Below the pieces are notes generated by a model. It did not search any database, was not told where the DNA came from, and saw only the letters and a list, made by a program, of their open reading frames with translations. Below are positions 1-64,000 of a stretch of 64,000 nucleotides of DNA, in pieces. Position 1 is the stretch's first letter. Each line of letters opens with the position of its first letter. Position numbers and translations under genes: made by a program. The stretch comes from an uncultured Pelagibacteraceae bacterium (GTDB lineage Bacteria; Pseudomonadota; Alphaproteobacteria; Pelagibacterales; Pelagibacteraceae): positions 1 to 64,000 of the forward strand of contig CABYCK010000004.1 in the NCBI GenBank assembly GCA_902517535.1. Reading direction: 5' to 3'.

Positions 1-510
1 TGATAAAATATTAATATCGTTTTTAGTTAAGCAACTGTAATTTCCAAAATTAATTTTTTGACCTGTAAAAATAACAGTAATAAGCTTATGAATTTTGTAA
101 AAAGTCTGAAAAATTGGGCCCTCAGATCTTTTAATTCTTTTTGCTACTACTGACAAATTTGGGCTCTCAGTTATTTTTTTTATCAAACTTTTAATTTCTA
201 TAGGTCTGTCTTCACCATCGCTATCCATCAAAATAACATAATCAAAATTCTCATTAGAGTTGATATACCTAATACCAAAAGCATTACATCTAGCGTGTCC
301 TCTATTTTCTCTCATATTAATGATTTTTAAAGAAAAAAAATTTTTTGGTTTTTCAATTTTTGGACTCATTACTTTTGATGAGTCGTTAATAATAATACAT
401 TTAAACTCATAGCCATTTATGCCTTCGATAATTGAATTAATTTCTCTCAAAAGTTTTAAGAGGGACTCCCAATCATTATAAACAGGCATTAAGAAAATAA
501 CTTTTTTCAT
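1..510 (-). CDS. Glycosyltransferase family 2, partial (runs off window start)
   Basis: Reverse strand reads MKKVIFLMPVYNDWESLLKLLREINSIIEGINGYEFKCIIINDSSKVMSP..., a GT2 N-terminus. ATG at 510 overlaps the stop of the next gene. The product continues beyond base 1. Confidence 0.8.
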   Translation of the reverse strand, partial: MKKVIFLMPVYNDWESLLKLLREINSIIEGINGYEFKCIIINDSSKVMSPKIEKPKNFFSLKIINMRENRGHARCNAFGIRYINSNENFDYVILMDSDGEDRPIEIKSLIKKITESPNLSVVAKRIKRSEGPIFQTFYKIHKLITVIFTGQKINFGNYSCLTKNDINILS

Positions 511-1880
511 TTTATTCCAATCATACAATATCCCACTGGTTTTATAGTGCCAAAAACTCCAGGACATATCTTTTTCAATATTTTTGGATTTCCGGTATAA
601 ATCACTCCACCAGAAATATCTAATTTAGATTTGTCGTTCTTTAATCTCTTCATCCATTTTGGTCTAGAACTAAGATGATAAGATAAATTACCTGCATACC
701 ATTCGTCTCCTATCACTAATTTAATTTCGTTTCTAAAATTTTGGTTCCATTTATTTTCTACTAATCTTGATATTTCTTTTCCCGGATATGCGGTTCTTTT
801 GCCGTCATTTAAAATTGAAATACCAGAATAAGCTAAAGGAGATAAAATAAACAAAAAAAAGAAAATTGTTAAAAATTTTTCAAAGTTTTTTGTAATGACT
901 TTTTCTTTTAAAACTTGAATAAAAAATACTCCAAGAAATAAGTAAAACGGTGTCATCCACATAGTTCTAATCCTAGCACCCATAAATATTGATGTAATAA
1001 GAATAAGAAAGATAGGAACTAAAACTATAAATGTTAGAAATATTATTTTTTCATTTTTTAAATTAAAATTAAATTGAAATTTTTTGACTAGAAAAAATAT
1101 CATTAATAAAAACGGAGTCAGTAACAATAATTGTTTTCCAAAAAAAATTAATGGAAAAATTAAATGATCTTTCAAATTTCCTATTCCTCCAGTCCTCTCA
1201 AAAGCATATGTGAATGTTGAATAATCATTTTTAACTAACCACAATATATGTGGTGACAAAATTATCAAAACTACTAGTCCAGCAATAAAACAATTTTTAG
1301 ATTTAATTTTTTTTCTTTTAAATATCAAATATAAAAAAAGAATCTCTATTGTAATCACTAAATAGATAAATAAATATTTTGATAAAATGCCTAGACCAAT
1401 AAATAAACCTAAAAGTAAATAATCCTTCGTTCTATCTTGTTGAATACATTTCCAAGTAAAATAAACACTTAAAGCCCAAAAAGGTAGTTGACAAACATTT
1501 ACGTTAAATTCAGGAGTAGTAAAATTATAAAAAAAGATACCTTCTAAAAGTAAAACTGTTATTAGTGCAAGATTTCCATTTTGAAAAAATTCTTTAGAAA
1601 ATTTAAAAACATAAGTAAAAGCAATTATAACAAATATTTGACTTGTCAAATAGTATGCCCAATCTTGATTTCCAAAAAATTGGTAAACAGTTTCAACTAT
1701 AAAAGCACTCAGAGGTGGATGCTTGTCGAAACCCCAGTCTAAACTTCTTCCCCATGCTAATGCTTCAATTGTATCCAAAGGTAGATTTACATTAACAATG
1801 CTTGGAACGAGTGTCCAAACCACTAAATGAAATAATAAAAATATTAAAAAAACGTTATTTATATTTTTTTTTTTAAACAT
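507..1880 (-). CDS. ArnT/PMT-like membrane glycosyltransferase (GT-C fold)
   Basis: 457-aa polytopic ORF; N-terminal LDTIEALAWGRSLDWGFDKHPPLSAFI resembles the dolichyl-phosphate mannosyltransferase/ArnT family. Confidence 0.75.
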   Translation of the reverse strand: MFKKKNINNVFLIFLLFHLVVWTLVPSIVNVNLPLDTIEALAWGRSLDWGFDKHPPLSAFIVETVYQFFGNQDWAYYLTSQIFVIIAFTYVFKFSKEFFQNGNLALITVLLLEGIFFYNFTTPEFNVNVCQLPFWALSVYFTWKCIQQDRTKDYLLLGLFIGLGILSKYLFIYLVITIEILFLYLIFKRKKIKSKNCFIAGLVVLIILSPHILWLVKNDYSTFTYAFERTGGIGNLKDHLIFPLIFFGKQLLLLTPFLLMIFFLVKKFQFNFNLKNEKIIFLTFIVLVPIFLILITSIFMGARIRTMWMTPFYLFLGVFFIQVLKEKVITKNFEKFLTIFFFLFILSPLAYSGISILNDGKRTAYPGKEISRLVENKWNQNFRNEIKLVIGDEWYAGNLSYHLSSRPKWMKRLKNDKSKLDISGGVIYTGNPKILKKICPGVFGTIKPVGYCMIGIK

Positions 1881-1952
1881 TTGTGCAAATTAATACAATT
1901 TTTAAGGTATTGACACGAATAAATTCAAACATATACTCCCTCGAATTCTAAC

Positions 1953-2378
1953 ATGCTTAAGAAAAAAACAATTAAGAAAAAATATATACCTAATTCCAAA
2001 GAAAAATATATGTGTGCAAAGCACAAAAAATTTTTCAACGACGAATTAATTAAATGGAAAAAAGATATCATAAAAGCTAATAATTTGGGAAATCTTTTGA
2101 ATTCATCAGATGATAATGTTTCTTCGGCTGATATTGTTGATCAAGCATCTTCTTACACAGATAAATCTGTTGAAATGAAAGCTTTAAATAGAAGTAGGAA
2201 ATTAATTTCAAAAATAAATTCGGCTTTACAAAGACTTAAAGATGGGACTTACGGATTTTGTGAAGAAACAGGTGAACCAATTGGTATTAAAAGATTGATG
2301 GCTAGACCTGTGGCTACTCTTTCAATAGAAGCTCAGGAAAAACATGAGAGAGATGAAAAAATTTTTGTCGAAGATTAA
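1953..2378 (+). CDS. dksA: DksA/TraR family RNA polymerase-binding protein
   Basis: DksA-like C-terminus ALQRLKDGTYGFCEETGEPIGIKRLMARPVATLSIEAQEKHER. Confidence 0.9.
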   Translation: MLKKKTIKKKYIPNSKEKYMCAKHKKFFNDELIKWKKDIIKANNLGNLLNSSDDNVSSADIVDQASSYTDKSVEMKALNRSRKLISKINSALQRLKDGTYGFCEETGEPIGIKRLMARPVATLSIEAQEKHERDEKIFVED

Positions 2379-3001
2379 GGTTTAGGAATAATATCTCCTT
2401 TATCCAGTATATCATATCCTTCTTGAACTGCTTTTCTGCTGGAAATTTCTTCATACCATCTTGTTAAGCTTTTAAATTTTTTTAAACCAATATCATGCCA
2501 TTCATGCCTAGCTATCCAAGGAAATGTGGCTATATCTGCAATTGTATAATTTTTACCAGCTAAGTATTTTGACACTGATAGTCTTTCATCTAGATCTTTA
2601 TAAATTTGTGTAGCAATTTTAAAATATCTATTTTCACCAAATTTACTTTTACCAGTATTATAGTGATGAAATTGGTGGTGTTGTCCTAACATCGGACCAA
2701 TGTATGCCATCTGTCCCATTAGCCATTGATTAATTGTAGTTCTCTCGTCCTTATCATAAAACATTTCACTCTTTTCTCCAAGATACATTAAAATTGCTCC
2801 GGACTCAAAAAGACTTAAATTTTCATCGTGATCAATAATAACAGGTATCTTTTTAAAAGGACTCAGCTTTTTAAATTCTGGTTTAAATTGTTCATCTTTA
2901 TATAAATTTACTTTTGTAACTTTGTAGTCAAACTTAATTTCTTCTAACATGATTGATATTTTTTTACCGTTAGGCGTATCAGCGGTTAAAAGCTCAATCA
3001 T
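2375..3001 (-). CDS. Glutathione S-transferase family protein
   Basis: Thioredoxin-fold N-terminus (IELLTADTPNGKKISIMLEE) and GST C-terminal motif YTIADIATFPWI. Confidence 0.9.
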   Translation of the reverse strand: MIELLTADTPNGKKISIMLEEIKFDYKVTKVNLYKDEQFKPEFKKLSPFKKIPVIIDHDENLSLFESGAILMYLGEKSEMFYDKDERTTINQWLMGQMAYIGPMLGQHHQFHHYNTGKSKFGENRYFKIATQIYKDLDERLSVSKYLAGKNYTIADIATFPWIARHEWHDIGLKKFKSLTRWYEEISSRKAVQEGYDILDKGDIIPKP

Positions 3002-4011
3002 TTTTTTCCAAGTCTGCTCTGAATACTTTTTGAAGAAGTTGTAAATTCAAATTTATATTTTTCATTGGGTCGTGATCTTTTAAAACACTCTACTGAGGCT
3101 AAAGCAACTTCATGAAATCCTGATAATATTAATTTTAATTTACCAGGATATGAACAAATATCTCCTACTGCAAATATACCTTTTTTATTTGTTTCAAAAT
3201 TTTCAGCATTTACTTGAATAGTTTTTTTATTCATATTAAGCCCCCATTCGGCAATAGGACCGAGTTTCATTACTAATCCAAAAAAACTTAATATTACATC
3301 TGTACTTATTTTTTCAGTTTTACCATCTTCAAATTTTATTGTTATAGATTTGATGGCTTTTTCTCCCTCAATAGAGTCTAATTGACATGGTGTTTTTATG
3401 AAAATTTTTCCTTCTTTTTCCAATTTCTTTATTTCAGATAGAGTATGAGGTGCACCTCTAAATTCATTTCTTCTATGTATTAGATTTATTTTAGAGAATT
3501 TAGATAATTCAAGAGCCCAGTCTAGTGCTGAGTCCCCTCCACCGAAAATTGATATATTTTTATTTTTAAATTGTTCTTTATTTTTTACTGAATAAAAAAT
3601 AGATTTACCCTCAAATTTATCAGTGTCTTTTAATGATAATTTTCTAGGTTCAAAAGAACCGACGCCTCCAGCAATAATTATATTGGGCGCAATAAACTTG
3701 TTATTATTATTTGTTTTTACAAACCAGTGATTTTTTTCTTGATTAACTTCGTCTACTCTTTCATTTAAAAAAAACTCAGTTTTAAAAGGTCTAATTTGTT
3801 CTGATAGTTTTTTTGTTAATTCTTCTCCTGTACATTCTGGAACTGCTGGAATATCATAGATTGGTTTATCGGGATAAAGTTCTATACATTGACCGCCGAC
3901 TTTATCTAAATTATCAATTACCACAGCCGTTAAACCTTTAATTCCAAGTTGATGCACAGCAAATAATCCTACTGGTCCTGCTCCAATAATAATTACATCT
4001 TTTTTTATCAT
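2998..4011 (-). CDS. Ferredoxin-NADP+ reductase / thioredoxin reductase-like flavoprotein
   Basis: FAD motif DVIIIGAGPVGLFAVHQLG, NADPH motif ISIFGGGDSALDWALEL, GIFAVGDICSYPGKLKLILSGFHEVALA. Confidence 0.85.
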   Translation of the reverse strand: MIKKDVIIIGAGPVGLFAVHQLGIKGLTAVVIDNLDKVGGQCIELYPDKPIYDIPAVPECTGEELTKKLSEQIRPFKTEFFLNERVDEVNQEKNHWFVKTNNNNKFIAPNIIIAGGVGSFEPRKLSLKDTDKFEGKSIFYSVKNKEQFKNKNISIFGGGDSALDWALELSKFSKINLIHRRNEFRGAPHTLSEIKKLEKEGKIFIKTPCQLDSIEGEKAIKSITIKFEDGKTEKISTDVILSFFGLVMKLGPIAEWGLNMNKKTIQVNAENFETNKKGIFAVGDICSYPGKLKLILSGFHEVALASVECFKRSRPNEKYKFEFTTSSKSIQSRLGKK

Positions 4012-4331
4012 TAAGATTGCTTTTCTGGAGTTGTAACTTTAAGTCCGTCTAATTCATCGCTAACTATAAGTTGACAACTTAGCCTGCTGTTTTTTTTAGG
4101 GTCAAAAGCCATATCAATCATATCAATTTCTCCTTCTTCTGCTTTAGGGAGTTTATCTAACCATTTTTCTTCGACATAAACATGGCAAGTTGCGCAAGCC
4201 ATTGATCCACCACAATCGGCTTCAATTCCTGGTATGTCATTCTGAATTGCTCCTTCCATTACAGAAAGACCGTTTTCAATTTCAATAGTTTTAGAGTTTC
4301 CAAGTTGATCAGTGTAAGTAATTTTAGCCAT
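4011..4331 (-). CDS. 2Fe-2S ferredoxin
   Basis: 106 aa with the adrenodoxin-type cluster motif CGGSMACATCHVYV and distal SRLSCQ. Confidence 0.92.
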   Translation of the reverse strand: MAKITYTDQLGNSKTIEIENGLSVMEGAIQNDIPGIEADCGGSMACATCHVYVEEKWLDKLPKAEEGEIDMIDMAFDPKKNSRLSCQLIVSDELDGLKVTTPEKQS

Positions 4332-4355
4332 TGAACTAAATATAAGTATAAAAAG

Positions 4356-4394
4356 AAAAAGGGCAAGTATGCAAAAACATACTCGCCCTTTTTT
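4356..4394 (-). terminator. Rho-independent terminator for proteorhodopsin
   Basis: Inverted repeat AAAAAGGGCAAGTATG-CAAAAA-CATACTCGCCCTTTTT (one A/C mismatch), just downstream of the proteorhodopsin stop and before the ferredoxin start. Confidence 0.8.
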
Positions 4395-4408
4395 AAGTTA
4401 ATTGTCTA

Positions 4409-5179
4409 TTATCTAGAAGATAATCTTGTATTTTGCATTGCTGCTGCCCAAATAACTAGACCGAATGCGATCTTGTTAATGAAGTCAGCTAAGTTATAAA
4501 TTATATTCAATGCATTTGCATCTACGCCACCAGTTAGGTAACCAAAAATATATCCTAAAGGATATATTGCCCAACCAATAGTTACGATTATTCTCATAGC
4601 GCTGAACGCTGTGCTCATAGCTCTGTTACCAGCTTTTGCAGCCATAGTTCCAGCTTCACCTGAGAATATTTCAAACAAGATGTAGATCCATCCAGCCATT
4701 CCGATTACGAAACCTACAAATGGTTGAATGTAGCCAGCTTCACCTAAGTATCCACCGATTAACATTACTAATGAACCAATTAATAGTTTCCAGAATATAG
4801 AACTTGGCACTTTTCTTACTGCTGCCAAGATTAGATAGAATTCTACCATTTGAAGTGGAACAGTGATTAACCAATCAATATATCTGTATACTGTTGGTGT
4901 ATCTCCTGTAGTCACCCAAACTTCTCTCATGTACATATAATGAATGAACGCAACACCAGTAACTAGTCCAGCTACTGAAATTGATGTTCTCCATGATGCA
5001 GCTACTGTTCCTCTTTCAGCGAAAAAGAACACAGTTGTTGCAATCATACCCATTGATACAAGCCAAAAAGATATTCCTACGAAATCTCCTGTCTCAAGCA
5101 ATGGAGTCGCTGCGTTAGCTGAACCAGTAATACCCAAAAAGGCAACTGTTGCTAAAGCAAATAGACTTAATTTTCTCAT
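4409..5179 (-). CDS. Proteorhodopsin, blue-type (Gln at the spectral-tuning site)
   Basis: Seven-TM rhodopsin with RYIDWLITVPLQMVEFYLIL (Asp acceptor, Gln tuning site, Glu donor), the retinal Lys in LADFINKIAFGLVIW, and a signal peptide. Confidence 0.97.
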   Translation of the reverse strand: MRKLSLFALATVAFLGITGSANAATPLLETGDFVGISFWLVSMGMIATTVFFFAERGTVAASWRTSISVAGLVTGVAFIHYMYMREVWVTTGDTPTVYRYIDWLITVPLQMVEFYLILAAVRKVPSSIFWKLLIGSLVMLIGGYLGEAGYIQPFVGFVIGMAGWIYILFEIFSGEAGTMAAKAGNRAMSTAFSAMRIIVTIGWAIYPLGYIFGYLTGGVDANALNIIYNLADFINKIAFGLVIWAAAMQNTRLSSR

Positions 5180-5210
5180 GAAAACCTCCCTCGTTAGTTA
5201 GTTTTCTTTT

Positions 5211-5226
5211 AGTTTATATATAAACT
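5211..5226. promoter_or_regulatory. 16-bp perfect palindrome AGTTTATATATAAACT in the proteorhodopsin upstream region
   Basis: Exact palindrome about 30 bp upstream of the proteorhodopsin start. It contains a TATATA -10-like core; TTAGCT lies 17 nt further upstream on the minus strand. A strong SD (GGGAGG) precedes the ATG. Confidence 0.4.
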
Positions 5227-5404
5227 ACCCGGACAAATAAGCTAATTGCTTACTACCGAATAACTTGGCGGAACCATAGTAAATATTGCTGTTACAGTGA
5301 AGTGTTTTTTTACTTAAAAAACGTTGTTTTTATTGGATTTTCTATTTTTTTTTGGGGATATTTATGAAATACTCCTAAAAATTTAACTTTTTTGGGAGAG
5401 TGAT

Positions 5405-7303
5405 TTGAGTCGAAAATATAAGGAAATTTACGATAATTCTATAAATAACAGAGAGCAATTTTGGCAAAATATCTCGAAAGACATATTTTGGTACAAAAAA
5501 CCTACCAAAATACTTAATTCTAGTAATCCACCTTTTTATAAGTGGTTTGAAGATGGAGTAACTAACACATGTTACAACGCTTTGGATCATCACATTGACA
5601 AGGGTAGAGGTGAAAAATTAGCAATAATTTATGACAGCCCTATTACTGGTGTTTCAAAAAAAATTTCCTATAAAGATTTAAGGGACAAGGTAGCCCTATT
5701 TGCAGGAGCTTTAAAAAAACAAGATATAAAAAAAGGCGATAGAGTAATTATTTACATGCCAATGATTCCAGAGGCAGTTATTGCTATGTTGGCTTGTGGT
5801 AGAATTGGAGCAGTACACTCTGTTGTGTTTGGCGGTTTCGCTGCAAACGAACTAGCAAGTAGAATTGATGACTCAAAAGCAAAATTAATAGTTACAGCTT
5901 CTTGCGGTTACGAGCCTGGAAGAACAGTGCATTACAAACCTTTAGTAAACAAAGCGCTCGAACTTGCAACTCATAAGCCAAACAAATGTATAATTTTTCA
6001 AAGAGAAAAAGACAAAGCAGAATTAAATCCTTCTATAGATATTACTTGGGAAGAAGCACACAAAGGTGTTCAGCCAGCTGAATGTGAAAAAATGAATGCT
6101 AATGATTACGCTTATATACTTTATACTTCTGGAACTACTGGATTACCTAAAGGAATAGTAAGAGATATCGGAGGACATATTGTGGCATTAAAATGGACAA
6201 TGAAAAATATTTATAATATTGACCAAGATGACGTTTGGTGGTCCGCAAGTGATATTGGGTGGATAGTAGGTCATTCTTATATTGTTTATGCTCCTCTATT
6301 TTATGGATGTACAACTGTTTTATTCGAGGGAAAACCTGTGGGTACTCCTGATGCTGGAGTTTTTTGGAGAGTTATTTCAGAACATAAAGTTAAATCTTTA
6401 TTCACTGCTCCTACTGCCATAAGAGCTATTAAAAAAGAAGATCCTAATGGAGACTATTTTAAAAAATATGACTTAAGTAAATTTGAAAAACTTTTTCTAG
6501 CTGGTGAAAGGGCAGATCCAGATACGATAAAATGGTTTGAAAAACTATCAGGTTCTCCAGTAATTGATCATTGGTGGCAAACTGAAACGAGTTGGGCAAT
6601 CACATCAGACTGTACAGGAATAGAATCTTTTCCAGTGAAATATGGTTCAGCCTTCAAACCAGTCCCTGGTTACGATTTAAAAGTATTAAATTCAGAAGGT
6701 AAAGAAGTTGGTCCAGGTAAAATGGGAGATATAGTTGTAAAACTTCCTCTTCCCCCTGGAACTTTTCCAACTCTTTGGGGGGCCGACAAAAGATATAAAG
6801 AAAATTATATGTCAACATATCCTGGCTATTATTTAACCTACGATGCAGGTCATATTGATGAAGATGGATATGTTTGGATAATGTCTAGAACTGATGACAT
6901 AATTAATGTTGCTGGGCACAGACTTTCTACTGGAGCTATTGAAGAAGTTTTAGCTGAACACAAAGATGTTGCAGAATGTGCTGTTCTTGGCATTGCAGAT
7001 AAATTAAAAGGTCAATTACCTATTGGACTACTAGCTTTAAAAGCAGGAGTAACAAAAGATAAAAAAGTAATAATTTCTGAATGTGTAAAAATGGTTAGAG
7101 ATAAAGTGGGTCCAGTTGCTGCTTTTAAAATTGCAATAGTAGTTAAGAGACTTCCAAAAACAAGATCAGGAAAAATATTAAGAGGAACTGTGAGAAAAAT
7201 TGCTGACAATGAGCCTTATAAAATGCCTGCTACAATTGATGATCCCGCTATTTTAGATGAAATTAAATCTGACTTAATTGAAAATAAGATATTAAAAGCT
7301 TAA
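5405..7303 (+). CDS. prpE: Propionyl-CoA synthetase (acyl-CoA synthetase), TTG start
   Basis: AMP-binding motif YILYTSGTTGLPKGIVRD and C-terminal PKTRSGKILRGTVRKIAD; overall PrpE-like. Confidence 0.85.
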   Translation: MSRKYKEIYDNSINNREQFWQNISKDIFWYKKPTKILNSSNPPFYKWFEDGVTNTCYNALDHHIDKGRGEKLAIIYDSPITGVSKKISYKDLRDKVALFAGALKKQDIKKGDRVIIYMPMIPEAVIAMLACGRIGAVHSVVFGGFAANELASRIDDSKAKLIVTASCGYEPGRTVHYKPLVNKALELATHKPNKCIIFQREKDKAELNPSIDITWEEAHKGVQPAECEKMNANDYAYILYTSGTTGLPKGIVRDIGGHIVALKWTMKNIYNIDQDDVWWSASDIGWIVGHSYIVYAPLFYGCTTVLFEGKPVGTPDAGVFWRVISEHKVKSLFTAPTAIRAIKKEDPNGDYFKKYDLSKFEKLFLAGERADPDTIKWFEKLSGSPVIDHWWQTETSWAITSDCTGIESFPVKYGSAFKPVPGYDLKVLNSEGKEVGPGKMGDIVVKLPLPPGTFPTLWGADKRYKENYMSTYPGYYLTYDAGHIDEDGYVWIMSRTDDIINVAGHRLSTGAIEEVLAEHKDVAECAVLGIADKLKGQLPIGLLALKAGVTKDKKVIISECVKMVRDKVGPVAAFKIAIVVKRLPKTRSGKILRGTVRKIADNEPYKMPATIDDPAILDEIKSDLIENKILKA

Positions 7304-8605
7304 AGGTCTGCCTTGAGCTTTAGAAACAATCTTTCCGTCAGACATTACTATATTTCCATTAACTATAGTAACAACAGGAAACCCTTTTACTTTATAATTA
7401 TTGAATGGAGTCCAACCACATTTACTTGCAATCATCTCATCTTTTATAATTTGCTCTTTATTCATATCCACTATGGTTAAATCAGCATCAAAGTTTTCTT
7501 TTATGTAGCCCTTGTCTTTAATTCCAAATATCCTACATGGATTTTCACACATCAATTTTATCAATTGTTCTAAAGAAAGTTTGTTATTATTTACATGATC
7601 TAACATTATTGGAAAAATAGTCTGCACTCCTGGCATTCCTGAAGGTGAATTAGGATATTCTTTCTGTTTATTTTCTTTAGTATGGGGGGCATGATCTGAG
7701 CCTAGAACATCTACAATATTATTTTTTATAGCTGTCCATAATCTATCGTAGTGGTCCTTTGTTCTTAAAGGAGGGTTCATTTGAGCATATGTTCCTAGTT
7801 TGTCATAGCAGTCAGGCGCATAAAGAGTTAAATGTTGGGGTGTAGTTTCAAAGGTTACATTTTTTTTGTGCATTGCTAAGAAATCTACTTCTTCTTTGGT
7901 CGTCACATGTAATACATGAATCTTTTTATTATATCGTTCTGCAATTTTAACGACTCTTCGAGTTGAAGACATGGCTGTCTCGCTATTTCTCCACTCAGGA
8001 TGCGAATGGACATCCCCCTTTTTTATAAATTTTTTTCTTAAATTTAGCATTTCCTCATCTTCTGAATGAATTGAAACTACTCTATCAGCTTTTGAAATTA
8101 CTTTTTCTATGTCTTCTTCTTTATCAACTAATAAATTTCCTGTCGACGATCCCGCAAAAAGCTTAATTCCACAACATCCTTTTAAATTTTTAAGTTGGGA
8201 AAGTTGTTCTGTGTTTTCAGGTGTTGCTCCGAAATAAAAAGCATAATTACTATGCATCCTGTCCTTAGCTAATTGAAGTTTTTTTTCAAACTCTACTAAA
8301 TTTGAAGTAGGTGGATTTGTATTTGGCATTTCGAATAAAGCAGTAACTCCTCCTAAAACAGCAGCCCTACTTCCACTCTCTAAATCTTCTGCGTTTGTTG
8401 AACCTGGTTCTCGAAAATGAACTTGAGTGTCAATTATTCCCGGAAGTACTACCTTATTCGTAGCATCAAGGACCTTAGAACTGTTTAATTCAATTTTACC
8501 TATTTTCTTAATTTTGCTTCCGGATAAACCTAGATCTGTTTTAACTAAATTTCCATTTATATAGCAAGAACCATTTTTTATGATGAGACTAAAATTATCA
8601 GACAT
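7292..8605 (-). CDS. pyrC: Dihydroorotase
   Basis: Amidohydrolase motifs GIIDTQVHFREPGSTNAEDLESGS and DVLGSDHAPHT. Confidence 0.88.
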   Translation of the reverse strand: MSDNFSLIIKNGSCYINGNLVKTDLGLSGSKIKKIGKIELNSSKVLDATNKVVLPGIIDTQVHFREPGSTNAEDLESGSRAAVLGGVTALFEMPNTNPPTSNLVEFEKKLQLAKDRMHSNYAFYFGATPENTEQLSQLKNLKGCCGIKLFAGSSTGNLLVDKEEDIEKVISKADRVVSIHSEDEEMLNLRKKFIKKGDVHSHPEWRNSETAMSSTRRVVKIAERYNKKIHVLHVTTKEEVDFLAMHKKNVTFETTPQHLTLYAPDCYDKLGTYAQMNPPLRTKDHYDRLWTAIKNNIVDVLGSDHAPHTKENKQKEYPNSPSGMPGVQTIFPIMLDHVNNNKLSLEQLIKLMCENPCRIFGIKDKGYIKENFDADLTIVDMNKEQIIKDEMIASKCGWTPFNNYKVKGFPVVTIVNGNIVMSDGKIVSKAQGRPLSF

Positions 8606-8641
8606 ATTTTAAGAATTTATTATACTATATACTCTATTAAT

Positions 8642-9517
8642 ATGGAAAGAGATCAAATTATTATTTTGGAAAATAGAGGATTAATATCTATTATAGGAGA
8701 AGATGCTAGAGAATATCTTCAAAATATAATTACTAACGATATAGATAAGGTGTCCAGTTCAAGTTCAATTTTTTCAGCGCTGTTAAGTCCTCAAGGTAAA
8801 TACCTGTTTGACTTTTTTGTAATTAAAAATGATAGAGGATATTTGTTAGATTGTGACGGAAATTCTGTAAAAAGTTTAATTGATAATTTGTCTAAATATA
8901 AAATTAGATCAAAAGTAGAAATAAAAGACATATCTTCAAGTAATGTTGTTGGAATAATCCATTATGAAAATTTCAAAATGATTCAAAAAGAGCTAAACAA
9001 ACAAACGTTTACTCTTCATTTTAGGGATAGCCCGATTTTTGTCGATCCTAGAGATAGTGATTTAGGAGCTAGAATAATATCTCCTCTTGAAAAACTTTAT
9101 TTAACAATAAAGAAACTAAATTTAAAGATAGTAGAAAATAATTCTTATTTTAAAAAAGCTTTTCTTAAGGGAATACCAGTTGAAGGTTTAATGAGTTTGC
9201 AGAATCAACTATTTGGACTTGAAATAAACTTTGAAAAATTAAACGCAATTGACTTTAAAAAAGGTTGTTACGTTGGTCAAGAAAATACAGCTAGGATGAA
9301 ATTAAAAAATAAAATTAGAAGACAACTAATGTCTATTAAAACTGAAAAAAATGTAAAAATCGGTGACGAAATAAAGTATAATGATAATGTTATTGGTAAA
9401 ATTTTAATTGATAAGCCGTATCCTTTTGCACTTATAAAATTATTTGATCCAGAATTTTCTGTGTTTAAAGATAAAATGCTTAAAATAAATAATGATAATG
9501 CTGAAATAGTATCATGA
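8642..9517 (+). CDS. ygfZ: YgfZ/GcvT-domain folate-binding protein
   Basis: Signature KKGCYVGQENTARMK with GcvT-like N-terminus. Confidence 0.88.
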   Translation: MERDQIIILENRGLISIIGEDAREYLQNIITNDIDKVSSSSSIFSALLSPQGKYLFDFFVIKNDRGYLLDCDGNSVKSLIDNLSKYKIRSKVEIKDISSSNVVGIIHYENFKMIQKELNKQTFTLHFRDSPIFVDPRDSDLGARIISPLEKLYLTIKKLNLKIVENNSYFKKAFLKGIPVEGLMSLQNQLFGLEINFEKLNAIDFKKGCYVGQENTARMKLKNKIRRQLMSIKTEKNVKIGDEIKYNDNVIGKILIDKPYPFALIKLFDPEFSVFKDKMLKINNDNAEIVS

Positions 9518-9957
9518 CAACTATTAATGAAAATTTTAATTGGTCTTGTAAAAATACTTGGAATACCAGTGCGAAGAATACATTTTGGTGTTTACTAGGT
9601 TGTTCTATTGGTGATTTTGGAACCATTTTATTTTTTCAATTAACAAAAATTCCCTTTCCTGTTTTAGCAATTATGAGTCTAGCAATTATGAATGGGATTA
9701 TTACAAGTGTAATTTTAGAAACTATTATTTTATTAAGACAAAATTTTTCGCTCAAGTTAGCTTTTAAAACAGCTGTTGGGATGAGTTTAATTTCAATGGT
9801 GAGCATGGAAATTGCGATGAATGCTACTGACTATTTTCTTACAGGAGGAGCTATTTTAACTTGGTGGGTTGTGCCAATAATGTTAGCTGTTGGATTTGTT
9901 ACACCTTGGCCATATAATTACTGGAGATTAAAAAAATTCAACGAAGCTTGCCATTAA
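9514..9957 (+). CDS. DUF4396-like membrane protein
   Basis: Overlaps the ygfZ stop; hydrophobic, TSAKNTFWCLLGCSIGDFGTILFFQ...MEIAMNATDYFLTG resembles DUF4396 proteins. Confidence 0.65.
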   Translation: MTTINENFNWSCKNTWNTSAKNTFWCLLGCSIGDFGTILFFQLTKIPFPVLAIMSLAIMNGIITSVILETIILLRQNFSLKLAFKTAVGMSLISMVSMEIAMNATDYFLTGGAILTWWVVPIMLAVGFVTPWPYNYWRLKKFNEACH

Positions 9958-10484
9958 GTAATTTTGCCTAGAATTTTATCCTTAAAAACATAATGATGAA
10001 CAATCACCGCAAGAATGTGTAGAGCTACTAGAGCTAATAACAAATAATTAGCATAAATATGAACTTCATAATATGCATCCGCTAAAACGAAATTATCTTT
10101 TTTAAATCCGTATTTGAAAAATATAAAATTAAGTGTTTCTCCCATATAAAGTTTCTTTAGCATTCCAGAAGTAGTTATAGTAAAAATACTTAGATAAAGT
10201 AAAAAATGGTTGGCCTTTCCTATAAAGACTTGCCCTTTAAAATAACTTCTAGTTTCAGATGGACTTGGGTTAAAAAATTTCCAGATTAGTCTAAACAAAG
10301 TTAGATAGAAAACAGTTATACCCACCAGTATATGAATATTTTCAAGCTCAATTCTTTCATCAGAAAATTCAAGCCCTACTAGATAAAATCCAAAAGGAAC
10401 TTGTGTTATCAAAACAATAAATGTTACCCAGTGGAACAATTTGGCCAATAGTCCGTATTTATTTTTGCTGTTAAGAATTTTCAT
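9954..10484 (-). CDS. Cytochrome b561 family protein
   Basis: Four-TM protein with KLFHWVTFIVLITQVPFGF, HILVGITVFYLTLFRLIWK and C-terminal VALHILAVIVHHYVFKD. Confidence 0.87.
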   Translation of the reverse strand: MKILNSKNKYGLLAKLFHWVTFIVLITQVPFGFYLVGLEFSDERIELENIHILVGITVFYLTLFRLIWKFFNPSPSETRSYFKGQVFIGKANHFLLYLSIFTITTSGMLKKLYMGETLNFIFFKYGFKKDNFVLADAYYEVHIYANYLLLALVALHILAVIVHHYVFKDKILGKIT

Positions 10485-10502
10485 AAATAACTACACTAAC
10501 AC

Positions 10503-10985
10503 ATGAATTTAAAAAGCAATTTATTAAAATTAACATTCTCAATATTATTGGTCTTTTCTATTTTTTATACCTTTAATTTTGTCACAGAAAAAAAAAATGC
10601 TTTGGCAGATATTAACAACAAACAAATTGTCGAAGTTTTTAAAACACCTTCATGTGGATGTTGTTATGGATATGTTTTATTTTTAGAAGAAGAAAAATTC
10701 AAAGTAAAACAAACAGATATGAGGAGCCTTCATACAATAAAAAAAAAATATAATATTCCAGTAGAAATGCAGTCTTGCCATACTACTATTGTGGGTAATT
10801 ATTTTATAGAAGGTCATGTTCCCTTTGAAGCGGTAAATAAATTATTAATAGAACAACCTGATATTGATGGAATAGCTTTGCCTGGAATGCCGATTGGAAC
10901 ACCAGGAATGCCAGGTGATAAAGATGAACCCTATGTTATTTATCAACTTAAAGATGGAAAATCTTCTGTATTCATGAAGATATAA
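10503..10985 (+). CDS. DUF411 metal-binding protein
   Basis: KTPSCGCCYGYVLFLEEEKFKV, MQSCHTTIVGNYFIEGHVP, GIALPGMPIGTPGMPG: DUF411 hallmarks. Confidence 0.88.
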   Translation: MNLKSNLLKLTFSILLVFSIFYTFNFVTEKKNALADINNKQIVEVFKTPSCGCCYGYVLFLEEEKFKVKQTDMRSLHTIKKKYNIPVEMQSCHTTIVGNYFIEGHVPFEAVNKLLIEQPDIDGIALPGMPIGTPGMPGDKDEPYVIYQLKDGKSSVFMKI

Positions 10986-10990
10986 ATTTT

Positions 10991-11440
10991 ATGATACGAA
11001 GAATTAAAATAATAAAAATTTTTGTTATCATTTTTTCCTTAAACTTTCCTTTTTCTGCCAACGCACAAACTCTAGAAGAAATTATTAAGGGTAGAAAAGC
11101 AATGTTTAGCGAAAATTATCAGAATGCAAAAAAAATATCTATTTTATTAAAATCTAAAAAAATTGAAGAGGCAAAACCTTTAATGAAAAAAATTTCAGAA
11201 AATTATAAAAGATTATTAGATTATTTTCCTGAAAATACTAAAGAGGGTTTTAAAACAGAAGCACTACCCAGTATTTGGGAAAGCAAAGATGAATTTAATG
11301 CTTTAATGCAAAAAGCATCGGACGACATGATAAAACTTGTTAAAGCAATTGAAACTGCAGACAACCTAAAAACAATACAAAAAGAATTGATGTGGAGTAA
11401 TTGTACAGCATGTCATAGTAGATTTAGAGCGAAACATTAA
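10991..11440 (+). CDS. Cytochrome c' (c-556 type)
   Basis: Signal peptide, helical protein, C-terminal haem motif CTACHSRFR. Confidence 0.82.
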   Translation: MIRRIKIIKIFVIIFSLNFPFSANAQTLEEIIKGRKAMFSENYQNAKKISILLKSKKIEEAKPLMKKISENYKRLLDYFPENTKEGFKTEALPSIWESKDEFNALMQKASDDMIKLVKAIETADNLKTIQKELMWSNCTACHSRFRAKH

Positions 11441-11459
11441 TCTTAAAAAGTATTTAGCA

Positions 11460-11519
11460 ATCTAGATAAAGAAGCCAAAATTCCTTATCCACTTAATTCA
11501 ATAAATAATACTATTAATA
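11460..11519 (-). pseudogene. Decayed copy of the 40-aa ORF found at 12873-12995
   Basis: Reverse strand reads LLIVLFIELSG*GILASLSRLLNTF*, matching the intact LIVLFIELSGYGILASLSRFLSALSQ*. An in-frame TAA replaces TAT (11485-11487). Confidence 0.7.
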
Positions 11520-11547
11520 ATTAATAATTGATAATTATTCTATTATC

Positions 11548-12873
11548 TTATTTTATACTATCAACTATAACTGCAGCAATTTTAGAATAAGTTTCTGCAC
11601 TATAGTGCCCATATGTTCTGTGGGCAAAAAGTGAAATTGGGTCCTCTTCTTTAGTAAAAACTAAACTTTGTATATCTATTAAATTTATTTTATTTTTTTC
11701 TAATATTTTCAAAATTTGATCTTTCTTAAATAAATTTTTTTTAGATAAATTATGTTTTTTAAAAGTTTCCTTATCGGGAAGATAAACAAAATAAAAATTT
11801 GAGCCTTTTTTGTTAGCATAATTTTTGGCATTTAAAATTATTTCTTTAAAAAGAGAATCTACTGGCAAATTTAAACCTCTATCTAGGGCTAGTTTATCTC
11901 TTAATATTTTTAACCTTATAATTTTCTGAAATACATCTTTGTTTTTTTTGTCACCTATTGAATTTTTAGATAAAAAATTTTTTTTTTCTTTTATAATATT
12001 TTGTTTCAAAATATTATCAATTATTGATTGTTTTTCTTTTAGATTTTGAGAAAAATTTCTATCTAAATATTTAATTAAAATTTTATTTTTCTTTTCTTTT
12101 TTTAAATCATTTAAATCATTTCTTTCAAAATAAACCCAAAATATATTTTTTACTTTTATGTTTTTGGAATATTCTTTTAAAGATGCTAGTTCAATTAGGG
12201 GACCGTTTCCTGCCATGCCCAAAGTCAGAGTTTTTGATTTAGTTGAAAGCCTAATTTGGCTCGCAATATCCTCACCTTCTTTTACACAAGCTCCTTGTGC
12301 AAAAGAATCTCCAATAAATAAATTTTCAATCTCTGAGTTCCAATTGTTATCAGGATTGTTAAATCCAAATCTATCGCTTTTATACACGGAAAATTTTGGA
12401 CCTTCTTTGCAAAAAACGGTTGTAGCATTAGATACACCGCCTAGAGGAAAAAGATTTATATCGCCTTTGTTAAGAAAAATATTAGGTATGATTGAAGGAA
12501 AAGTGTTTTTATTTTTTTTATCCAACTGTTCTACCAATATCATTTTTTCACTTTTTAATGGTGTTTCTATTTTTTTTTCAGAAAATAAACTCATAAAAGA
12601 TATATTGTAAAATTTTACTATTTCGAACACATACAATAAAAGTAAAATTAGAATCCCTGAATTTATGAAAAATATTTTAAATTCTAAATTTAAAATTAAA
12701 ACAAAGATCCAAAAAATTAGTGCTAAAGAAAATATAACGTAGTATTTTAGATAATAATCTAATTGATTTGAATTATGAACAATTTCTGCTCTATAAAAAG
12801 TATAAACTAAAAGAGATAAAAATAAAAAAATAAAAATATAATTAAATACTTGAAAAAAAATATTTTTTTTCAT
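11548..12873 (-). CDS. SGNH hydrolase-like protein, probable polysaccharide acyl-modification
   Basis: N-terminal TM helices, then IGDSFAQGACVKEGED (GDS block) and C-terminal FAHRTYGHYSAETYSKIA (block V-like). Confidence 0.6.
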   Translation of the reverse strand: MKKNIFFQVFNYIFIFLFLSLLVYTFYRAEIVHNSNQLDYYLKYYVIFSLALIFWIFVLILNLEFKIFFINSGILILLLLYVFEIVKFYNISFMSLFSEKKIETPLKSEKMILVEQLDKKNKNTFPSIIPNIFLNKGDINLFPLGGVSNATTVFCKEGPKFSVYKSDRFGFNNPDNNWNSEIENLFIGDSFAQGACVKEGEDIASQIRLSTKSKTLTLGMAGNGPLIELASLKEYSKNIKVKNIFWVYFERNDLNDLKKEKKNKILIKYLDRNFSQNLKEKQSIIDNILKQNIIKEKKNFLSKNSIGDKKNKDVFQKIIRLKILRDKLALDRGLNLPVDSLFKEIILNAKNYANKKGSNFYFVYLPDKETFKKHNLSKKNLFKKDQILKILEKNKINLIDIQSLVFTKEEDPISLFAHRTYGHYSAETYSKIAAVIVDSIK

Positions 12874-12995
12874 TACTGTGATAAAGCACTCAAAAACCTA
12901 GACAAAGAAGCTAAAATACCATAACCGCTTAATTCAATAAATAAAACTATGAGAATGATTAAAATTATTCTTTTGTTTTTATAAAAAAATTCCAT
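12873..12995 (-). CDS. Small 40-aa single-TM protein, translationally overlapping the SGNH-like gene
   Basis: Absent from the ORF track. Reverse strand ATG at 12995 gives MEFFYKNKRIILIILIVLFIELSGYGILASLSRFLSALSQ*; its TAA overlaps the downstream ATG (TAATG). A diverged copy exists at 11460-11519. Confidence 0.65.
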   Translation of the reverse strand: MEFFYKNKRIILIILIVLFIELSGYGILASLSRFLSALSQ

Positions 12996-12999
12996 TTAA

Positions 13000-13428
13000 T
13001 TAATAACTATTAATATAATCTTTTAAATTTTTATTCTCTTCTTTAATTTTTGCAATTAAATGATTAACCACATCTCCAATGGATACAATTCCCAATAACT
13101 TGTTATCCTCCATAATTAAAATATGTCTAATTTTTTTTTCTGTCATTTCATCCATTAATTCAGTCACTGAAGTATTTAGATCACAAGAAATAATTTCTTT
13201 GGTCATTATTTGAGAAACAGATATGCTTAGATTAAATCTTTCTTTACAAATAAACTGGGCAATATCTCTTTCTGATAATATTCCAATTACTTTCTTATTT
13301 TTATCTACTACTGGCATGCAGCCAATTTTTTTATCTTCAAGTTTTTGGCTAGCTATTTTAATTGTATCTTGGTCGTTTAGAGTGAAACACTCCCTTTTGG
13401 ACATCCTGCTTACTAATTTTCCAGGCAT
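13000..13428 (-). CDS. CBS-domain protein (two CBS repeats)
   Basis: KIGCMPVVDKNKKVIGILSERDIAQFI and KIRHILIMEDNKLLGIVSIGDVVNHLI. Confidence 0.9.
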   Translation of the reverse strand: MPGKLVSRMSKRECFTLNDQDTIKIASQKLEDKKIGCMPVVDKNKKVIGILSERDIAQFICKERFNLSISVSQIMTKEIISCDLNTSVTELMDEMTEKKIRHILIMEDNKLLGIVSIGDVVNHLIAKIKEENKNLKDYINSY

Positions 13429-13486
13429 AAAAGTATTAAAGTTTATTTAAAAGTAGGAGTCAAATCACATTAAAAATATCAAATAA

Positions 13487-13512
13487 TGGTGCGGTCGGAG
13501 AGACTCGAACTC
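13487..13512 (-). repeat. Partial tRNA-Leu 3' end duplicate (T-arm, acceptor, CCA)
   Basis: tggtgcggtcggagagactcgaactc is identical to 15050-15075 in the intact tRNA-Leu. No matching 5' acceptor (cgaccgc) follows. Confidence 0.8.
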
Positions 13513-13599
13513 CTTGGGGCATTACCCGTTCCCCCACTAACCACAACACTTTTTCCAAGAGTAGACTGTAATGAGCACAATATCATCTCATTAAATAGT

Positions 13600-14940
13600 T
13601 TAATCTCTAAAATTTTGTCTTTTTCCTGAAAATGGTTTTCTTTTCTTAAAAAACCTTTTTTTAAAATCTTTTTTCTTTCCATTAAAATTTTTTTTAAAAT
13701 TAAAAGACTTGCTATTTTTTTCACTTTGACTCTCATGTTGTGTGCCCCGATTATCTCGTCTTTTCTTAAATCTATTTTTATTTCTTCTATCTTGTCTATC
13801 GAAACTATGTCCACCTCTTTTTCTTCTTCGTCTTTGATCTCTACCTGGTTCTGATCTGAAATTTGGATCTATTAATCTTTGAATAGCATTCCATTTTGCC
13901 CTATCTTCATTTCCAATAAAACTTAATGCGGAACCTTCAGCTCCTGCTCTGGCTGTTCTTCCAATTCTATGAATAAAATCTTCAGGCACCTGAGGTAAAT
14001 CAAAATTAATGACATGTTTTATTGCAGGTATATCTAAACCGCGACTTGCTACGTCTGTTCCCACTAATATTCTAAAATGATTATTTCTAAATGCTTTTAT
14101 AACTCGATCTCTTTTGTTTTGTCTTAAATTTCCATGAATTGCATCAGCATCATGATCATCGTGCTTCAATCTTTTAACCATCCTTTCGGCATTTCGTCTG
14201 GTCTTAACAAATATCAAAATAGAACCCTGTCTAGTGTAAATTTCTTTGATTAATTGATTATATTTATCTCCATCATTTACGCGAAGTACTTCTTGTTTAA
14301 TTTTTTCAATTGGAGTTGATGTAGAACCAACTGAAATTCTAACAGGTTGATTCAAATATTTTTCAGCTAGCCTTAGAATGTTACCTGGTAATGTAGCTGA
14401 AAATAATAAAGTTTGATGTTTTTTAGGAACTGTTTGAAGCACTTGATTAATTTGAGGCGTAAAACCCATATCTAACATTCTATCTGACTCATCGAGCACT
14501 AAAAAAGATGTATTGTTTAGTCTTAAAGTTTTTCGCTTAAGATGATCGTTAATTCTTCCAGGTGTACCGACGACTAATCTTGGATTTCTTCGCATTTGTT
14601 TTAATTGTTTTTGCATCGAGTCGCCACCGATTAATAGAGTTGTTCTAATATTTCCTCTTCCAATTAAATTATTTAAAGTTTGCATAACTTGTGTTGCAAG
14701 TTCTCTGGTTGGTGTAATTACTAACGCAGTTTCTTTTTTTGTCTTAAGTAAATGGTTTACTAAAGGAATGCCAAAGGCTCCTGTTTTTCCAGTTCCAGTT
14801 TGTGCAGTGCCTAAAATGTCTTTGCCATCTAATGCAATAGGTATAGCTTTAGCTTGAATAGGTGTTGGGGTTTTAAAATTAATTTTAGCTAAAGACTCAA
14901 AAAGAGTTTCTTCTAATTTCAAAGATAAAAAATTTTCCAT
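13600..14940 (-). CDS. rhlE: DEAD-box ATP-dependent RNA helicase, RhlE type
   Basis: AQTGTGKTGAFG, LDESDRMLDMGF, SATLP, HRIGRTARAG; Lys/Arg-rich C-terminal tail. Confidence 0.92.
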   Translation of the reverse strand: MENFLSLKLEETLFESLAKINFKTPTPIQAKAIPIALDGKDILGTAQTGTGKTGAFGIPLVNHLLKTKKETALVITPTRELATQVMQTLNNLIGRGNIRTTLLIGGDSMQKQLKQMRRNPRLVVGTPGRINDHLKRKTLRLNNTSFLVLDESDRMLDMGFTPQINQVLQTVPKKHQTLLFSATLPGNILRLAEKYLNQPVRISVGSTSTPIEKIKQEVLRVNDGDKYNQLIKEIYTRQGSILIFVKTRRNAERMVKRLKHDDHDADAIHGNLRQNKRDRVIKAFRNNHFRILVGTDVASRGLDIPAIKHVINFDLPQVPEDFIHRIGRTARAGAEGSALSFIGNEDRAKWNAIQRLIDPNFRSEPGRDQRRRRKRGGHSFDRQDRRNKNRFKKRRDNRGTQHESQSEKNSKSFNFKKNFNGKKKDFKKRFFKKRKPFSGKRQNFRD

Positions 14941-15049
14941 AATAGATTAATTATATTTAATTAAGCTTAGATATTAATGGCTCTATACCTTTAATTGGTC
15001 ACTAACAACACTTTACAATGATTCAAAAAAACACGTTTTCTTTACATTT

Positions 15050-15133
15050 TGGTGCGGTCGGAGAGACTCGAACTCTCACGGGAAACCCACACGCCCCTCA
15101 AGCGTGCCTGTCTACCAATTTCAGCACGACCGC
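15050..15133 (-). tRNA. tRNA-Leu(GAG)
   Basis: Reverse strand GCGGTCGTGCTGAAATTGGTAGACAGGCACGC-TTGAGGG-GCGTG...GAGAGTTCGAGTCTCTCCGACCGCACCA; 7-bp acceptor, encoded CCA, GAG anticodon, long variable arm. Confidence 0.95.
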
Positions 15134-15194
15134 ATATATAATGCGACAATAAATGAATGACAATTTTAGTTCAAGTTGATAGATTAGAATAAGT

Positions 15195-16184
15195 ATGTCT
15201 GTTCAACAACAAAGTTTACCAAACTCTGAAGAGATCTATAAAAAGATCTCTAAATTTATCCCTGATGCAGAGTGGAAAATTCATGCACCTTTAATTGAAA
15301 AAATTAATAAATTAAAAAGTCAGAAAAATGCAATAATCCTAGCACATAATTATCAAACACCTGAAATTTATCATGGAGTAGCAGATATTGCGGCTGACTC
15401 ACTCGCTCTTGCAGTTGAAGCTTCTAAAACTTCAGCGGATAAAATTATTTTATGTGGAGTTCACTTTATGGCAGAAACTGCAAAATTAATGAGTCCTACA
15501 AAAAAAGTTTATTTACCAGATATGGAAGCTGGTTGTTCTTTAGCAAGTTCAATCACTGGAAAAGACGTTAGATTGTTAAAAGAAAAATACCCTGGTGTTC
15601 CAGTTGTGTCATATGTAAATACATCAGCTGATGTTAAAGCTGAAACAGACGTTTGTTGCACCTCTGCTAATGCTGTAAAAGTTGTTGAGTCACTTAATGT
15701 TGATAAGGTTATTTTTCTTCCCGACCAATATTTAGCAGATTATGTTTCAAAAAATACTAAAGTTAAAATCATTTCATGGAAAGGAACTTGTATAGTTCAC
15801 GAACAATTTACAGGAAAAGAAATAGAAGACATTAAATCTCAAAACCCAGGTATTAAAGTTATTGCACATCCCGAATGTCCGCCAGATGTAATTAAAGCTT
15901 CGGATTTTGCAGGATCTACTTCTGGCATGGTAAAGTACGTAAAAGATAATCAACCTAAAAAGGTTATGCTTGTTACAGAATGTTCAATGAGTGATAACGT
16001 TGAAGCAGATAATCCAAACGTATCATTTATCAAACCTTGTAACTTATGTCCGTATATGAAGAAAATAAACTTAGAGAAAATTTTAGACTGTTTAGAGAAT
16101 GAAACAAATGAAATACTATTAGACGATAAAACTATCGAAGCTGCTCGAAAATCTGTAATTAGAATGACTGAAATTGGTCGTTAG
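15195..16184 (+). CDS. nadA: Quinolinate synthase
   Basis: AIILAHNYQTPEIYHGVADIAADSLALA and CNLCPYMKKI. Confidence 0.94.
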   Translation: MSVQQQSLPNSEEIYKKISKFIPDAEWKIHAPLIEKINKLKSQKNAIILAHNYQTPEIYHGVADIAADSLALAVEASKTSADKIILCGVHFMAETAKLMSPTKKVYLPDMEAGCSLASSITGKDVRLLKEKYPGVPVVSYVNTSADVKAETDVCCTSANAVKVVESLNVDKVIFLPDQYLADYVSKNTKVKIISWKGTCIVHEQFTGKEIEDIKSQNPGIKVIAHPECPPDVIKASDFAGSTSGMVKYVKDNQPKKVMLVTECSMSDNVEADNPNVSFIKPCNLCPYMKKINLEKILDCLENETNEILLDDKTIEAARKSVIRMTEIGR

Positions 16185-17022
16185 ATCAGTGCAAAAATTA
16201 AACCAAAAATATATTAACTCTGTTGTTAAAAAAGCTCTAGATGAAGATTTAAGACCTAAAGGAGATATTACAACCAATTTAATTAGTTTTAAAAATAAAA
16301 AATCAAAAGCAAAAATCATTGCAAAACAAAATGGTATTATTGCTGGACTAGACTTTTGTAAAGCAGCTTTCAAATTAATCGGGAAAGAAACAACTTTTAA
16401 AGCAAAAATAAAAGATGGAAGAAAGATTAAAAAAAATAAAGTTATTGCAGAAATAAAAGCTAAAACAAAAACGATTTTAATTGCAGAAAGGACTGCTTTA
16501 AATTTTTTAAATCATGCTTCAGGTATAGCTACCTTAACTAACCAATATGTAAAAAAAGTAAATAAAAAAACTAAAATATGCTGTACTCGAAAAACTACAC
16601 CAAATCTCAGGTTGTTAGAAAAATATGCCGTAACAAAAGGTGGGGGATATAATCATCGTTATAATTTAAGTGATGAAATATTAATCAAAGATAATCATAT
16701 AAGTGCTGAAAATAATTTAAAAAAATTAATCAAAAAAGCTATCAAAACTAAAAAAATTATTACTGTTGAAATAGAAAATTCAAAACAATTAAATAAAGTT
16801 TTAGGTATAAAATTTAAAAGAATTTTATTTGATAATATGCGTCCAAAACAATTAAAAAAATGTTTAAAAATTTGTAAAAATAAATATGAAACTGAGTATT
16901 CTGGTAACGCAACTCTAAAAAATATTAAGAAAATTTCAAATACAGGAATTAATAGAATATCAGTAGGAGCTATAACACACAGCGCCAAATCTTTTGATGT
17001 TAGTTTAGAATTATCTTCTTAG
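16174..17022 (+). CDS. nadC: Nicotinate-nucleotide pyrophosphorylase (carboxylating)
   Basis: LNFLNHASGIATLT, CTRKTTPNLRLLEKYAVTKGGGYNHRYNL; overlaps nadA. The TTG start is uncertain. Confidence 0.92.
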   Translation: MVVRSVQKLNQKYINSVVKKALDEDLRPKGDITTNLISFKNKKSKAKIIAKQNGIIAGLDFCKAAFKLIGKETTFKAKIKDGRKIKKNKVIAEIKAKTKTILIAERTALNFLNHASGIATLTNQYVKKVNKKTKICCTRKTTPNLRLLEKYAVTKGGGYNHRYNLSDEILIKDNHISAENNLKKLIKKAIKTKKIITVEIENSKQLNKVLGIKFKRILFDNMRPKQLKKCLKICKNKYETEYSGNATLKNIKKISNTGINRISVGAITHSAKSFDVSLELSS

Positions 17023-19671
17023 TTCAGCTTGAGCGGCAGCTAATCTTGCAACAGGAACTCTGAACGGTGAACAAGAAACATAATGTAAACCTGTTCTAGA
17101 ACAAAACTCAATACTCTTTGGGTCTCCACCATGTTCACCACAAATTCCTAGCTTAAGTTTTTTATTAACTTTTCTTCCCCTGGAAGAAGCTAGTTCAACA
17201 AGCTCACCTACTCCACTTTGATCGATGCTCACAAATGGATCAACTTCAAAAATTTTATTATCGATATAATCATTTAAAAATTTACCCGAGTCATCACGAC
17301 TAATACCTAAGGTAGTTTGTGTTAAATCATTTGTTCCAAAACTAAAGAAATCTGCATGTTTTGAAATTGATTTAGCTTGTAAAGCTGCTCTTGGTAACTC
17401 AATCATTGTTCCAACTATATAATCTAATTTGGTTTTATTTTTTAATTCAATTTTTTTAGCTATTTTTTTTACTAAAGCTCTTAAAATTTTTAATTCTGTA
17501 TCTGTTGAAACTAATGGTATCATTATTTCAACAAACGCTGCTTTTGTTTTTTCTTTTTTTAGCTCAATTAATGCTTCAAAAATAGCTTCGCATTGCATCT
17601 CGTAAATTTCCGGAAATGAGATTCCTAATCTACAACCTCTATGCCCCAACATTGGATTCTCTTCATGAAGTTCTGAAATTCTATCTTTAATTTCTTTTGA
17701 TGATAAATTTAAAGATCGAGCAACTTCCTCTATGTCTTTTTCCGCTTTGGGTAAAAATTCATGTAGTGGTGGGTCAAGCAATCTTACTGTAACAGGTAAA
17801 CCAGACATTACTTTAAATATTTTTTTAAAATCATCTTTTTGATGAGGTAAAAGCTTCAACAATGCGTGATTTCTATCATCTATAGATTTAGATAAAATCA
17901 TTTGTCTTACTGATAAAATTCTTTCTTCATCAAAAAACATATGCTCTGTTCGACATAAACCTATTCCTTCAGCACCAAACTCTCTAGCGGTTTTGCTATC
18001 TACTTCAGTTTCAGCGTTAGTTCTTACTCTTAATTTTCTAAATTCATCAGCCCACTTCATAATTGTAGAAAAGTATCCCGATATCTCGGGTTGGACAGTT
18101 GGAACCAAACCTTTCATAACTTTTCCAGTTCCTCCATCTATAGTGATGGTGTCTCCAGCTTTTATAATTTCATTCCCTGCTTTAAATTGGTTTGTTTCAT
18201 AATCTATTGTGATTTCACTTGACCCAGATACGCAAGGCCTTCCCATGCCTCTAGCAACTACCGCAGCATGACTTGTCATTCCACCTCGTGCTGTTAAAAT
18301 ACCTTTTGCAGCATGCATACCGTGAATATCTTCAGGAGAAGTTTCTAATCTAACTAATATTGTGTCTTGCATCATGCTGTTCAATCTTTCGGCCTCATCT
18401 GCAGTAAAAACTACTTTTCCACTTGCGGCGCCGGGAGACGCTGGCAACCCTGAGGCTATAACTTCCTTGTTAACTTTTTCATCTAAAGTTGGATGTAATA
18501 ATGTATCTAAAGTGTTAGGATCTATTCTTAACAGAGCCTCTTTTTTTGATATTAATTTTTCATTTACCATATCGACTGCAATTTTAATTGCAGCTTTTGC
18601 AGTTCTCTTTCCTGATCTAGTTTGAAGCATCCACAGTTTGTTATTTTCAACAGTAAATTCGATATCTTGCATATCTTTATAATGTTTTTCTAATTTTAAA
18701 AAAACTTGAGCAAGTTGTTTGTAAACTTTTGGCATGACTTCTTCCATAGAAGGTTCTTTAACACCTGCTTTAATTTTTGCTTTTTTAGTAATATATTGAG
18801 GGGTTCTTGTTCCAGCCACAACATCTTCTCCTTGAGCGTTGATTAAAAATTCTCCAAAAAAGGCTTTTTCACCAGTCGAAGGATTTCTCGTAAAAGCAAC
18901 TCCCGTTGAACAATCTTTTCCCATATTTCCAAACACCATCGCTTGAACATTAACTGCTGTACCCCAATGATCAGGTATCTGATTTAATTTACGATATGTT
19001 TTTGCTCTTTGACTATTCCAAGATAAAAAAACTGCATTGATAGCTCCAAGTAATTGTAATTCAACTTCTTGAGGAAAATTAATTCTTTTTTCTTTTTTTA
19101 CCAATTCTTTAAAATTTTTAATTAAACCATCCCAGTCACCTTCATCTAGATCTGTATCTAATAGCACACCCTTTGTTAATTTATAATTATCAATCAATTC
19201 TTCGAATAAATGATTTTCTACTCCTAATACCACACTGCTATACATTTGAATGAATCTTCTATAACTATCTTTAGCAAACCTACCATTGTTTGTTTTTTCT
19301 TTAAGCGATTCAACTGTTTTGTCGTTTAAACCAAGATTCAGTATAGTGTCCATCATGCCTGGCATAGATATTCTTGCCCCAGATCTTACTGAAACTAATA
19401 GTGGATTCTTAAGGTCACCAAATTTTTTTTTGGTTTTCTTTTCGATTTTTTTTAATTCAAATTTAATATTGTTTATTATTTTTTTTGATAATTTTTTTTT
19501 ATTTTTGTAAAAGATATCACATACTGAAGTAGAAATTGTAAAGCCAGGGGGAACTGGTAAGCCTAATCTGCCCATTTCTCCAAGGTTAGTACCTTTTCCG
19601 CCTAAAATATTTTTTTTGTCCTTAAGTTTACTTGCGGACGTATCGTCAAAACTAAATATAATTTTTGTCAT
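17011..19671 (-). CDS. ppdK: Pyruvate, phosphate dikinase
   Basis: GGKGTNLGEMGRLGLPVPPGFTIST, catalytic His region GGMTSHAAVVARGMGRPCVSG, C-terminal GICGEHGGDPKSIEF. Confidence 0.96.
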   Translation of the reverse strand: MTKIIFSFDDTSASKLKDKKNILGGKGTNLGEMGRLGLPVPPGFTISTSVCDIFYKNKKKLSKKIINNIKFELKKIEKKTKKKFGDLKNPLLVSVRSGARISMPGMMDTILNLGLNDKTVESLKEKTNNGRFAKDSYRRFIQMYSSVVLGVENHLFEELIDNYKLTKGVLLDTDLDEGDWDGLIKNFKELVKKEKRINFPQEVELQLLGAINAVFLSWNSQRAKTYRKLNQIPDHWGTAVNVQAMVFGNMGKDCSTGVAFTRNPSTGEKAFFGEFLINAQGEDVVAGTRTPQYITKKAKIKAGVKEPSMEEVMPKVYKQLAQVFLKLEKHYKDMQDIEFTVENNKLWMLQTRSGKRTAKAAIKIAVDMVNEKLISKKEALLRIDPNTLDTLLHPTLDEKVNKEVIASGLPASPGAASGKVVFTADEAERLNSMMQDTILVRLETSPEDIHGMHAAKGILTARGGMTSHAAVVARGMGRPCVSGSSEITIDYETNQFKAGNEIIKAGDTITIDGGTGKVMKGLVPTVQPEISGYFSTIMKWADEFRKLRVRTNAETEVDSKTAREFGAEGIGLCRTEHMFFDEERILSVRQMILSKSIDDRNHALLKLLPHQKDDFKKIFKVMSGLPVTVRLLDPPLHEFLPKAEKDIEEVARSLNLSSKEIKDRISELHEENPMLGHRGCRLGISFPEIYEMQCEAIFEALIELKKEKTKAAFVEIMIPLVSTDTELKILRALVKKIAKKIELKNKTKLDYIVGTMIELPRAALQAKSISKHADFFSFGTNDLTQTTLGISRDDSGKFLNDYIDNKIFEVDPFVSIDQSGVGELVELASSRGRKVNKKLKLGICGEHGGDPKSIEFCSRTGLHYVSCSPFRVPVARLAAAQAELRR

Positions 19672-21725
19672 TCTAGACCTTCTAATTTTGAAAAATTTAT
19701 AAAGTTATTAAATGTATTACAAAACATTTTTAATAACTCTAATCTATTATTCTTAATATCCTGATTCTCATCATTTACAACCACATTGTCAAAAAAATTA
19801 TCTGTAGATTGTTTTGTTTCTGACAATTTTATTAACAAATTTTCATAATCTTTATTATCCTCTTTAATTGTAAACGCTTTTCGAATTTCATTAATTTTTT
19901 TAAAAAGTATTTTTTCCTCTTCCGTTCTGAATAGTACGGCATCAGGTCTACCCATAATTGATTTTTCAACTTTTTCGGTTATATTTGAAGCTCTCTTATA
20001 AGAACTTATAGCATTTATACCTACGTCTTTTTTAATATATTTGTTCATTAAAATATTTTTTTTATAGAGATCTAAAAAATTATCACCGCTATGGGAACTA
20101 ATGGATGCTTCAATTATATCGATTTTAATATTTTTAAGTTTTAAAATATTTCTCATCCTTTCTTTTAAAAATTCTAAAACTTCAAACTCAGTTTTGTCAT
20201 TTTTTATTTTAACTCCTTGATCTTCATAAAGTTTAATCGCATAACTTATAAGATCTCTCAATTTAATTGATAATTTGTTCTCGATAATAATTCTTAATAT
20301 ACCTATTGCAGCTCTTCTTAGGGCGAAAGGATCTTTAGAGCTAGTTGGTTTTTCGTTTATAATAAAGAATCCAACCAAAGTATCTAGCTTGTCTACAATA
20401 GAAATAGAATAACTAAATGGTTTCTTAGGAAGTTCCGAGGTTAAACCTGTTGGAAGATAATGTTCGCTTACAGAATTTGCAACATCTTCTTCAAAGCCTT
20501 GAGACAAAGCAAAATACTTCCCCATTATTCCTTGTAACTCTGGATACTCACCCACTAAATCAGAGCACAAATCAGATTTTGAAATTGATGCAGCCACTTG
20601 AATTTTCTCCTTATTAATATTTAATTCATCAGAGAGTAAACTTGCTAAATTTCTTACTCTCTGAGTCTTGTCATATATAGATCCAATTTTTTCATAAAAA
20701 ATAATCTTTTTAAGATTGCCTATTTGTTTTATCAGATTTTTTGATCTATCTTTTTCCCAAAAGAATTTGGCGTCAGACAGCCTTGCATTAACTACTCTTC
20801 TATTTCCCTCTGATATTAATTTTTTTTCATCTCTTTTATTTGCTACAACAAAAAAGTAATTTGTTAACCTATCTCGATTATCAAATATTGGAAAATATCT
20901 TTGATGTTTTTCTAAGGTAGAAATGATGATTTCTTTTGGAATATTTAAGAATGATTTGTCAAAATCGACTAATAATACATTTGGATCTTCCACTATATTA
21001 ATTACTTCATCCAAAAGATTTTGGTTGTAGATTTGTTTAAAGTTTTTAGATTTTGAAATTGACTGAAATTTACTTAAAACAATTTTTTTTCTCTCATTTT
21101 GATCTATTATAATTTTATATTCTTCGAGAAACGATATATATTCTCTAAAACTTTTAATTTGTTTTGATTTGGTAATTAGATCTTGTTCAACAGTTGCTTT
21201 ATCTGTTGACTCTAAATGATGGTATTTAAAAACTAATTTTTTCTTATTATATATAGCTAATATTGATCTAAGAGGTCTTCCCCACAATAGACTATTAACC
21301 GACCACTTCATGGACTTTTTCCAAGTTATTGCAGATATCAATTTAGGTAAGTTATTTGTTAGTAATTCCTCAATAAAAATATTTTTTTCGTTAGTTTTTA
21401 TAAAATAAAATTCTCCTTTTTTTGTATTCTTTTTAAAAATATTTTTCACATTTTCATTATGTGATCTTGCAAAGCTTTCTAATACATTCTCTGCAACTTG
21501 GATTTTAGGACCTTTAATTTCTTTAGATGGAATTTTAATTTTTTCAGGAAGATCTTTAAAAAAGATGACTAATCTTGTTGGGTTAGAAAATTCAACACAT
21601 TTCTTATATTTAATTTCTTTTTCTTGAAAAAAATTTTCAAGCTCTTGTTTAAGTTGATTTCTAGCACTTGTTTGGAGTTTGGGAGGTATTTCTTCACTAT
21701 AAAGTTCAACCAAAAATTCAGGCAT
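19668..21725 (-). CDS. glyS: Glycyl-tRNA synthetase beta subunit
   Basis: LVELYSEEIPPKLQ; DPFALRRAAIGILRIIIE; adjacent to glyQ. Confidence 0.95.
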   Translation of the reverse strand: MPEFLVELYSEEIPPKLQTSARNQLKQELENFFQEKEIKYKKCVEFSNPTRLVIFFKDLPEKIKIPSKEIKGPKIQVAENVLESFARSHNENVKNIFKKNTKKGEFYFIKTNEKNIFIEELLTNNLPKLISAITWKKSMKWSVNSLLWGRPLRSILAIYNKKKLVFKYHHLESTDKATVEQDLITKSKQIKSFREYISFLEEYKIIIDQNERKKIVLSKFQSISKSKNFKQIYNQNLLDEVINIVEDPNVLLVDFDKSFLNIPKEIIISTLEKHQRYFPIFDNRDRLTNYFFVVANKRDEKKLISEGNRRVVNARLSDAKFFWEKDRSKNLIKQIGNLKKIIFYEKIGSIYDKTQRVRNLASLLSDELNINKEKIQVAASISKSDLCSDLVGEYPELQGIMGKYFALSQGFEEDVANSVSEHYLPTGLTSELPKKPFSYSISIVDKLDTLVGFFIINEKPTSSKDPFALRRAAIGILRIIIENKLSIKLRDLISYAIKLYEDQGVKIKNDKTEFEVLEFLKERMRNILKLKNIKIDIIEASISSHSGDNFLDLYKKNILMNKYIKKDVGINAISSYKRASNITEKVEKSIMGRPDAVLFRTEEEKILFKKINEIRKAFTIKEDNKDYENLLIKLSETKQSTDNFFDNVVVNDENQDIKNNRLELLKMFCNTFNNFINFSKLEGLE

Positions 21726-21731
21726 AATTTT

Positions 21732-22604
21732 TTAATTTTGACTATTCAACCAAAGAGAACCACACCCTTTGGCTAGCTCCCTAATTCTATTTATATAACT
21801 TGTTCTTTCTGCTACTCCTATAACTCCCCTAGAATCAAGTAAATTAAATATATGACTCGCTTTTAAGCATTGGTCATAAGCTGGTAATGAAAGTTTTTTG
21901 TCTAATAAGGACTTACATTCGGACTCTGTTGTCTCAAAATTTTTTAATAAAGTATCGGTGTTAGCGAATTCAAAATTGTATGCAGAAAATTCTTTTTCTG
22001 ATTGGAAAAATACGTCTTTATATTTTATGCCATCGTTATTCCAATCCAGATCAAAAATATTTTTTTTCCCTTGAACAAACATACACAATCTTTCAAGACC
22101 ATAAGTTATCTCAACTGGAACAGGTTTGCATTCCAAACCTGTCATCTGCTGAAAATATGTAAATTGTGTAATTTCCATTCCATCACACCAGACTTCCCAG
22201 CCTAAACCAGCTGCTCCAAGAGTCGGACTTTCCCAATCGTCTTCTATAAAACGAATGTCGTGATTTTTAACATCAATACCAATTGTTGCTAAACTTCTTA
22301 AATAAACTTTTTTTATATCATTCGGAGATGGTTTGATTATTACTTGATACTGATAATAATGTTGTAAACGATTTGGATTTTCTCCATATCTACCATCAGT
22401 TGGTCTTCTTGAGGGTTGTACATAGGCAGCTTTCCATGGCTTAGAACCCAAAGATCTCAAGGTAGTAGCCGGGTGAAAAGTTCCAGCCCCAACTTCTAAA
22501 TCGTAAGGTTGTAGTAAAATGCAACCATATCGTCCCCAAAATTTTTGCAGATTCATTATTATATCTTGGAACGATAAAAATTTTAATTTTTTTTTCTTTG
22601 GCAT
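21732..22604 (-). CDS. glyQ: Glycyl-tRNA synthetase alpha subunit
   Basis: [44 protein letters not shown]. Confidence 0.97.
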
Positions 22605-23417
22605 TTATAAACCAAATTTTTGCCACATCGATTTTTCTTCTAAAGCACTAATTATTTTATCAACAGGATCAGATATTGAAGATGATAGTTTTTTTGCCAA
22701 AAACCCTTTTGGTTTTTCAAAATTTTTAATTACAACTTTTTCTCCAAATTTTTCTTTTAAAACTTGATCTGCATTTCCAATTCCATCGATTAAACCAAGC
22801 TTTAAAGCAGTTTTGCCAGTCCAAAATTCACCAGTAAAAATATTATTTTTTTCTGGATCTTTTAGTTTTGAGCCTCTGCTGTTTTCTACAACTTTTATAA
22901 AATCTGAATGAAGTTCTAATTGAATATCTTTTAATCTTTTTACATCCTCTTCTTTTTCGTCGACAAAAGGATCAAGGGTGCTTTTGTTCTTACCTGCTGT
23001 ATAAACTCTTCTCTGTACACCAATCTTTTGTATCAAATCTTTAAAACCAAAAGATGCAGAAATAACTCCTATTGAACCTATTATTGAGCTAGAATTAGCG
23101 AAAATTTCATCTCCCGCACAAGCAATAAAATATCCTCCTGAAGCTGCAACATCCTCAGCAAAAATTATAACTCTTACTTTTTTAATTTTTGCAAGTTCTC
23201 TAATATAACTATAAATCAAATGAGACTGGACTGGTGAACCACCAGGTGAATTTATTGAAATTGCTACGTGAGAAATTTTTTTTACCGAAAACGCCTTCTT
23301 TAATATATTCCTCTGATTGGCTAATTCCATTCCTTGTTTGAATCTTCCGGCTGAACCTATTATCCCTGTTAATCTAACATGTGGTACTACAGTCTTTTTT
23401 TTAAATATTGAAAACAT
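22605..23417 (-). CDS. Signal peptide peptidase SppA-like, S49 protease
   Basis: VAISINSPGGSPVQSHLIYSYIREL and EDVAASGGYFIACAGDEIFANSSSIIGSIGV. Confidence 0.9.
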   Translation of the reverse strand: MFSIFKKKTVVPHVRLTGIIGSAGRFKQGMELANQRNILKKAFSVKKISHVAISINSPGGSPVQSHLIYSYIRELAKIKKVRVIIFAEDVAASGGYFIACAGDEIFANSSSIIGSIGVISASFGFKDLIQKIGVQRRVYTAGKNKSTLDPFVDEKEEDVKRLKDIQLELHSDFIKVVENSRGSKLKDPEKNNIFTGEFWTGKTALKLGLIDGIGNADQVLKEKFGEKVVIKNFEKPKGFLAKKLSSSISDPVDKIISALEEKSMWQKFGL

Positions 23418-23566
23418 ATTTTAATGATCGATTAATACACTTATAACAGTAATAAACTAAATTTTAATATTTTTCTTACGCTACTTCTAGTTGAATTGTG
23501 GGTGCGTCATAACGGAATAAATTAAAAATATATTATTAAGCAAATCAAATATAAACTTTCTTTCAT

Positions 23567-24580
23567 ATGGGATCGGTAATACCTCTAAAAAAATCTGCAA
23601 GTTCTGCCTACTTGGAGCTTAAAAACTTACTTGGTAAAAAACTTAATAAAGTAGAAAAAGCAATAGAATCAAAATTAAAAAGTGACGTTAATCTTATACA
23701 AAAGATGAGCGACCACCATCTTAAATCTGGAGGAAAAAGACTCAGGTCTTTGCTAACGCTTGGGTCTGCAAAATTATCTGGCTATGTTTTAGGTGAGAGA
23801 GATATAAATTTAGCTGCATGCGTTGAATTAATTCATTCTGCTACTTTGTTACATGATGATGTTATAGATGAAAGCGCTTTAAGAAGGGGTGTAAAAACTA
23901 CAAATTCTATTTGGGGGAATCAGTCATCTATTTTAGTTGGTGATTATCTTTTAAGTAGATGTTTTGAAATAATGGTTGAAGATGGGGATTTGGAAATTTT
24001 AAAATTATTATCATCTACCTCTGCTAAAATAGCTCAAGGAGAAGTCCTTCAATTGCAACACAAAGGTGAAGCAGATTTATTAGAAGATACTTATATTGAT
24101 ATTATAAATCTTAAAACTGCCTCTCTTTTTTCAGCAGCAACAAAGACAGGAGCGTGTATTGCGGGAAGTAATGAAAAAGAAAAGAAAGCTTTAGAGTCTT
24201 ATGGAAAAAATTTAGGACTTGCCTTTCAAATCGCAGATGATGCTTTAGATTATTATGGAAAAGATAAATTTTTTGGTAAAGAAATAGGAAAAGATTTTTT
24301 TGAAGGTAAGGTAACACTGCCACTTATCATTGTATTTCAAAAAGGAAATGATGAAGAAAGAAGTTTCTTAATTGAAATAATGCAAAAAGAAAAAAGGCAT
24401 GAAGATGATTTTAGCGAAACACTTTCTTTAATTTTTAAATATAAAGCAATAGAAGCAAGCATGAAAAGGGCTGAATATTTTGTAAATGTTTCTTACGACT
24501 CATTAGGAATATTTCCTGATAGTGAAGACAAAACTATTTTGCAGAATTTAACTAGTTTTAGTTTAAACAGGTCCTTTTAA
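23567..24580 (+). CDS. ispB: Polyprenyl diphosphate synthase (octaprenyl type)
   Basis: LLHDDVIDESALRRG and FQIADDALDYYGKDKFFGKEIGKDFFEGKVTLPLI. Confidence 0.88.
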   Translation: MGSVIPLKKSASSAYLELKNLLGKKLNKVEKAIESKLKSDVNLIQKMSDHHLKSGGKRLRSLLTLGSAKLSGYVLGERDINLAACVELIHSATLLHDDVIDESALRRGVKTTNSIWGNQSSILVGDYLLSRCFEIMVEDGDLEILKLLSSTSAKIAQGEVLQLQHKGEADLLEDTYIDIINLKTASLFSAATKTGACIAGSNEKEKKALESYGKNLGLAFQIADDALDYYGKDKFFGKEIGKDFFEGKVTLPLIIVFQKGNDEERSFLIEIMQKEKRHEDDFSETLSLIFKYKAIEASMKRAEYFVNVSYDSLGIFPDSEDKTILQNLTSFSLNRSF

Positions 24581-25209
24581 GGATATAACAATTTCTTTTT
24601 CCAGCTTTTGTTTTCCTTCACGTAAAGCAACCGTTCGTGTATACGTCCTTCTCCGTCTAACCAAAATTCTATTTCTTTTGGTATAATTCGCCAGCCAGAC
24701 CAATGTGGAGGTCTTGGTATTGAGTCTTGTTCTTTATATTTTTTTTCAAATTCTTTTATCTTCTTCAAGAAAATTTCTCTTTGTTCTAACTGCTTTGACT
24801 GGTTAGATGCCCAAGCTCCTATTTTATTTTTGTATGGTCTAGAATTATAATATTCATCTGCTTCACTAGCGGTAACTTCTTCGACAGTCCCAAGAACTCT
24901 TACTTGCCGCCTCAAACTTTTCCAGTGAAAGCACATTGAAGATTTTAAATTATTTTTTAATTCCTCTCCCTTTTTGCTATTAAAATTAGTGTAAAAAACA
25001 AATCCTTTGTCACTTAATCCTTTCAATAAAACCATTCTGACGTTTGGTTGGTTTTTTTTGTCTGCTGTGGCCACGGCAACAGCATTAGGATCATTTATTT
25101 CGCTTTTCTCGGCCTCGGAAAACCAATTTTTAAACAAATCGATAGGGTTATCCAGATCTCCAAAGCACCTGTCTAATCCGAGTGAATTTTTGCCATTATT
25201 TTGATTCAT
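24577..25209 (-). CDS. pdxH: Pyridoxamine 5'-phosphate oxidase
   Basis: NVRMVLLKGLSDKGFVFYTNFNSKKGEEL; C-terminal EFWLDGEGRIHERLLY. Confidence 0.93.
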   Translation of the reverse strand: MNQNNGKNSLGLDRCFGDLDNPIDLFKNWFSEAEKSEINDPNAVAVATADKKNQPNVRMVLLKGLSDKGFVFYTNFNSKKGEELKNNLKSSMCFHWKSLRRQVRVLGTVEEVTASEADEYYNSRPYKNKIGAWASNQSKQLEQREIFLKKIKEFEKKYKEQDSIPRPPHWSGWRIIPKEIEFWLDGEGRIHERLLYVKENKSWKKKLLYP

Positions 25210-25243
25210 AATTTCTTTAAAATAATTTATACATTAAATATCT

Positions 25244-26326
25244 ATGTCTTTTAATACTTTTGGAAAAATATTTAGATTTACTACATGGGGAGAGTCTCAC
25301 GGGCCTGCTATTGGCTGTGTAATTGATGGTTGCCCTCCAAATATACCAATATCAGAAAAAGACATCCAAAAAGATATGGATAGGCGTAGGCCAGGACAAT
25401 CTAAATTCACAACTCAAAGAAAAGAATCTGACAAAGTATTAATCTTATCCGGAGTGTTTGAGGGTAAAACAACTGGAACCCCGATTTCTATTTTAATCAA
25501 TAATGAAGACAAAAAATCTAGAGATTATGAGTCTATAAAAAATAAGTTTAGACCTGGTCATGCAGATTATACATATTTTAAAAAATATGGAATAAGAGAT
25601 TTTAAAGGTGGTGGTAGACAGTCTGCCAGAGAGACTGCGTGTAGAGTAGCTGCTGGAGCTGTAGCTAAAATTGTATTAAATAAAATTGTTGGTTCAAAAT
25701 TTAAGATTATCGGTGCGGTAACTCAATTAGGTTTAATGTCGTGTGACAAACAAAATTGGAAGGACTCTGAAATAAGAAAAAATCCATTTTTTTGTCCAGA
25801 TAAAAAGTCAGTTAAGCTTTGGGAAAAATATCTTTTAGCAGTAAGAAAAGCTGGATCTTCTTGCGGTGCTATAATTGAATTAAGAGCTTCTGGTATTCCA
25901 GTAGGTTTGGGTGCACCTATATACTCCAAGCTAGACACTGACATTGCAGCTGCCCTTATGAGTATAAATGCAGTTAAGGGTGTTAATATAGGTTCAGGTA
26001 TGAATGCAGCTTTTTTAAGTGGAGAGGAAAACTCAGACGAGATAGAAAAAAAATCAGGAAAAGTAAAATTTAAAACAAATCATGCGGGAGGAATACTAGG
26101 AGGAATTTCTTCTGGACAAAACATTGTAGCGTCTTTTGCAGTCAAACCAACTTCTTCTATTTTAACAAGTCGTGTAACAATAGACAAAAAGGGTAAAAAT
26201 ACAAAAATTTCAGTTAAAGGGAGACACGATCCTTGTGTAGGAATTAGAGCAGTTCCTATTGGAGAAGCGATGATAAGTTGTGTATTGCTTGATCATTTAT
26301 TAATGCATCGAGCTCAATGCGGTTAA
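25244..26326 (+). CDS. aroC: Chorismate synthase
   Basis: [62 protein letters not shown]. Confidence 0.97.
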
Positions 26327-28242
26327 TTAGAAAATTTATTTTTATTTTTAGCAAAAATTATATTTGAATTTAACGTCTCTTCTACTTTGTTAGCGATAGA
26401 TAAAAAATCTAATCCTGCTTTTTCATACATTTTTTCTGGGGTATCTTGATCTATAAATAAATCAGGCAAAAACATTGATCTAAATTTTAAACCTCTGTCG
26501 AATACACCTCTATCAGATAAAAATTGCATAACATGAGAGCCAAAACCTCCGATAGAACCTTCTTCTATAGAAATTAATGCATCGTGATTATTTGCTGTTT
26601 CCATTATTAATTTTTCATCAAGAGGTTTAGCAAACCTAGCGTCAATTATAGATATGTCTATACCTTTCTTATATAATATTTCTGAAGCTTTAATGCATTG
26701 TTCTAATCTAGTTCCAAAATTTATTATTGCCACTTTTTTTCCCTCTTTAATAACTCTACCTTTTCCTATCTCTAAAACATCTTTGATTGAAGGTAATTCT
26801 ACGCCAACTCCGTTTCCTCTAGGATATCTAAAAGCTGATGGGCGATCGTTAATATGCACTGAAGTATTTATCATCTTTACTAATTCAGACTCGTCACTCG
26901 CAGCCATTACAACAAAATTCGGTAGGGTTGACAAATAAGTAATATCAAATGATCCAGCGTGAGTCGGCCCATCTGCCCCTACTAAACCTGCTCTATCAAT
27001 GGCAAATCTGACTGGTAAAGATTGAATTGCAACGTCATGAACCACTTGATCATAAGCCCTTTGAAGAAAAGTTGAGTAAATTGCTGCATAAGGTTTATAA
27101 CCTTCAGTTGCTAGACCAGCAGCAAAAGTAACTGCATGTTGTTCAGCAATACCCACATCAAAAGTTCTATCTGGAAATTTTTTTTCAAAAAGATTAATTC
27201 CAGTTCCAGAAGGCATAGCTCCAGTTATTCCTATAATTTTTGTATCTTGTTCTGCATGTTTAATCAAAGTATCTGCAAAAACCTTGGTATACGAAGGTGC
27301 ATTAGATTGAGACTTTGTTTGTTCACCAGTGGCAATATTAAATTTTGAAACTCCATGATATTTATCACCTGAGTCCTCTGCAGGTTTGTAACCCTTGCCT
27401 TTTTGTGTTCTAGTATGTATTAATATTGGCCCTTGATGGGTAGAATTCTTAACATTTTCAAAAATTTGAACCAAATTATCAACGTCATGTCCGTCTACTG
27501 GTCCAATGTAATAAAATCCCAATTCAGAAAATAAAGTTCCACCAGTTACCAGTCCTCTAAGTAAATCTTCTGCTTTTCCGGCTTTTTGACTAAATCTTTT
27601 TGAGAAAGCAGAAATAACCATTTTAACTGTTTCTCTAAAACTGAAATATAATTTTCCAGATAAAAGTTTCGCAAGATACTTACTCATTGCCCCAACAGGT
27701 TTGGCTATAGACATGTCATTATCATTTAAAACAACTATTAACTTTGATTTTAAAGCTCCAGCATTATTCATTGCCTCATAAGCCATGCCAGCACTCATTG
27801 CCCCATCTCCAATCACTGCAATCACATTATTATTGTTATTAGATAAATTTTTTGCAACAGCCATCCCTAAGGTAGCAGAAATTGAAGTCGAACTATGTGC
27901 AGCACCAAAAGGATCATATTCACTTTCAGATCTTTTTGTAAATCCTGATAATCCACCACCTTTTCTAAGAGTTTTAATTTTATCTCTTCTTCCAGTTATA
28001 ATTTTATGAGGATAGCATTGATGACTCACATCCCACACTAATTTATCTCTGGGAGTGTCAAAAACATAATGTAATGCAACAGTTAATTCTACTACTCCAA
28101 GCCCTGCTCCTAAATGTCCTCCAGTTTCTGAAACTACGTCTATTAGCTCATCTCTTAATTCGTCTGAAATTTGTTTTAATTGGTTTTTATTAAATTTTCT
28201 TAAATCAGAAGGAAAATTAATTTGTTTAATTAGTCTAGTCAT
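26323..28242 (-). CDS. dxs: 1-deoxy-D-xylulose-5-phosphate synthase
   Basis: [60 protein letters not shown]. Confidence 0.96.
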
Positions 28243-29117
28243 TAAAAATTTCTTTTCAAAATAAATTCTATAGTATCTGATAGATCTTTTGCTTTCTTTC
28301 CATGTTTTTTTAATTTAAGCAATATCTTTTTCTTTAAATTATTTGCATACTTATTTGCTTTTTCGTACCCCATAAGGGTTATTAAAGTAGATTTTCCTTT
28401 TTTGTCATCTTTTTTAATTGGTTTTCCAACAATCTTTTTCTGTCCTTTTATATCTAAAAAATCATCTGCTAATTGAAATAAAAATCCTACTTCCTCTCCT
28501 AGGTTTTTTAAAAACATTTTCTCTTTTTTGCTTCTATTTGCTAAAACTCCGATAGAAAAGAAACAAAAATTAAATAATTTACCTGTCTTTTTTTTTTGCA
28601 TTTCTATAATTTGTCTTAAACTTTTTTTCTTTTTTTCGAACTTTAAGTCTAATTCTTGTCCTCCAGCAATGCCTGTGTGACCAGAACAAAAAGCTAAAGA
28701 TTTAACTAATTCATTTTTAAATTTTGGATTAATTGAAAATTTTTTATCTGCAATTATTTCAAATGCTAAAGTTAGTAAAGAATTTCCTGCTAAAACAGCT
28801 GAAGCTTCTCCAAATTTTACATGGGTTGATGGTTTCCCTCTTCTAAACAGATCATTGTCCATGCAAGGAAGATCATCATGAATTAAAGAGTATGAATGAA
28901 TACATTCAACACTTGCGCAAATATTAATTAGTTTTTTTTGATTTAAATTAAATATTTTTCCTGCATCAAGGATTATTGTTGATCTTATTTTTTTTCCACC
29001 ACCAATTACTCCATATTTCATTGGTTCAGACAATAAAGATTTTCCTTGTTTTTTTAAATAACTTAATAAAAAACTGTCTATCTTTTTTGCATTTTTAATT
29101 AATTTATTTTTTATCAT
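28242..29117 (-). CDS. ispA: Geranylgeranyl/farnesyl diphosphate synthase
   Basis: [23 protein letters not shown] and [12 protein letters not shown]; adjacent to dxs and xseB. Confidence 0.88.
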
Positions 29118-29334
29118 TTTTCTTTATTTTCTTGTTAGATGATATTTCTTTTACTTTAGCTTTAAACAAAAAATTAATATGTTTATTTAACATTATTAAT
29201 CTTTGATATTCAGCGAGAGAACCACTTAAATCAACATCTTTACTTTCTAATTTATTTAAAATTTCGTTTATTTCGTCTCGTGCTTGTTTTAATGATTTAC
29301 TTTTGATGTCAGCTGGAATATTTTCATTTTTCAT
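29104..29334 (-). CDS. xseB: Exodeoxyribonuclease VII small subunit
   Basis: 76 aa with EINEILNKLESKDVDLSGSLAEYQRLIML; dxs-ispA-xseB order. Confidence 0.83.
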   Translation of the reverse strand: MKNENIPADIKSKSLKQARDEINEILNKLESKDVDLSGSLAEYQRLIMLNKHINFLFKAKVKEISSNKKIKKNDKK

Positions 29335-29355
29335 TAGTCTTATAATAATTACATT

Positions 29356-30303
29356 ATGAAAAATATCTATTCAAATATATTTTCTTTCAACAAAAAAACA
29401 CTGGACAAATCTATTGCCAATTTGAAAAAGGGAAATGTAATCGCCTTGCCTACTGAAACTGTTTATGGATTAGGTGGAAATGCTTATTCAAAGAAAGCCA
29501 TACAAAAAATATTTAATCTTAAAAAAAGACCAAAAAAAAATCCATTAATTGTACATTATTTTAATTACAAAGATGCTGGTAAAGACGTGATCTTCAATAA
29601 AGACTTTTACAAATTGTATAAAAGATTCTGTCCTGGGCCCATTACTTTTGTCCTTAGAAAAAAAGGTAAATCTAAAATTCAATCTTCAGCTACTGCAAAG
29701 TTGAATACTGTTGCAATAAGATTTCCAAGCCACAAAACTACCAGAACAGTTCTTAAAAAACTTAATTTTCCATTGGCTATGCCTAGTGCAAATTTATCTT
29801 CGGGAATAAGCCCAGTTAATGCTCTAGATGTTTCAGATGAATTTAAAAAAAAAATTAAGATTATTGTTAATAGCGGAAATTCAAAAATTGGAATTGAGTC
29901 AACAGTGGTTAGCTTAGTTGGAAAACCAAAAATTTTAAGACCTGGAATAATTGGAGCTAAAACCATTAAAAAATTTATAAAAATTAGTATTATTAAAAAA
30001 AATTCAAAAATTAGTTCACCTGGCATGCTAAAAAAACATTACTCACCAGGAATTCCAGTATTATTAAATCAAAAAAGAGCGGATAATAATTGCGCTCTAA
30101 TTACATTTGGAAAAAAATATAAAGATAGGACAAATTGTTTCAATCTGAGTAAAAAATCAGACTTGAAAGAAGCTGCATCTAATTTATACAAAACCTTCAG
30201 AAAAATTAAAAAAAAAGGATTTAAAAAAATTTACGTTGTAAAAATACCAAAGCTAGGGGTGGGTATAGCAATAAATGATCGATTAAAAAGAGCTGCAAAT
30301 TAA
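29356..30303 (+). CDS. L-threonylcarbamoyladenylate synthase (Sua5/YwlC)
   Basis: GNVIALPTETVYGLGGNAYSKKAIQKIFNLKKRPKKNPLIVH; C-terminal Sua5 domain with SSPGMLKKHYSPGIPV. Confidence 0.92.
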   Translation: MKNIYSNIFSFNKKTLDKSIANLKKGNVIALPTETVYGLGGNAYSKKAIQKIFNLKKRPKKNPLIVHYFNYKDAGKDVIFNKDFYKLYKRFCPGPITFVLRKKGKSKIQSSATAKLNTVAIRFPSHKTTRTVLKKLNFPLAMPSANLSSGISPVNALDVSDEFKKKIKIIVNSGNSKIGIESTVVSLVGKPKILRPGIIGAKTIKKFIKISIIKKNSKISSPGMLKKHYSPGIPVLLNQKRADNNCALITFGKKYKDRTNCFNLSKKSDLKEAASNLYKTFRKIKKKGFKKIYVVKIPKLGVGIAINDRLKRAAN

Positions 30304-31038
30304 ATGTTTATTCAAATTAAAAATCTTTCTAAACTATTTAAAAAAAATTTGGCAGTTGATAAAATTAATTTTCACATCGAGAAAAATAAAACTGTAGGCT
30401 TGTTGGGGCCAAACGGTTGTGGAAAAACTACCTCCATCGGTATGATGCTTGGTCTAATTGAACCTTCTGAAGGTGAAATAATTATAGATAATAAAAATTT
30501 AGACTCTTTTAAAAGAGATGAAATATTGACTAGAATAAATTTTTGCTCTCCATACATTGAGCTACCAAAAAAACTAACGGTAAAACAAAATTTAGAAGTG
30601 TATGGAAGATTGTACGGAGTTAAAAATTTGAGTGAACGAATATTAGAAATATCAGAGGATTTAGACATTAAAAATTTTTTTAAAAGAAAAACAGGTGAGT
30701 TATCCTCAGGACAAAAAAATAGAGTATCATTAGCTAAATCATTAATTAATAAACCAGAAATTTTGCTTTTAGATGAACCAACTGCAAGTCTAGATCCCGA
30801 TATTGGTGACTTTGTAAGAAGTTATATTCAAGAATATAGATCAAAAAATCAAGTCACAATTCTTCTTGCTTCGCACAATATGAATGAGGTTGAAAGGCTA
30901 TGTGATAGTATAATAATGATGAAGAAAGGTAAAATTATAGATAGAGGAACTTGTAAAGAAATTATAAAAAAACATGGAAGGAATAATCTTGAAGAAACAT
31001 TTCTCAAACTAGCCAGGAGCCAAGATGAACTTCAGTAA
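30304..31038 (+). CDS. ABC transporter ATP-binding protein
   Basis: Walker A GPNGCGKTT, signature LSSGQKNRVSLAKSL, Walker B ILLLDEPTASLDPD. Confidence 0.93.
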   Translation: MFIQIKNLSKLFKKNLAVDKINFHIEKNKTVGLLGPNGCGKTTSIGMMLGLIEPSEGEIIIDNKNLDSFKRDEILTRINFCSPYIELPKKLTVKQNLEVYGRLYGVKNLSERILEISEDLDIKNFFKRKTGELSSGQKNRVSLAKSLINKPEILLLDEPTASLDPDIGDFVRSYIQEYRSKNQVTILLASHNMNEVERLCDSIIMMKKGKIIDRGTCKEIIKKHGRNNLEETFLKLARSQDELQ

Positions 31039-31816
31039 AATATACGCTTTAGGACTTAGACATATTTATTTAATAAGCAACTCTTTACCAAGAATTATAG
31101 ATTTAATTTACTGGCCAACTGTACAGATTTTTCTTTGGGGTTTTATATCTAAATTTTTTACTTTAAGTTCAGATTATTATAGCAACACAGTGGGCATTAT
31201 TTTAACCGCTGCAATCTTATATGACTTCCTATTTAGAATTAGTATAAGTTTTAATATGATGTTTTTAGAAGAAATCTGGAGCAGAAATTTTACAAATTTG
31301 TTTATAGCTCCAATTAGAATAAGTGAGATAATTACTTCCCTTACATTAACAGCGATTTTAAGAGCACTTATTGGTTTAGTGCCTGCTGCAATTTTAGCAA
31401 TACCCCTTTTTGGTGTTTCAGTTTTTAAACTTGGTTTGCCGCTATTATTCTTATTATTACCGTTATATCTTTTTGGCGTTACTTTAGGACTTTTGGTAAC
31501 ATCAGGGTTATTAAGATTTGGACCTTCATTCGAGAACATTGCATGGGCAAGTTTATTTTTTTTAGCTCCTTTGGGCTGCATATATTACCCCATTGAAATT
31601 TTACCCTATTCTCTACAAATAATAGCAAAAGGTCTTCCTTTGGTTCATATATTCGAAGAAATGAGAAATATTTTATTAAATAATACTGTTAATTATTTAG
31701 ACATAATTAAATCAATATCTATATCTATAGTTTATTTTATTTTAGGTGTTATAATTTTTTATTCTTCTTATTTAGGGGCGAAGCAGAGAGGAACATTAAT
31801 AAACATGGGTGAATAA
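31025..31816 (+). CDS. ABC-2 type transporter permease
   Basis: Overlaps the ATPase gene; six-TM ABC-2 profile. Confidence 0.85.
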   Translation: MNFSKIYALGLRHIYLISNSLPRIIDLIYWPTVQIFLWGFISKFFTLSSDYYSNTVGIILTAAILYDFLFRISISFNMMFLEEIWSRNFTNLFIAPIRISEIITSLTLTAILRALIGLVPAAILAIPLFGVSVFKLGLPLLFLLLPLYLFGVTLGLLVTSGLLRFGPSFENIAWASLFFLAPLGCIYYPIEILPYSLQIIAKGLPLVHIFEEMRNILLNNTVNYLDIIKSISISIVYFILGVIIFYSSYLGAKQRGTLINMGE

Positions 31817-31822
31817 TATAAA

Positions 31823-32530
31823 ATGAATGAAAGAATCAAAGATATAAAAAAACTTGAGACATCTCCGAAAATAATAAAGAATTTATACAATAAAGAGGAA
31901 ATTGAGGAATTTTTAAAATTATATAAAGATCTTCCAACCACTGTTCATAACAAAAAACAAAATGTCATCAAAAAAAGATGGCTACAAGGCTATAATGAAA
32001 AATTAGAGAAATTATTCTGTGAAAGGCTTAAAAAAGAAATTGGAGATTTTAAAATGGATAATCTTCAAGATGATAACGGAAAAGATATTTTTGGACTTAT
32101 ACAAGAAAGCCATGCGCCTATTGGATTACACGTAGATGCCGGCTTTGAATTAAAAAATCAAATTTACAAACAAAGTCTAATTCCTCTCTCCTCTGTTGGT
32201 AGCACTGTAATTTTTAAAAACAGGTTCTATGAAGGTTCAACTAGTTTTACTCAAGACCCTGAAGAATTGAAAAAAAAAAATTTAGGTTATGGACAAAATA
32301 AAAGATCATCTGAGCATTTAACCTTATATGGCGATAAACCTTTTGATAAAGAAATACACGCAAAATATTTAAAACATGAAAATATAAATAATTTAAAAGG
32401 TTTAGAAGTAGAGCTGATTTATGAGTGGGAAGTTGGTTCAATGTTGATTTTTGATAGAACTCATTTACATTGCTCTTCATCAGTTATTGAAGGTAAGAAA
32501 ATAGGAATCGCCACCTTTACTAAGAAATAA
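31823..32530 (+). CDS. Putative 2-oxoglutarate/Fe(II)-dependent oxygenase-like protein
   Basis: LHVDAGF (HxD) plus distal SMLIFDRTHLHCSSSVIEGKKIGIATF; cupin-like spacing but no firm family match by eye. Confidence 0.45.
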   Translation: MNERIKDIKKLETSPKIIKNLYNKEEIEEFLKLYKDLPTTVHNKKQNVIKKRWLQGYNEKLEKLFCERLKKEIGDFKMDNLQDDNGKDIFGLIQESHAPIGLHVDAGFELKNQIYKQSLIPLSSVGSTVIFKNRFYEGSTSFTQDPEELKKKNLGYGQNKRSSEHLTLYGDKPFDKEIHAKYLKHENINNLKGLEVELIYEWEVGSMLIFDRTHLHCSSSVIEGKKIGIATFTKK

Positions 32531-32536
32531 TTTATA

Positions 32537-33343
32537 ATGGCAATTTACGATTGTTTTCAATATTTTAATGAAGATCATATAGCAGATCTAAGATTTAATA
32601 TTTTAAATAAATATGTAGACAAATTTATAATAGTAGAGTCTACGGTTAATCATCAAGGTAATCCAAAAAAATTACATTTTGATATTAGTAAATATAAAAA
32701 ATTTAAAAATAAAATAAATTATATCATTGTAGATGACACTCCAGAAAATATAAAAAAGCCCCACAGAGGAGGAGAGTCCCTGGTAGAGCAGCACCAAAGA
32801 AATTCTATAATGAAAGGGCTAAATAAAGCTAACGATAATGATTTAATTATTTTGTCTGATGTTGATGAAATTCCGGATTTAACTAAACTCAATCTATATG
32901 ATAAAAGCAAATACGCAGTTTTTTCTCAAAAAATGTTTATGTACAAACTAAATCTTCTAAACTTAGAAGAAAATAATTGGCATGGATCAAAAATTTGTTT
33001 AAAAAAAAATTTTAAGTCTCCACAATGGCTAAGGGATCTAAAATTTAAAAATTACCCTTTTTGGAGAATTGACAAAGTTAGAAATTTACAAATTATTGAA
33101 AATGGTGGTTGGCATTTTGCATATCTTCAGACTCCAGAAAATATCTCAAAAAAGATCAAATCATTTGCTCATGGTGAATTTAATAAAGATGATATTTCAA
33201 ATAAAGAAAGTATAAAATTGAAAATTGAGAAAGAACAAGATATTTTTGGTAGAGGATTTAAGCTTCAAAAAATTGATTTAGATGAAAAATTCCCTGAATA
33301 TATATATAAAAATAAAGATAATTTTAAAGACTGGATAGTTTAA
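32537..33343 (+). CDS. Glycosyltransferase family 17-like (beta-1,4-N-acetylglucosaminyltransferase fold)
   Basis: YDCFQYFNEDHIADLRFNILNKYVDKFIIVESTVNHQGNPKKLHF, DLIILSDVDEIPDL, NGGWHFAYL. Confidence 0.82.
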   Translation: MAIYDCFQYFNEDHIADLRFNILNKYVDKFIIVESTVNHQGNPKKLHFDISKYKKFKNKINYIIVDDTPENIKKPHRGGESLVEQHQRNSIMKGLNKANDNDLIILSDVDEIPDLTKLNLYDKSKYAVFSQKMFMYKLNLLNLEENNWHGSKICLKKNFKSPQWLRDLKFKNYPFWRIDKVRNLQIIENGGWHFAYLQTPENISKKIKSFAHGEFNKDDISNKESIKLKIEKEQDIFGRGFKLQKIDLDEKFPEYIYKNKDNFKDWIV

Positions 33344-33361
33344 AAATATTTGCTCTAAATA

Positions 33362-34174
33362 ATGAAAAACCTTGTATTAAGCGCTGCATGTGGTCTAGAA
33401 CCCTCTCAAATAAATTTCTTTTTAAAAAGTCTAAGGAAATTTTACAATGAAGATGTATTTTTTTTAGTTGGTAAAAAAGACTATAAAACTAAACAACTTC
33501 TTGGAAACTTTAAATGTAATTTTCTTGAGGTCAATGTTCACAAATTTGATATACAATTAAAAAGGTATTCCTTTTTTTTAAAGATTTTAAAAGAAAAAAA
33601 ATATAAAAATATTTTATTTTGTGACTCAAGAGATATTTATTTTCAATCAAATCCTTTTGATTATAATTTTAAAGGATCAATAAACTTTTTTCTGGAAGAT
33701 AAAAAGATTAAAGATTGTCCCTTCAATACTCATTGGATGGTTAAAACGTATGGACAATCAACTTTTTTAGATCTTTCCGAAAAAACGATTTCTTGCGGCG
33801 GGACTATTCTTGCTAATCACGAAAGTATGGAAAAATTTTTAACATTAATGATCAGTGAATTATCAAAACATAAATATAAAAAAAGATTAAAATATCTATT
33901 AACATTTAGACGAGATAAAGGAGCAAGGGGCTCAGATCAATCTCATGGAAATTTTATCGCACATAATAATTTAATATCTGACACTTCTTTTTATAGTAAT
34001 GAGAGTGGTCCTATTGCTACGGTATTTCATTTAAAAAAAATAATTTTCAACGAAAAAAATGAACTGGTAAATGTAAATAGTGAGCCTTACTCTGTAGTTC
34101 ATCAATATGATAAAAGATGGGATAAGTTTCAAGACAATGTTTTAGCTATTAAAAAAAAATTCGAGGTAGAGTAA
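33362..34174 (+). CDS. Putative glycosyltransferase (nucleotide-sugar transferase-like)
   Basis: KNILFCDSRDIYFQSNPFD (DxD-like), CGGTILANHESMEKFL, GSDQSHGNFIAHN, VHQYDKRWD; follows the GT17 gene. Confidence 0.6.
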   Translation: MKNLVLSAACGLEPSQINFFLKSLRKFYNEDVFFLVGKKDYKTKQLLGNFKCNFLEVNVHKFDIQLKRYSFFLKILKEKKYKNILFCDSRDIYFQSNPFDYNFKGSINFFLEDKKIKDCPFNTHWMVKTYGQSTFLDLSEKTISCGGTILANHESMEKFLTLMISELSKHKYKKRLKYLLTFRRDKGARGSDQSHGNFIAHNNLISDTSFYSNESGPIATVFHLKKIIFNEKNELVNVNSEPYSVVHQYDKRWDKFQDNVLAIKKKFEVE

Positions 34175-34189
34175 TATACGTTAATTTTT

Positions 34190-34266
34190 TGGTGCGCCCG
34201 GAAGGATTTGAACCCTCAACCTCCTGATCCGAAGTCAGGCGCTCTATCCAGTTGAGCTACGAACGC
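34190..34266 (-). tRNA. tRNA-Arg(TCG)
   Basis: Reverse strand GCGTTCGTAGCTCAACTGGATAGAGCGCCTGA-CTTCGGA-TCAGGAGGTTGAGGGTTCAAATCCTTCCGGGCGCACCA; acceptor with two G-U pairs, CCA encoded. Confidence 0.95.
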
Positions 34267-34291
34267 ATTTGACTATAATCTAAATTAAATA

Positions 34292-35272
34292 ATGAATAAC
34301 ACAATGAAATTATTAGTTGAAAAAGAAGATGATGGAAAAAGACTCGATATTTGCTTATCAAAAAGAATAAATCAATTTACTAGATCAAATATTAAAAAGA
34401 TAATTGAGTCGAATAATGTCAAAATCAATAAAAAAATTACTAATTTTTCTTCGAAGAAAGTTAAATTAAATGATGAAATAGAAATAAACTTTGAAAACAA
34501 AGACAATCACTCCTTATTACCCAGTAAAATTAAATTGGATGTTCAATACGAAGATGGTGATATTTTAATAGTAAATAAACCAAAAGGAATGGTTGTTCAT
34601 CCCGGTGCAGGAAACAATAAGAATACATTAGCTAACGCGCTTGTATACAAATATAAAAAAAAATTATCAAATATAAATGGTAATTTAAGGCCGGGTATAG
34701 TCCACAGAATAGATAAAGAAACTAGTGGTTTGTTGGTTGTAGCTAAAAATAATTTTTCACACGCAACCCTTGGAAAGCAATTCAGCGATCATTCTATTAA
34801 AAGAAAATATTTATGCTTGGTTTGGGGAGTAATAAGACCTTTGAAAGGTAGTATAAAAACTTTAATTTGTAGAAACAAAAAAAATAGACAATTAATGACG
34901 GTTAGTGAATTAAATGGAAAAACAGCAATTACAAATTATGAAACTATAAAAGTTTTTAATATAAAAGATGTTCCTAGAATTAGTTTAGTAGAATGCAAGT
35001 TAGAAACTGGAAGAACACATCAAATTAGAGTGCATATGAAGTACAAAGGCGCTGCTCTATTGGGTGATCAACAATATGGAAAGAAAAATTTAAAATTTAA
35101 AAAAATTAATGAAGATTTTGATAAACAGCTCAATTGTCTTAATGGTCAAGCTTTGCATGCAAAAAGTATTGGTTTTATGCATCCTACTAAAAACAAATGG
35201 GTAAATTTTGATTCTAGTTTACCCAACGATTTCAAAAAATTGCTCGAAATACTTAAAAAACTTGATAGTTGA
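34292..35272 (+). CDS. rluD: 23S rRNA pseudouridine synthase RluD-like
   Basis: S4 domain N-terminus; GIVHRIDKETSGLLVVAKN; LETGRTHQIRVHMKY. Confidence 0.9.
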   Translation: MNNTMKLLVEKEDDGKRLDICLSKRINQFTRSNIKKIIESNNVKINKKITNFSSKKVKLNDEIEINFENKDNHSLLPSKIKLDVQYEDGDILIVNKPKGMVVHPGAGNNKNTLANALVYKYKKKLSNINGNLRPGIVHRIDKETSGLLVVAKNNFSHATLGKQFSDHSIKRKYLCLVWGVIRPLKGSIKTLICRNKKNRQLMTVSELNGKTAITNYETIKVFNIKDVPRISLVECKLETGRTHQIRVHMKYKGAALLGDQQYGKKNLKFKKINEDFDKQLNCLNGQALHAKSIGFMHPTKNKWVNFDSSLPNDFKKLLEILKKLDS

Positions 35273-35302
35273 AAAATTAAATTTGATGTATAATTATAAA
35301 TT

Positions 35303-38300
<2,998 letters not shown>

Positions 38301-38301
38301 G

Positions 38302-39633
38302 TTATTTGATCGATTTTTTAATCATTTTTATACATTCTAGAATTAATCTTTTATCATGTGACTCACCCATTATTCTTATTTTTGACTCAGTTCCAGATTT
38401 TCTTATTAATAGCCGACCGGCATTACCCATAAGTGCTTTTGCCATTTTGATTGCTATTCTACACTTAAATCTATCAATAATATTCTTATCTTTAACAGTT
38501 ATATTTTCTAAAATTTGAGGCAAAGGTTTAAAAACATTTAACAATTTACTAGCTTTTTTTCTTTTTCTCAAAGAAAATAAAACCTCTAATGCAACCATTA
38601 ATCCATCACCAGTTGTTGCAAATTTTCCAAGAATTACATGTCCTGATTGTTCTCCTCCTAAATTAAAATTTAATTTTTTCATCAACTCCTTGACATATCT
38701 GTCTCCTACTTTTGATCTATAAAATTTAATCTTTTCATTTCTTAAAAAATTTTCTAAACCATAATTTGACATTAAAGTTCCCACTACTCCACCCCTTAAT
38801 ATTCTTTTAGATTTCCATCTTCTTGCAAGCATAGCAATTATTTGGTCTCCATCAATTATCTTACCTTTTTCATCGCACATAATAATTCTGTCAGCATCTC
38901 CATCAAATGATATTCCTACTTGAGCTTTATTTTTTTTTACTGCTGAACACATCCTAGTTGGAGAAGTAGATCCACATTTATCATTTATGTTTAGGCCATT
39001 AGGTTTTATGCCGATAGATATTACTTTTGCTCCAAGATCTTTTAGTAATTTTGGAGCTGCTTTATACCCTGCTCCATTAGCACAATCTAAAACTATTTTT
39101 GTACCTCTTAAATTAAAATTTTTAGGAAAATTTTTTCTTAAAATTTTAATATATTTATCATTTCCGTCTTCTAATCGTTTTACCCTGCCCAAAAATTTGG
39201 GATTTGTTAATTGCTTTGTATTTTTTGCGTCAATAAGTTTTTCAATTTTCTTTTCTATTTGATTGGATAATTTCATACCGTCTGGTCCAAATAATTTAAG
39301 ACCGTTATCATGATAAGGATTATGAGACGCTGTAATCATAATTCCCATGTTAGCCTTCATAGATTTTGTTAGCATCGCGAGTCCATTGGTTGGCAAAGGT
39401 CCTAATGTAAAAACATGCATGCCTCCAGAAACTAAGCCCGATACCAGCGCCGGCTCCAAAGTATATCCTGATAATCTTGTATCTTTAGCTATAATAGCAA
39501 CTTGTTTAGATTTTTTTTGATTCTTAAAATATGTTCCTGATGCCAAACCAAATTTAAAAAATTTTTCACCAGTTATATTACCTTGATTGACAGTCCCTCG
39601 TATACCATCAGTTCCAAAATATTTATTTTTCAT
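38302..39633 (-). CDS. glmM: Phosphoglucosamine mutase
   Basis: KYFGTDGIRG, MITASHNPYHDNGLKLFGPDG, SFDGDADRI, IRKSGTESKIRIM. Confidence 0.96.
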   Translation of the reverse strand: MKNKYFGTDGIRGTVNQGNITGEKFFKFGLASGTYFKNQKKSKQVAIIAKDTRLSGYTLEPALVSGLVSGGMHVFTLGPLPTNGLAMLTKSMKANMGIMITASHNPYHDNGLKLFGPDGMKLSNQIEKKIEKLIDAKNTKQLTNPKFLGRVKRLEDGNDKYIKILRKNFPKNFNLRGTKIVLDCANGAGYKAAPKLLKDLGAKVISIGIKPNGLNINDKCGSTSPTRMCSAVKKNKAQVGISFDGDADRIIMCDEKGKIIDGDQIIAMLARRWKSKRILRGGVVGTLMSNYGLENFLRNEKIKFYRSKVGDRYVKELMKKLNFNLGGEQSGHVILGKFATTGDGLMVALEVLFSLRKRKKASKLLNVFKPLPQILENITVKDKNIIDRFKCRIAIKMAKALMGNAGRLLIRKSGTESKIRIMGESHDKRLILECIKMIKKSIK

Positions 39634-40700
39634 TAATTTTTAAAATTTGATAAGATTTTTCTAAATACTAATATGCCTTGTTTAACTTCATTAACATTGT
39701 GCACTCTAAAAACTTGAACTCCTTGAGATAGCAAAAACAAAACAGATGCTATTGTGCCTCCCACCCTTTCTTTGCTATCATTCTTTCCAGATATTTGACT
39801 AATAAATCTTTTTCTAGAAGTTCCAATCAATATAGGAAGTCCAAGACTATGAAACAAAGATATTCTAGAAATTAAAGTCAAATTATGTTTCAAATTTTTA
39901 CCAAAACCAATACCAGGATCTAGAATTATTTGTTTATTATCGATTTTTTGTATTCCTTTTTCAAAAAAATCGTAAATATCTAATAAAACATTTTGATATT
40001 TAGGTTTTTTTTGCATTGTATTTGGTGTGCCTTGCATGTGATGAAGGACTTTTGGAATATTATATCTTTTTAACTTTGATAAAGTTTGGTTTTCATATTT
40101 AAAGCCTGACACATCGTTTATTAAATCTGCTCTGCATTTAATAGCTTTGATCATTACTTCTGATTTTCTTGTGTCTATAGACAAACATGTGTTTTTATAT
40201 TTTTTTTTAAAATTTTTCAAAGTTTTTGCAACTCTTTTCCATTCAACGTTTGGTAAAATTGTTTTAGATCCAGGTCTAGTTGACTCTCCGCCAATATCAA
40301 TAATATTTGCTCCAGCTTTAATCATATTTAAAATATGATTTTGAGCTTTCTTCTGGCTATTAAATGTTCCTCCATCTGAAAAACTATCTGGGGTTAAATT
40401 GAGAATTCCCATTATTGATGGCTCTAAAAAATTTACATTATTTAAAAAATTCTTTCTTTTAAGAACTATTTTTTTTAGATCTTGCTTAATTTTTTTTTTA
40501 AGTAATTTATTTAAAGTATTGATCTTTTTAACACTAATAGTCTTTGATGTGATCTTATTATTTTTTCTTTTGATAATTTCAATTTTATCAAAGGCAATAT
40601 TTTGACCACCGCACAAAGGCAACGCAAATTTTTTTTTGATAAGAGACTTAGCATAAGCTCCGTGATAAAAATTACACGCTCTTGTGTAATATTTTGTCAT
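39633..40700 (-). CDS. folP: Dihydropteroate synthase
   Basis: IMGILNLTPDSFSDGG, IDIGGESTRPGS, ILDPGIGFGKNLKHN. Confidence 0.94.
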   Translation of the reverse strand: MTKYYTRACNFYHGAYAKSLIKKKFALPLCGGQNIAFDKIEIIKRKNNKITSKTISVKKINTLNKLLKKKIKQDLKKIVLKRKNFLNNVNFLEPSIMGILNLTPDSFSDGGTFNSQKKAQNHILNMIKAGANIIDIGGESTRPGSKTILPNVEWKRVAKTLKNFKKKYKNTCLSIDTRKSEVMIKAIKCRADLINDVSGFKYENQTLSKLKRYNIPKVLHHMQGTPNTMQKKPKYQNVLLDIYDFFEKGIQKIDNKQIILDPGIGFGKNLKHNLTLISRISLFHSLGLPILIGTSRKRFISQISGKNDSKERVGGTIASVLFLLSQGVQVFRVHNVNEVKQGILVFRKILSNFKN

Positions 40701-40706
40701 GGATAT

Positions 40707-42602
40707 TTAAATTGCTGGCTTTGGCTTTAACCCTAGTGAACCAAGAGCTGAAGAAGTTTTGCCATCATCTTCGTCCTCTTCTTTAAAAGATTTTGAAGGC
40801 TTGATATTTTTCAAAATTAGGTCCCTTATCTCATCTCCAGACAAGGTTTCGTAAATTAAAAGAGCTTTGGCTATTTTGTGAAGATCGTCAATTTTTTCTG
40901 TAAGAATTTTTCTTGCTCTTTCATAACCTTTGTCTACTATCTTTTTAACTTCCTCATCAACTTTTTTTGCAGTATCTTCTGACATATTTTGCTGCTTTGT
41001 AACTGATCTTCCCAAAAATACTTCTTCCTCATTTTCTCCATAAGCTATAGTACCAAGTTCTTTACTCATTCCATATTTGGTTACCATATTTTTTGCCATC
41101 TTCGTAACCATGTCTATATCAGAGGAAGCTCCAGAAGTTACTTTATCATGTCCAAAAATTATTTCTTCAGCGATTCTTCCTCCCATAGCCACAGCAATAT
41201 CTGAGTGCATTTTTTCTCTTGTTACGGATAGTTGATCTCTCTCAGGCAATCTCATAACCATACCCAAGGCTCTACCTCTAGGAATAATAGTTGCTTTATG
41301 AATTGGGTCTGATGCCTTTTCATTTAATGCAACAATTGCATGTCCGCCCTCGTGGTAAGCGGTTAATTTTTTCTCGTCTTCCGACATAACCATGGATCTT
41401 CTTTCTGCTCCCATCATCACTTTGTCTTTAGCTTCTTCAACGTCAGACATGGTCACAACTCTTTTGTTTTTTCTTGCGGCTAATAAAGCTGACTCATTAA
41501 TTAAATTAGCTAGATCTGCCCCAGAAAAACCTGGAGTTCCTCGAGCTATAGTTCTTAATTTTACATCTGGTCCGGTACTTATTTTTTTGACATGTACTTT
41601 TAAAATAGCCTCTCTTCCAATTATATCTGGATTACCTACAACAACTTGTCTATCAAATCTTCCCGGTCTCAATAGCGCAGGATCTAAAACATCAGGTCTA
41701 TTTGTTGCGGCTATTAAAATTATACCTTCGTTTGTATCAAATCCGTCCATTTCAACTAAAAGCTGGTTAAGTGTTTGCTCTCTCTCATCATTTCCACCGC
41801 CTAGTCCAGCTCCCCTGCTCCTGCCGACAGCATCAATTTCGTCTATAAATATAATACAAGGAGAATGTTTTTTTCCTTGCTCAAACATGTCTCTTACTCT
41901 GGAAGCTCCCACTCCAACAAACATTTCTACAAAGTCTGAACCTGAGATAGAAAAAAAAGGTACATTAGCTTCGCCTGCAATAGCTTTTGCTAGTAAAGTT
42001 TTTCCTGTTCCTGGAGGGCCAATCAACAGTGCACCTTTTGGGATTTTACCTCCAAGTCTACTAAACTTCTTTGGGTCTTTTAAAAACTCGACTATTTCTT
42101 CGACTTCTTCTTTAGCTTCCTCTACTCCAGCTACATCATTGAAGGTAACTTTGCCTTGGGCTTCATTTAATAATTTAGCTTTAGATCTTCCAAAACCCAT
42201 TGCTCCACCTTTTCCTCCTTGCATCTGACGCATAAAAAATATCCACACACCAATCAGCAAAAGCATAGGAAACCAAGATAGTAAAATACCTAAAAGAGAT
42301 GGCATCTTATCTTCTAGGGGTGTTGCGATTATGCTTACATTGTTAGAAGAAAGTTTTTCAACTAATTCAGGATAATTAGGAGAATATGTTGAGAAATTAT
42401 TACCGTCTGCCAAGACTCCAGATATGTTATTTCCTTGTATTCGAACTTCAACAACTCGTCCTGACTCTACCTCTTCAAGGAATTTAGAAAATGATAAGTT
42501 GTTTTTTTCAGAATTAATCTTATTAGGGTCTTGAAACATGTTAAATAGGCCCACTGAAAGTAATACTATGATAGCCCACATTGCTAAGTTTTTTAAATTC
42601 AT
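40707..42602 (-). CDS. ftsH: ATP-dependent zinc metalloprotease FtsH
   Basis: [46 protein letters not shown]; zinc motif HEGGH. Confidence 0.98.
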
Positions 42603-42689
42603 AATTTCTACATAATCACTTTTTTATAATTAACAAGTTTATCTTAAAAAAAAATCTAGTTGTAAATAAGTCAAAATATAGCAAATTTG

Positions 42690-43709
42690 CTAAATTTTAA
42701 CTTTTTGAAGAGTAATGAGGCCTTTTTCTCTTAAAATTATGCACTTTCCTAAAGAATTCTTATTATTTTTATTCGTCTCGATATTTCGAATTAAATTAAC
42801 AATTTTTTTTGTTCGCTGAGTATAATATGAGCCTGTCAAGTCTTTTATAGCTTTTTGAGTGAATCGTATTTTCATCTCTAGATTAAGAGAATTAAAATCA
42901 TCTAATTTAATGATAATTTTTTTATTTCTTTTTTTTATCAAGGAATTGTAGCTATCTTTCAAATAGACGTCTAAAGTATCTCTACTAGAAGCAAGATTAT
43001 TTATTGATTGAGTTATTCGATCATAATTTATTCCACTTTTTTCAAGAATATTTTTAAGCTTACGTATTCTTGTTCTTAAATATTTTTTATCTTTATTAGT
43101 TGGATCTTTAAAAAATTTGCCAAATATTGATTTCGCTATCTTAATTAACTGATTTTTTTTTACATTTAATAATGGTCTAACTAAATGGAGATTTGGTCCA
43201 ATCTTAGTTATTGTTCGCATAGATGATAGACCATGTAATCCGCTTCCTCTTGATAACCTAATAAAAAAAGTTTCCACTTGATCTTCCAAATGGTGAGCTG
43301 TCACAACTTTTTTTATATTTTTCTTTTTACAAAATGCTGAGATTAAATCATATCTGATTACTCTGGCTTTGCTTTGTATATTTTTTGTTATCAGATTTTT
43401 ATTACTTAAAATATTCAAATGAATATTTTTTTTCTTTAGTAATTTTTTAACAGCTTCTGCCTCTTTAGAAGAGTTTTTTCTTAAATTATGGTTTACAAGC
43501 ACATATTGGATTTTACATTTATTTTCATAGCTGTAAGCTTTGGCTAAGGCTGTTAATCCTAAACTATCTGGACCTCCAGAAACTGCGATGGCTATTGTCT
43601 TGTTTTTATGTAATTTTAGTTTTTGTTTAAAATCCAAATAAATTGGCCGAAACTCTGCATTGTATTTAAAGCAATCTTTAAGAATTGCATTTGAATTTTT
43701 TCTTTTCAT
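42690..43709 (-). CDS. tilS: tRNA(Ile)-lysidine synthase
   Basis: PP-loop AIAVSGGPDSLGL; TAHHLEDQVETFFIRLSRGSGLHGL. Confidence 0.92.
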   Translation of the reverse strand: MKRKNSNAILKDCFKYNAEFRPIYLDFKQKLKLHKNKTIAIAVSGGPDSLGLTALAKAYSYENKCKIQYVLVNHNLRKNSSKEAEAVKKLLKKKNIHLNILSNKNLITKNIQSKARVIRYDLISAFCKKKNIKKVVTAHHLEDQVETFFIRLSRGSGLHGLSSMRTITKIGPNLHLVRPLLNVKKNQLIKIAKSIFGKFFKDPTNKDKKYLRTRIRKLKNILEKSGINYDRITQSINNLASSRDTLDVYLKDSYNSLIKKRNKKIIIKLDDFNSLNLEMKIRFTQKAIKDLTGSYYTQRTKKIVNLIRNIETNKNNKNSLGKCIILREKGLITLQKVKI

Positions 43710-44631
43710 ATTGTGCTTTTTGTAGCACAGACTTGCTTGCTTTTGGATACTCTTTCTTTAACGCAATTATCATTTTACAGCCCTGATCTTTTTCACCTAA
43801 TTGAACCATAGTAATACCTAGTTTCAAAAGATTATCTGGAGCTTTTTTGCTTTTAGGATAATTTTGGTATCCATCTAAATAAGCTGTTGCTGCATCAGAA
43901 TATAATTGTCTTATTCTAAATGTTTCCCCATACCAATATTGAGCATTACCTGCTAAGTCATGATCCTTGTTTTTATCAATAAATTCTTTGAGAGCAAATT
44001 CTGCAGTTTCATAGTCGCCTATTTTCATAAAACTAATTGCAAATTCATATTGTTCTTTAGAAGATTTGTTTGGTAATAAAGATTCTTTTTTTTCAGCTTC
44101 TTCTGTGATGACACTCTGGGCACTTTGAATAGAGTTTGTTTCTTGTTTTTCAGGTAAGTTAGAAACTGAATACGCTGGAGCCTCACCAAAATCTTTAGGC
44201 TTGCTAGAACCTGGCAATATTTTTTTTGTTTTTTTAATTGTAGTGTCAGAATTTTCAATATCTGAAAATCTTAATTGAGTATCTGATTGTATTTTTGTAA
44301 CTCTAGATGAAAGTTTATCTAACTTAAAGTTAACTTCTTCAAACTTATTTGTCAGATCTCTAAACTGATCTTCAATTTCATTTAATTTTAAAAGATGTTT
44401 TGTCAAAATATCTTCATTAAGTCCACTAGATTGTGTTGATGATGATGATGAAATTAAATCAGATTTTTGATAAACTGCTTTTTCAAGAGTTTTTAAGTCT
44501 TTAGTTAAAACTTGTATTTGATCTATTATACCTTGAATTAAAACTTCTTCTTCTTCAGCTTTGATTAAAGAATTTGATAAAATTAATATTGTTGTTAGAA
44601 AAATTAAAAATTTTCTTTTAATAAAGAACAT
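43678..44631 (-). CDS. cpoB: Tol-Pal system protein CpoB (YbgF)
   Basis: Signal peptide, coiled coil, C-terminal TPR (EQYEFAISFMKIGDYETAEFALKEFIDKNKDHDLAGNAQYWYGETF); next to pal. Confidence 0.88.
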   Translation of the reverse strand: MFFIKRKFLIFLTTILILSNSLIKAEEEEVLIQGIIDQIQVLTKDLKTLEKAVYQKSDLISSSSSTQSSGLNEDILTKHLLKLNEIEDQFRDLTNKFEEVNFKLDKLSSRVTKIQSDTQLRFSDIENSDTTIKKTKKILPGSSKPKDFGEAPAYSVSNLPEKQETNSIQSAQSVITEEAEKKESLLPNKSSKEQYEFAISFMKIGDYETAEFALKEFIDKNKDHDLAGNAQYWYGETFRIRQLYSDAATAYLDGYQNYPKSKKAPDNLLKLGITMVQLGEKDQGCKMIIALKKEYPKASKSVLQKAQYEKKKFKCNS

Positions 44632-44663
44632 ATCGAATCTTTAAATATACAAAATGGCAAAAA

Positions 44664-44700
44664 AAAGACCCTTTAATAAACGCGTTATTAAAGGGTCTTT
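44664..44700 (-). terminator. Rho-independent terminator downstream of pal
   Basis: 16-bp perfect stem AAAGACCCTTTAATAA-ACGCG-TTATTAAAGGGTCTTT between pal and cpoB, with A/T tracts on both sides. Confidence 0.85.
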
Positions 44701-44714
44701 AAGTATACAGATAA

Positions 44715-45191
44715 TTAGTTTACTTTAACTGTAACTGATCTTCTATTTTGAGACCAAGCTAAAGGACTTGATGCAGGATTAACTGGCTTTTCTTTTCCAT
44801 AACTTATAACAGAAATTCTTTTACCTGAAATTCCATATGTCATTAAATAATCTCTAGCAGCGTTAGCTCTTCTTTCTCCTAAGGCTAAGTTAAATTCTCT
44901 AGTTCCTCTTTCGTCAGCATGACCTTCAATGGTCACGTTAAGCTTTTTATTTTTTCTTAAAAAAGTAGCTTGCTTTCTTAAAGTAGCTCTTGAAGCGGTT
45001 GTTAATGAAGATTTATTCGTTGCGAAAAAAACTCTATCTGGAACTCCAGAAGCTAAATATTTTACTGTTGCTTTTCCAGTATAAACATCTCCTTCTATAT
45101 TCCCTGATTTCTTAGAAGTAGAACATGCGCTTAAAATTAGTGTCGCAAATACTACTAAAAATATGTTCTTTAAATTCTTTTTAAATGTCAT
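44715..45191 (-). CDS. pal: Peptidoglycan-associated lipoprotein
   Basis: Lipobox LSACS; OmpA domain VTIEGHADERGTREFNLALGERRANAARDYL. Confidence 0.96.
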   Translation of the reverse strand: MTFKKNLKNIFLVVFATLILSACSTSKKSGNIEGDVYTGKATVKYLASGVPDRVFFATNKSSLTTASRATLRKQATFLRKNKKLNVTIEGHADERGTREFNLALGERRANAARDYLMTYGISGKRISVISYGKEKPVNPASSPLAWSQNRRSVTVKVN

Positions 45192-45269
45192 TTTTTCCCC
45201 TTAAGTTGATTGTTGAAATATTTCAAATTATTAAAGATTATTCAAGTATTAATTACATAAAAAATACCC

Positions 45270-46607
45270 TCACTTTGATAGTAATGAGGACCAAGATGGG
45301 TCAGAAGCATCAGTTTTAGTTGTAAGTTTTCTCTCGTTATAGCCTGTAATATCAATTGACCACAGTGTTGCTGAAAAACCCTCTCCTTTTGATCCAGCTT
45401 TTGTCTCTCTGTAAAAAACGAGAACCCTGCCATTTGGAGACCAAGATGGTGCTTCTTGATAATAATTTTCTGTTAACAGTCTTTCTCCTGATCCATCTGT
45501 TCTCATTACTCCAATGTAAAATCTTCCTTTTCGCATTTTTGTAAAAGCTATTAAATCACCCCTTGGAGACCATACTGGTGTTCCATAAATACCTTTGCCA
45601 AATGTAATTCTTTTTACATTGCTTCCGTCATTTCTCATTACATAAATTTGTTGCAGGCCACTTCGATCAGAATTAAATGCAATAAATTTTCCATCGGGTG
45701 AAAATGAGGGTGATGTATCTATTGATGAATGATTTGTAATTCTTTCAACAACCCTAGTGTCTAAATCCATGGTATAAATATCTGAATTACCGTCCTCAGC
45801 AAAACTCATAATTATTTTTTTTCCATCCGGTGAAAATCTTGGTGCAAATGTCATTCCTGGAAAATTCCCAACAACTTCTTGAACTCCAGTTTCAATATCA
45901 AGTAAATAAACTCTTGGCATATTTCTAAAATAAGACAAATAAGTAACCATTTGATTAGTTGGATTAAATCTTGGGGTTAATACAAGTTCATTTCCTAATG
46001 TTAAATATTTTGTGTTAGCTCCATCTTGATCCATAATTGCTAATTTTTTTACTCTCTGACTTTTTGGTCCACTTTCAGAAACATAAATAATTCTTGTATC
46101 GAAATATCCCTCCTCACCTGTTAAACGTTCATATATCTTATCTGATATTATATGAGCAACTCTTCTCCAATTTGTTGGTGTTGTTGTAAAAGCTAAAGCT
46201 GTCATTTCTTTTGCAGCGGTTAAATCCCAAAGTCTAAATTCTACCTTTAATTTTCCATCTTTAACCAAAAGTTTACCGGTTACCAAGGCTTGGGCTTTAA
46301 TTAATCTCCAATCCTCAAATCTTGGTTTGAGATGTGCTATATCTGGTTTTTGGACAAAAGCTTCTTTTTTAAGAGGATTAAACAAACCCGTACTTTTAAA
46401 ATTATTTTCTATAATTCTAGAAATATTATCACCTAAATTTTTTACTTTTAGCCCTTCATAATCTTGAGATTTGATATCAACATGTAAAGGTGAAACGGCT
46501 ATCGGTAGAGGATCTAAATTACCACGTGTAATATCTACTTCTATTAAAGCAATTAAACTTTGTATTGAAAAAAAGTAGATAAAAATTGATAAAACTATTT
46601 TCTTCAT
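45270..46607 (-). CDS. tolB: Tol-Pal system beta-propeller protein TolB
   Basis: WD40-like repeats ([50 protein letters not shown]) plus gene order. Confidence 0.95.
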
Positions 46608-46608
46608 A

Positions 46609-47415
46609 TTAACCTTTAAGCATTTCCGTTGGATTAAAATTTAATTGAATATCCTTCCATTTTTCATATCCAGTTGGAGGAACTTTGAGAGGTTGGCATA
46701 TACGCACTGCTCTTAACGCACTTTCTGCAAGAATTTTATAAAACTTTTGACCAGGTTTGTTCATTCTTTCATGGTCTAAAATTTCAGATTTCATAATTGT
46801 TCCATCTTTTTTTAATTTAAGTTTAATTCTTACAAGCAAATTATCTTCATAAGGAAGTCCTAGAGGTATGCTCCAACAACCAAATATTTGCGCTCTTAAA
46901 GCGTCTTCTTCAGATAAACTTAAGCCAGTTGCAAAAGAATTTTTGACACTACTTTGGGTAAGTTTGTTTGTTGTCTTTTGTTTTACAGCTTGCTCCTCTT
47001 TTGCTTTATCTATAAGAGCAGCAATTTGATTGGTATCTATAATTTCTTTTTTTTCAAATTCTGAAGCTTGTCTAATTTCTGGCTTAACTTCTTTAGGATT
47101 TTGCTTTTTTTTAATTATCTCTTTTTTTTCTTTTTTATCATTTGGTAGGGGAATTCTGTCGGGTTTTTCTTTAGCTTTAGCGGCTGGTGGGGCTTGTTCA
47201 GAAACTACTCTTTCTTCTTTTTTTTTTGTTTCCTCAATTATTTTTCTAGCCTTGGGAGCAAAAGGAATGTTTGTTTTATCAGAAATTTGAATTAACTCTA
47301 CTGAAACAATTGGTGGCAAATCTATAGGTTGTCTAATCATAAATGGTAAGCTTAAAATAGTTAATACTATTACTACTAAATGAAGAGATATTGAATAAAT
47401 CAAACTTTTTGTCAT
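46609..47415 (-). CDS. tolA: TolA-like energy-transducing protein
   Basis: N-terminal TM helix, Lys/Glu-rich linker, C-terminal [29 protein letters not shown]; between tolB and tolR. Confidence 0.82.
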
Positions 47416-47422
47416 TTTTCAT

Positions 47423-47836
47423 TTAATTCTTGTAAGGCTCAGATATTAAAGCAACTTTAGAAAAGCCTGCGCCTGATAATGTTCCCATAACTTCTAACAC
47501 TCTTCCATAATTAATAGTTTTGTCACCTCGCACATAAATTCTAGTATCAGTTCTGTTTTTTGCTATTGCCAATAACTTAGGTACAATTTTTTGATATGTA
47601 ACTTTATGTTCTTGGATAAAAACTTCACCCTTTGAATTAATTGTTAATGTAAGAGGTTCTTGATCGTCCGGCAAAGAGTCCGCTGCTGACTCGGGCAAAT
47701 CAACCTGCACTCCTACAGTCAAAAGAGGGGCAGTAACCATAAAGATAATAAGTAAAACTAACATTACATCAACAAAAGGTGTTACGTTAATTTCACTCAT
47801 TGGTTCATTTCTTGAGCGATTTAATTTAAAAGCCAT
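47423..47836 (-). CDS. tolR: Biopolymer transport protein TolR
   Basis: MSEINVTPFVDVMLVLLIIFMVTAPLLTVGVQVDLP. Confidence 0.95.
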   Translation of the reverse strand: MAFKLNRSRNEPMSEINVTPFVDVMLVLLIIFMVTAPLLTVGVQVDLPESAADSLPDDQEPLTLTINSKGEVFIQEHKVTYQKIVPKLLAIAKNRTDTRIYVRGDKTINYGRVLEVMGTLSGAGFSKVALISEPYKN

Positions 47837-47838
47837 TA

Positions 47839-48519
47839 TTATATTATTGATAAAAATCTTTTAGAAAAATTATCTATTCTAGAAATATATCTTTTAGAGT
47901 CGCTACTAAATTTATTATAAGCAACAACTGCTGGTATTGCAGCTAATAAACCTAAAGCAGTTGCAAATAATGCTTCTGCTATACCCGGTGCTACAATTGC
48001 TAAACTTGTGTTTCTTGATATCGCGATTGATTGAAAGGAATTCATTATACCCCAAACGGTTCCAAATAATCCAATAAAAGGCGCAGTAGATCCGATTGTT
48101 GCAAGAAAAGTAAAATTTTTTTCTATCTTTTTAATTTCATTATCCGTAGCTATTTCTAAAATTCTTTCAACTCTTGCTGCTTGAACTGCTGCTGATTGCC
48201 TTTTTGTTTTAATTAATTCATTCATTGCGGATTTAAAAATTTGGGTTGCTGGATCTGAAGAATTGGTAGGTAGATTATTATTAAAACTCTCAGCAGATTT
48301 TGCTTTCCAAAATTTTTTTTCAAATTCTTCTGTCGAAGCGTTAATTTTTTTGAATAACTTAAATTTATCGAATATTAATGCCCATGAAAAAACAGAACTA
48401 GCTATTAAAAGAACAATTACAAATTTAACTACAAAATCAGCTCGTAAAAAAAGTTTCCATAATGAGAAATCTGTACTTCCACCGAGGCCAACTACTTGAG
48501 TTGCAATATCTTGTTCCAT
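47839..48519 (-). CDS. tolQ: Biopolymer transport protein TolQ
   Basis: LATIGSTAPFIGLFGTVWGIMNSFQSIA; GIAEALFATALGLLAAIPAVVAYN. Confidence 0.96.
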   Translation of the reverse strand: MEQDIATQVVGLGGSTDFSLWKLFLRADFVVKFVIVLLIASSVFSWALIFDKFKLFKKINASTEEFEKKFWKAKSAESFNNNLPTNSSDPATQIFKSAMNELIKTKRQSAAVQAARVERILEIATDNEIKKIEKNFTFLATIGSTAPFIGLFGTVWGIMNSFQSIAISRNTSLAIVAPGIAEALFATALGLLAAIPAVVAYNKFSSDSKRYISRIDNFSKRFLSII

Positions 48520-48587
48520 TTGAATTAATTACTTTTAGAATGTGTCATGAATTTGGCGCTTTTAAATTAAAATATACGTGAAATTAT

Positions 48588-49079
48588 TTAATTATCTTCG
48601 TTTAATCGAGTCTCACTATAAAACCTTGCAATCAATATAGCATCCGATTTATTTACATCTTTTTTTTTAGCTAAATGATCTGATAAAGCTGGGTACATTT
48701 CAATAGCTTTAGTTCTGCTTGAGTCTTTTGATGAGTTTATAAGCTCAAAGTGTTTCTTCCACTTCGATGGTCTTACAAAAAAAATTGGAAGACCTAGAGC
48801 TGCGCAAATACCTTTTATGGCTCCAAAAGTTTGGCCAAAATTAAACATACTTGTAACTCCTTGTCCAGGCATTGCGTTCACTTGTTCTACAACAACTGAG
48901 ATTTCATCATTTTTAGAAATATTGTCTTTTAATAATTTTGTAAGTTGAGCGCTATTAAGTTGTCTTTTATTTTTCTTTCCTTCTGACATTACTGGCATTT
49001 CAAAAATATTAAGTACTTTATTATTTTCTAAAATAGCTATTGCACCACTTAAACCTGGATCAATTCCAATAATTTTCAT
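48588..49079 (-). CDS. ruvC: Crossover junction endodeoxyribonuclease RuvC
   Basis: IIGIDPGLSGAIAILE; VVVEQVNAMPGQGVTSMFNFGQTFG; KSDAILIARF. Confidence 0.88.
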   Translation of the reverse strand: MKIIGIDPGLSGAIAILENNKVLNIFEMPVMSEGKKNKRQLNSAQLTKLLKDNISKNDEISVVVEQVNAMPGQGVTSMFNFGQTFGAIKGICAALGLPIFFVRPSKWKKHFELINSSKDSSRTKAIEMYPALSDHLAKKKDVNKSDAILIARFYSETRLNEDN

Positions 49080-49810
49080 TATTTTGTTTCTTTCAAATTT
49101 ACATTTATATAAATATTTTGAACATCATCTAATTCATCTAAAATTTCTAATACTTCAATAATTTTCTCATTTTGATCTTTTTTATTAAAATTCAAATAAC
49201 TATATGGTCTCCACTCTATACCAGAGTATATAAAGTTATTTAACTTCTTTTCAAACTCACTTTTAACTTTATAAAAATCCTCTTTTTCAGTGATAATTTC
49301 ATAACAACTATTTGTGTTTAAACAATCTTTTGCACCTGAATTTGTTGCTGTTTCAAATATCTCTTCCTCTTTATATTTATTTTTATCTATTTGGATAATG
49401 CCACATCTGTAGAAAAGGTGAGTTGTAGAACCTGTTTCTCCTAACCTGCCTCCATTTTTTTGCAAAACTGTTCTAATGCTTGACGCAGATCTATTTTTAT
49501 TATCTGTTAAAGTTTCAATTATAAATGCTGTGTTAAACGGTCCAAAACCCTCGTACCTTAAATTTTCGTAATTTTTATCTAAGTTTATTTCTGATTTGCT
49601 TATGGCTCTTGCAATATTGTCTTTAGGCATGTTTGCTTGTTTTGCAGCTTGAATTGCTGATCTCAATCTAGGATTCATTTCTGGATTTTTGTCTCCCAAT
49701 TTTGCTGCAACTGTTATTTCTCTAGAAAGTTTAGAAAATATCTTAGATCTTTCTTTATCAGCGCGACCTTTTTTGTGTTTTATTCCTGCCCAATGAGAAT
49801 GTCCTGCCAT
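49079..49810 (-). CDS. yebC: YebC/PmpR family protein
   Basis: MAGHSHWAGIKHKKGRADKERSKIFSKLSREITVAAK. Confidence 0.96.
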   Translation of the reverse strand: MAGHSHWAGIKHKKGRADKERSKIFSKLSREITVAAKLGDKNPEMNPRLRSAIQAAKQANMPKDNIARAISKSEINLDKNYENLRYEGFGPFNTAFIIETLTDNKNRSASSIRTVLQKNGGRLGETGSTTHLFYRCGIIQIDKNKYKEEEIFETATNSGAKDCLNTNSCYEIITEKEDFYKVKSEFEKKLNNFIYSGIEWRPYSYLNFNKKDQNEKIIEVLEILDELDDVQNIYINVNLKETK

Positions 49811-49812
49811 TT

Positions 49813-50619
49813 TTATATATTCAAACTGCCACCTCTAATAATTCTTAAAACTTTTGTTGCTAGACCAGTTTTATGATCTGCCTCAATTATTATACCTGAT
49901 ATGGTAGCCTCTTTTTCTGCCGGAAAATGTGTTGTGGCATTGCTATCTTTAAGAAACTTCTTTAATGAATTCTCTTTATTCATTCCGATTACAGAATTAT
50001 AATCTCCGCACATTCCAATGTCAGTTTGATAAGCTGTTCCTTTTTCTAAAATTCTTGTATCAGCTGTAGGTACATGGGTGTGAGTCCCTACTACACATGT
50101 GGTGACACCATCAAAAAAATGGCCTATCGCCATTTTTTCACTCGTAATTTCACCATGAAAATCTACAAGAATAAAATCTACATTTTTTTTTAAAACAAAT
50201 TTTTCTTTTATTTTCTTTGCAACATCAAAAACGTTTTCTGTTTTTCTCATATAAACGTTTCCCATCAAATTTATAACTCCAATTTTAAAATTATTATTTT
50301 TGATTGAAAAAATTCCATAACCATTTCCGGGCGTGCCATCTGGAAAATTTGCTGGTCTTAAAAGTCTTTTTTCTTTGTTTATAAAGTCTGTAGTTTCTTT
50401 TTTGTCCCAAATATGATTGCCTGAAGTAATTACATCTACTCCTTGTTCAAAAAAATCTTCAGCATCTAATTTTGTAATACCCCGCCCGTCATCAGATGAA
50501 TTTTCTCCATTAATAATTGTAAAATTAATTTTATTTTCATCAATTATTTTGCTCAAATTTTTTTTTATTGCATTTTTTCCTGATTTTCCCACAACATCTC
50601 CCAACATAAGTATCTTCAT
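49813..50619 (-). CDS. YmdB-family metallophosphoesterase
   Basis: MKILMLGDVVGKSGKNAI; DVITSGNHIWDKKE; VVGTHTHVPTADTRIL. Confidence 0.9.
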   Translation of the reverse strand: MKILMLGDVVGKSGKNAIKKNLSKIIDENKINFTIINGENSSDDGRGITKLDAEDFFEQGVDVITSGNHIWDKKETTDFINKEKRLLRPANFPDGTPGNGYGIFSIKNNNFKIGVINLMGNVYMRKTENVFDVAKKIKEKFVLKKNVDFILVDFHGEITSEKMAIGHFFDGVTTCVVGTHTHVPTADTRILEKGTAYQTDIGMCGDYNSVIGMNKENSLKKFLKDSNATTHFPAEKEATISGIIIEADHKTGLATKVLRIIRGGSLNI

Positions 50620-51173
50620 CTTAAAAAACCTTTCTCGGTTAAAATATATTTTAATTTAATATCTTCTGCGTTTATTGGAAGTTTATGATATCTTTGAAAC
50701 GAAAAAGCAATGCCAACTGTAATTATGTTGCTATTTTTTTTTAAAAATTTGTTTAAATATCTGTCATAATATCCACCCCCATACCCTAATCTATTATTAA
50801 AGTTATCAAAGGCTAAAAGAGGAATTAACATTATATCGGGTATTTTATGTTTTGATAATAAAGCTGGTTCTAGCATGCCAAATTTATTGATTTGTAAAAT
50901 ATCTTTGTTTTTCCAAGGATGAAAATACATTGATTTATTTCCTTTGAGCACTGGTAACAAAATTTTTATTTTTTTTGATAAATTTAATTCAAATATTTTA
51001 AGGACATTGACCTCAAAATTAGAAGGGTAATAACTTGATAAATAAATAGTTTTTCCTTTATTTTTTTTTGTTAGTAAATTTATAATTGGATTAAAAAATT
51101 CTGGCTTTATTTCAAAATATCTTTTTTTTCTTAAAATTAAAAATTTTTTTCTTAAAGAATTTTTGTTTAACAT
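50616..51173 (-). CDS. 5-formyltetrahydrofolate cyclo-ligase family
   Basis: MLIPLLAFDNFNNRLGYGGGYYDRYL. Confidence 0.92.
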   Translation of the reverse strand: MLNKNSLRKKFLILRKKRYFEIKPEFFNPIINLLTKKNKGKTIYLSSYYPSNFEVNVLKIFELNLSKKIKILLPVLKGNKSMYFHPWKNKDILQINKFGMLEPALLSKHKIPDIMLIPLLAFDNFNNRLGYGGGYYDRYLNKFLKKNSNIITVGIAFSFQRYHKLPINAEDIKLKYILTEKGFLR

Positions 51174-51619
51174 TACTGAACTTTAGAACTTGACTCAGTA
51201 TTTAATAGAATTTTTTCCAGTGACTTAGTTGTTTTGTCTAACATAGATTCGTAGAGAATATTACTTTCTTCAACGGTTTTTTTAAATTTTTCTAATTCTT
51301 GATTAAGTTCGCTTATTTCTTTATCTTTACCATCTTTGTATTTTATTGCTAAAGATTTCAACTCTGTAAATTTTTTTGCCAAATCATCTAATTTTTTTTT
51401 TTGATTTGTAACTCTTTGTTTTAAATCAAAATAATCATCAATAAGTTGTATTGTCGTGATTAATAAAAGTTTATTTTCTCCAATATTTCCTAACTTATCT
51501 TTTAACTCACTATACTTTTTGTCTAAAAACTTAGTTAAATTTTTTAGCGATTCTTCCTGTCCGTCATCACAAGATAAGAGGTAATCTTTATTATTAAACT
51601 TTATATTTACGTTTGCCAT
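51173..51619 (-). CDS. zapA: Cell division protein ZapA-like
   Basis: VNIKFNNKDYLLSCDDGQEESLKNLTKFLDKKYSELKDKLG. Confidence 0.8.
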   Translation of the reverse strand: MANVNIKFNNKDYLLSCDDGQEESLKNLTKFLDKKYSELKDKLGNIGENKLLLITTIQLIDDYFDLKQRVTNQKKKLDDLAKKFTELKSLAIKYKDGKDKEISELNQELEKFKKTVEESNILYESMLDKTTKSLEKILLNTESSSKVQ

Positions 51620-51930
51620 TTTTCAATTTCATCTACTAAATTTTCGGTTTCTTGACTTAATTCTTCGATATCTTGATTAAATTTATCCTCAATATCTGAA
51701 TTTTTTTTGATCTCTCTTTGAAGACTTGTAATTTTTTCTTTTAAATATTTGTGCTCTCTCATTAAATCTTGATTTCTTTTTTCGACTTCCAATTTTTGTC
51801 TTATTATTTCGTTTTTTTCTGTATGTATCTTCTCTTTCTCATAAGAAGATTGTGAATAAGTTGAAGTTAAAACATCCAACTTATCTATGAGCTCATTTAA
51901 ATTTTTTTCTTTTTTTTCAAAAATACTCAT
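51607..51930 (-). CDS. Coiled-coil protein of unknown function upstream of zapA
   Basis: 107-aa Lys/Glu-rich helical ORF overlapping zapA. Confidence 0.7.
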   Translation of the reverse strand: MSIFEKKEKNLNELIDKLDVLTSTYSQSSYEKEKIHTEKNEIIRQKLEVEKRNQDLMREHKYLKEKITSLQREIKKNSDIEDKFNQDIEELSQETENLVDEIEKWQT

Positions 51931-51988
51931 ATCTTATTATTATCATATTATTGATATACTTAGTTTAAGTCTATATAGGTAATTAATT

Positions 51989-53974
51989 GTGAAAGTAAAA
52001 TTTAACCAATTATCAAATGCAATAAGATTTTTATCAATTGATGCTGTGCAAAAAGCAAATTCAGGTCATCCCGGCATGCCTATGGGTATGGCAGATGTAG
52101 TAACAGTTTTATTTAAATACCACCTGAGGTTTAATCCTGAAAATCCTAACTGGATCAATAGGGATAGATTTATTTTATCCGCAGGTCATGGCTCGATGCT
52201 ATTATATTCTTTGCTATATTTAACTGGCTACAAAAGTATTTCTATTGAAGACATAAAAAATTTTAGACAACTAAATTCTATTTGCGCAGGTCATCCTGAA
52301 TATAAAAAAGGGTCTGGCATTGAGACTACCACTGGTCCTTTAGGACAAGGTTTGGGTAACGCAGTAGGAATGGCAATAGCAGAAGAAATATTGAAAAAGA
52401 AATTCAGTTCAAGTTTAATTAATAACAAAACATATGTAATTGCGAGCGACGGAGATTTAATGGAGGGTATAAGTCACGAAGCAATAAGTTTAGCTGGCCA
52501 CCTGAAACTAAAAAACTTAATAGTTTTTTTTGATAATAATAAAATTTCTATAGATGGTCCTACTTCACTAAGTGTATCAGATGATTACAAAAAAAGATTT
52601 GAAGGCTACGGATGGAACTTTTTAGAAATTAATGGCCATAACGAAAAACAAATCTCGAAAGCGATAACTAAAGCAACTAAAGCTAATAAACCTACAATAA
52701 TATCTTGCAAAACTATAATTGGATTTGGGTCTCCCAATAAATCGAGAAAAGCTTCATCACATGGCGCTCCTTTAGGTGATGAGGAAATTGCTTTAGTGCG
52801 AAAAAAACTTAAATGGAATAGTGAGGCGTTTATGATTCCAGAAGATATATTAAGTGCTTGGAGAGAAATTGGTAAAAAAGGAATTAAATCAGAGAAAAAA
52901 TGGTTAGAAATACTAGAAAAAAAAAATTCTAATATTAAATCTGTATTAAAAGACACGTATGTAGATTCAAATCTAAAAGAACTAGAAAATATAATAAAAA
53001 AAGAAAAAAAAAAATATTTTGACTCTAAACCAAGTATGGCAACAAGACAGTGTTCTTCAGCTACAATTGAAAGTATTTCTAGTATCTTTCCTCAATTAAT
53101 TGGTGGTTCAGCTGACCTCAGTGGATCAAACAATACTAAAACAAATAGTTCTAAAGTAATTAATTCAAAAAATTTTGATGGAAACTATATTCATTACGGT
53201 GTTAGAGAGCATGGAATGGCCGCTATTATGAATGGATTAGCGTTGTATGGTGGATTCATTCCGTATGGGGGAACTTTTTTAATTTTTTCTGATTATTGTA
53301 AACCATCAATAAGACTAGCCGCCTTAATGGGATTGAAAGTAATTTATATTTTTTCTCATGATTCTATTGGACTTGGTGAAGATGGTCCAACTCATCAACC
53401 AATAGAACAATTAACTGGCTTAAGAGCAATTCCTAATCTTAATGTTTTCCGTCCTGCTGATATAAATGAAACTTTAGAATGTTGGCAAATAGCTTTGAAA
53501 AGTAAAAATACGCCTAGTGCAATTGCTTTATCAAGACAAAAATTACCATATATTAATCCTAAATTTTCCGAAAAGAATGAATGTGAAAATGGAGCGTACA
53601 TAGTAAAAATGACTTCACATGATGTAAAAGTTACATTAGTTGCGTCTGGATCAGAAGTTGAATTGGCTTTAAATGTACACGATGAATTAAAAAAAATTGG
53701 TATTGAGTCAAAAGTAGTTTCAATGCCTTGCCAAGAACTTTTTGATATACAATCTGATGATTTCAAGAGAAATATTTTAGATGAAGAGTCTTTAATTGTT
53801 ACAATTGAAGCAGGAAGTGTTTTATCATGGAAAAAATATTTAGGAGGCAAAGGTATATCTTTAGGTATCGATAAATTTGGTGAAAGTGCTCCTTATAAAA
53901 AAGTATATGAACATCTTAATTTATCGGTAGAAAAAATCGTACTTGTTATTCAAGAAAAGCTAAGAAAAAAATAA
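51989..53974 (+). CDS. tkt: Transketolase
   Basis: AIRFLSIDAVQKANSGHPGMPMGMADV; GHGSMLLYSLLYLTGY; GLGEDGPTHQPIEQLTGLRAIPNLNVFRPAD. Confidence 0.97.
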   Translation: MKVKFNQLSNAIRFLSIDAVQKANSGHPGMPMGMADVVTVLFKYHLRFNPENPNWINRDRFILSAGHGSMLLYSLLYLTGYKSISIEDIKNFRQLNSICAGHPEYKKGSGIETTTGPLGQGLGNAVGMAIAEEILKKKFSSSLINNKTYVIASDGDLMEGISHEAISLAGHLKLKNLIVFFDNNKISIDGPTSLSVSDDYKKRFEGYGWNFLEINGHNEKQISKAITKATKANKPTIISCKTIIGFGSPNKSRKASSHGAPLGDEEIALVRKKLKWNSEAFMIPEDILSAWREIGKKGIKSEKKWLEILEKKNSNIKSVLKDTYVDSNLKELENIIKKEKKKYFDSKPSMATRQCSSATIESISSIFPQLIGGSADLSGSNNTKTNSSKVINSKNFDGNYIHYGVREHGMAAIMNGLALYGGFIPYGGTFLIFSDYCKPSIRLAALMGLKVIYIFSHDSIGLGEDGPTHQPIEQLTGLRAIPNLNVFRPADINETLECWQIALKSKNTPSAIALSRQKLPYINPKFSEKNECENGAYIVKMTSHDVKVTLVASGSEVELALNVHDELKKIGIESKVVSMPCQELFDIQSDDFKRNILDEESLIVTIEAGSVLSWKKYLGGKGISLGIDKFGESAPYKKVYEHLNLSVEKIVLVIQEKLRKK

Positions 53975-53981
53975 GATTTTA

Positions 53982-55172
53982 ATGAGTAAAATAAAATATT
54001 TTTCTGAAAATCTTGAAGTTCAGAACAAAACAATAATTCTTAGACTTGATTTGAATGTTCCATTAAATGAGAAAATAATTCAAGATAAAAGTAGAATTTC
54101 AATTAGTTTGCCTTTTATAAAAAACTTAATAAAAAAAAAGGCAAAGATAATAATTGTAAGTCATTTAGGAAGGCCAAAAGGAAAAAGGAATAATGAACTT
54201 TCTCTAGCACCTATTTACAAATTTTTAAAAGAACAGCTTGAAACAAATGTATACTTTTTTATGGGAGATATTAACGATGAAACTAAAAGCAAATTCTCTT
54301 ACCTAAAAGAAGGTGAAGTTATTTTATTGGAAAATATTAGATTTTTTGATGGAGAAAATAATAATGATGATAATTTCGCAAAAAAACTTGCTTCACTTGG
54401 TGATATTTATATCAATGATGCTTTTTCTTGCTCACATAGAAAACAAGCTTCTATTCATAAAATTACAAAATATATAAAAGAGTCCTATGCTGGGCCACTT
54501 TTAAAAAAAGAAGTTGTAGCAATAAATGCAATTATACAAAATAAAAAAGGCCCTGTTACATGTATTATTGGAGGATCAAAAATTTCAACAAAAATCAACG
54601 TAATAACTAATTTAATAAAAAAAGTAGATAATATTATTGTTGTTGGAGCTATGGCTAATAATTTTTTAATCTTTAAAGGTTTTATAGTTGGAAAGTCTCT
54701 TGTAGAAAAAAACAGTAAAGAAATAATTGATAAAATATATGAGGAAGCTAAAAAATATAATTGTAACATTTTTATTCCGAATGATTGCAGTGTCTCTTCT
54801 GAATTTAAAGGTTCTGGGAAAATAAAAGAACCAGACTCCATTGATAAAGAAGAAATAATCTTAGATATTGGACCAAAAACAATTAAGAAAATTGGGAGTA
54901 TTATAGACCAATCTAATACAGTTTTGTGGAATGGTCCTGCGGGATATTTTGAAAATAAGAATTTTTCAATTGGTACCTTAGCAATAGCCAAGAAGATCTC
55001 CGAGAATACAGCCGGAAAATCTCTTATATCCATACTAGGGGGTGGAGATACCATTTCAGCAATTAATAAAAGTGAGAATAAATTTGTTTTTACTCACTTA
55101 TCAACAGCAGGTGGAGCATTTTTAGAATTTCTAGAAGGAAAAGACTTGCCCGGCCTTAATGTTTTAAAATAA
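53982..55172 (+). CDS. pgk: Phosphoglycerate kinase
   Basis: IILRLDLNVPLNE; IIVSHLGRPKGK; VLWNGPAGYFE; STAGGAFLEFLEG. Confidence 0.97.
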   Translation: MSKIKYFSENLEVQNKTIILRLDLNVPLNEKIIQDKSRISISLPFIKNLIKKKAKIIIVSHLGRPKGKRNNELSLAPIYKFLKEQLETNVYFFMGDINDETKSKFSYLKEGEVILLENIRFFDGENNNDDNFAKKLASLGDIYINDAFSCSHRKQASIHKITKYIKESYAGPLLKKEVVAINAIIQNKKGPVTCIIGGSKISTKINVITNLIKKVDNIIVVGAMANNFLIFKGFIVGKSLVEKNSKEIIDKIYEEAKKYNCNIFIPNDCSVSSEFKGSGKIKEPDSIDKEEIILDIGPKTIKKIGSIIDQSNTVLWNGPAGYFENKNFSIGTLAIAKKISENTAGKSLISILGGGDTISAINKSENKFVFTHLSTAGGAFLEFLEGKDLPGLNVLK

Positions 55173-55181
55173 ATATCAGCT

Positions 55182-56198
55182 ATGACTTTAGAAGAAATTG
55201 CAAAGAAAATGTGTTCCAAAGGCAAAGGAATACTAGCGGCGGATGAAAGCACAGGAACAATAGCAAAAAGATTTAAAAGTATAAATGTAGAAAATACTGA
55301 AAAGAATAGATTAATCTTTAGACAGACACTTTTTAGTTCAGAAGCTATGAAAAATTATATTGGCGGAGTTATTCTTTTTGATGAAACTATAAAACAAAAA
55401 ACTACAATTGGACCAACTGTTCCAGAGCTAATTTCAAAGAACAACGCTATTCCAGGTATTAAAGTTGATAAAGGAGCAAAACCACTTGCTGGTTCAATTG
55501 ATGAAACTGTAACTGAAGGCCTAGACGGATTAAGGGATAGGTTAAAAGAGTACTATAATCTAGGAGCAAGATTTACAAAATGGAGAGCGGTTTATAAAAT
55601 TGGCAACAAATTTCCTTCATCCCAATCTATAAAATCTAATGCCCACGCTCTAGCTAGATACGCTGCTCTTGTGCAAGAGGCTGGAATGGTTCCAATAGTA
55701 GAACCTGAGGTGCTAATGGACGGACCTCATGATATAGATAAATGTTACCAGGTCACAACTGATGTATTAAATGAATGCTATAATGAACTTGAAAGTCATA
55801 AGGTTAATTTAAAAGGAACAGTTTTAAAACCTAATATGATTATTCCTGGATCAGACTCAACAAATAAATCAAGTGCTGAAGAAATTGCCAAAAAAACATT
55901 AGATTGTCTAAAAAAAAATGTTCCAAGCGCTGTGACTGGCATTGCCTTTTTGTCTGGTGGTCAATCAGAAATTGAAGCTAGCAAAAACCTGAATGAAATA
56001 AATAAGATCAATGATACAAATTTTTTAATTACTTTCTCTTATGGTAGAGGTTTGCAAGCCAGTGCTCTAAAAGCTTTTGGTAAAGATCAAAATAATAAAA
56101 ACAGTATCCAAAAAGCTTTTAATCATAGGGCTAAAATGAATGGACTATCTTCAAAAGGAGAGTGGTCTGAAAATTTGGAAAAAGAGGCTTTAGCTTAA
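55182..56198 (+). CDS. Class I fructose-bisphosphate aldolase
   Basis: GKGILAADESTGTIAKRF; VPIVEPEVLMDGPHDI; GTVLKPNMIIPG; FSYGRGLQASALKAF. Confidence 0.96.
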   Translation: MTLEEIAKKMCSKGKGILAADESTGTIAKRFKSINVENTEKNRLIFRQTLFSSEAMKNYIGGVILFDETIKQKTTIGPTVPELISKNNAIPGIKVDKGAKPLAGSIDETVTEGLDGLRDRLKEYYNLGARFTKWRAVYKIGNKFPSSQSIKSNAHALARYAALVQEAGMVPIVEPEVLMDGPHDIDKCYQVTTDVLNECYNELESHKVNLKGTVLKPNMIIPGSDSTNKSSAEEIAKKTLDCLKKNVPSAVTGIAFLSGGQSEIEASKNLNEINKINDTNFLITFSYGRGLQASALKAFGKDQNNKNSIQKAFNHRAKMNGLSSKGEWSENLEKEALA

Positions 56199-56203
56199 TT
56201 AAT

Positions 56204-56806
56204 TTGAAGAAATTAGTATACTTAATATCTCCAAATAAAATTTATGATAACTTTTACGATGACTTGAAGAAAGTCTTAAAAATTAAAAATGTAAAATTTT
56301 TTCAATTAAGAATTAAAAAAACAAAAAAAATAAAGCTCATAAAAATTGCTAAAGAAATAAGAAAAATTACAAAAAAATATAAAGTTGAACTTATAATCAA
56401 TGACAATCCCAATATTGCAAAAAGTGCTAACGCTGATGGGTGCCATTTAGGTCAAAACGATGGTTCAATAATTGAAGCAAAAAAATATCTAAAAAAAAAA
56501 ATTGTCGGTGTCACCTGTCACAATTCTAAATCATTAGCATTGTATGCAGTTCAAGATAAAGCAGATTATTTGGCTTTTGGTTCTTTTAATAAATCAAAAC
56601 TAAAACCTCATGCTAAAAAAGCTAAATTAAATATTTTAAAATGGGCAAAAAAAAATATAAAAAAACCAATCGTTGCAATTGGAGGTATTAATGACTCAAA
56701 TTATAAAAAGATAATAAAATCAGGGGCAAAATATATTGCAATATCAAGTTTTATCTGGGATAACCCAAAATTAAAACCAGAAATAGCAATAAAAAAATTT
56801 AAATGA
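56204..56806 (+). CDS. thiE: Thiamine-phosphate synthase family protein
   Basis: FQLRIKKTKKIKLIKIAKEI; LIINDNPNIAKSANADGCHLGQND; IVGVTCHNS; VAIGGINDSN. Confidence 0.87.
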   Translation: MKKLVYLISPNKIYDNFYDDLKKVLKIKNVKFFQLRIKKTKKIKLIKIAKEIRKITKKYKVELIINDNPNIAKSANADGCHLGQNDGSIIEAKKYLKKKIVGVTCHNSKSLALYAVQDKADYLAFGSFNKSKLKPHAKKAKLNILKWAKKNIKKPIVAIGGINDSNYKKIIKSGAKYIAISSFIWDNPKLKPEIAIKKFK

Positions 56807-57366
56807 AAATTACTGCGATAGAAATAAAACCAGGAATGATTATTGAGCATAAAAATGATTACTGGAATGTTTTAAAAACACAACATGTAAAACCAGGAAA
56901 AGGTGGTGCATTCAATCAAGTAGAGTTAAAAAGTGTTATTAAGGGAACAAAATTAAATGAAAGATTTAGGTCTAGTGAAACAGTAGAGAAAGCTGAAGTA
57001 GATGAAAAAAAATTTAATTTTTTATACATAGACGGAGAAAATTGTCATTTTATGAATAATCAAAATTTCGAACAAGTAGAAATCCCAAAATCAATTGTTG
57101 GAGAAAAATATAAATTATTAAAAGAAAACCTTGAAGTTACAATTTCATTTATGGAGGAAAAACCAATTTCAATAGAACTTCCTAACAATATAGAGTGCAC
57201 TATTGAAAGTACGGACGCTGCTATTAAAAATCAAACAGCATCTTCATCTTATAAACCGGCTTTATTAGATTGTGGAATAAAGATTAATGTGCCGCCTTTT
57301 ATTGAGAGTGGAGAAAAAATTATATTAGATACTCGAACTTTAGAATATGTAAAGAGAGTTAATTAA
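56803..57366 (+). CDS. efp: Elongation factor P
   Basis: IKPGMIIEHKNDYWNVLKTQHVKPGKGGAFNQVELKSV. Confidence 0.97.
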   Translation: MKITAIEIKPGMIIEHKNDYWNVLKTQHVKPGKGGAFNQVELKSVIKGTKLNERFRSSETVEKAEVDEKKFNFLYIDGENCHFMNNQNFEQVEIPKSIVGEKYKLLKENLEVTISFMEEKPISIELPNNIECTIESTDAAIKNQTASSSYKPALLDCGIKINVPPFIESGEKIILDTRTLEYVKRVN

Positions 57367-58169
57367 TGAGACTAAATTCACCGCAAATGAATATAATTTC
57401 AAGAGCTTGCATGAAAGCTTCAAGATCTTTGATAAGAGATTTTGGAGAAATTGAGAATCTGCAGGTGTCTTCTAAAGGCCCTGGAGATTTTGTGTCTTCT
57501 GCTGACAAAAGAACAGAAAAAATAATTATTGAAGAATTGCAAAAAGCCCACCCGGATTATGGAATTATCACTGAGGAAACTGGTATTATTAATAAAACGA
57601 ATAAAGATAACAGATGGATAATTGACCCAATCGATGGAACGATGAATTTTTTAAATGGTATTCCTCAATTTGCTATATCAATTGGATATGAGGAAAAAAA
57701 TGAGATTAAATGTGGAGTTATATTTGATCCAATTAAAAATGAAATGTTTTATGCTGAAAAAGGAAGTGGGGCTTTTTTAAACAATTCAAGAATACGAGTT
57801 TCTAAAAAAAAAAAAATTAAAGACGCTTTGTTAGTAACAGGTGGCCCAAAACATTCCAGCAAAATAAAAGAAAAAATTTTTACAGAATTTATTGAGGTAT
57901 CTAAAAATGTATTGTCACCAATAAGAAAATTCGGAAGTGCAGCATTAGATATTTCGTACGTAGCCTGTGGAAGATTTGATGGATATTGGCAAAGAGAATT
58001 AAATTACTGGGATATAGCCGCAGGAATTATAATTTTAAAAGAAGCGGGTGGATTTGTTGATTTTTTTGAAACAGATAATGATGCACCACTAAAAAAGAAC
58101 ATTTTAGCTTCAAATTCAAATATTCATAAAGAATTAAGCGATTTAGTTACCAAAAAAGATATTGAGTAA
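57366..58169 (+). CDS. suhB: Inositol monophosphatase family protein
   Basis: RWIIDPIDGTMNFLNGIPQFAISIG; LNYWDIAAGIIILKEAGG. Confidence 0.93.
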   Translation: MRLNSPQMNIISRACMKASRSLIRDFGEIENLQVSSKGPGDFVSSADKRTEKIIIEELQKAHPDYGIITEETGIINKTNKDNRWIIDPIDGTMNFLNGIPQFAISIGYEEKNEIKCGVIFDPIKNEMFYAEKGSGAFLNNSRIRVSKKKKIKDALLVTGGPKHSSKIKEKIFTEFIEVSKNVLSPIRKFGSAALDISYVACGRFDGYWQRELNYWDIAAGIIILKEAGGFVDFFETDNDAPLKKNILASNSNIHKELSDLVTKKDIE

Positions 58170-58197
58170 GTAGCTTTAATCATATAAAAATCGCCTG

Positions 58198-58422
58198 ATG
58201 AAAAAAAACATACATCCCAATTATCATAAAATTAAAGTTATGATGACAGATGGCAGTGAATTTGAAACACGATCAACTTGGGGTAAAGAGAACGATACTC
58301 TAAAGTTGGATATTGATCCTAAGTCACATTATGCTTGGACAGGAGGATCGCAAAAAATTTTAGATAAAGGACGAGTAAGTAAATATAATAAAAAATTTAG
58401 CAATCTAAGAAATAAAAAATAA
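58198..58422 (+). CDS. rpmE: 50S ribosomal protein bL31
   Basis: [49 protein letters not shown]. Confidence 0.95.
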
Positions 58423-58425
58423 ATT

Positions 58426-59010
58426 ATGTCTGAGGCACCATTTATGCCGAAAGCAACCGCTGTTTGGCTCGTAGAAAACACAACATTAACATTCAAACAA
58501 ATTGCTGAATTTTGCAATTTACATGAATTAGAGGTTAAAGGAATTGCTGACGGAGATGTTGCTAAGGGAATAAAAGCTTACAATCCAATACTTGCTGGTC
58601 AATTATCAAGAGAAGAAATAGAGTCTTGCTCCAAAGACACAGAAAGAAAAATAAAATTACTCAAGAAAGTGGATGAAGTAGAAATCAAAGAAAGAAAAAA
58701 ACCTAAATATACTCCCTTGTCAAAAAGGCAAGATAGACCGGATGCCATTTTATGGTTATGTAAGAACGCATCTGAATTAACAGATGGACAAATTTCTAAA
58801 CTTGTAGGAAGCACAAAGGGAACTGTGTCACTTATAAGAAAAAGAAGCTACTGGAATTTTTCAAATTTAAAACCAAGAGACCCGGTCATTTTAGCTTTAT
58901 GCACGCAAGAAGCTTTTCAAAAAAGCTTAGACAAAGCAAAAAGAAGAGTTGAAAGAGAGAAAAAAGCAAAAATTAGAGAGGAAAAAAAAATACAATCAGC
59001 TTCTGTGTAG
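58426..59010 (+). CDS. trcR: DUF1013 family, TrcR-like cell-cycle transcriptional regulator
   Basis: MPKATAVWLVENTTLTFKQIAEFCNLHELEVKGIADGDVAKGIKAYNPI; RPDAILWLCKNASELTDGQISKLVGSTKGTV. Confidence 0.85.
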   Translation: MSEAPFMPKATAVWLVENTTLTFKQIAEFCNLHELEVKGIADGDVAKGIKAYNPILAGQLSREEIESCSKDTERKIKLLKKVDEVEIKERKKPKYTPLSKRQDRPDAILWLCKNASELTDGQISKLVGSTKGTVSLIRKRSYWNFSNLKPRDPVILALCTQEAFQKSLDKAKRRVEREKKAKIREEKKIQSASV

Positions 59011-59060
59011 ACAATTAATTATACAGATGATAGTTAACGAGAAAATAACAGGAGGTTTTT

Positions 59061-59255
59061 ATTAAAATAGAAGTTAAAGATAATAACGTTGAACAAGCAA
59101 TAAGAGTTTTAAAAAGAAAACTTCAGAAAGAAGGTTTTTTCAAAATTATGAAAATGAAAAGTACTTACGAAAAACCATCTGAAAGAAAAAAACGAGTTCA
59201 AACTGAAAATCTCAAAAGAATAAAAAAATTACAAAAACTTAGAAATAGATACTAA
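59061..59255 (+). CDS. rpsU: 30S ribosomal protein bS21, apparent ATT start codon
   Basis: Not in the ORF track. Frame from ATT at 59061 gives (M)KIEVKDNNVEQAIRVLKRKLQKEGFFKIMKMKSTYEKPSERKKRVQTENLKRIKKLQKLRNRY*. SD AGGAGG precedes ATT by 5 nt; an in-frame TAA lies just upstream with no ATG/GTG/TTG in between. Confidence 0.88.
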   Translation: MKIEVKDNNVEQAIRVLKRKLQKEGFFKIMKMKSTYEKPSERKKRVQTENLKRIKKLQKLRNRY

Positions 59256-59263
59256 AATTAAAA

Positions 59264-59482
59264 ATGAAAGGTTCAATAATGCCATCTGGTAAAGTGAAGT
59301 GGTTCAATGCAAAAAAAGGTTACGGATTTATTACTGATGAAGAAACAAACAAGGATATATTTTTACATGTTTCTTCTTTAGAAAATTCAAAACTTAGAGT
59401 TTTAAAGGAAGAACAAAAAATTAAATTCGATATAAAAGAAGAGAAAGATAAGCTTCAAGCAATAAATATAAAGAAGATTTAA
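59264..59482 (+). CDS. Cold-shock domain protein
   Basis: GKVKWFNAKKGYGFITDEETNKDIFLHVSSLE; the true start may be the internal ATG at MPSGKV (59279). Confidence 0.95.
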   Translation: MKGSIMPSGKVKWFNAKKGYGFITDEETNKDIFLHVSSLENSKLRVLKEEQKIKFDIKEEKDKLQAINIKKI

Positions 59483-59487
59483 TTTAC

Positions 59488-59564
<77 letters not shown>

Positions 59565-59568
59565 AAAA

Positions 59569-61386
59569 ATGAAAAACACAATCAGAAACATAACTATCAT
59601 TGCCCACGTAGATCACGGGAAAACAACTTTGATTGATAATTTAATGAAACAAAGTGGTTTATTCAGAGATAATGAAGTTGTCGAAGAAAGAGTTATGGAC
59701 TCTGGTGAACTTGAAAAAGAGAGAGGTATTACAATTTTAGCAAAACCAACATCGATAAATTGGAAAGATTCTAGAATAAATATAATAGATACTCCTGGAC
59801 ACAGAGATTTTGCCGCTGAAGTAGAGAGAGTTTTACATATGGCTGATGGAGCTTTACTATTAATAGACTCAGCTGAGGGAGTGATGCCACAAACAAAATT
59901 TGTTTTATCTAAAGCACTTAAGCAGGGTTTAAAACCTATAGTTATAATAAACAAACTTGATAAGTCTGATCAAAGAGCTGATGAAGTTCTAGACGAAACA
60001 TTTGATTTATTTGTTAGCTTAGATGCCAACGAAGAACAATTAGATTTTCCTGTATTGTATGCTAGTGGTAGATCTGGGTGGGCTAGTAAAGAAATAGATG
60101 GACCAAGAGAAAATTTACATCCTTTATTAGATTTAATAATTGAAAAAGTCAAACCAGCTGCCTTAGACAAAAAAAAACCTTTTGCAATGTTATCTACACT
60201 TCTTTATGCAGACAGTTTTTTAGGTAGAAGTTTGATTGGAAGAATTGCGCAAGGGACTGCAAAAGCTAATCAACAAATTAAAGCAATAAATCTTAAAGGA
60301 GAAAAAATTGATGAGGGAAGACTAACAAAGATTTTTAGATATGAAGGAACTAAAAAAGTGCCTATTGAAACTGGAGAAGCTGGAGACATCGTAATAATAG
60401 CTGGTTTAGAAAAAGCAAACGTTGCTGATACAATTTGTGATTTAGAAATAAATGAACCTATAGATGCTACTCCTATTGATCCTCCAACGATGTCTATAAC
60501 TATTACTGTTAATAGTTCACCGCTTGCAGGAACAGAAGGTAAAAAGCTTACTAGTACTCAAATTAGAGAGAGATTGATTTTAGAAGCAGAAAATAATGTT
60601 GGAATATCCTTCAGTGAAAATGAAAATAAAGATGCTTTTATTATAAGTGGTCGCGGAGAGTTAATGTTAGAAATTTTGCTTACTCAAATGAGGAGAGAAG
60701 GATTTGAAATGACTGTTAGTCCGCCAAAAGTATTATTTCAAAAAGATAAAGAGGGAAATAAATTGGAACCTTTAGAAGAAATTACAATGGACTTAGATGA
60801 AGAATTTTCTTCTAGAATAATTGACTCAATGAATAGGAGAAAAGGAAAATTAATTGAGCTAAAAGATACAGGTAAAAACAAAAAAAGATTAATCTTTCAT
60901 GCACCAACCAGAGGTTTAATGGGTTATACAAGTAGATTTTTAACACTAACTAAAGGTACCGGAGTGATTAATAGAATTTTTCACTCTTATGGAGAATATT
61001 CTGGAGATATGGAGGGAAGAAGGAATGGAGCTTTAATTTCTATGGAAAAAGGAAAGGCTGTTGCATTTGCTATATTTAACCTTCAAGCAAGAGGAGAAAT
61101 GTTTGTAACTCATAATGACCCGGTTTATGAGGGTATGATTGTCGGTTTAGCATCCAAAAGTGGAGATCTAGAAATAAATGTTATGAAGGGAAAAAAACTT
61201 ACAAATATGAGAACTCAAGGAACAGATGAAAATGTTGTTTTAACTCCAGTTAGAAAGATGGCAATAGCAGAACAGCTAGGTATGCTAAATACAGATGAAG
61301 CTCTTGAGATTACACCGAAGTCTTGTAGATTGAGAAAATTAATTCTAGACCCTCACGAAAGAAAAAGACAGTCTAGAGTCTCTTAA
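59569..61386 (+). CDS. typA: Ribosome-associated GTPase TypA/BipA
   Basis: IRNITIIAHVDHGKTTLIDNLMKQSG; IDTPGHRDFAAEVERVL; VINKLDKSDQR; ISGRGELMLEILLTQMRREGFEM. Confidence 0.97.
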   Translation: MKNTIRNITIIAHVDHGKTTLIDNLMKQSGLFRDNEVVEERVMDSGELEKERGITILAKPTSINWKDSRINIIDTPGHRDFAAEVERVLHMADGALLLIDSAEGVMPQTKFVLSKALKQGLKPIVIINKLDKSDQRADEVLDETFDLFVSLDANEEQLDFPVLYASGRSGWASKEIDGPRENLHPLLDLIIEKVKPAALDKKKPFAMLSTLLYADSFLGRSLIGRIAQGTAKANQQIKAINLKGEKIDEGRLTKIFRYEGTKKVPIETGEAGDIVIIAGLEKANVADTICDLEINEPIDATPIDPPTMSITITVNSSPLAGTEGKKLTSTQIRERLILEAENNVGISFSENENKDAFIISGRGELMLEILLTQMRREGFEMTVSPPKVLFQKDKEGNKLEPLEEITMDLDEEFSSRIIDSMNRRKGKLIELKDTGKNKKRLIFHAPTRGLMGYTSRFLTLTKGTGVINRIFHSYGEYSGDMEGRRNGALISMEKGKAVAFAIFNLQARGEMFVTHNDPVYEGMIVGLASKSGDLEINVMKGKKLTNMRTQGTDENVVLTPVRKMAIAEQLGMLNTDEALEITPKSCRLRKLILDPHERKRQSRVS

Positions 61387-62081
61387 ATTTTAAATTTAGA
61401 TTTTTTACTGTCATTTAAAAACCCTTTGACCGTGTCTAGAGTCATTACCCTGTAGCTTTTACCAAAAGAGCTTATCTGATTGATCACTTTTGGAGGCATA
61501 GTAATAATATTACATTTTAATTGTTTAGCTTGAGTATAGTTATACGCCTCTCTGGTACTTGCCCAAAGTATTTCAATATTTTTATTATTTTTTGTAAGAG
61601 AGATGCTTTTTTTAAATATTGGAAGAGGATCTTTGCCTTTATCAGCCATTCTGCCAGCAAAAATAGATATAATTGATTTTGTTTTTTTGTTTAGATTTTT
61701 ATAAACTTTTTTTGCTTGTTCATAAGTATAAACAGCGGTTATGTTCAATTTAATACCTTTGCTACTGAGTTCTTTAATAACTTGACCCATAAATAGACCT
61801 TTAGAATTAACTACTGGTATTTTAACATAAACGTTTCTTCCCCAAGTATTTATTTTATAGGCTTGTTTAAGCATTTCATTTGGGTCGTCAGCAAAAACTT
61901 CAAATGAAATAGGTTTTTTTTTACAAACTTTTAATATTTTTAAAGAATAGGCTTTGTAATTTTTTGCTCCTGCTAGTCTCATTAAGCTAGGGTTAGTTGT
62001 AAAACCATCAACAATAGATTTCTTATTAAAGATTTTTATTGTTTTAAAGTCAGCAATATCGCAAAATATTTTTGTTTTCAT
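61383..62081 (-). CDS. Transaldolase / fructose-6-phosphate aldolase-like
   Basis: VDGFTTNPSLMRLAG; NVYVKIPVVNSKG; LNITAVYTYEQA; ISIFAGRMADKGKDP. Confidence 0.88.
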   Translation of the reverse strand: MKTKIFCDIADFKTIKIFNKKSIVDGFTTNPSLMRLAGAKNYKAYSLKILKVCKKKPISFEVFADDPNEMLKQAYKINTWGRNVYVKIPVVNSKGLFMGQVIKELSSKGIKLNITAVYTYEQAKKVYKNLNKKTKSIISIFAGRMADKGKDPLPIFKKSISLTKNNKNIEILWASTREAYNYTQAKQLKCNIITMPPKVINQISSFGKSYRVMTLDTVKGFLNDSKKSKFKI

Positions 62082-63484
62082 TAATCTAAATTTTTTACTA
62101 TATCCTCAGTCATTTTTTTAGCATCTGCAAATAGCATTAATGTGTTATCTCTATAGAATAACTCATTATCTATGCCAGCATATCCAGGGGATAAACTTCT
62201 CTTTACGAATAAAACTGATTTGCATTTCTCTACATCCAGCACGGGCATACCGAAAATAGGACTTTTTGGATCAGTTTTAGCAACCGGATTAGTTACATCA
62301 TTAGCTCCAATTACAAAAGCTACATCAGAATTAGCAAAGTCATTATTTATATCTTCAAGTTCGAACACTTCATCGTAAGGAACGTTGGCTTCAGCTAAAA
62401 GAACATTCATGTGACCAGGCATTCTTCCAGCAACTGGGTGTATGGCATAAGTGACTTTGATATCATTCTTCTTTAGTTTATCTACCATCTCTCTTAAGGC
62501 ATGTTGTGCCTGAGCAACTGCCATTCCATAACCTGGTACAATAATTACTGAAGAGGCATTTTTCATTAAAAAAGCTGCGTCTTCCGCGTTACCACTTTTA
62601 ACTGGTTTTTGATCTTTTTTTTCTTTTTTATCATCAGTAGAATTATCTGCTCCGAAACCGCCAAGTATTACACTAAAGAATGATCTATTCATGGCTTTAC
62701 ACATTATGTAAGAAAGTATTGCTCCAGAGGATCCTACAAGGGCACCGGTAATGATCAAGGCAGTGTTTTCTAATGTAAAACCTATCCCTGCTGCAGCCCA
62801 ACCAGAGTAAGAGTTAAGCATTGAAATTACTACAGGCATATCTGCTCCACCAATAGGTATAATTAATAAAACACCAACTAGAAAAGAAATTATAACTACA
62901 GTCCAAAAAATATTTGCTGACTGAGTTTTACATAAATAAAAAATTAATACAAAAATTCCTATACCGAGTGTTAAATTTAGAAAATGTTGGCCGCTAAATG
63001 TAATTGGAGAGCCAGACATTATCCCTCTTAATTTTAAAAAAGCTATTATAGAACCCGAAAAAGTTATTGCCCCTATAGCTGCACCAATAGACATTTCTAT
63101 AAGACTTGCTAGTTTAATTGCACCAGCATTTCCTAAATTAAAAGCTTCTGGATTTAAAAAAGCTGCAATTGCCACAAAAACAGCTGCTAAACCAACTAAA
63201 CTATGAAAACCCGCTACCAATTCTGGCATTGCAGTCATTGGAATTTTAAAAGCTATTAAGGCCCCAATTGCCCCACCAATTACTAGAAACATTATTACAT
63301 AAATTATTGATGTAGAAAAATTTCCAATTGATAAAAATGTTACTATAATTGCAATTATCATTCCCACAATACCGAAATAATTTCCTTTTCTAGATGTGTC
63401 TGGAGATGACAATCCTCTTAGCGCAAGAATGAATAGTATTCCTGAAACTAAATAAAAAATAGCTGATAAATTTGCAGAGATCAT
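62081..63484 (-). CDS. pntB: NAD(P) transhydrogenase subunit beta
   Basis: VIIVPGYGMAVAQAQHALREMVDKL; HPVAGRMPGHMNVLLAEANVPYDEV; FVKRSLSPGYAGIDNELFY. Confidence 0.97.
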   Translation of the reverse strand: MISANLSAIFYLVSGILFILALRGLSSPDTSRKGNYFGIVGMIIAIIVTFLSIGNFSTSIIYVIMFLVIGGAIGALIAFKIPMTAMPELVAGFHSLVGLAAVFVAIAAFLNPEAFNLGNAGAIKLASLIEMSIGAAIGAITFSGSIIAFLKLRGIMSGSPITFSGQHFLNLTLGIGIFVLIFYLCKTQSANIFWTVVIISFLVGVLLIIPIGGADMPVVISMLNSYSGWAAAGIGFTLENTALIITGALVGSSGAILSYIMCKAMNRSFFSVILGGFGADNSTDDKKEKKDQKPVKSGNAEDAAFLMKNASSVIIVPGYGMAVAQAQHALREMVDKLKKNDIKVTYAIHPVAGRMPGHMNVLLAEANVPYDEVFELEDINNDFANSDVAFVIGANDVTNPVAKTDPKSPIFGMPVLDVEKCKSVLFVKRSLSPGYAGIDNELFYRDNTLMLFADAKKMTEDIVKNLD

Positions 63485-63792
63485 TTCTTTTTATTTTTCT
63501 TTTTTTTATACATTTGAAGCATTCTTTGAGTTACTAAAAAACCACCAAAAATGTTTATTGCTGCTAAGACAATAGCGGCAAATCCAAAAATATTTGATAT
63601 ATCAAAAACACTCTCCGAAGATCCGGCTAGAGCTGCAATTATAGCACCAACAATAATGACTGAAGAAATAGCATTCGTTACAGACATTAGAGGCGTATGT
63701 AGAGATGGAGTAACGCTCCATACTACATAGTAACCAATAAAAATTGACAAAATGAATATACTTAATCTAAATATAAACGGATCTATTTCCAT
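63481..63792 (-). CDS. NAD(P) transhydrogenase subunit alpha, C-terminal membrane part
   Basis: GYYVVWSVTPSLHTPLMSVTNAISSVIIVGAI; FGGFLVTQRMLQMYKKK; directly upstream of pntB. Confidence 0.95.
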   Translation of the reverse strand: MEIDPFIFRLSIFILSIFIGYYVVWSVTPSLHTPLMSVTNAISSVIIVGAIIAALAGSSESVFDISNIFGFAAIVLAAINIFGGFLVTQRMLQMYKKKKNKKK

Positions 63793-63794
63793 AA

Positions 63795-64000
63795 TTAAAC
63801 TTCTTTTATTAACGATTTTTCAATTATCTCGTCTTCTAAATTAATATTAAAATCTTTTTTTTCTTTACTATATAAGTTTCGTATGAAGCTAAATAGGTTT
63901 TTAGCATATAAATTCGAAGCAGTAAGTGGTAATCTGTTCATTAAACTTTTCACACCTATCACTTTTATTCCATCGACTGTGTTAATTTTTCCTGCTTCAG
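63795..64000 (-). CDS. NAD(P) transhydrogenase alpha subunit, NAD-binding part, partial C-terminus
   Basis: Reverse strand ends ...DFNINLEDEIIEKSLIKEV*, immediately upstream of the alpha membrane subunit. The gene runs off the window end. Confidence 0.75.
   Translation of the reverse strand, partial: EAGKINTVDGIKVIGVKSLMNRLPLTASNLYAKNLFSFIRNLYSKEKKDFNINLEDEIIEKSLIKEV

Follow-up and report, generated by a model that had tools for sequence, protein, structure and literature searches.

A probable stranded, non-autonomous rhlE insert at tRNA-Leu(GAG) of a SAR11 bacterium and its integrase-free relatives

The tRNA-Leu(GAG) locus and its displaced 3' end

The window (the whole 64,000-nucleotide stretch of an uncultured Pelagibacteraceae genome, G000, that was analysed) carries an intact tRNA-Leu(GAG) gene, followed on the same strand by a helicase gene and by a second copy of the tRNA 3' end. 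The features of the locus, labelled according to the interpretation that we favour, are:

15050..15133 (-): intact tRNA-Leu(GAG), the presumed integration target, its 3' end forming the left att (ARAGORN)
15050..15075 (-): putative att core, left copy, from T-loop to CCA (exact 26-bp repeat)
14990..15049 (-): probable decayed left end, LE (scoring of post-tRNA flanks; a largely intact LE precedes the same rhlE in G195)
13600..14940 (-): cargo, an rhlE-like DEAD-box RNA helicase of 446 aa (Pfam DEAD 2.4e-51, Helicase_C 2.3e-33)
13513..13592 (-): putative right end, RE, an arm motif and a hairpin-forming stretch adjoining the core (consensus match, motif scan)
13487..13512 (-): putative att core, right copy, here called the orphan copy: the tRNA gene's own former 3' end, displaced by the insertion (exact repeat, flank match to G239)
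13000..13486 (-): chromosomal flank past the element, intergenic DNA and a CBS-domain gene at 13000-13428 (homology to G239, Pfam CBS)

The 26-bp string TGGTGCGGTCGGAGAGACTCGAACTC is present at 13487-13512 and 15050-15075 without a mismatch in either copy; allowing up to three mismatches adds no further copy anywhere in the window (0 expected in shuffles). The exact match and the ARAGORN call bear out the original prediction that this string is duplicated and that one copy ends an intact tRNA-Leu(GAG). The bracketed stretch had also been described as holding essentially rhlE alone and no integrase, and the DEAD-box RNA helicase gene is indeed its sole sizeable gene. The product reaches none of the curated NCBIfam equivalog cut-offs shown, so the name is best given as "rhlE-like".

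ARAGORN called no tRNA at the orphan copy (13487-13512), and an Rfam search found no RNA family there. The proposal that the orphan copy has no matching 5' acceptor was not quite right, as its 5' neighbour UGUGGUU can pair with GACCGCA; the accompanying remark on its T-stem stands, the 5' side appearing damaged because it belongs to the element sequence. With this pairing a tRNA-like fold is possible, and the orphan copy and its 5' neighbour might together constitute a functional tRNA-like RNA with acceptor, D-arm-like hairpin, T-arm and CCA. A 7-bp acceptor-like helix and a GGGG/CCCC hairpin can form in G000, G201 and G242, and the hairpin stretch persists in G180, a member of another SAR11 genus. 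However, shuffled sequences fold just as stably (z = 0.33), the acceptor pairing is absent in G097, its 5' strand is changed in G180, and the structure is present in only five of 397 family genomes. The fold being comparable to shuffles, lost in G097 and altered in G180, it is not evidence for a functional RNA, a reading that we consider highly improbable.

Empty and filled sites and the spread of rhlE

Aligning tRNA-Leu(GAG) loci across relatives had been suggested as a check, and it revealed an empty site. Our survey covered 74 same-genus loci with an intact tRNA-Leu(GAG); the tRNA was at the site in all 74 loci read. In 33 of these the tRNA leads straight into ygfZ, the simple arrangement, while 30 have something between the two and 11 lie at a contig end or could not be classed; not all of the 30 occupied loci are counted as members of the G000-type insert family. 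The empty allele corresponding to the window is found in G239, of the same genus, in which the intact tRNA-Leu is followed by the intergenic flank that lies downstream of the orphan copy in the window, and then by the CBS gene. The alignment score of the two flanks is 84, compared with 40.5 for the next best flank and 26 for the 26-mer alone. A second, clean pair of filled and empty alleles is provided by G012, where 3.1 kb of inserted DNA separate the tRNA from an orphan copy; the sequence past that orphan copy aligns with what follows the tRNA in G048 and G021, scoring 138 of a possible 146. Together with inserts at the same site that share the orphan copy and the internal end, the empty site in G239 upholds the idea of integration into the tRNA 3' end. 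Past the CBS gene, the window also contains an ORF for a 40-aa membrane peptide (12873-12995, minus strand); in genomes with an empty site, G021 and G006 among them, relatives of this ORF directly follow tRNA-Leu(GAG).

An rhlE gene was detected in 17 of the 169 genus genomes. In eight of these it is the first recognised gene after tRNA-Leu(GAG), and in G033 it lies at +761; G239 has a diverged copy past CBS, five genomes carry the gene elsewhere, and two are contig-edge cases. At fourfold sites, most tRNA-linked rhlE copies are 63–85% identical; between the same genomes, flanking genes often reach only 27–55%. The clearest case is G000 and G063, with rhlE 93% identical at the nucleotide level and 81% at fourfold sites, against nucleotide/fourfold values of 77/38% for ppdK, 74/36% for nadA, 74/40% for nadC, 59/27% for ygfZ and 77/38% for pyrC. 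Since rhlE is far more similar between strains than are the genes around it, we read the alignments as evidence that it has moved laterally; some pairs share one flank, and the pattern is compatible with more than one route. The limited, strongly non-vertical distribution of the gene agrees with the suggestion that rhlE was acquired or moved. In nadA (15195-16184), we observed two allele groups within the genus, with either about 95–97% or 74–78% nucleotide identity to G000, and these groups do not follow the neighbouring genes, which suggests recombination.

One possible route is that an rhlE allele at tRNA-Leu spread purely by homologous recombination through the tRNA and its flanks, with no recent site-specific recombination. 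Consistent with block exchange, G195 is 93–94% identical to G000 across the ygfZ/pyrC flank and 80% on the ppdK side (fourfold sites: ygfZ 78%, pyrC 85%, ppdK 36%). However, this route leaves unexplained both the att duplication and an RE that is common to other cargo, and it does not account for the position of rhlE between the tRNA and two different downstream contexts, as the CBS gene comes first in G000 and G081 and a conserved small ORF comes first in G196, G033 and G195. We therefore consider it quite unlikely as the sole explanation. Within the site-specific integration that we favour, spread between strains could still proceed by homologous recombination across conserved flanks, and not by renewed site-specific events.

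Shared ends, variable cargo and the source of the recombinase

The same RE and 26-bp core surround mostly unrelated cargo in G000, G012, G097, G201 and G242. Positions 13512-13585 of the window are 99% identical to the RE consensus (98–100% for G012, G201 and G242); identity is 98–100% over 73–83 bp in G000, G012, G201 and G242, and over 51 bp in G097. Among the 169 genus genomes, RE was found in these five only, apart from an 18-bp match in G094, which adjoins no tRNA and is probably due to chance. All genome-contig matches to the element end sequence are from Pelagibacteraceae. The intact LE has a consensus of about 100 bp that starts right after the CCA and is common, at 91–100% identity, to G012, G097, G201, G242 and G090; more worn copies were found in G195 (95% over 79 bp) and G015 (86%).

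The arms of LE and RE are similar and have the same orientation, with the motif ACTGTGyTGrwATTGTGCTCrTyAC; their similarity of 26 lies above all of 2000 shuffles, though narrowly (maximum 25). At up to three mismatches, this motif was detected in only six of the 169 genus genomes, while a reversed-pattern control gave none. G012, G097, G201 and G242, all with an intact LE together with RE, each have exactly two copies, pointing the same way; G000 (RE only, at 13568-13592, with 3 mismatches to the degenerate motif) and G090 (LE only) have one copy each. This layout is that expected of attP arms around a T-loop crossover, and it is from the layout that we infer the class of the recombinase.

Each site holds one insert, bounded by copies of the tRNA 3' end with arm repeats; both ends are present in G012, G201 and G242. 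The insert of G000 measures 1.56 kb, the other complete inserts 2.3–5.1 kb, and one exceeds 4 kb. A PrsW protease and a membrane protein are encoded in both G012 and G097 (the latter insert split over two contigs), and G012 additionally has a ligand-gated-channel homologue; G201 carries a MORN protein and small ORFs, and G090 four small ORFs. G242 encodes a 1540-aa SF1 helicase (L188:7567-12189) that is related to the anti-phage proteins Hhe and ProA, although well below their cut-offs, and that may be an anti-phage protein, making it a candidate defence gene inside an integrase-free insert. Except between G012 and G097, the cargo shows no substantial similarity beyond a few 36–50 bp matches. 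In G180, of the other genus, tRNA-Leu(GAG) is followed by three other ORFs, a decayed RE, an orphan copy with two mismatches and then ygfZ; as judged from these alignments, this insert is a decayed member of the family. At this locus (L259:5600-9780) the hairpin stretch beside the att core is still recognisable, while the arm motif is not.

The rhlE-linked inserts are less well preserved. LE is largely intact in G195 and decayed in G000, while RE is intact in G000, decayed in G081 and missing in G196, G033 and G195; no insert with rhlE cargo and both ends intact was found among the genus genomes examined. In the scoring of the 74 post-tRNA flanks, LE-bearing flanks reached 113–158, G081 48.5, G000 45.5 and all remaining flanks at most 43.4; in G000, LE is a short relic, recognised as homologous partly through the bridging copy in G195. 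In its earlier state the rhlE insert was probably complete at both ends. Because its left end has decayed, the G000 copy is probably stranded and no longer mobile, its present immobility being judged from the state of that end.

These observations lead us to interpret 15049-13487, with a probability of about 0.82, as a 1.56-kb non-autonomous element integrated site-specifically at tRNA-Leu(GAG), a probably stranded member of a family driven in trans. Site-specific recombination in the T-loop would have inserted the element, with rhlE as its one gene, at the tRNA 3' end, and the sister elements of other SAR11 genomes would combine the same att core and ends with different cargo. As the ends look like attP arms (P and P') for a tyrosine recombinase, and as no recombinase is recognised in the inserts, integration and excision would most likely depend on an enzyme acting in trans, whether it came from a phage, from another element or from the chromosome as a resident tyrosine recombinase; both the type of recombinase and its action in trans are inferred.

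Alternatively, an autonomous prophage, ICE or IME may have shrunk and had its integrase deleted, leaving a remnant that is now passed on only with the chromosome and through homologous recombination; no trans-mobilised family would then exist. The decay of LE in G000 and the decay or loss of RE in G081, G196, G033 and G195 are in keeping with a remnant, as are recombination blocks, the rhlE strains differing in which flank is close to that of G000. However, at least five inserts have nearly identical ends around mostly unrelated, compact cargo with no recognised integrase, and independent deletions would have had to spare exactly the ends every time. We thus regard a remnant as rather unlikely, although deserving more weight than purely homologous spread.

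No tyrosine recombinase was identified by Pfam among the insert proteins scanned, a set that excludes the G180 cargo ORFs and the second of the pair in G015, and no transfer genes were found among the insert proteins scanned. Searching 397 family genomes with RE and scanning 169 genus genomes with the arm motif gave no integrase-bearing relative. As G000 is 78% complete and most genomes are incomplete, a helper integrase elsewhere could be missed, and its absence is weak evidence. No excised circle was seen. Of 20 genomes searched, 18 encode a tyrosine recombinase, nearly always a single one of about 304–325 aa that scores below the Xer cut-offs. This resident enzyme, a candidate helper (in G000 in the region C14:16703-17209), shows no association with the elements, so that element-bearing genomes are not marked by an extra integrase. 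A phage and the resident enzyme are both possible helpers.

Comparison with known systems

Owing to their strong streamlining and the scarcity of recognisable mobile DNA in their genomes, it is debated how SAR11 strains exchange genes. In the HIMB59 clade, whose islands lack tRNA and IS hallmarks, homologous recombination was the preferred explanation (PMC10734472). The tRNA-Leu site, which occurs both empty and filled and combines defined ends with exchangeable cargo, offers a concrete, testable route of exchange, and LE, RE and the att core are sequence handles for counting events in metagenomes and for seeking the helper recombinase. Different genes between the same ends at one tRNA, with no recognisable mover, point to a shared gene-swapping shuttle system. 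We tentatively propose, at somewhat less than even odds, that SAR11 has a family of very small, integrase-free cassettes and that a tyrosine recombinase acting in trans, either resident or from a phage, uses them to shuttle one to four genes, some possibly anti-phage, into and out of one tRNA-Leu in strains of at least two genera.

On anatomy, the closest known kind are CIMEs, which have lost integration and transfer genes and kept attL and attR (PMC5704250). Like CIMEs, the SAR11 inserts are att-flanked at a tRNA 3' end and carry cargo only, with no integrase or transfer genes recognised among the insert proteins scanned (a few ORFs lay outside the scan); the cores are exact at both ends, including in G000 with its intact RE and decayed LE. 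Unlike CIMEs, they have no related ICE or IME seen at the site, and nearly identical ends enclose unrelated cargo in inserts of 1.5–5.1 kb. As neither the helper nor the ancestor that the definition calls for was found, we do not class the inserts as CIMEs. What is new here is that unrelated cargo lies between common ends, in streamlined SAR11 hosts and with no autonomous helper seen.

The nearest described population are the ssrA-specific islands of Dehalococcoides, which in large number occupy a single RNA gene, bear direct repeats of the 3' end of that gene and in some cases have no integration module (PMC3146451). Their sister islands encode a serine recombinase, whereas the SAR11 inserts target tRNA-Leu and no recombinase-bearing sister of theirs was found. 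Tycheposons (Hackl et al. 2023), as described in later papers, measure 4–200 kb (PMC10872708, PMC12416821), and an island so named has the tyrosine recombinase XerD (PMC10872708). On these descriptions, the SAR11 inserts share with them a tRNA border, the carriage of cargo and a streamlined marine bacterial host, but have no recognised tyrosine recombinase and are mostly smaller, at 1.56 kb in G000.

The inserts do not have the genes of a prophage or phage satellite: phage structural, packaging and replication genes were found neither in the element, which has only rhlE, nor among the cargo proteins given to PHROGs. The PHROGs matches were to helicase and unknown-function families for rhlE and to one unknown-function family for the MORN protein. 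In phage and viral collections, LE and RE gave nothing past short tRNA-end or AT-rich matches, and the five viral contigs that hold the 26-mer proved to be tRNA arrays and not a phage attP. Pelagiphage integration at tRNA genes is a further related system: in the SAR11 phage HTVC200P a tRNA-Leu-type stretch adjoins the integrase. It differs in that the stretch matches a different tRNA-Leu and in that the phage and viral collections yielded no LE or RE. The stretch (L243:1946-3068) is like most of a tRNA-Leu with a TAA-like anticodon and is probably the attP of the phage. In G034, a phage-type integrase gene adjoins tRNA-Leu(TAG) (L221:1270-2730), and this locus is probably a separate integrated element at another tRNA.
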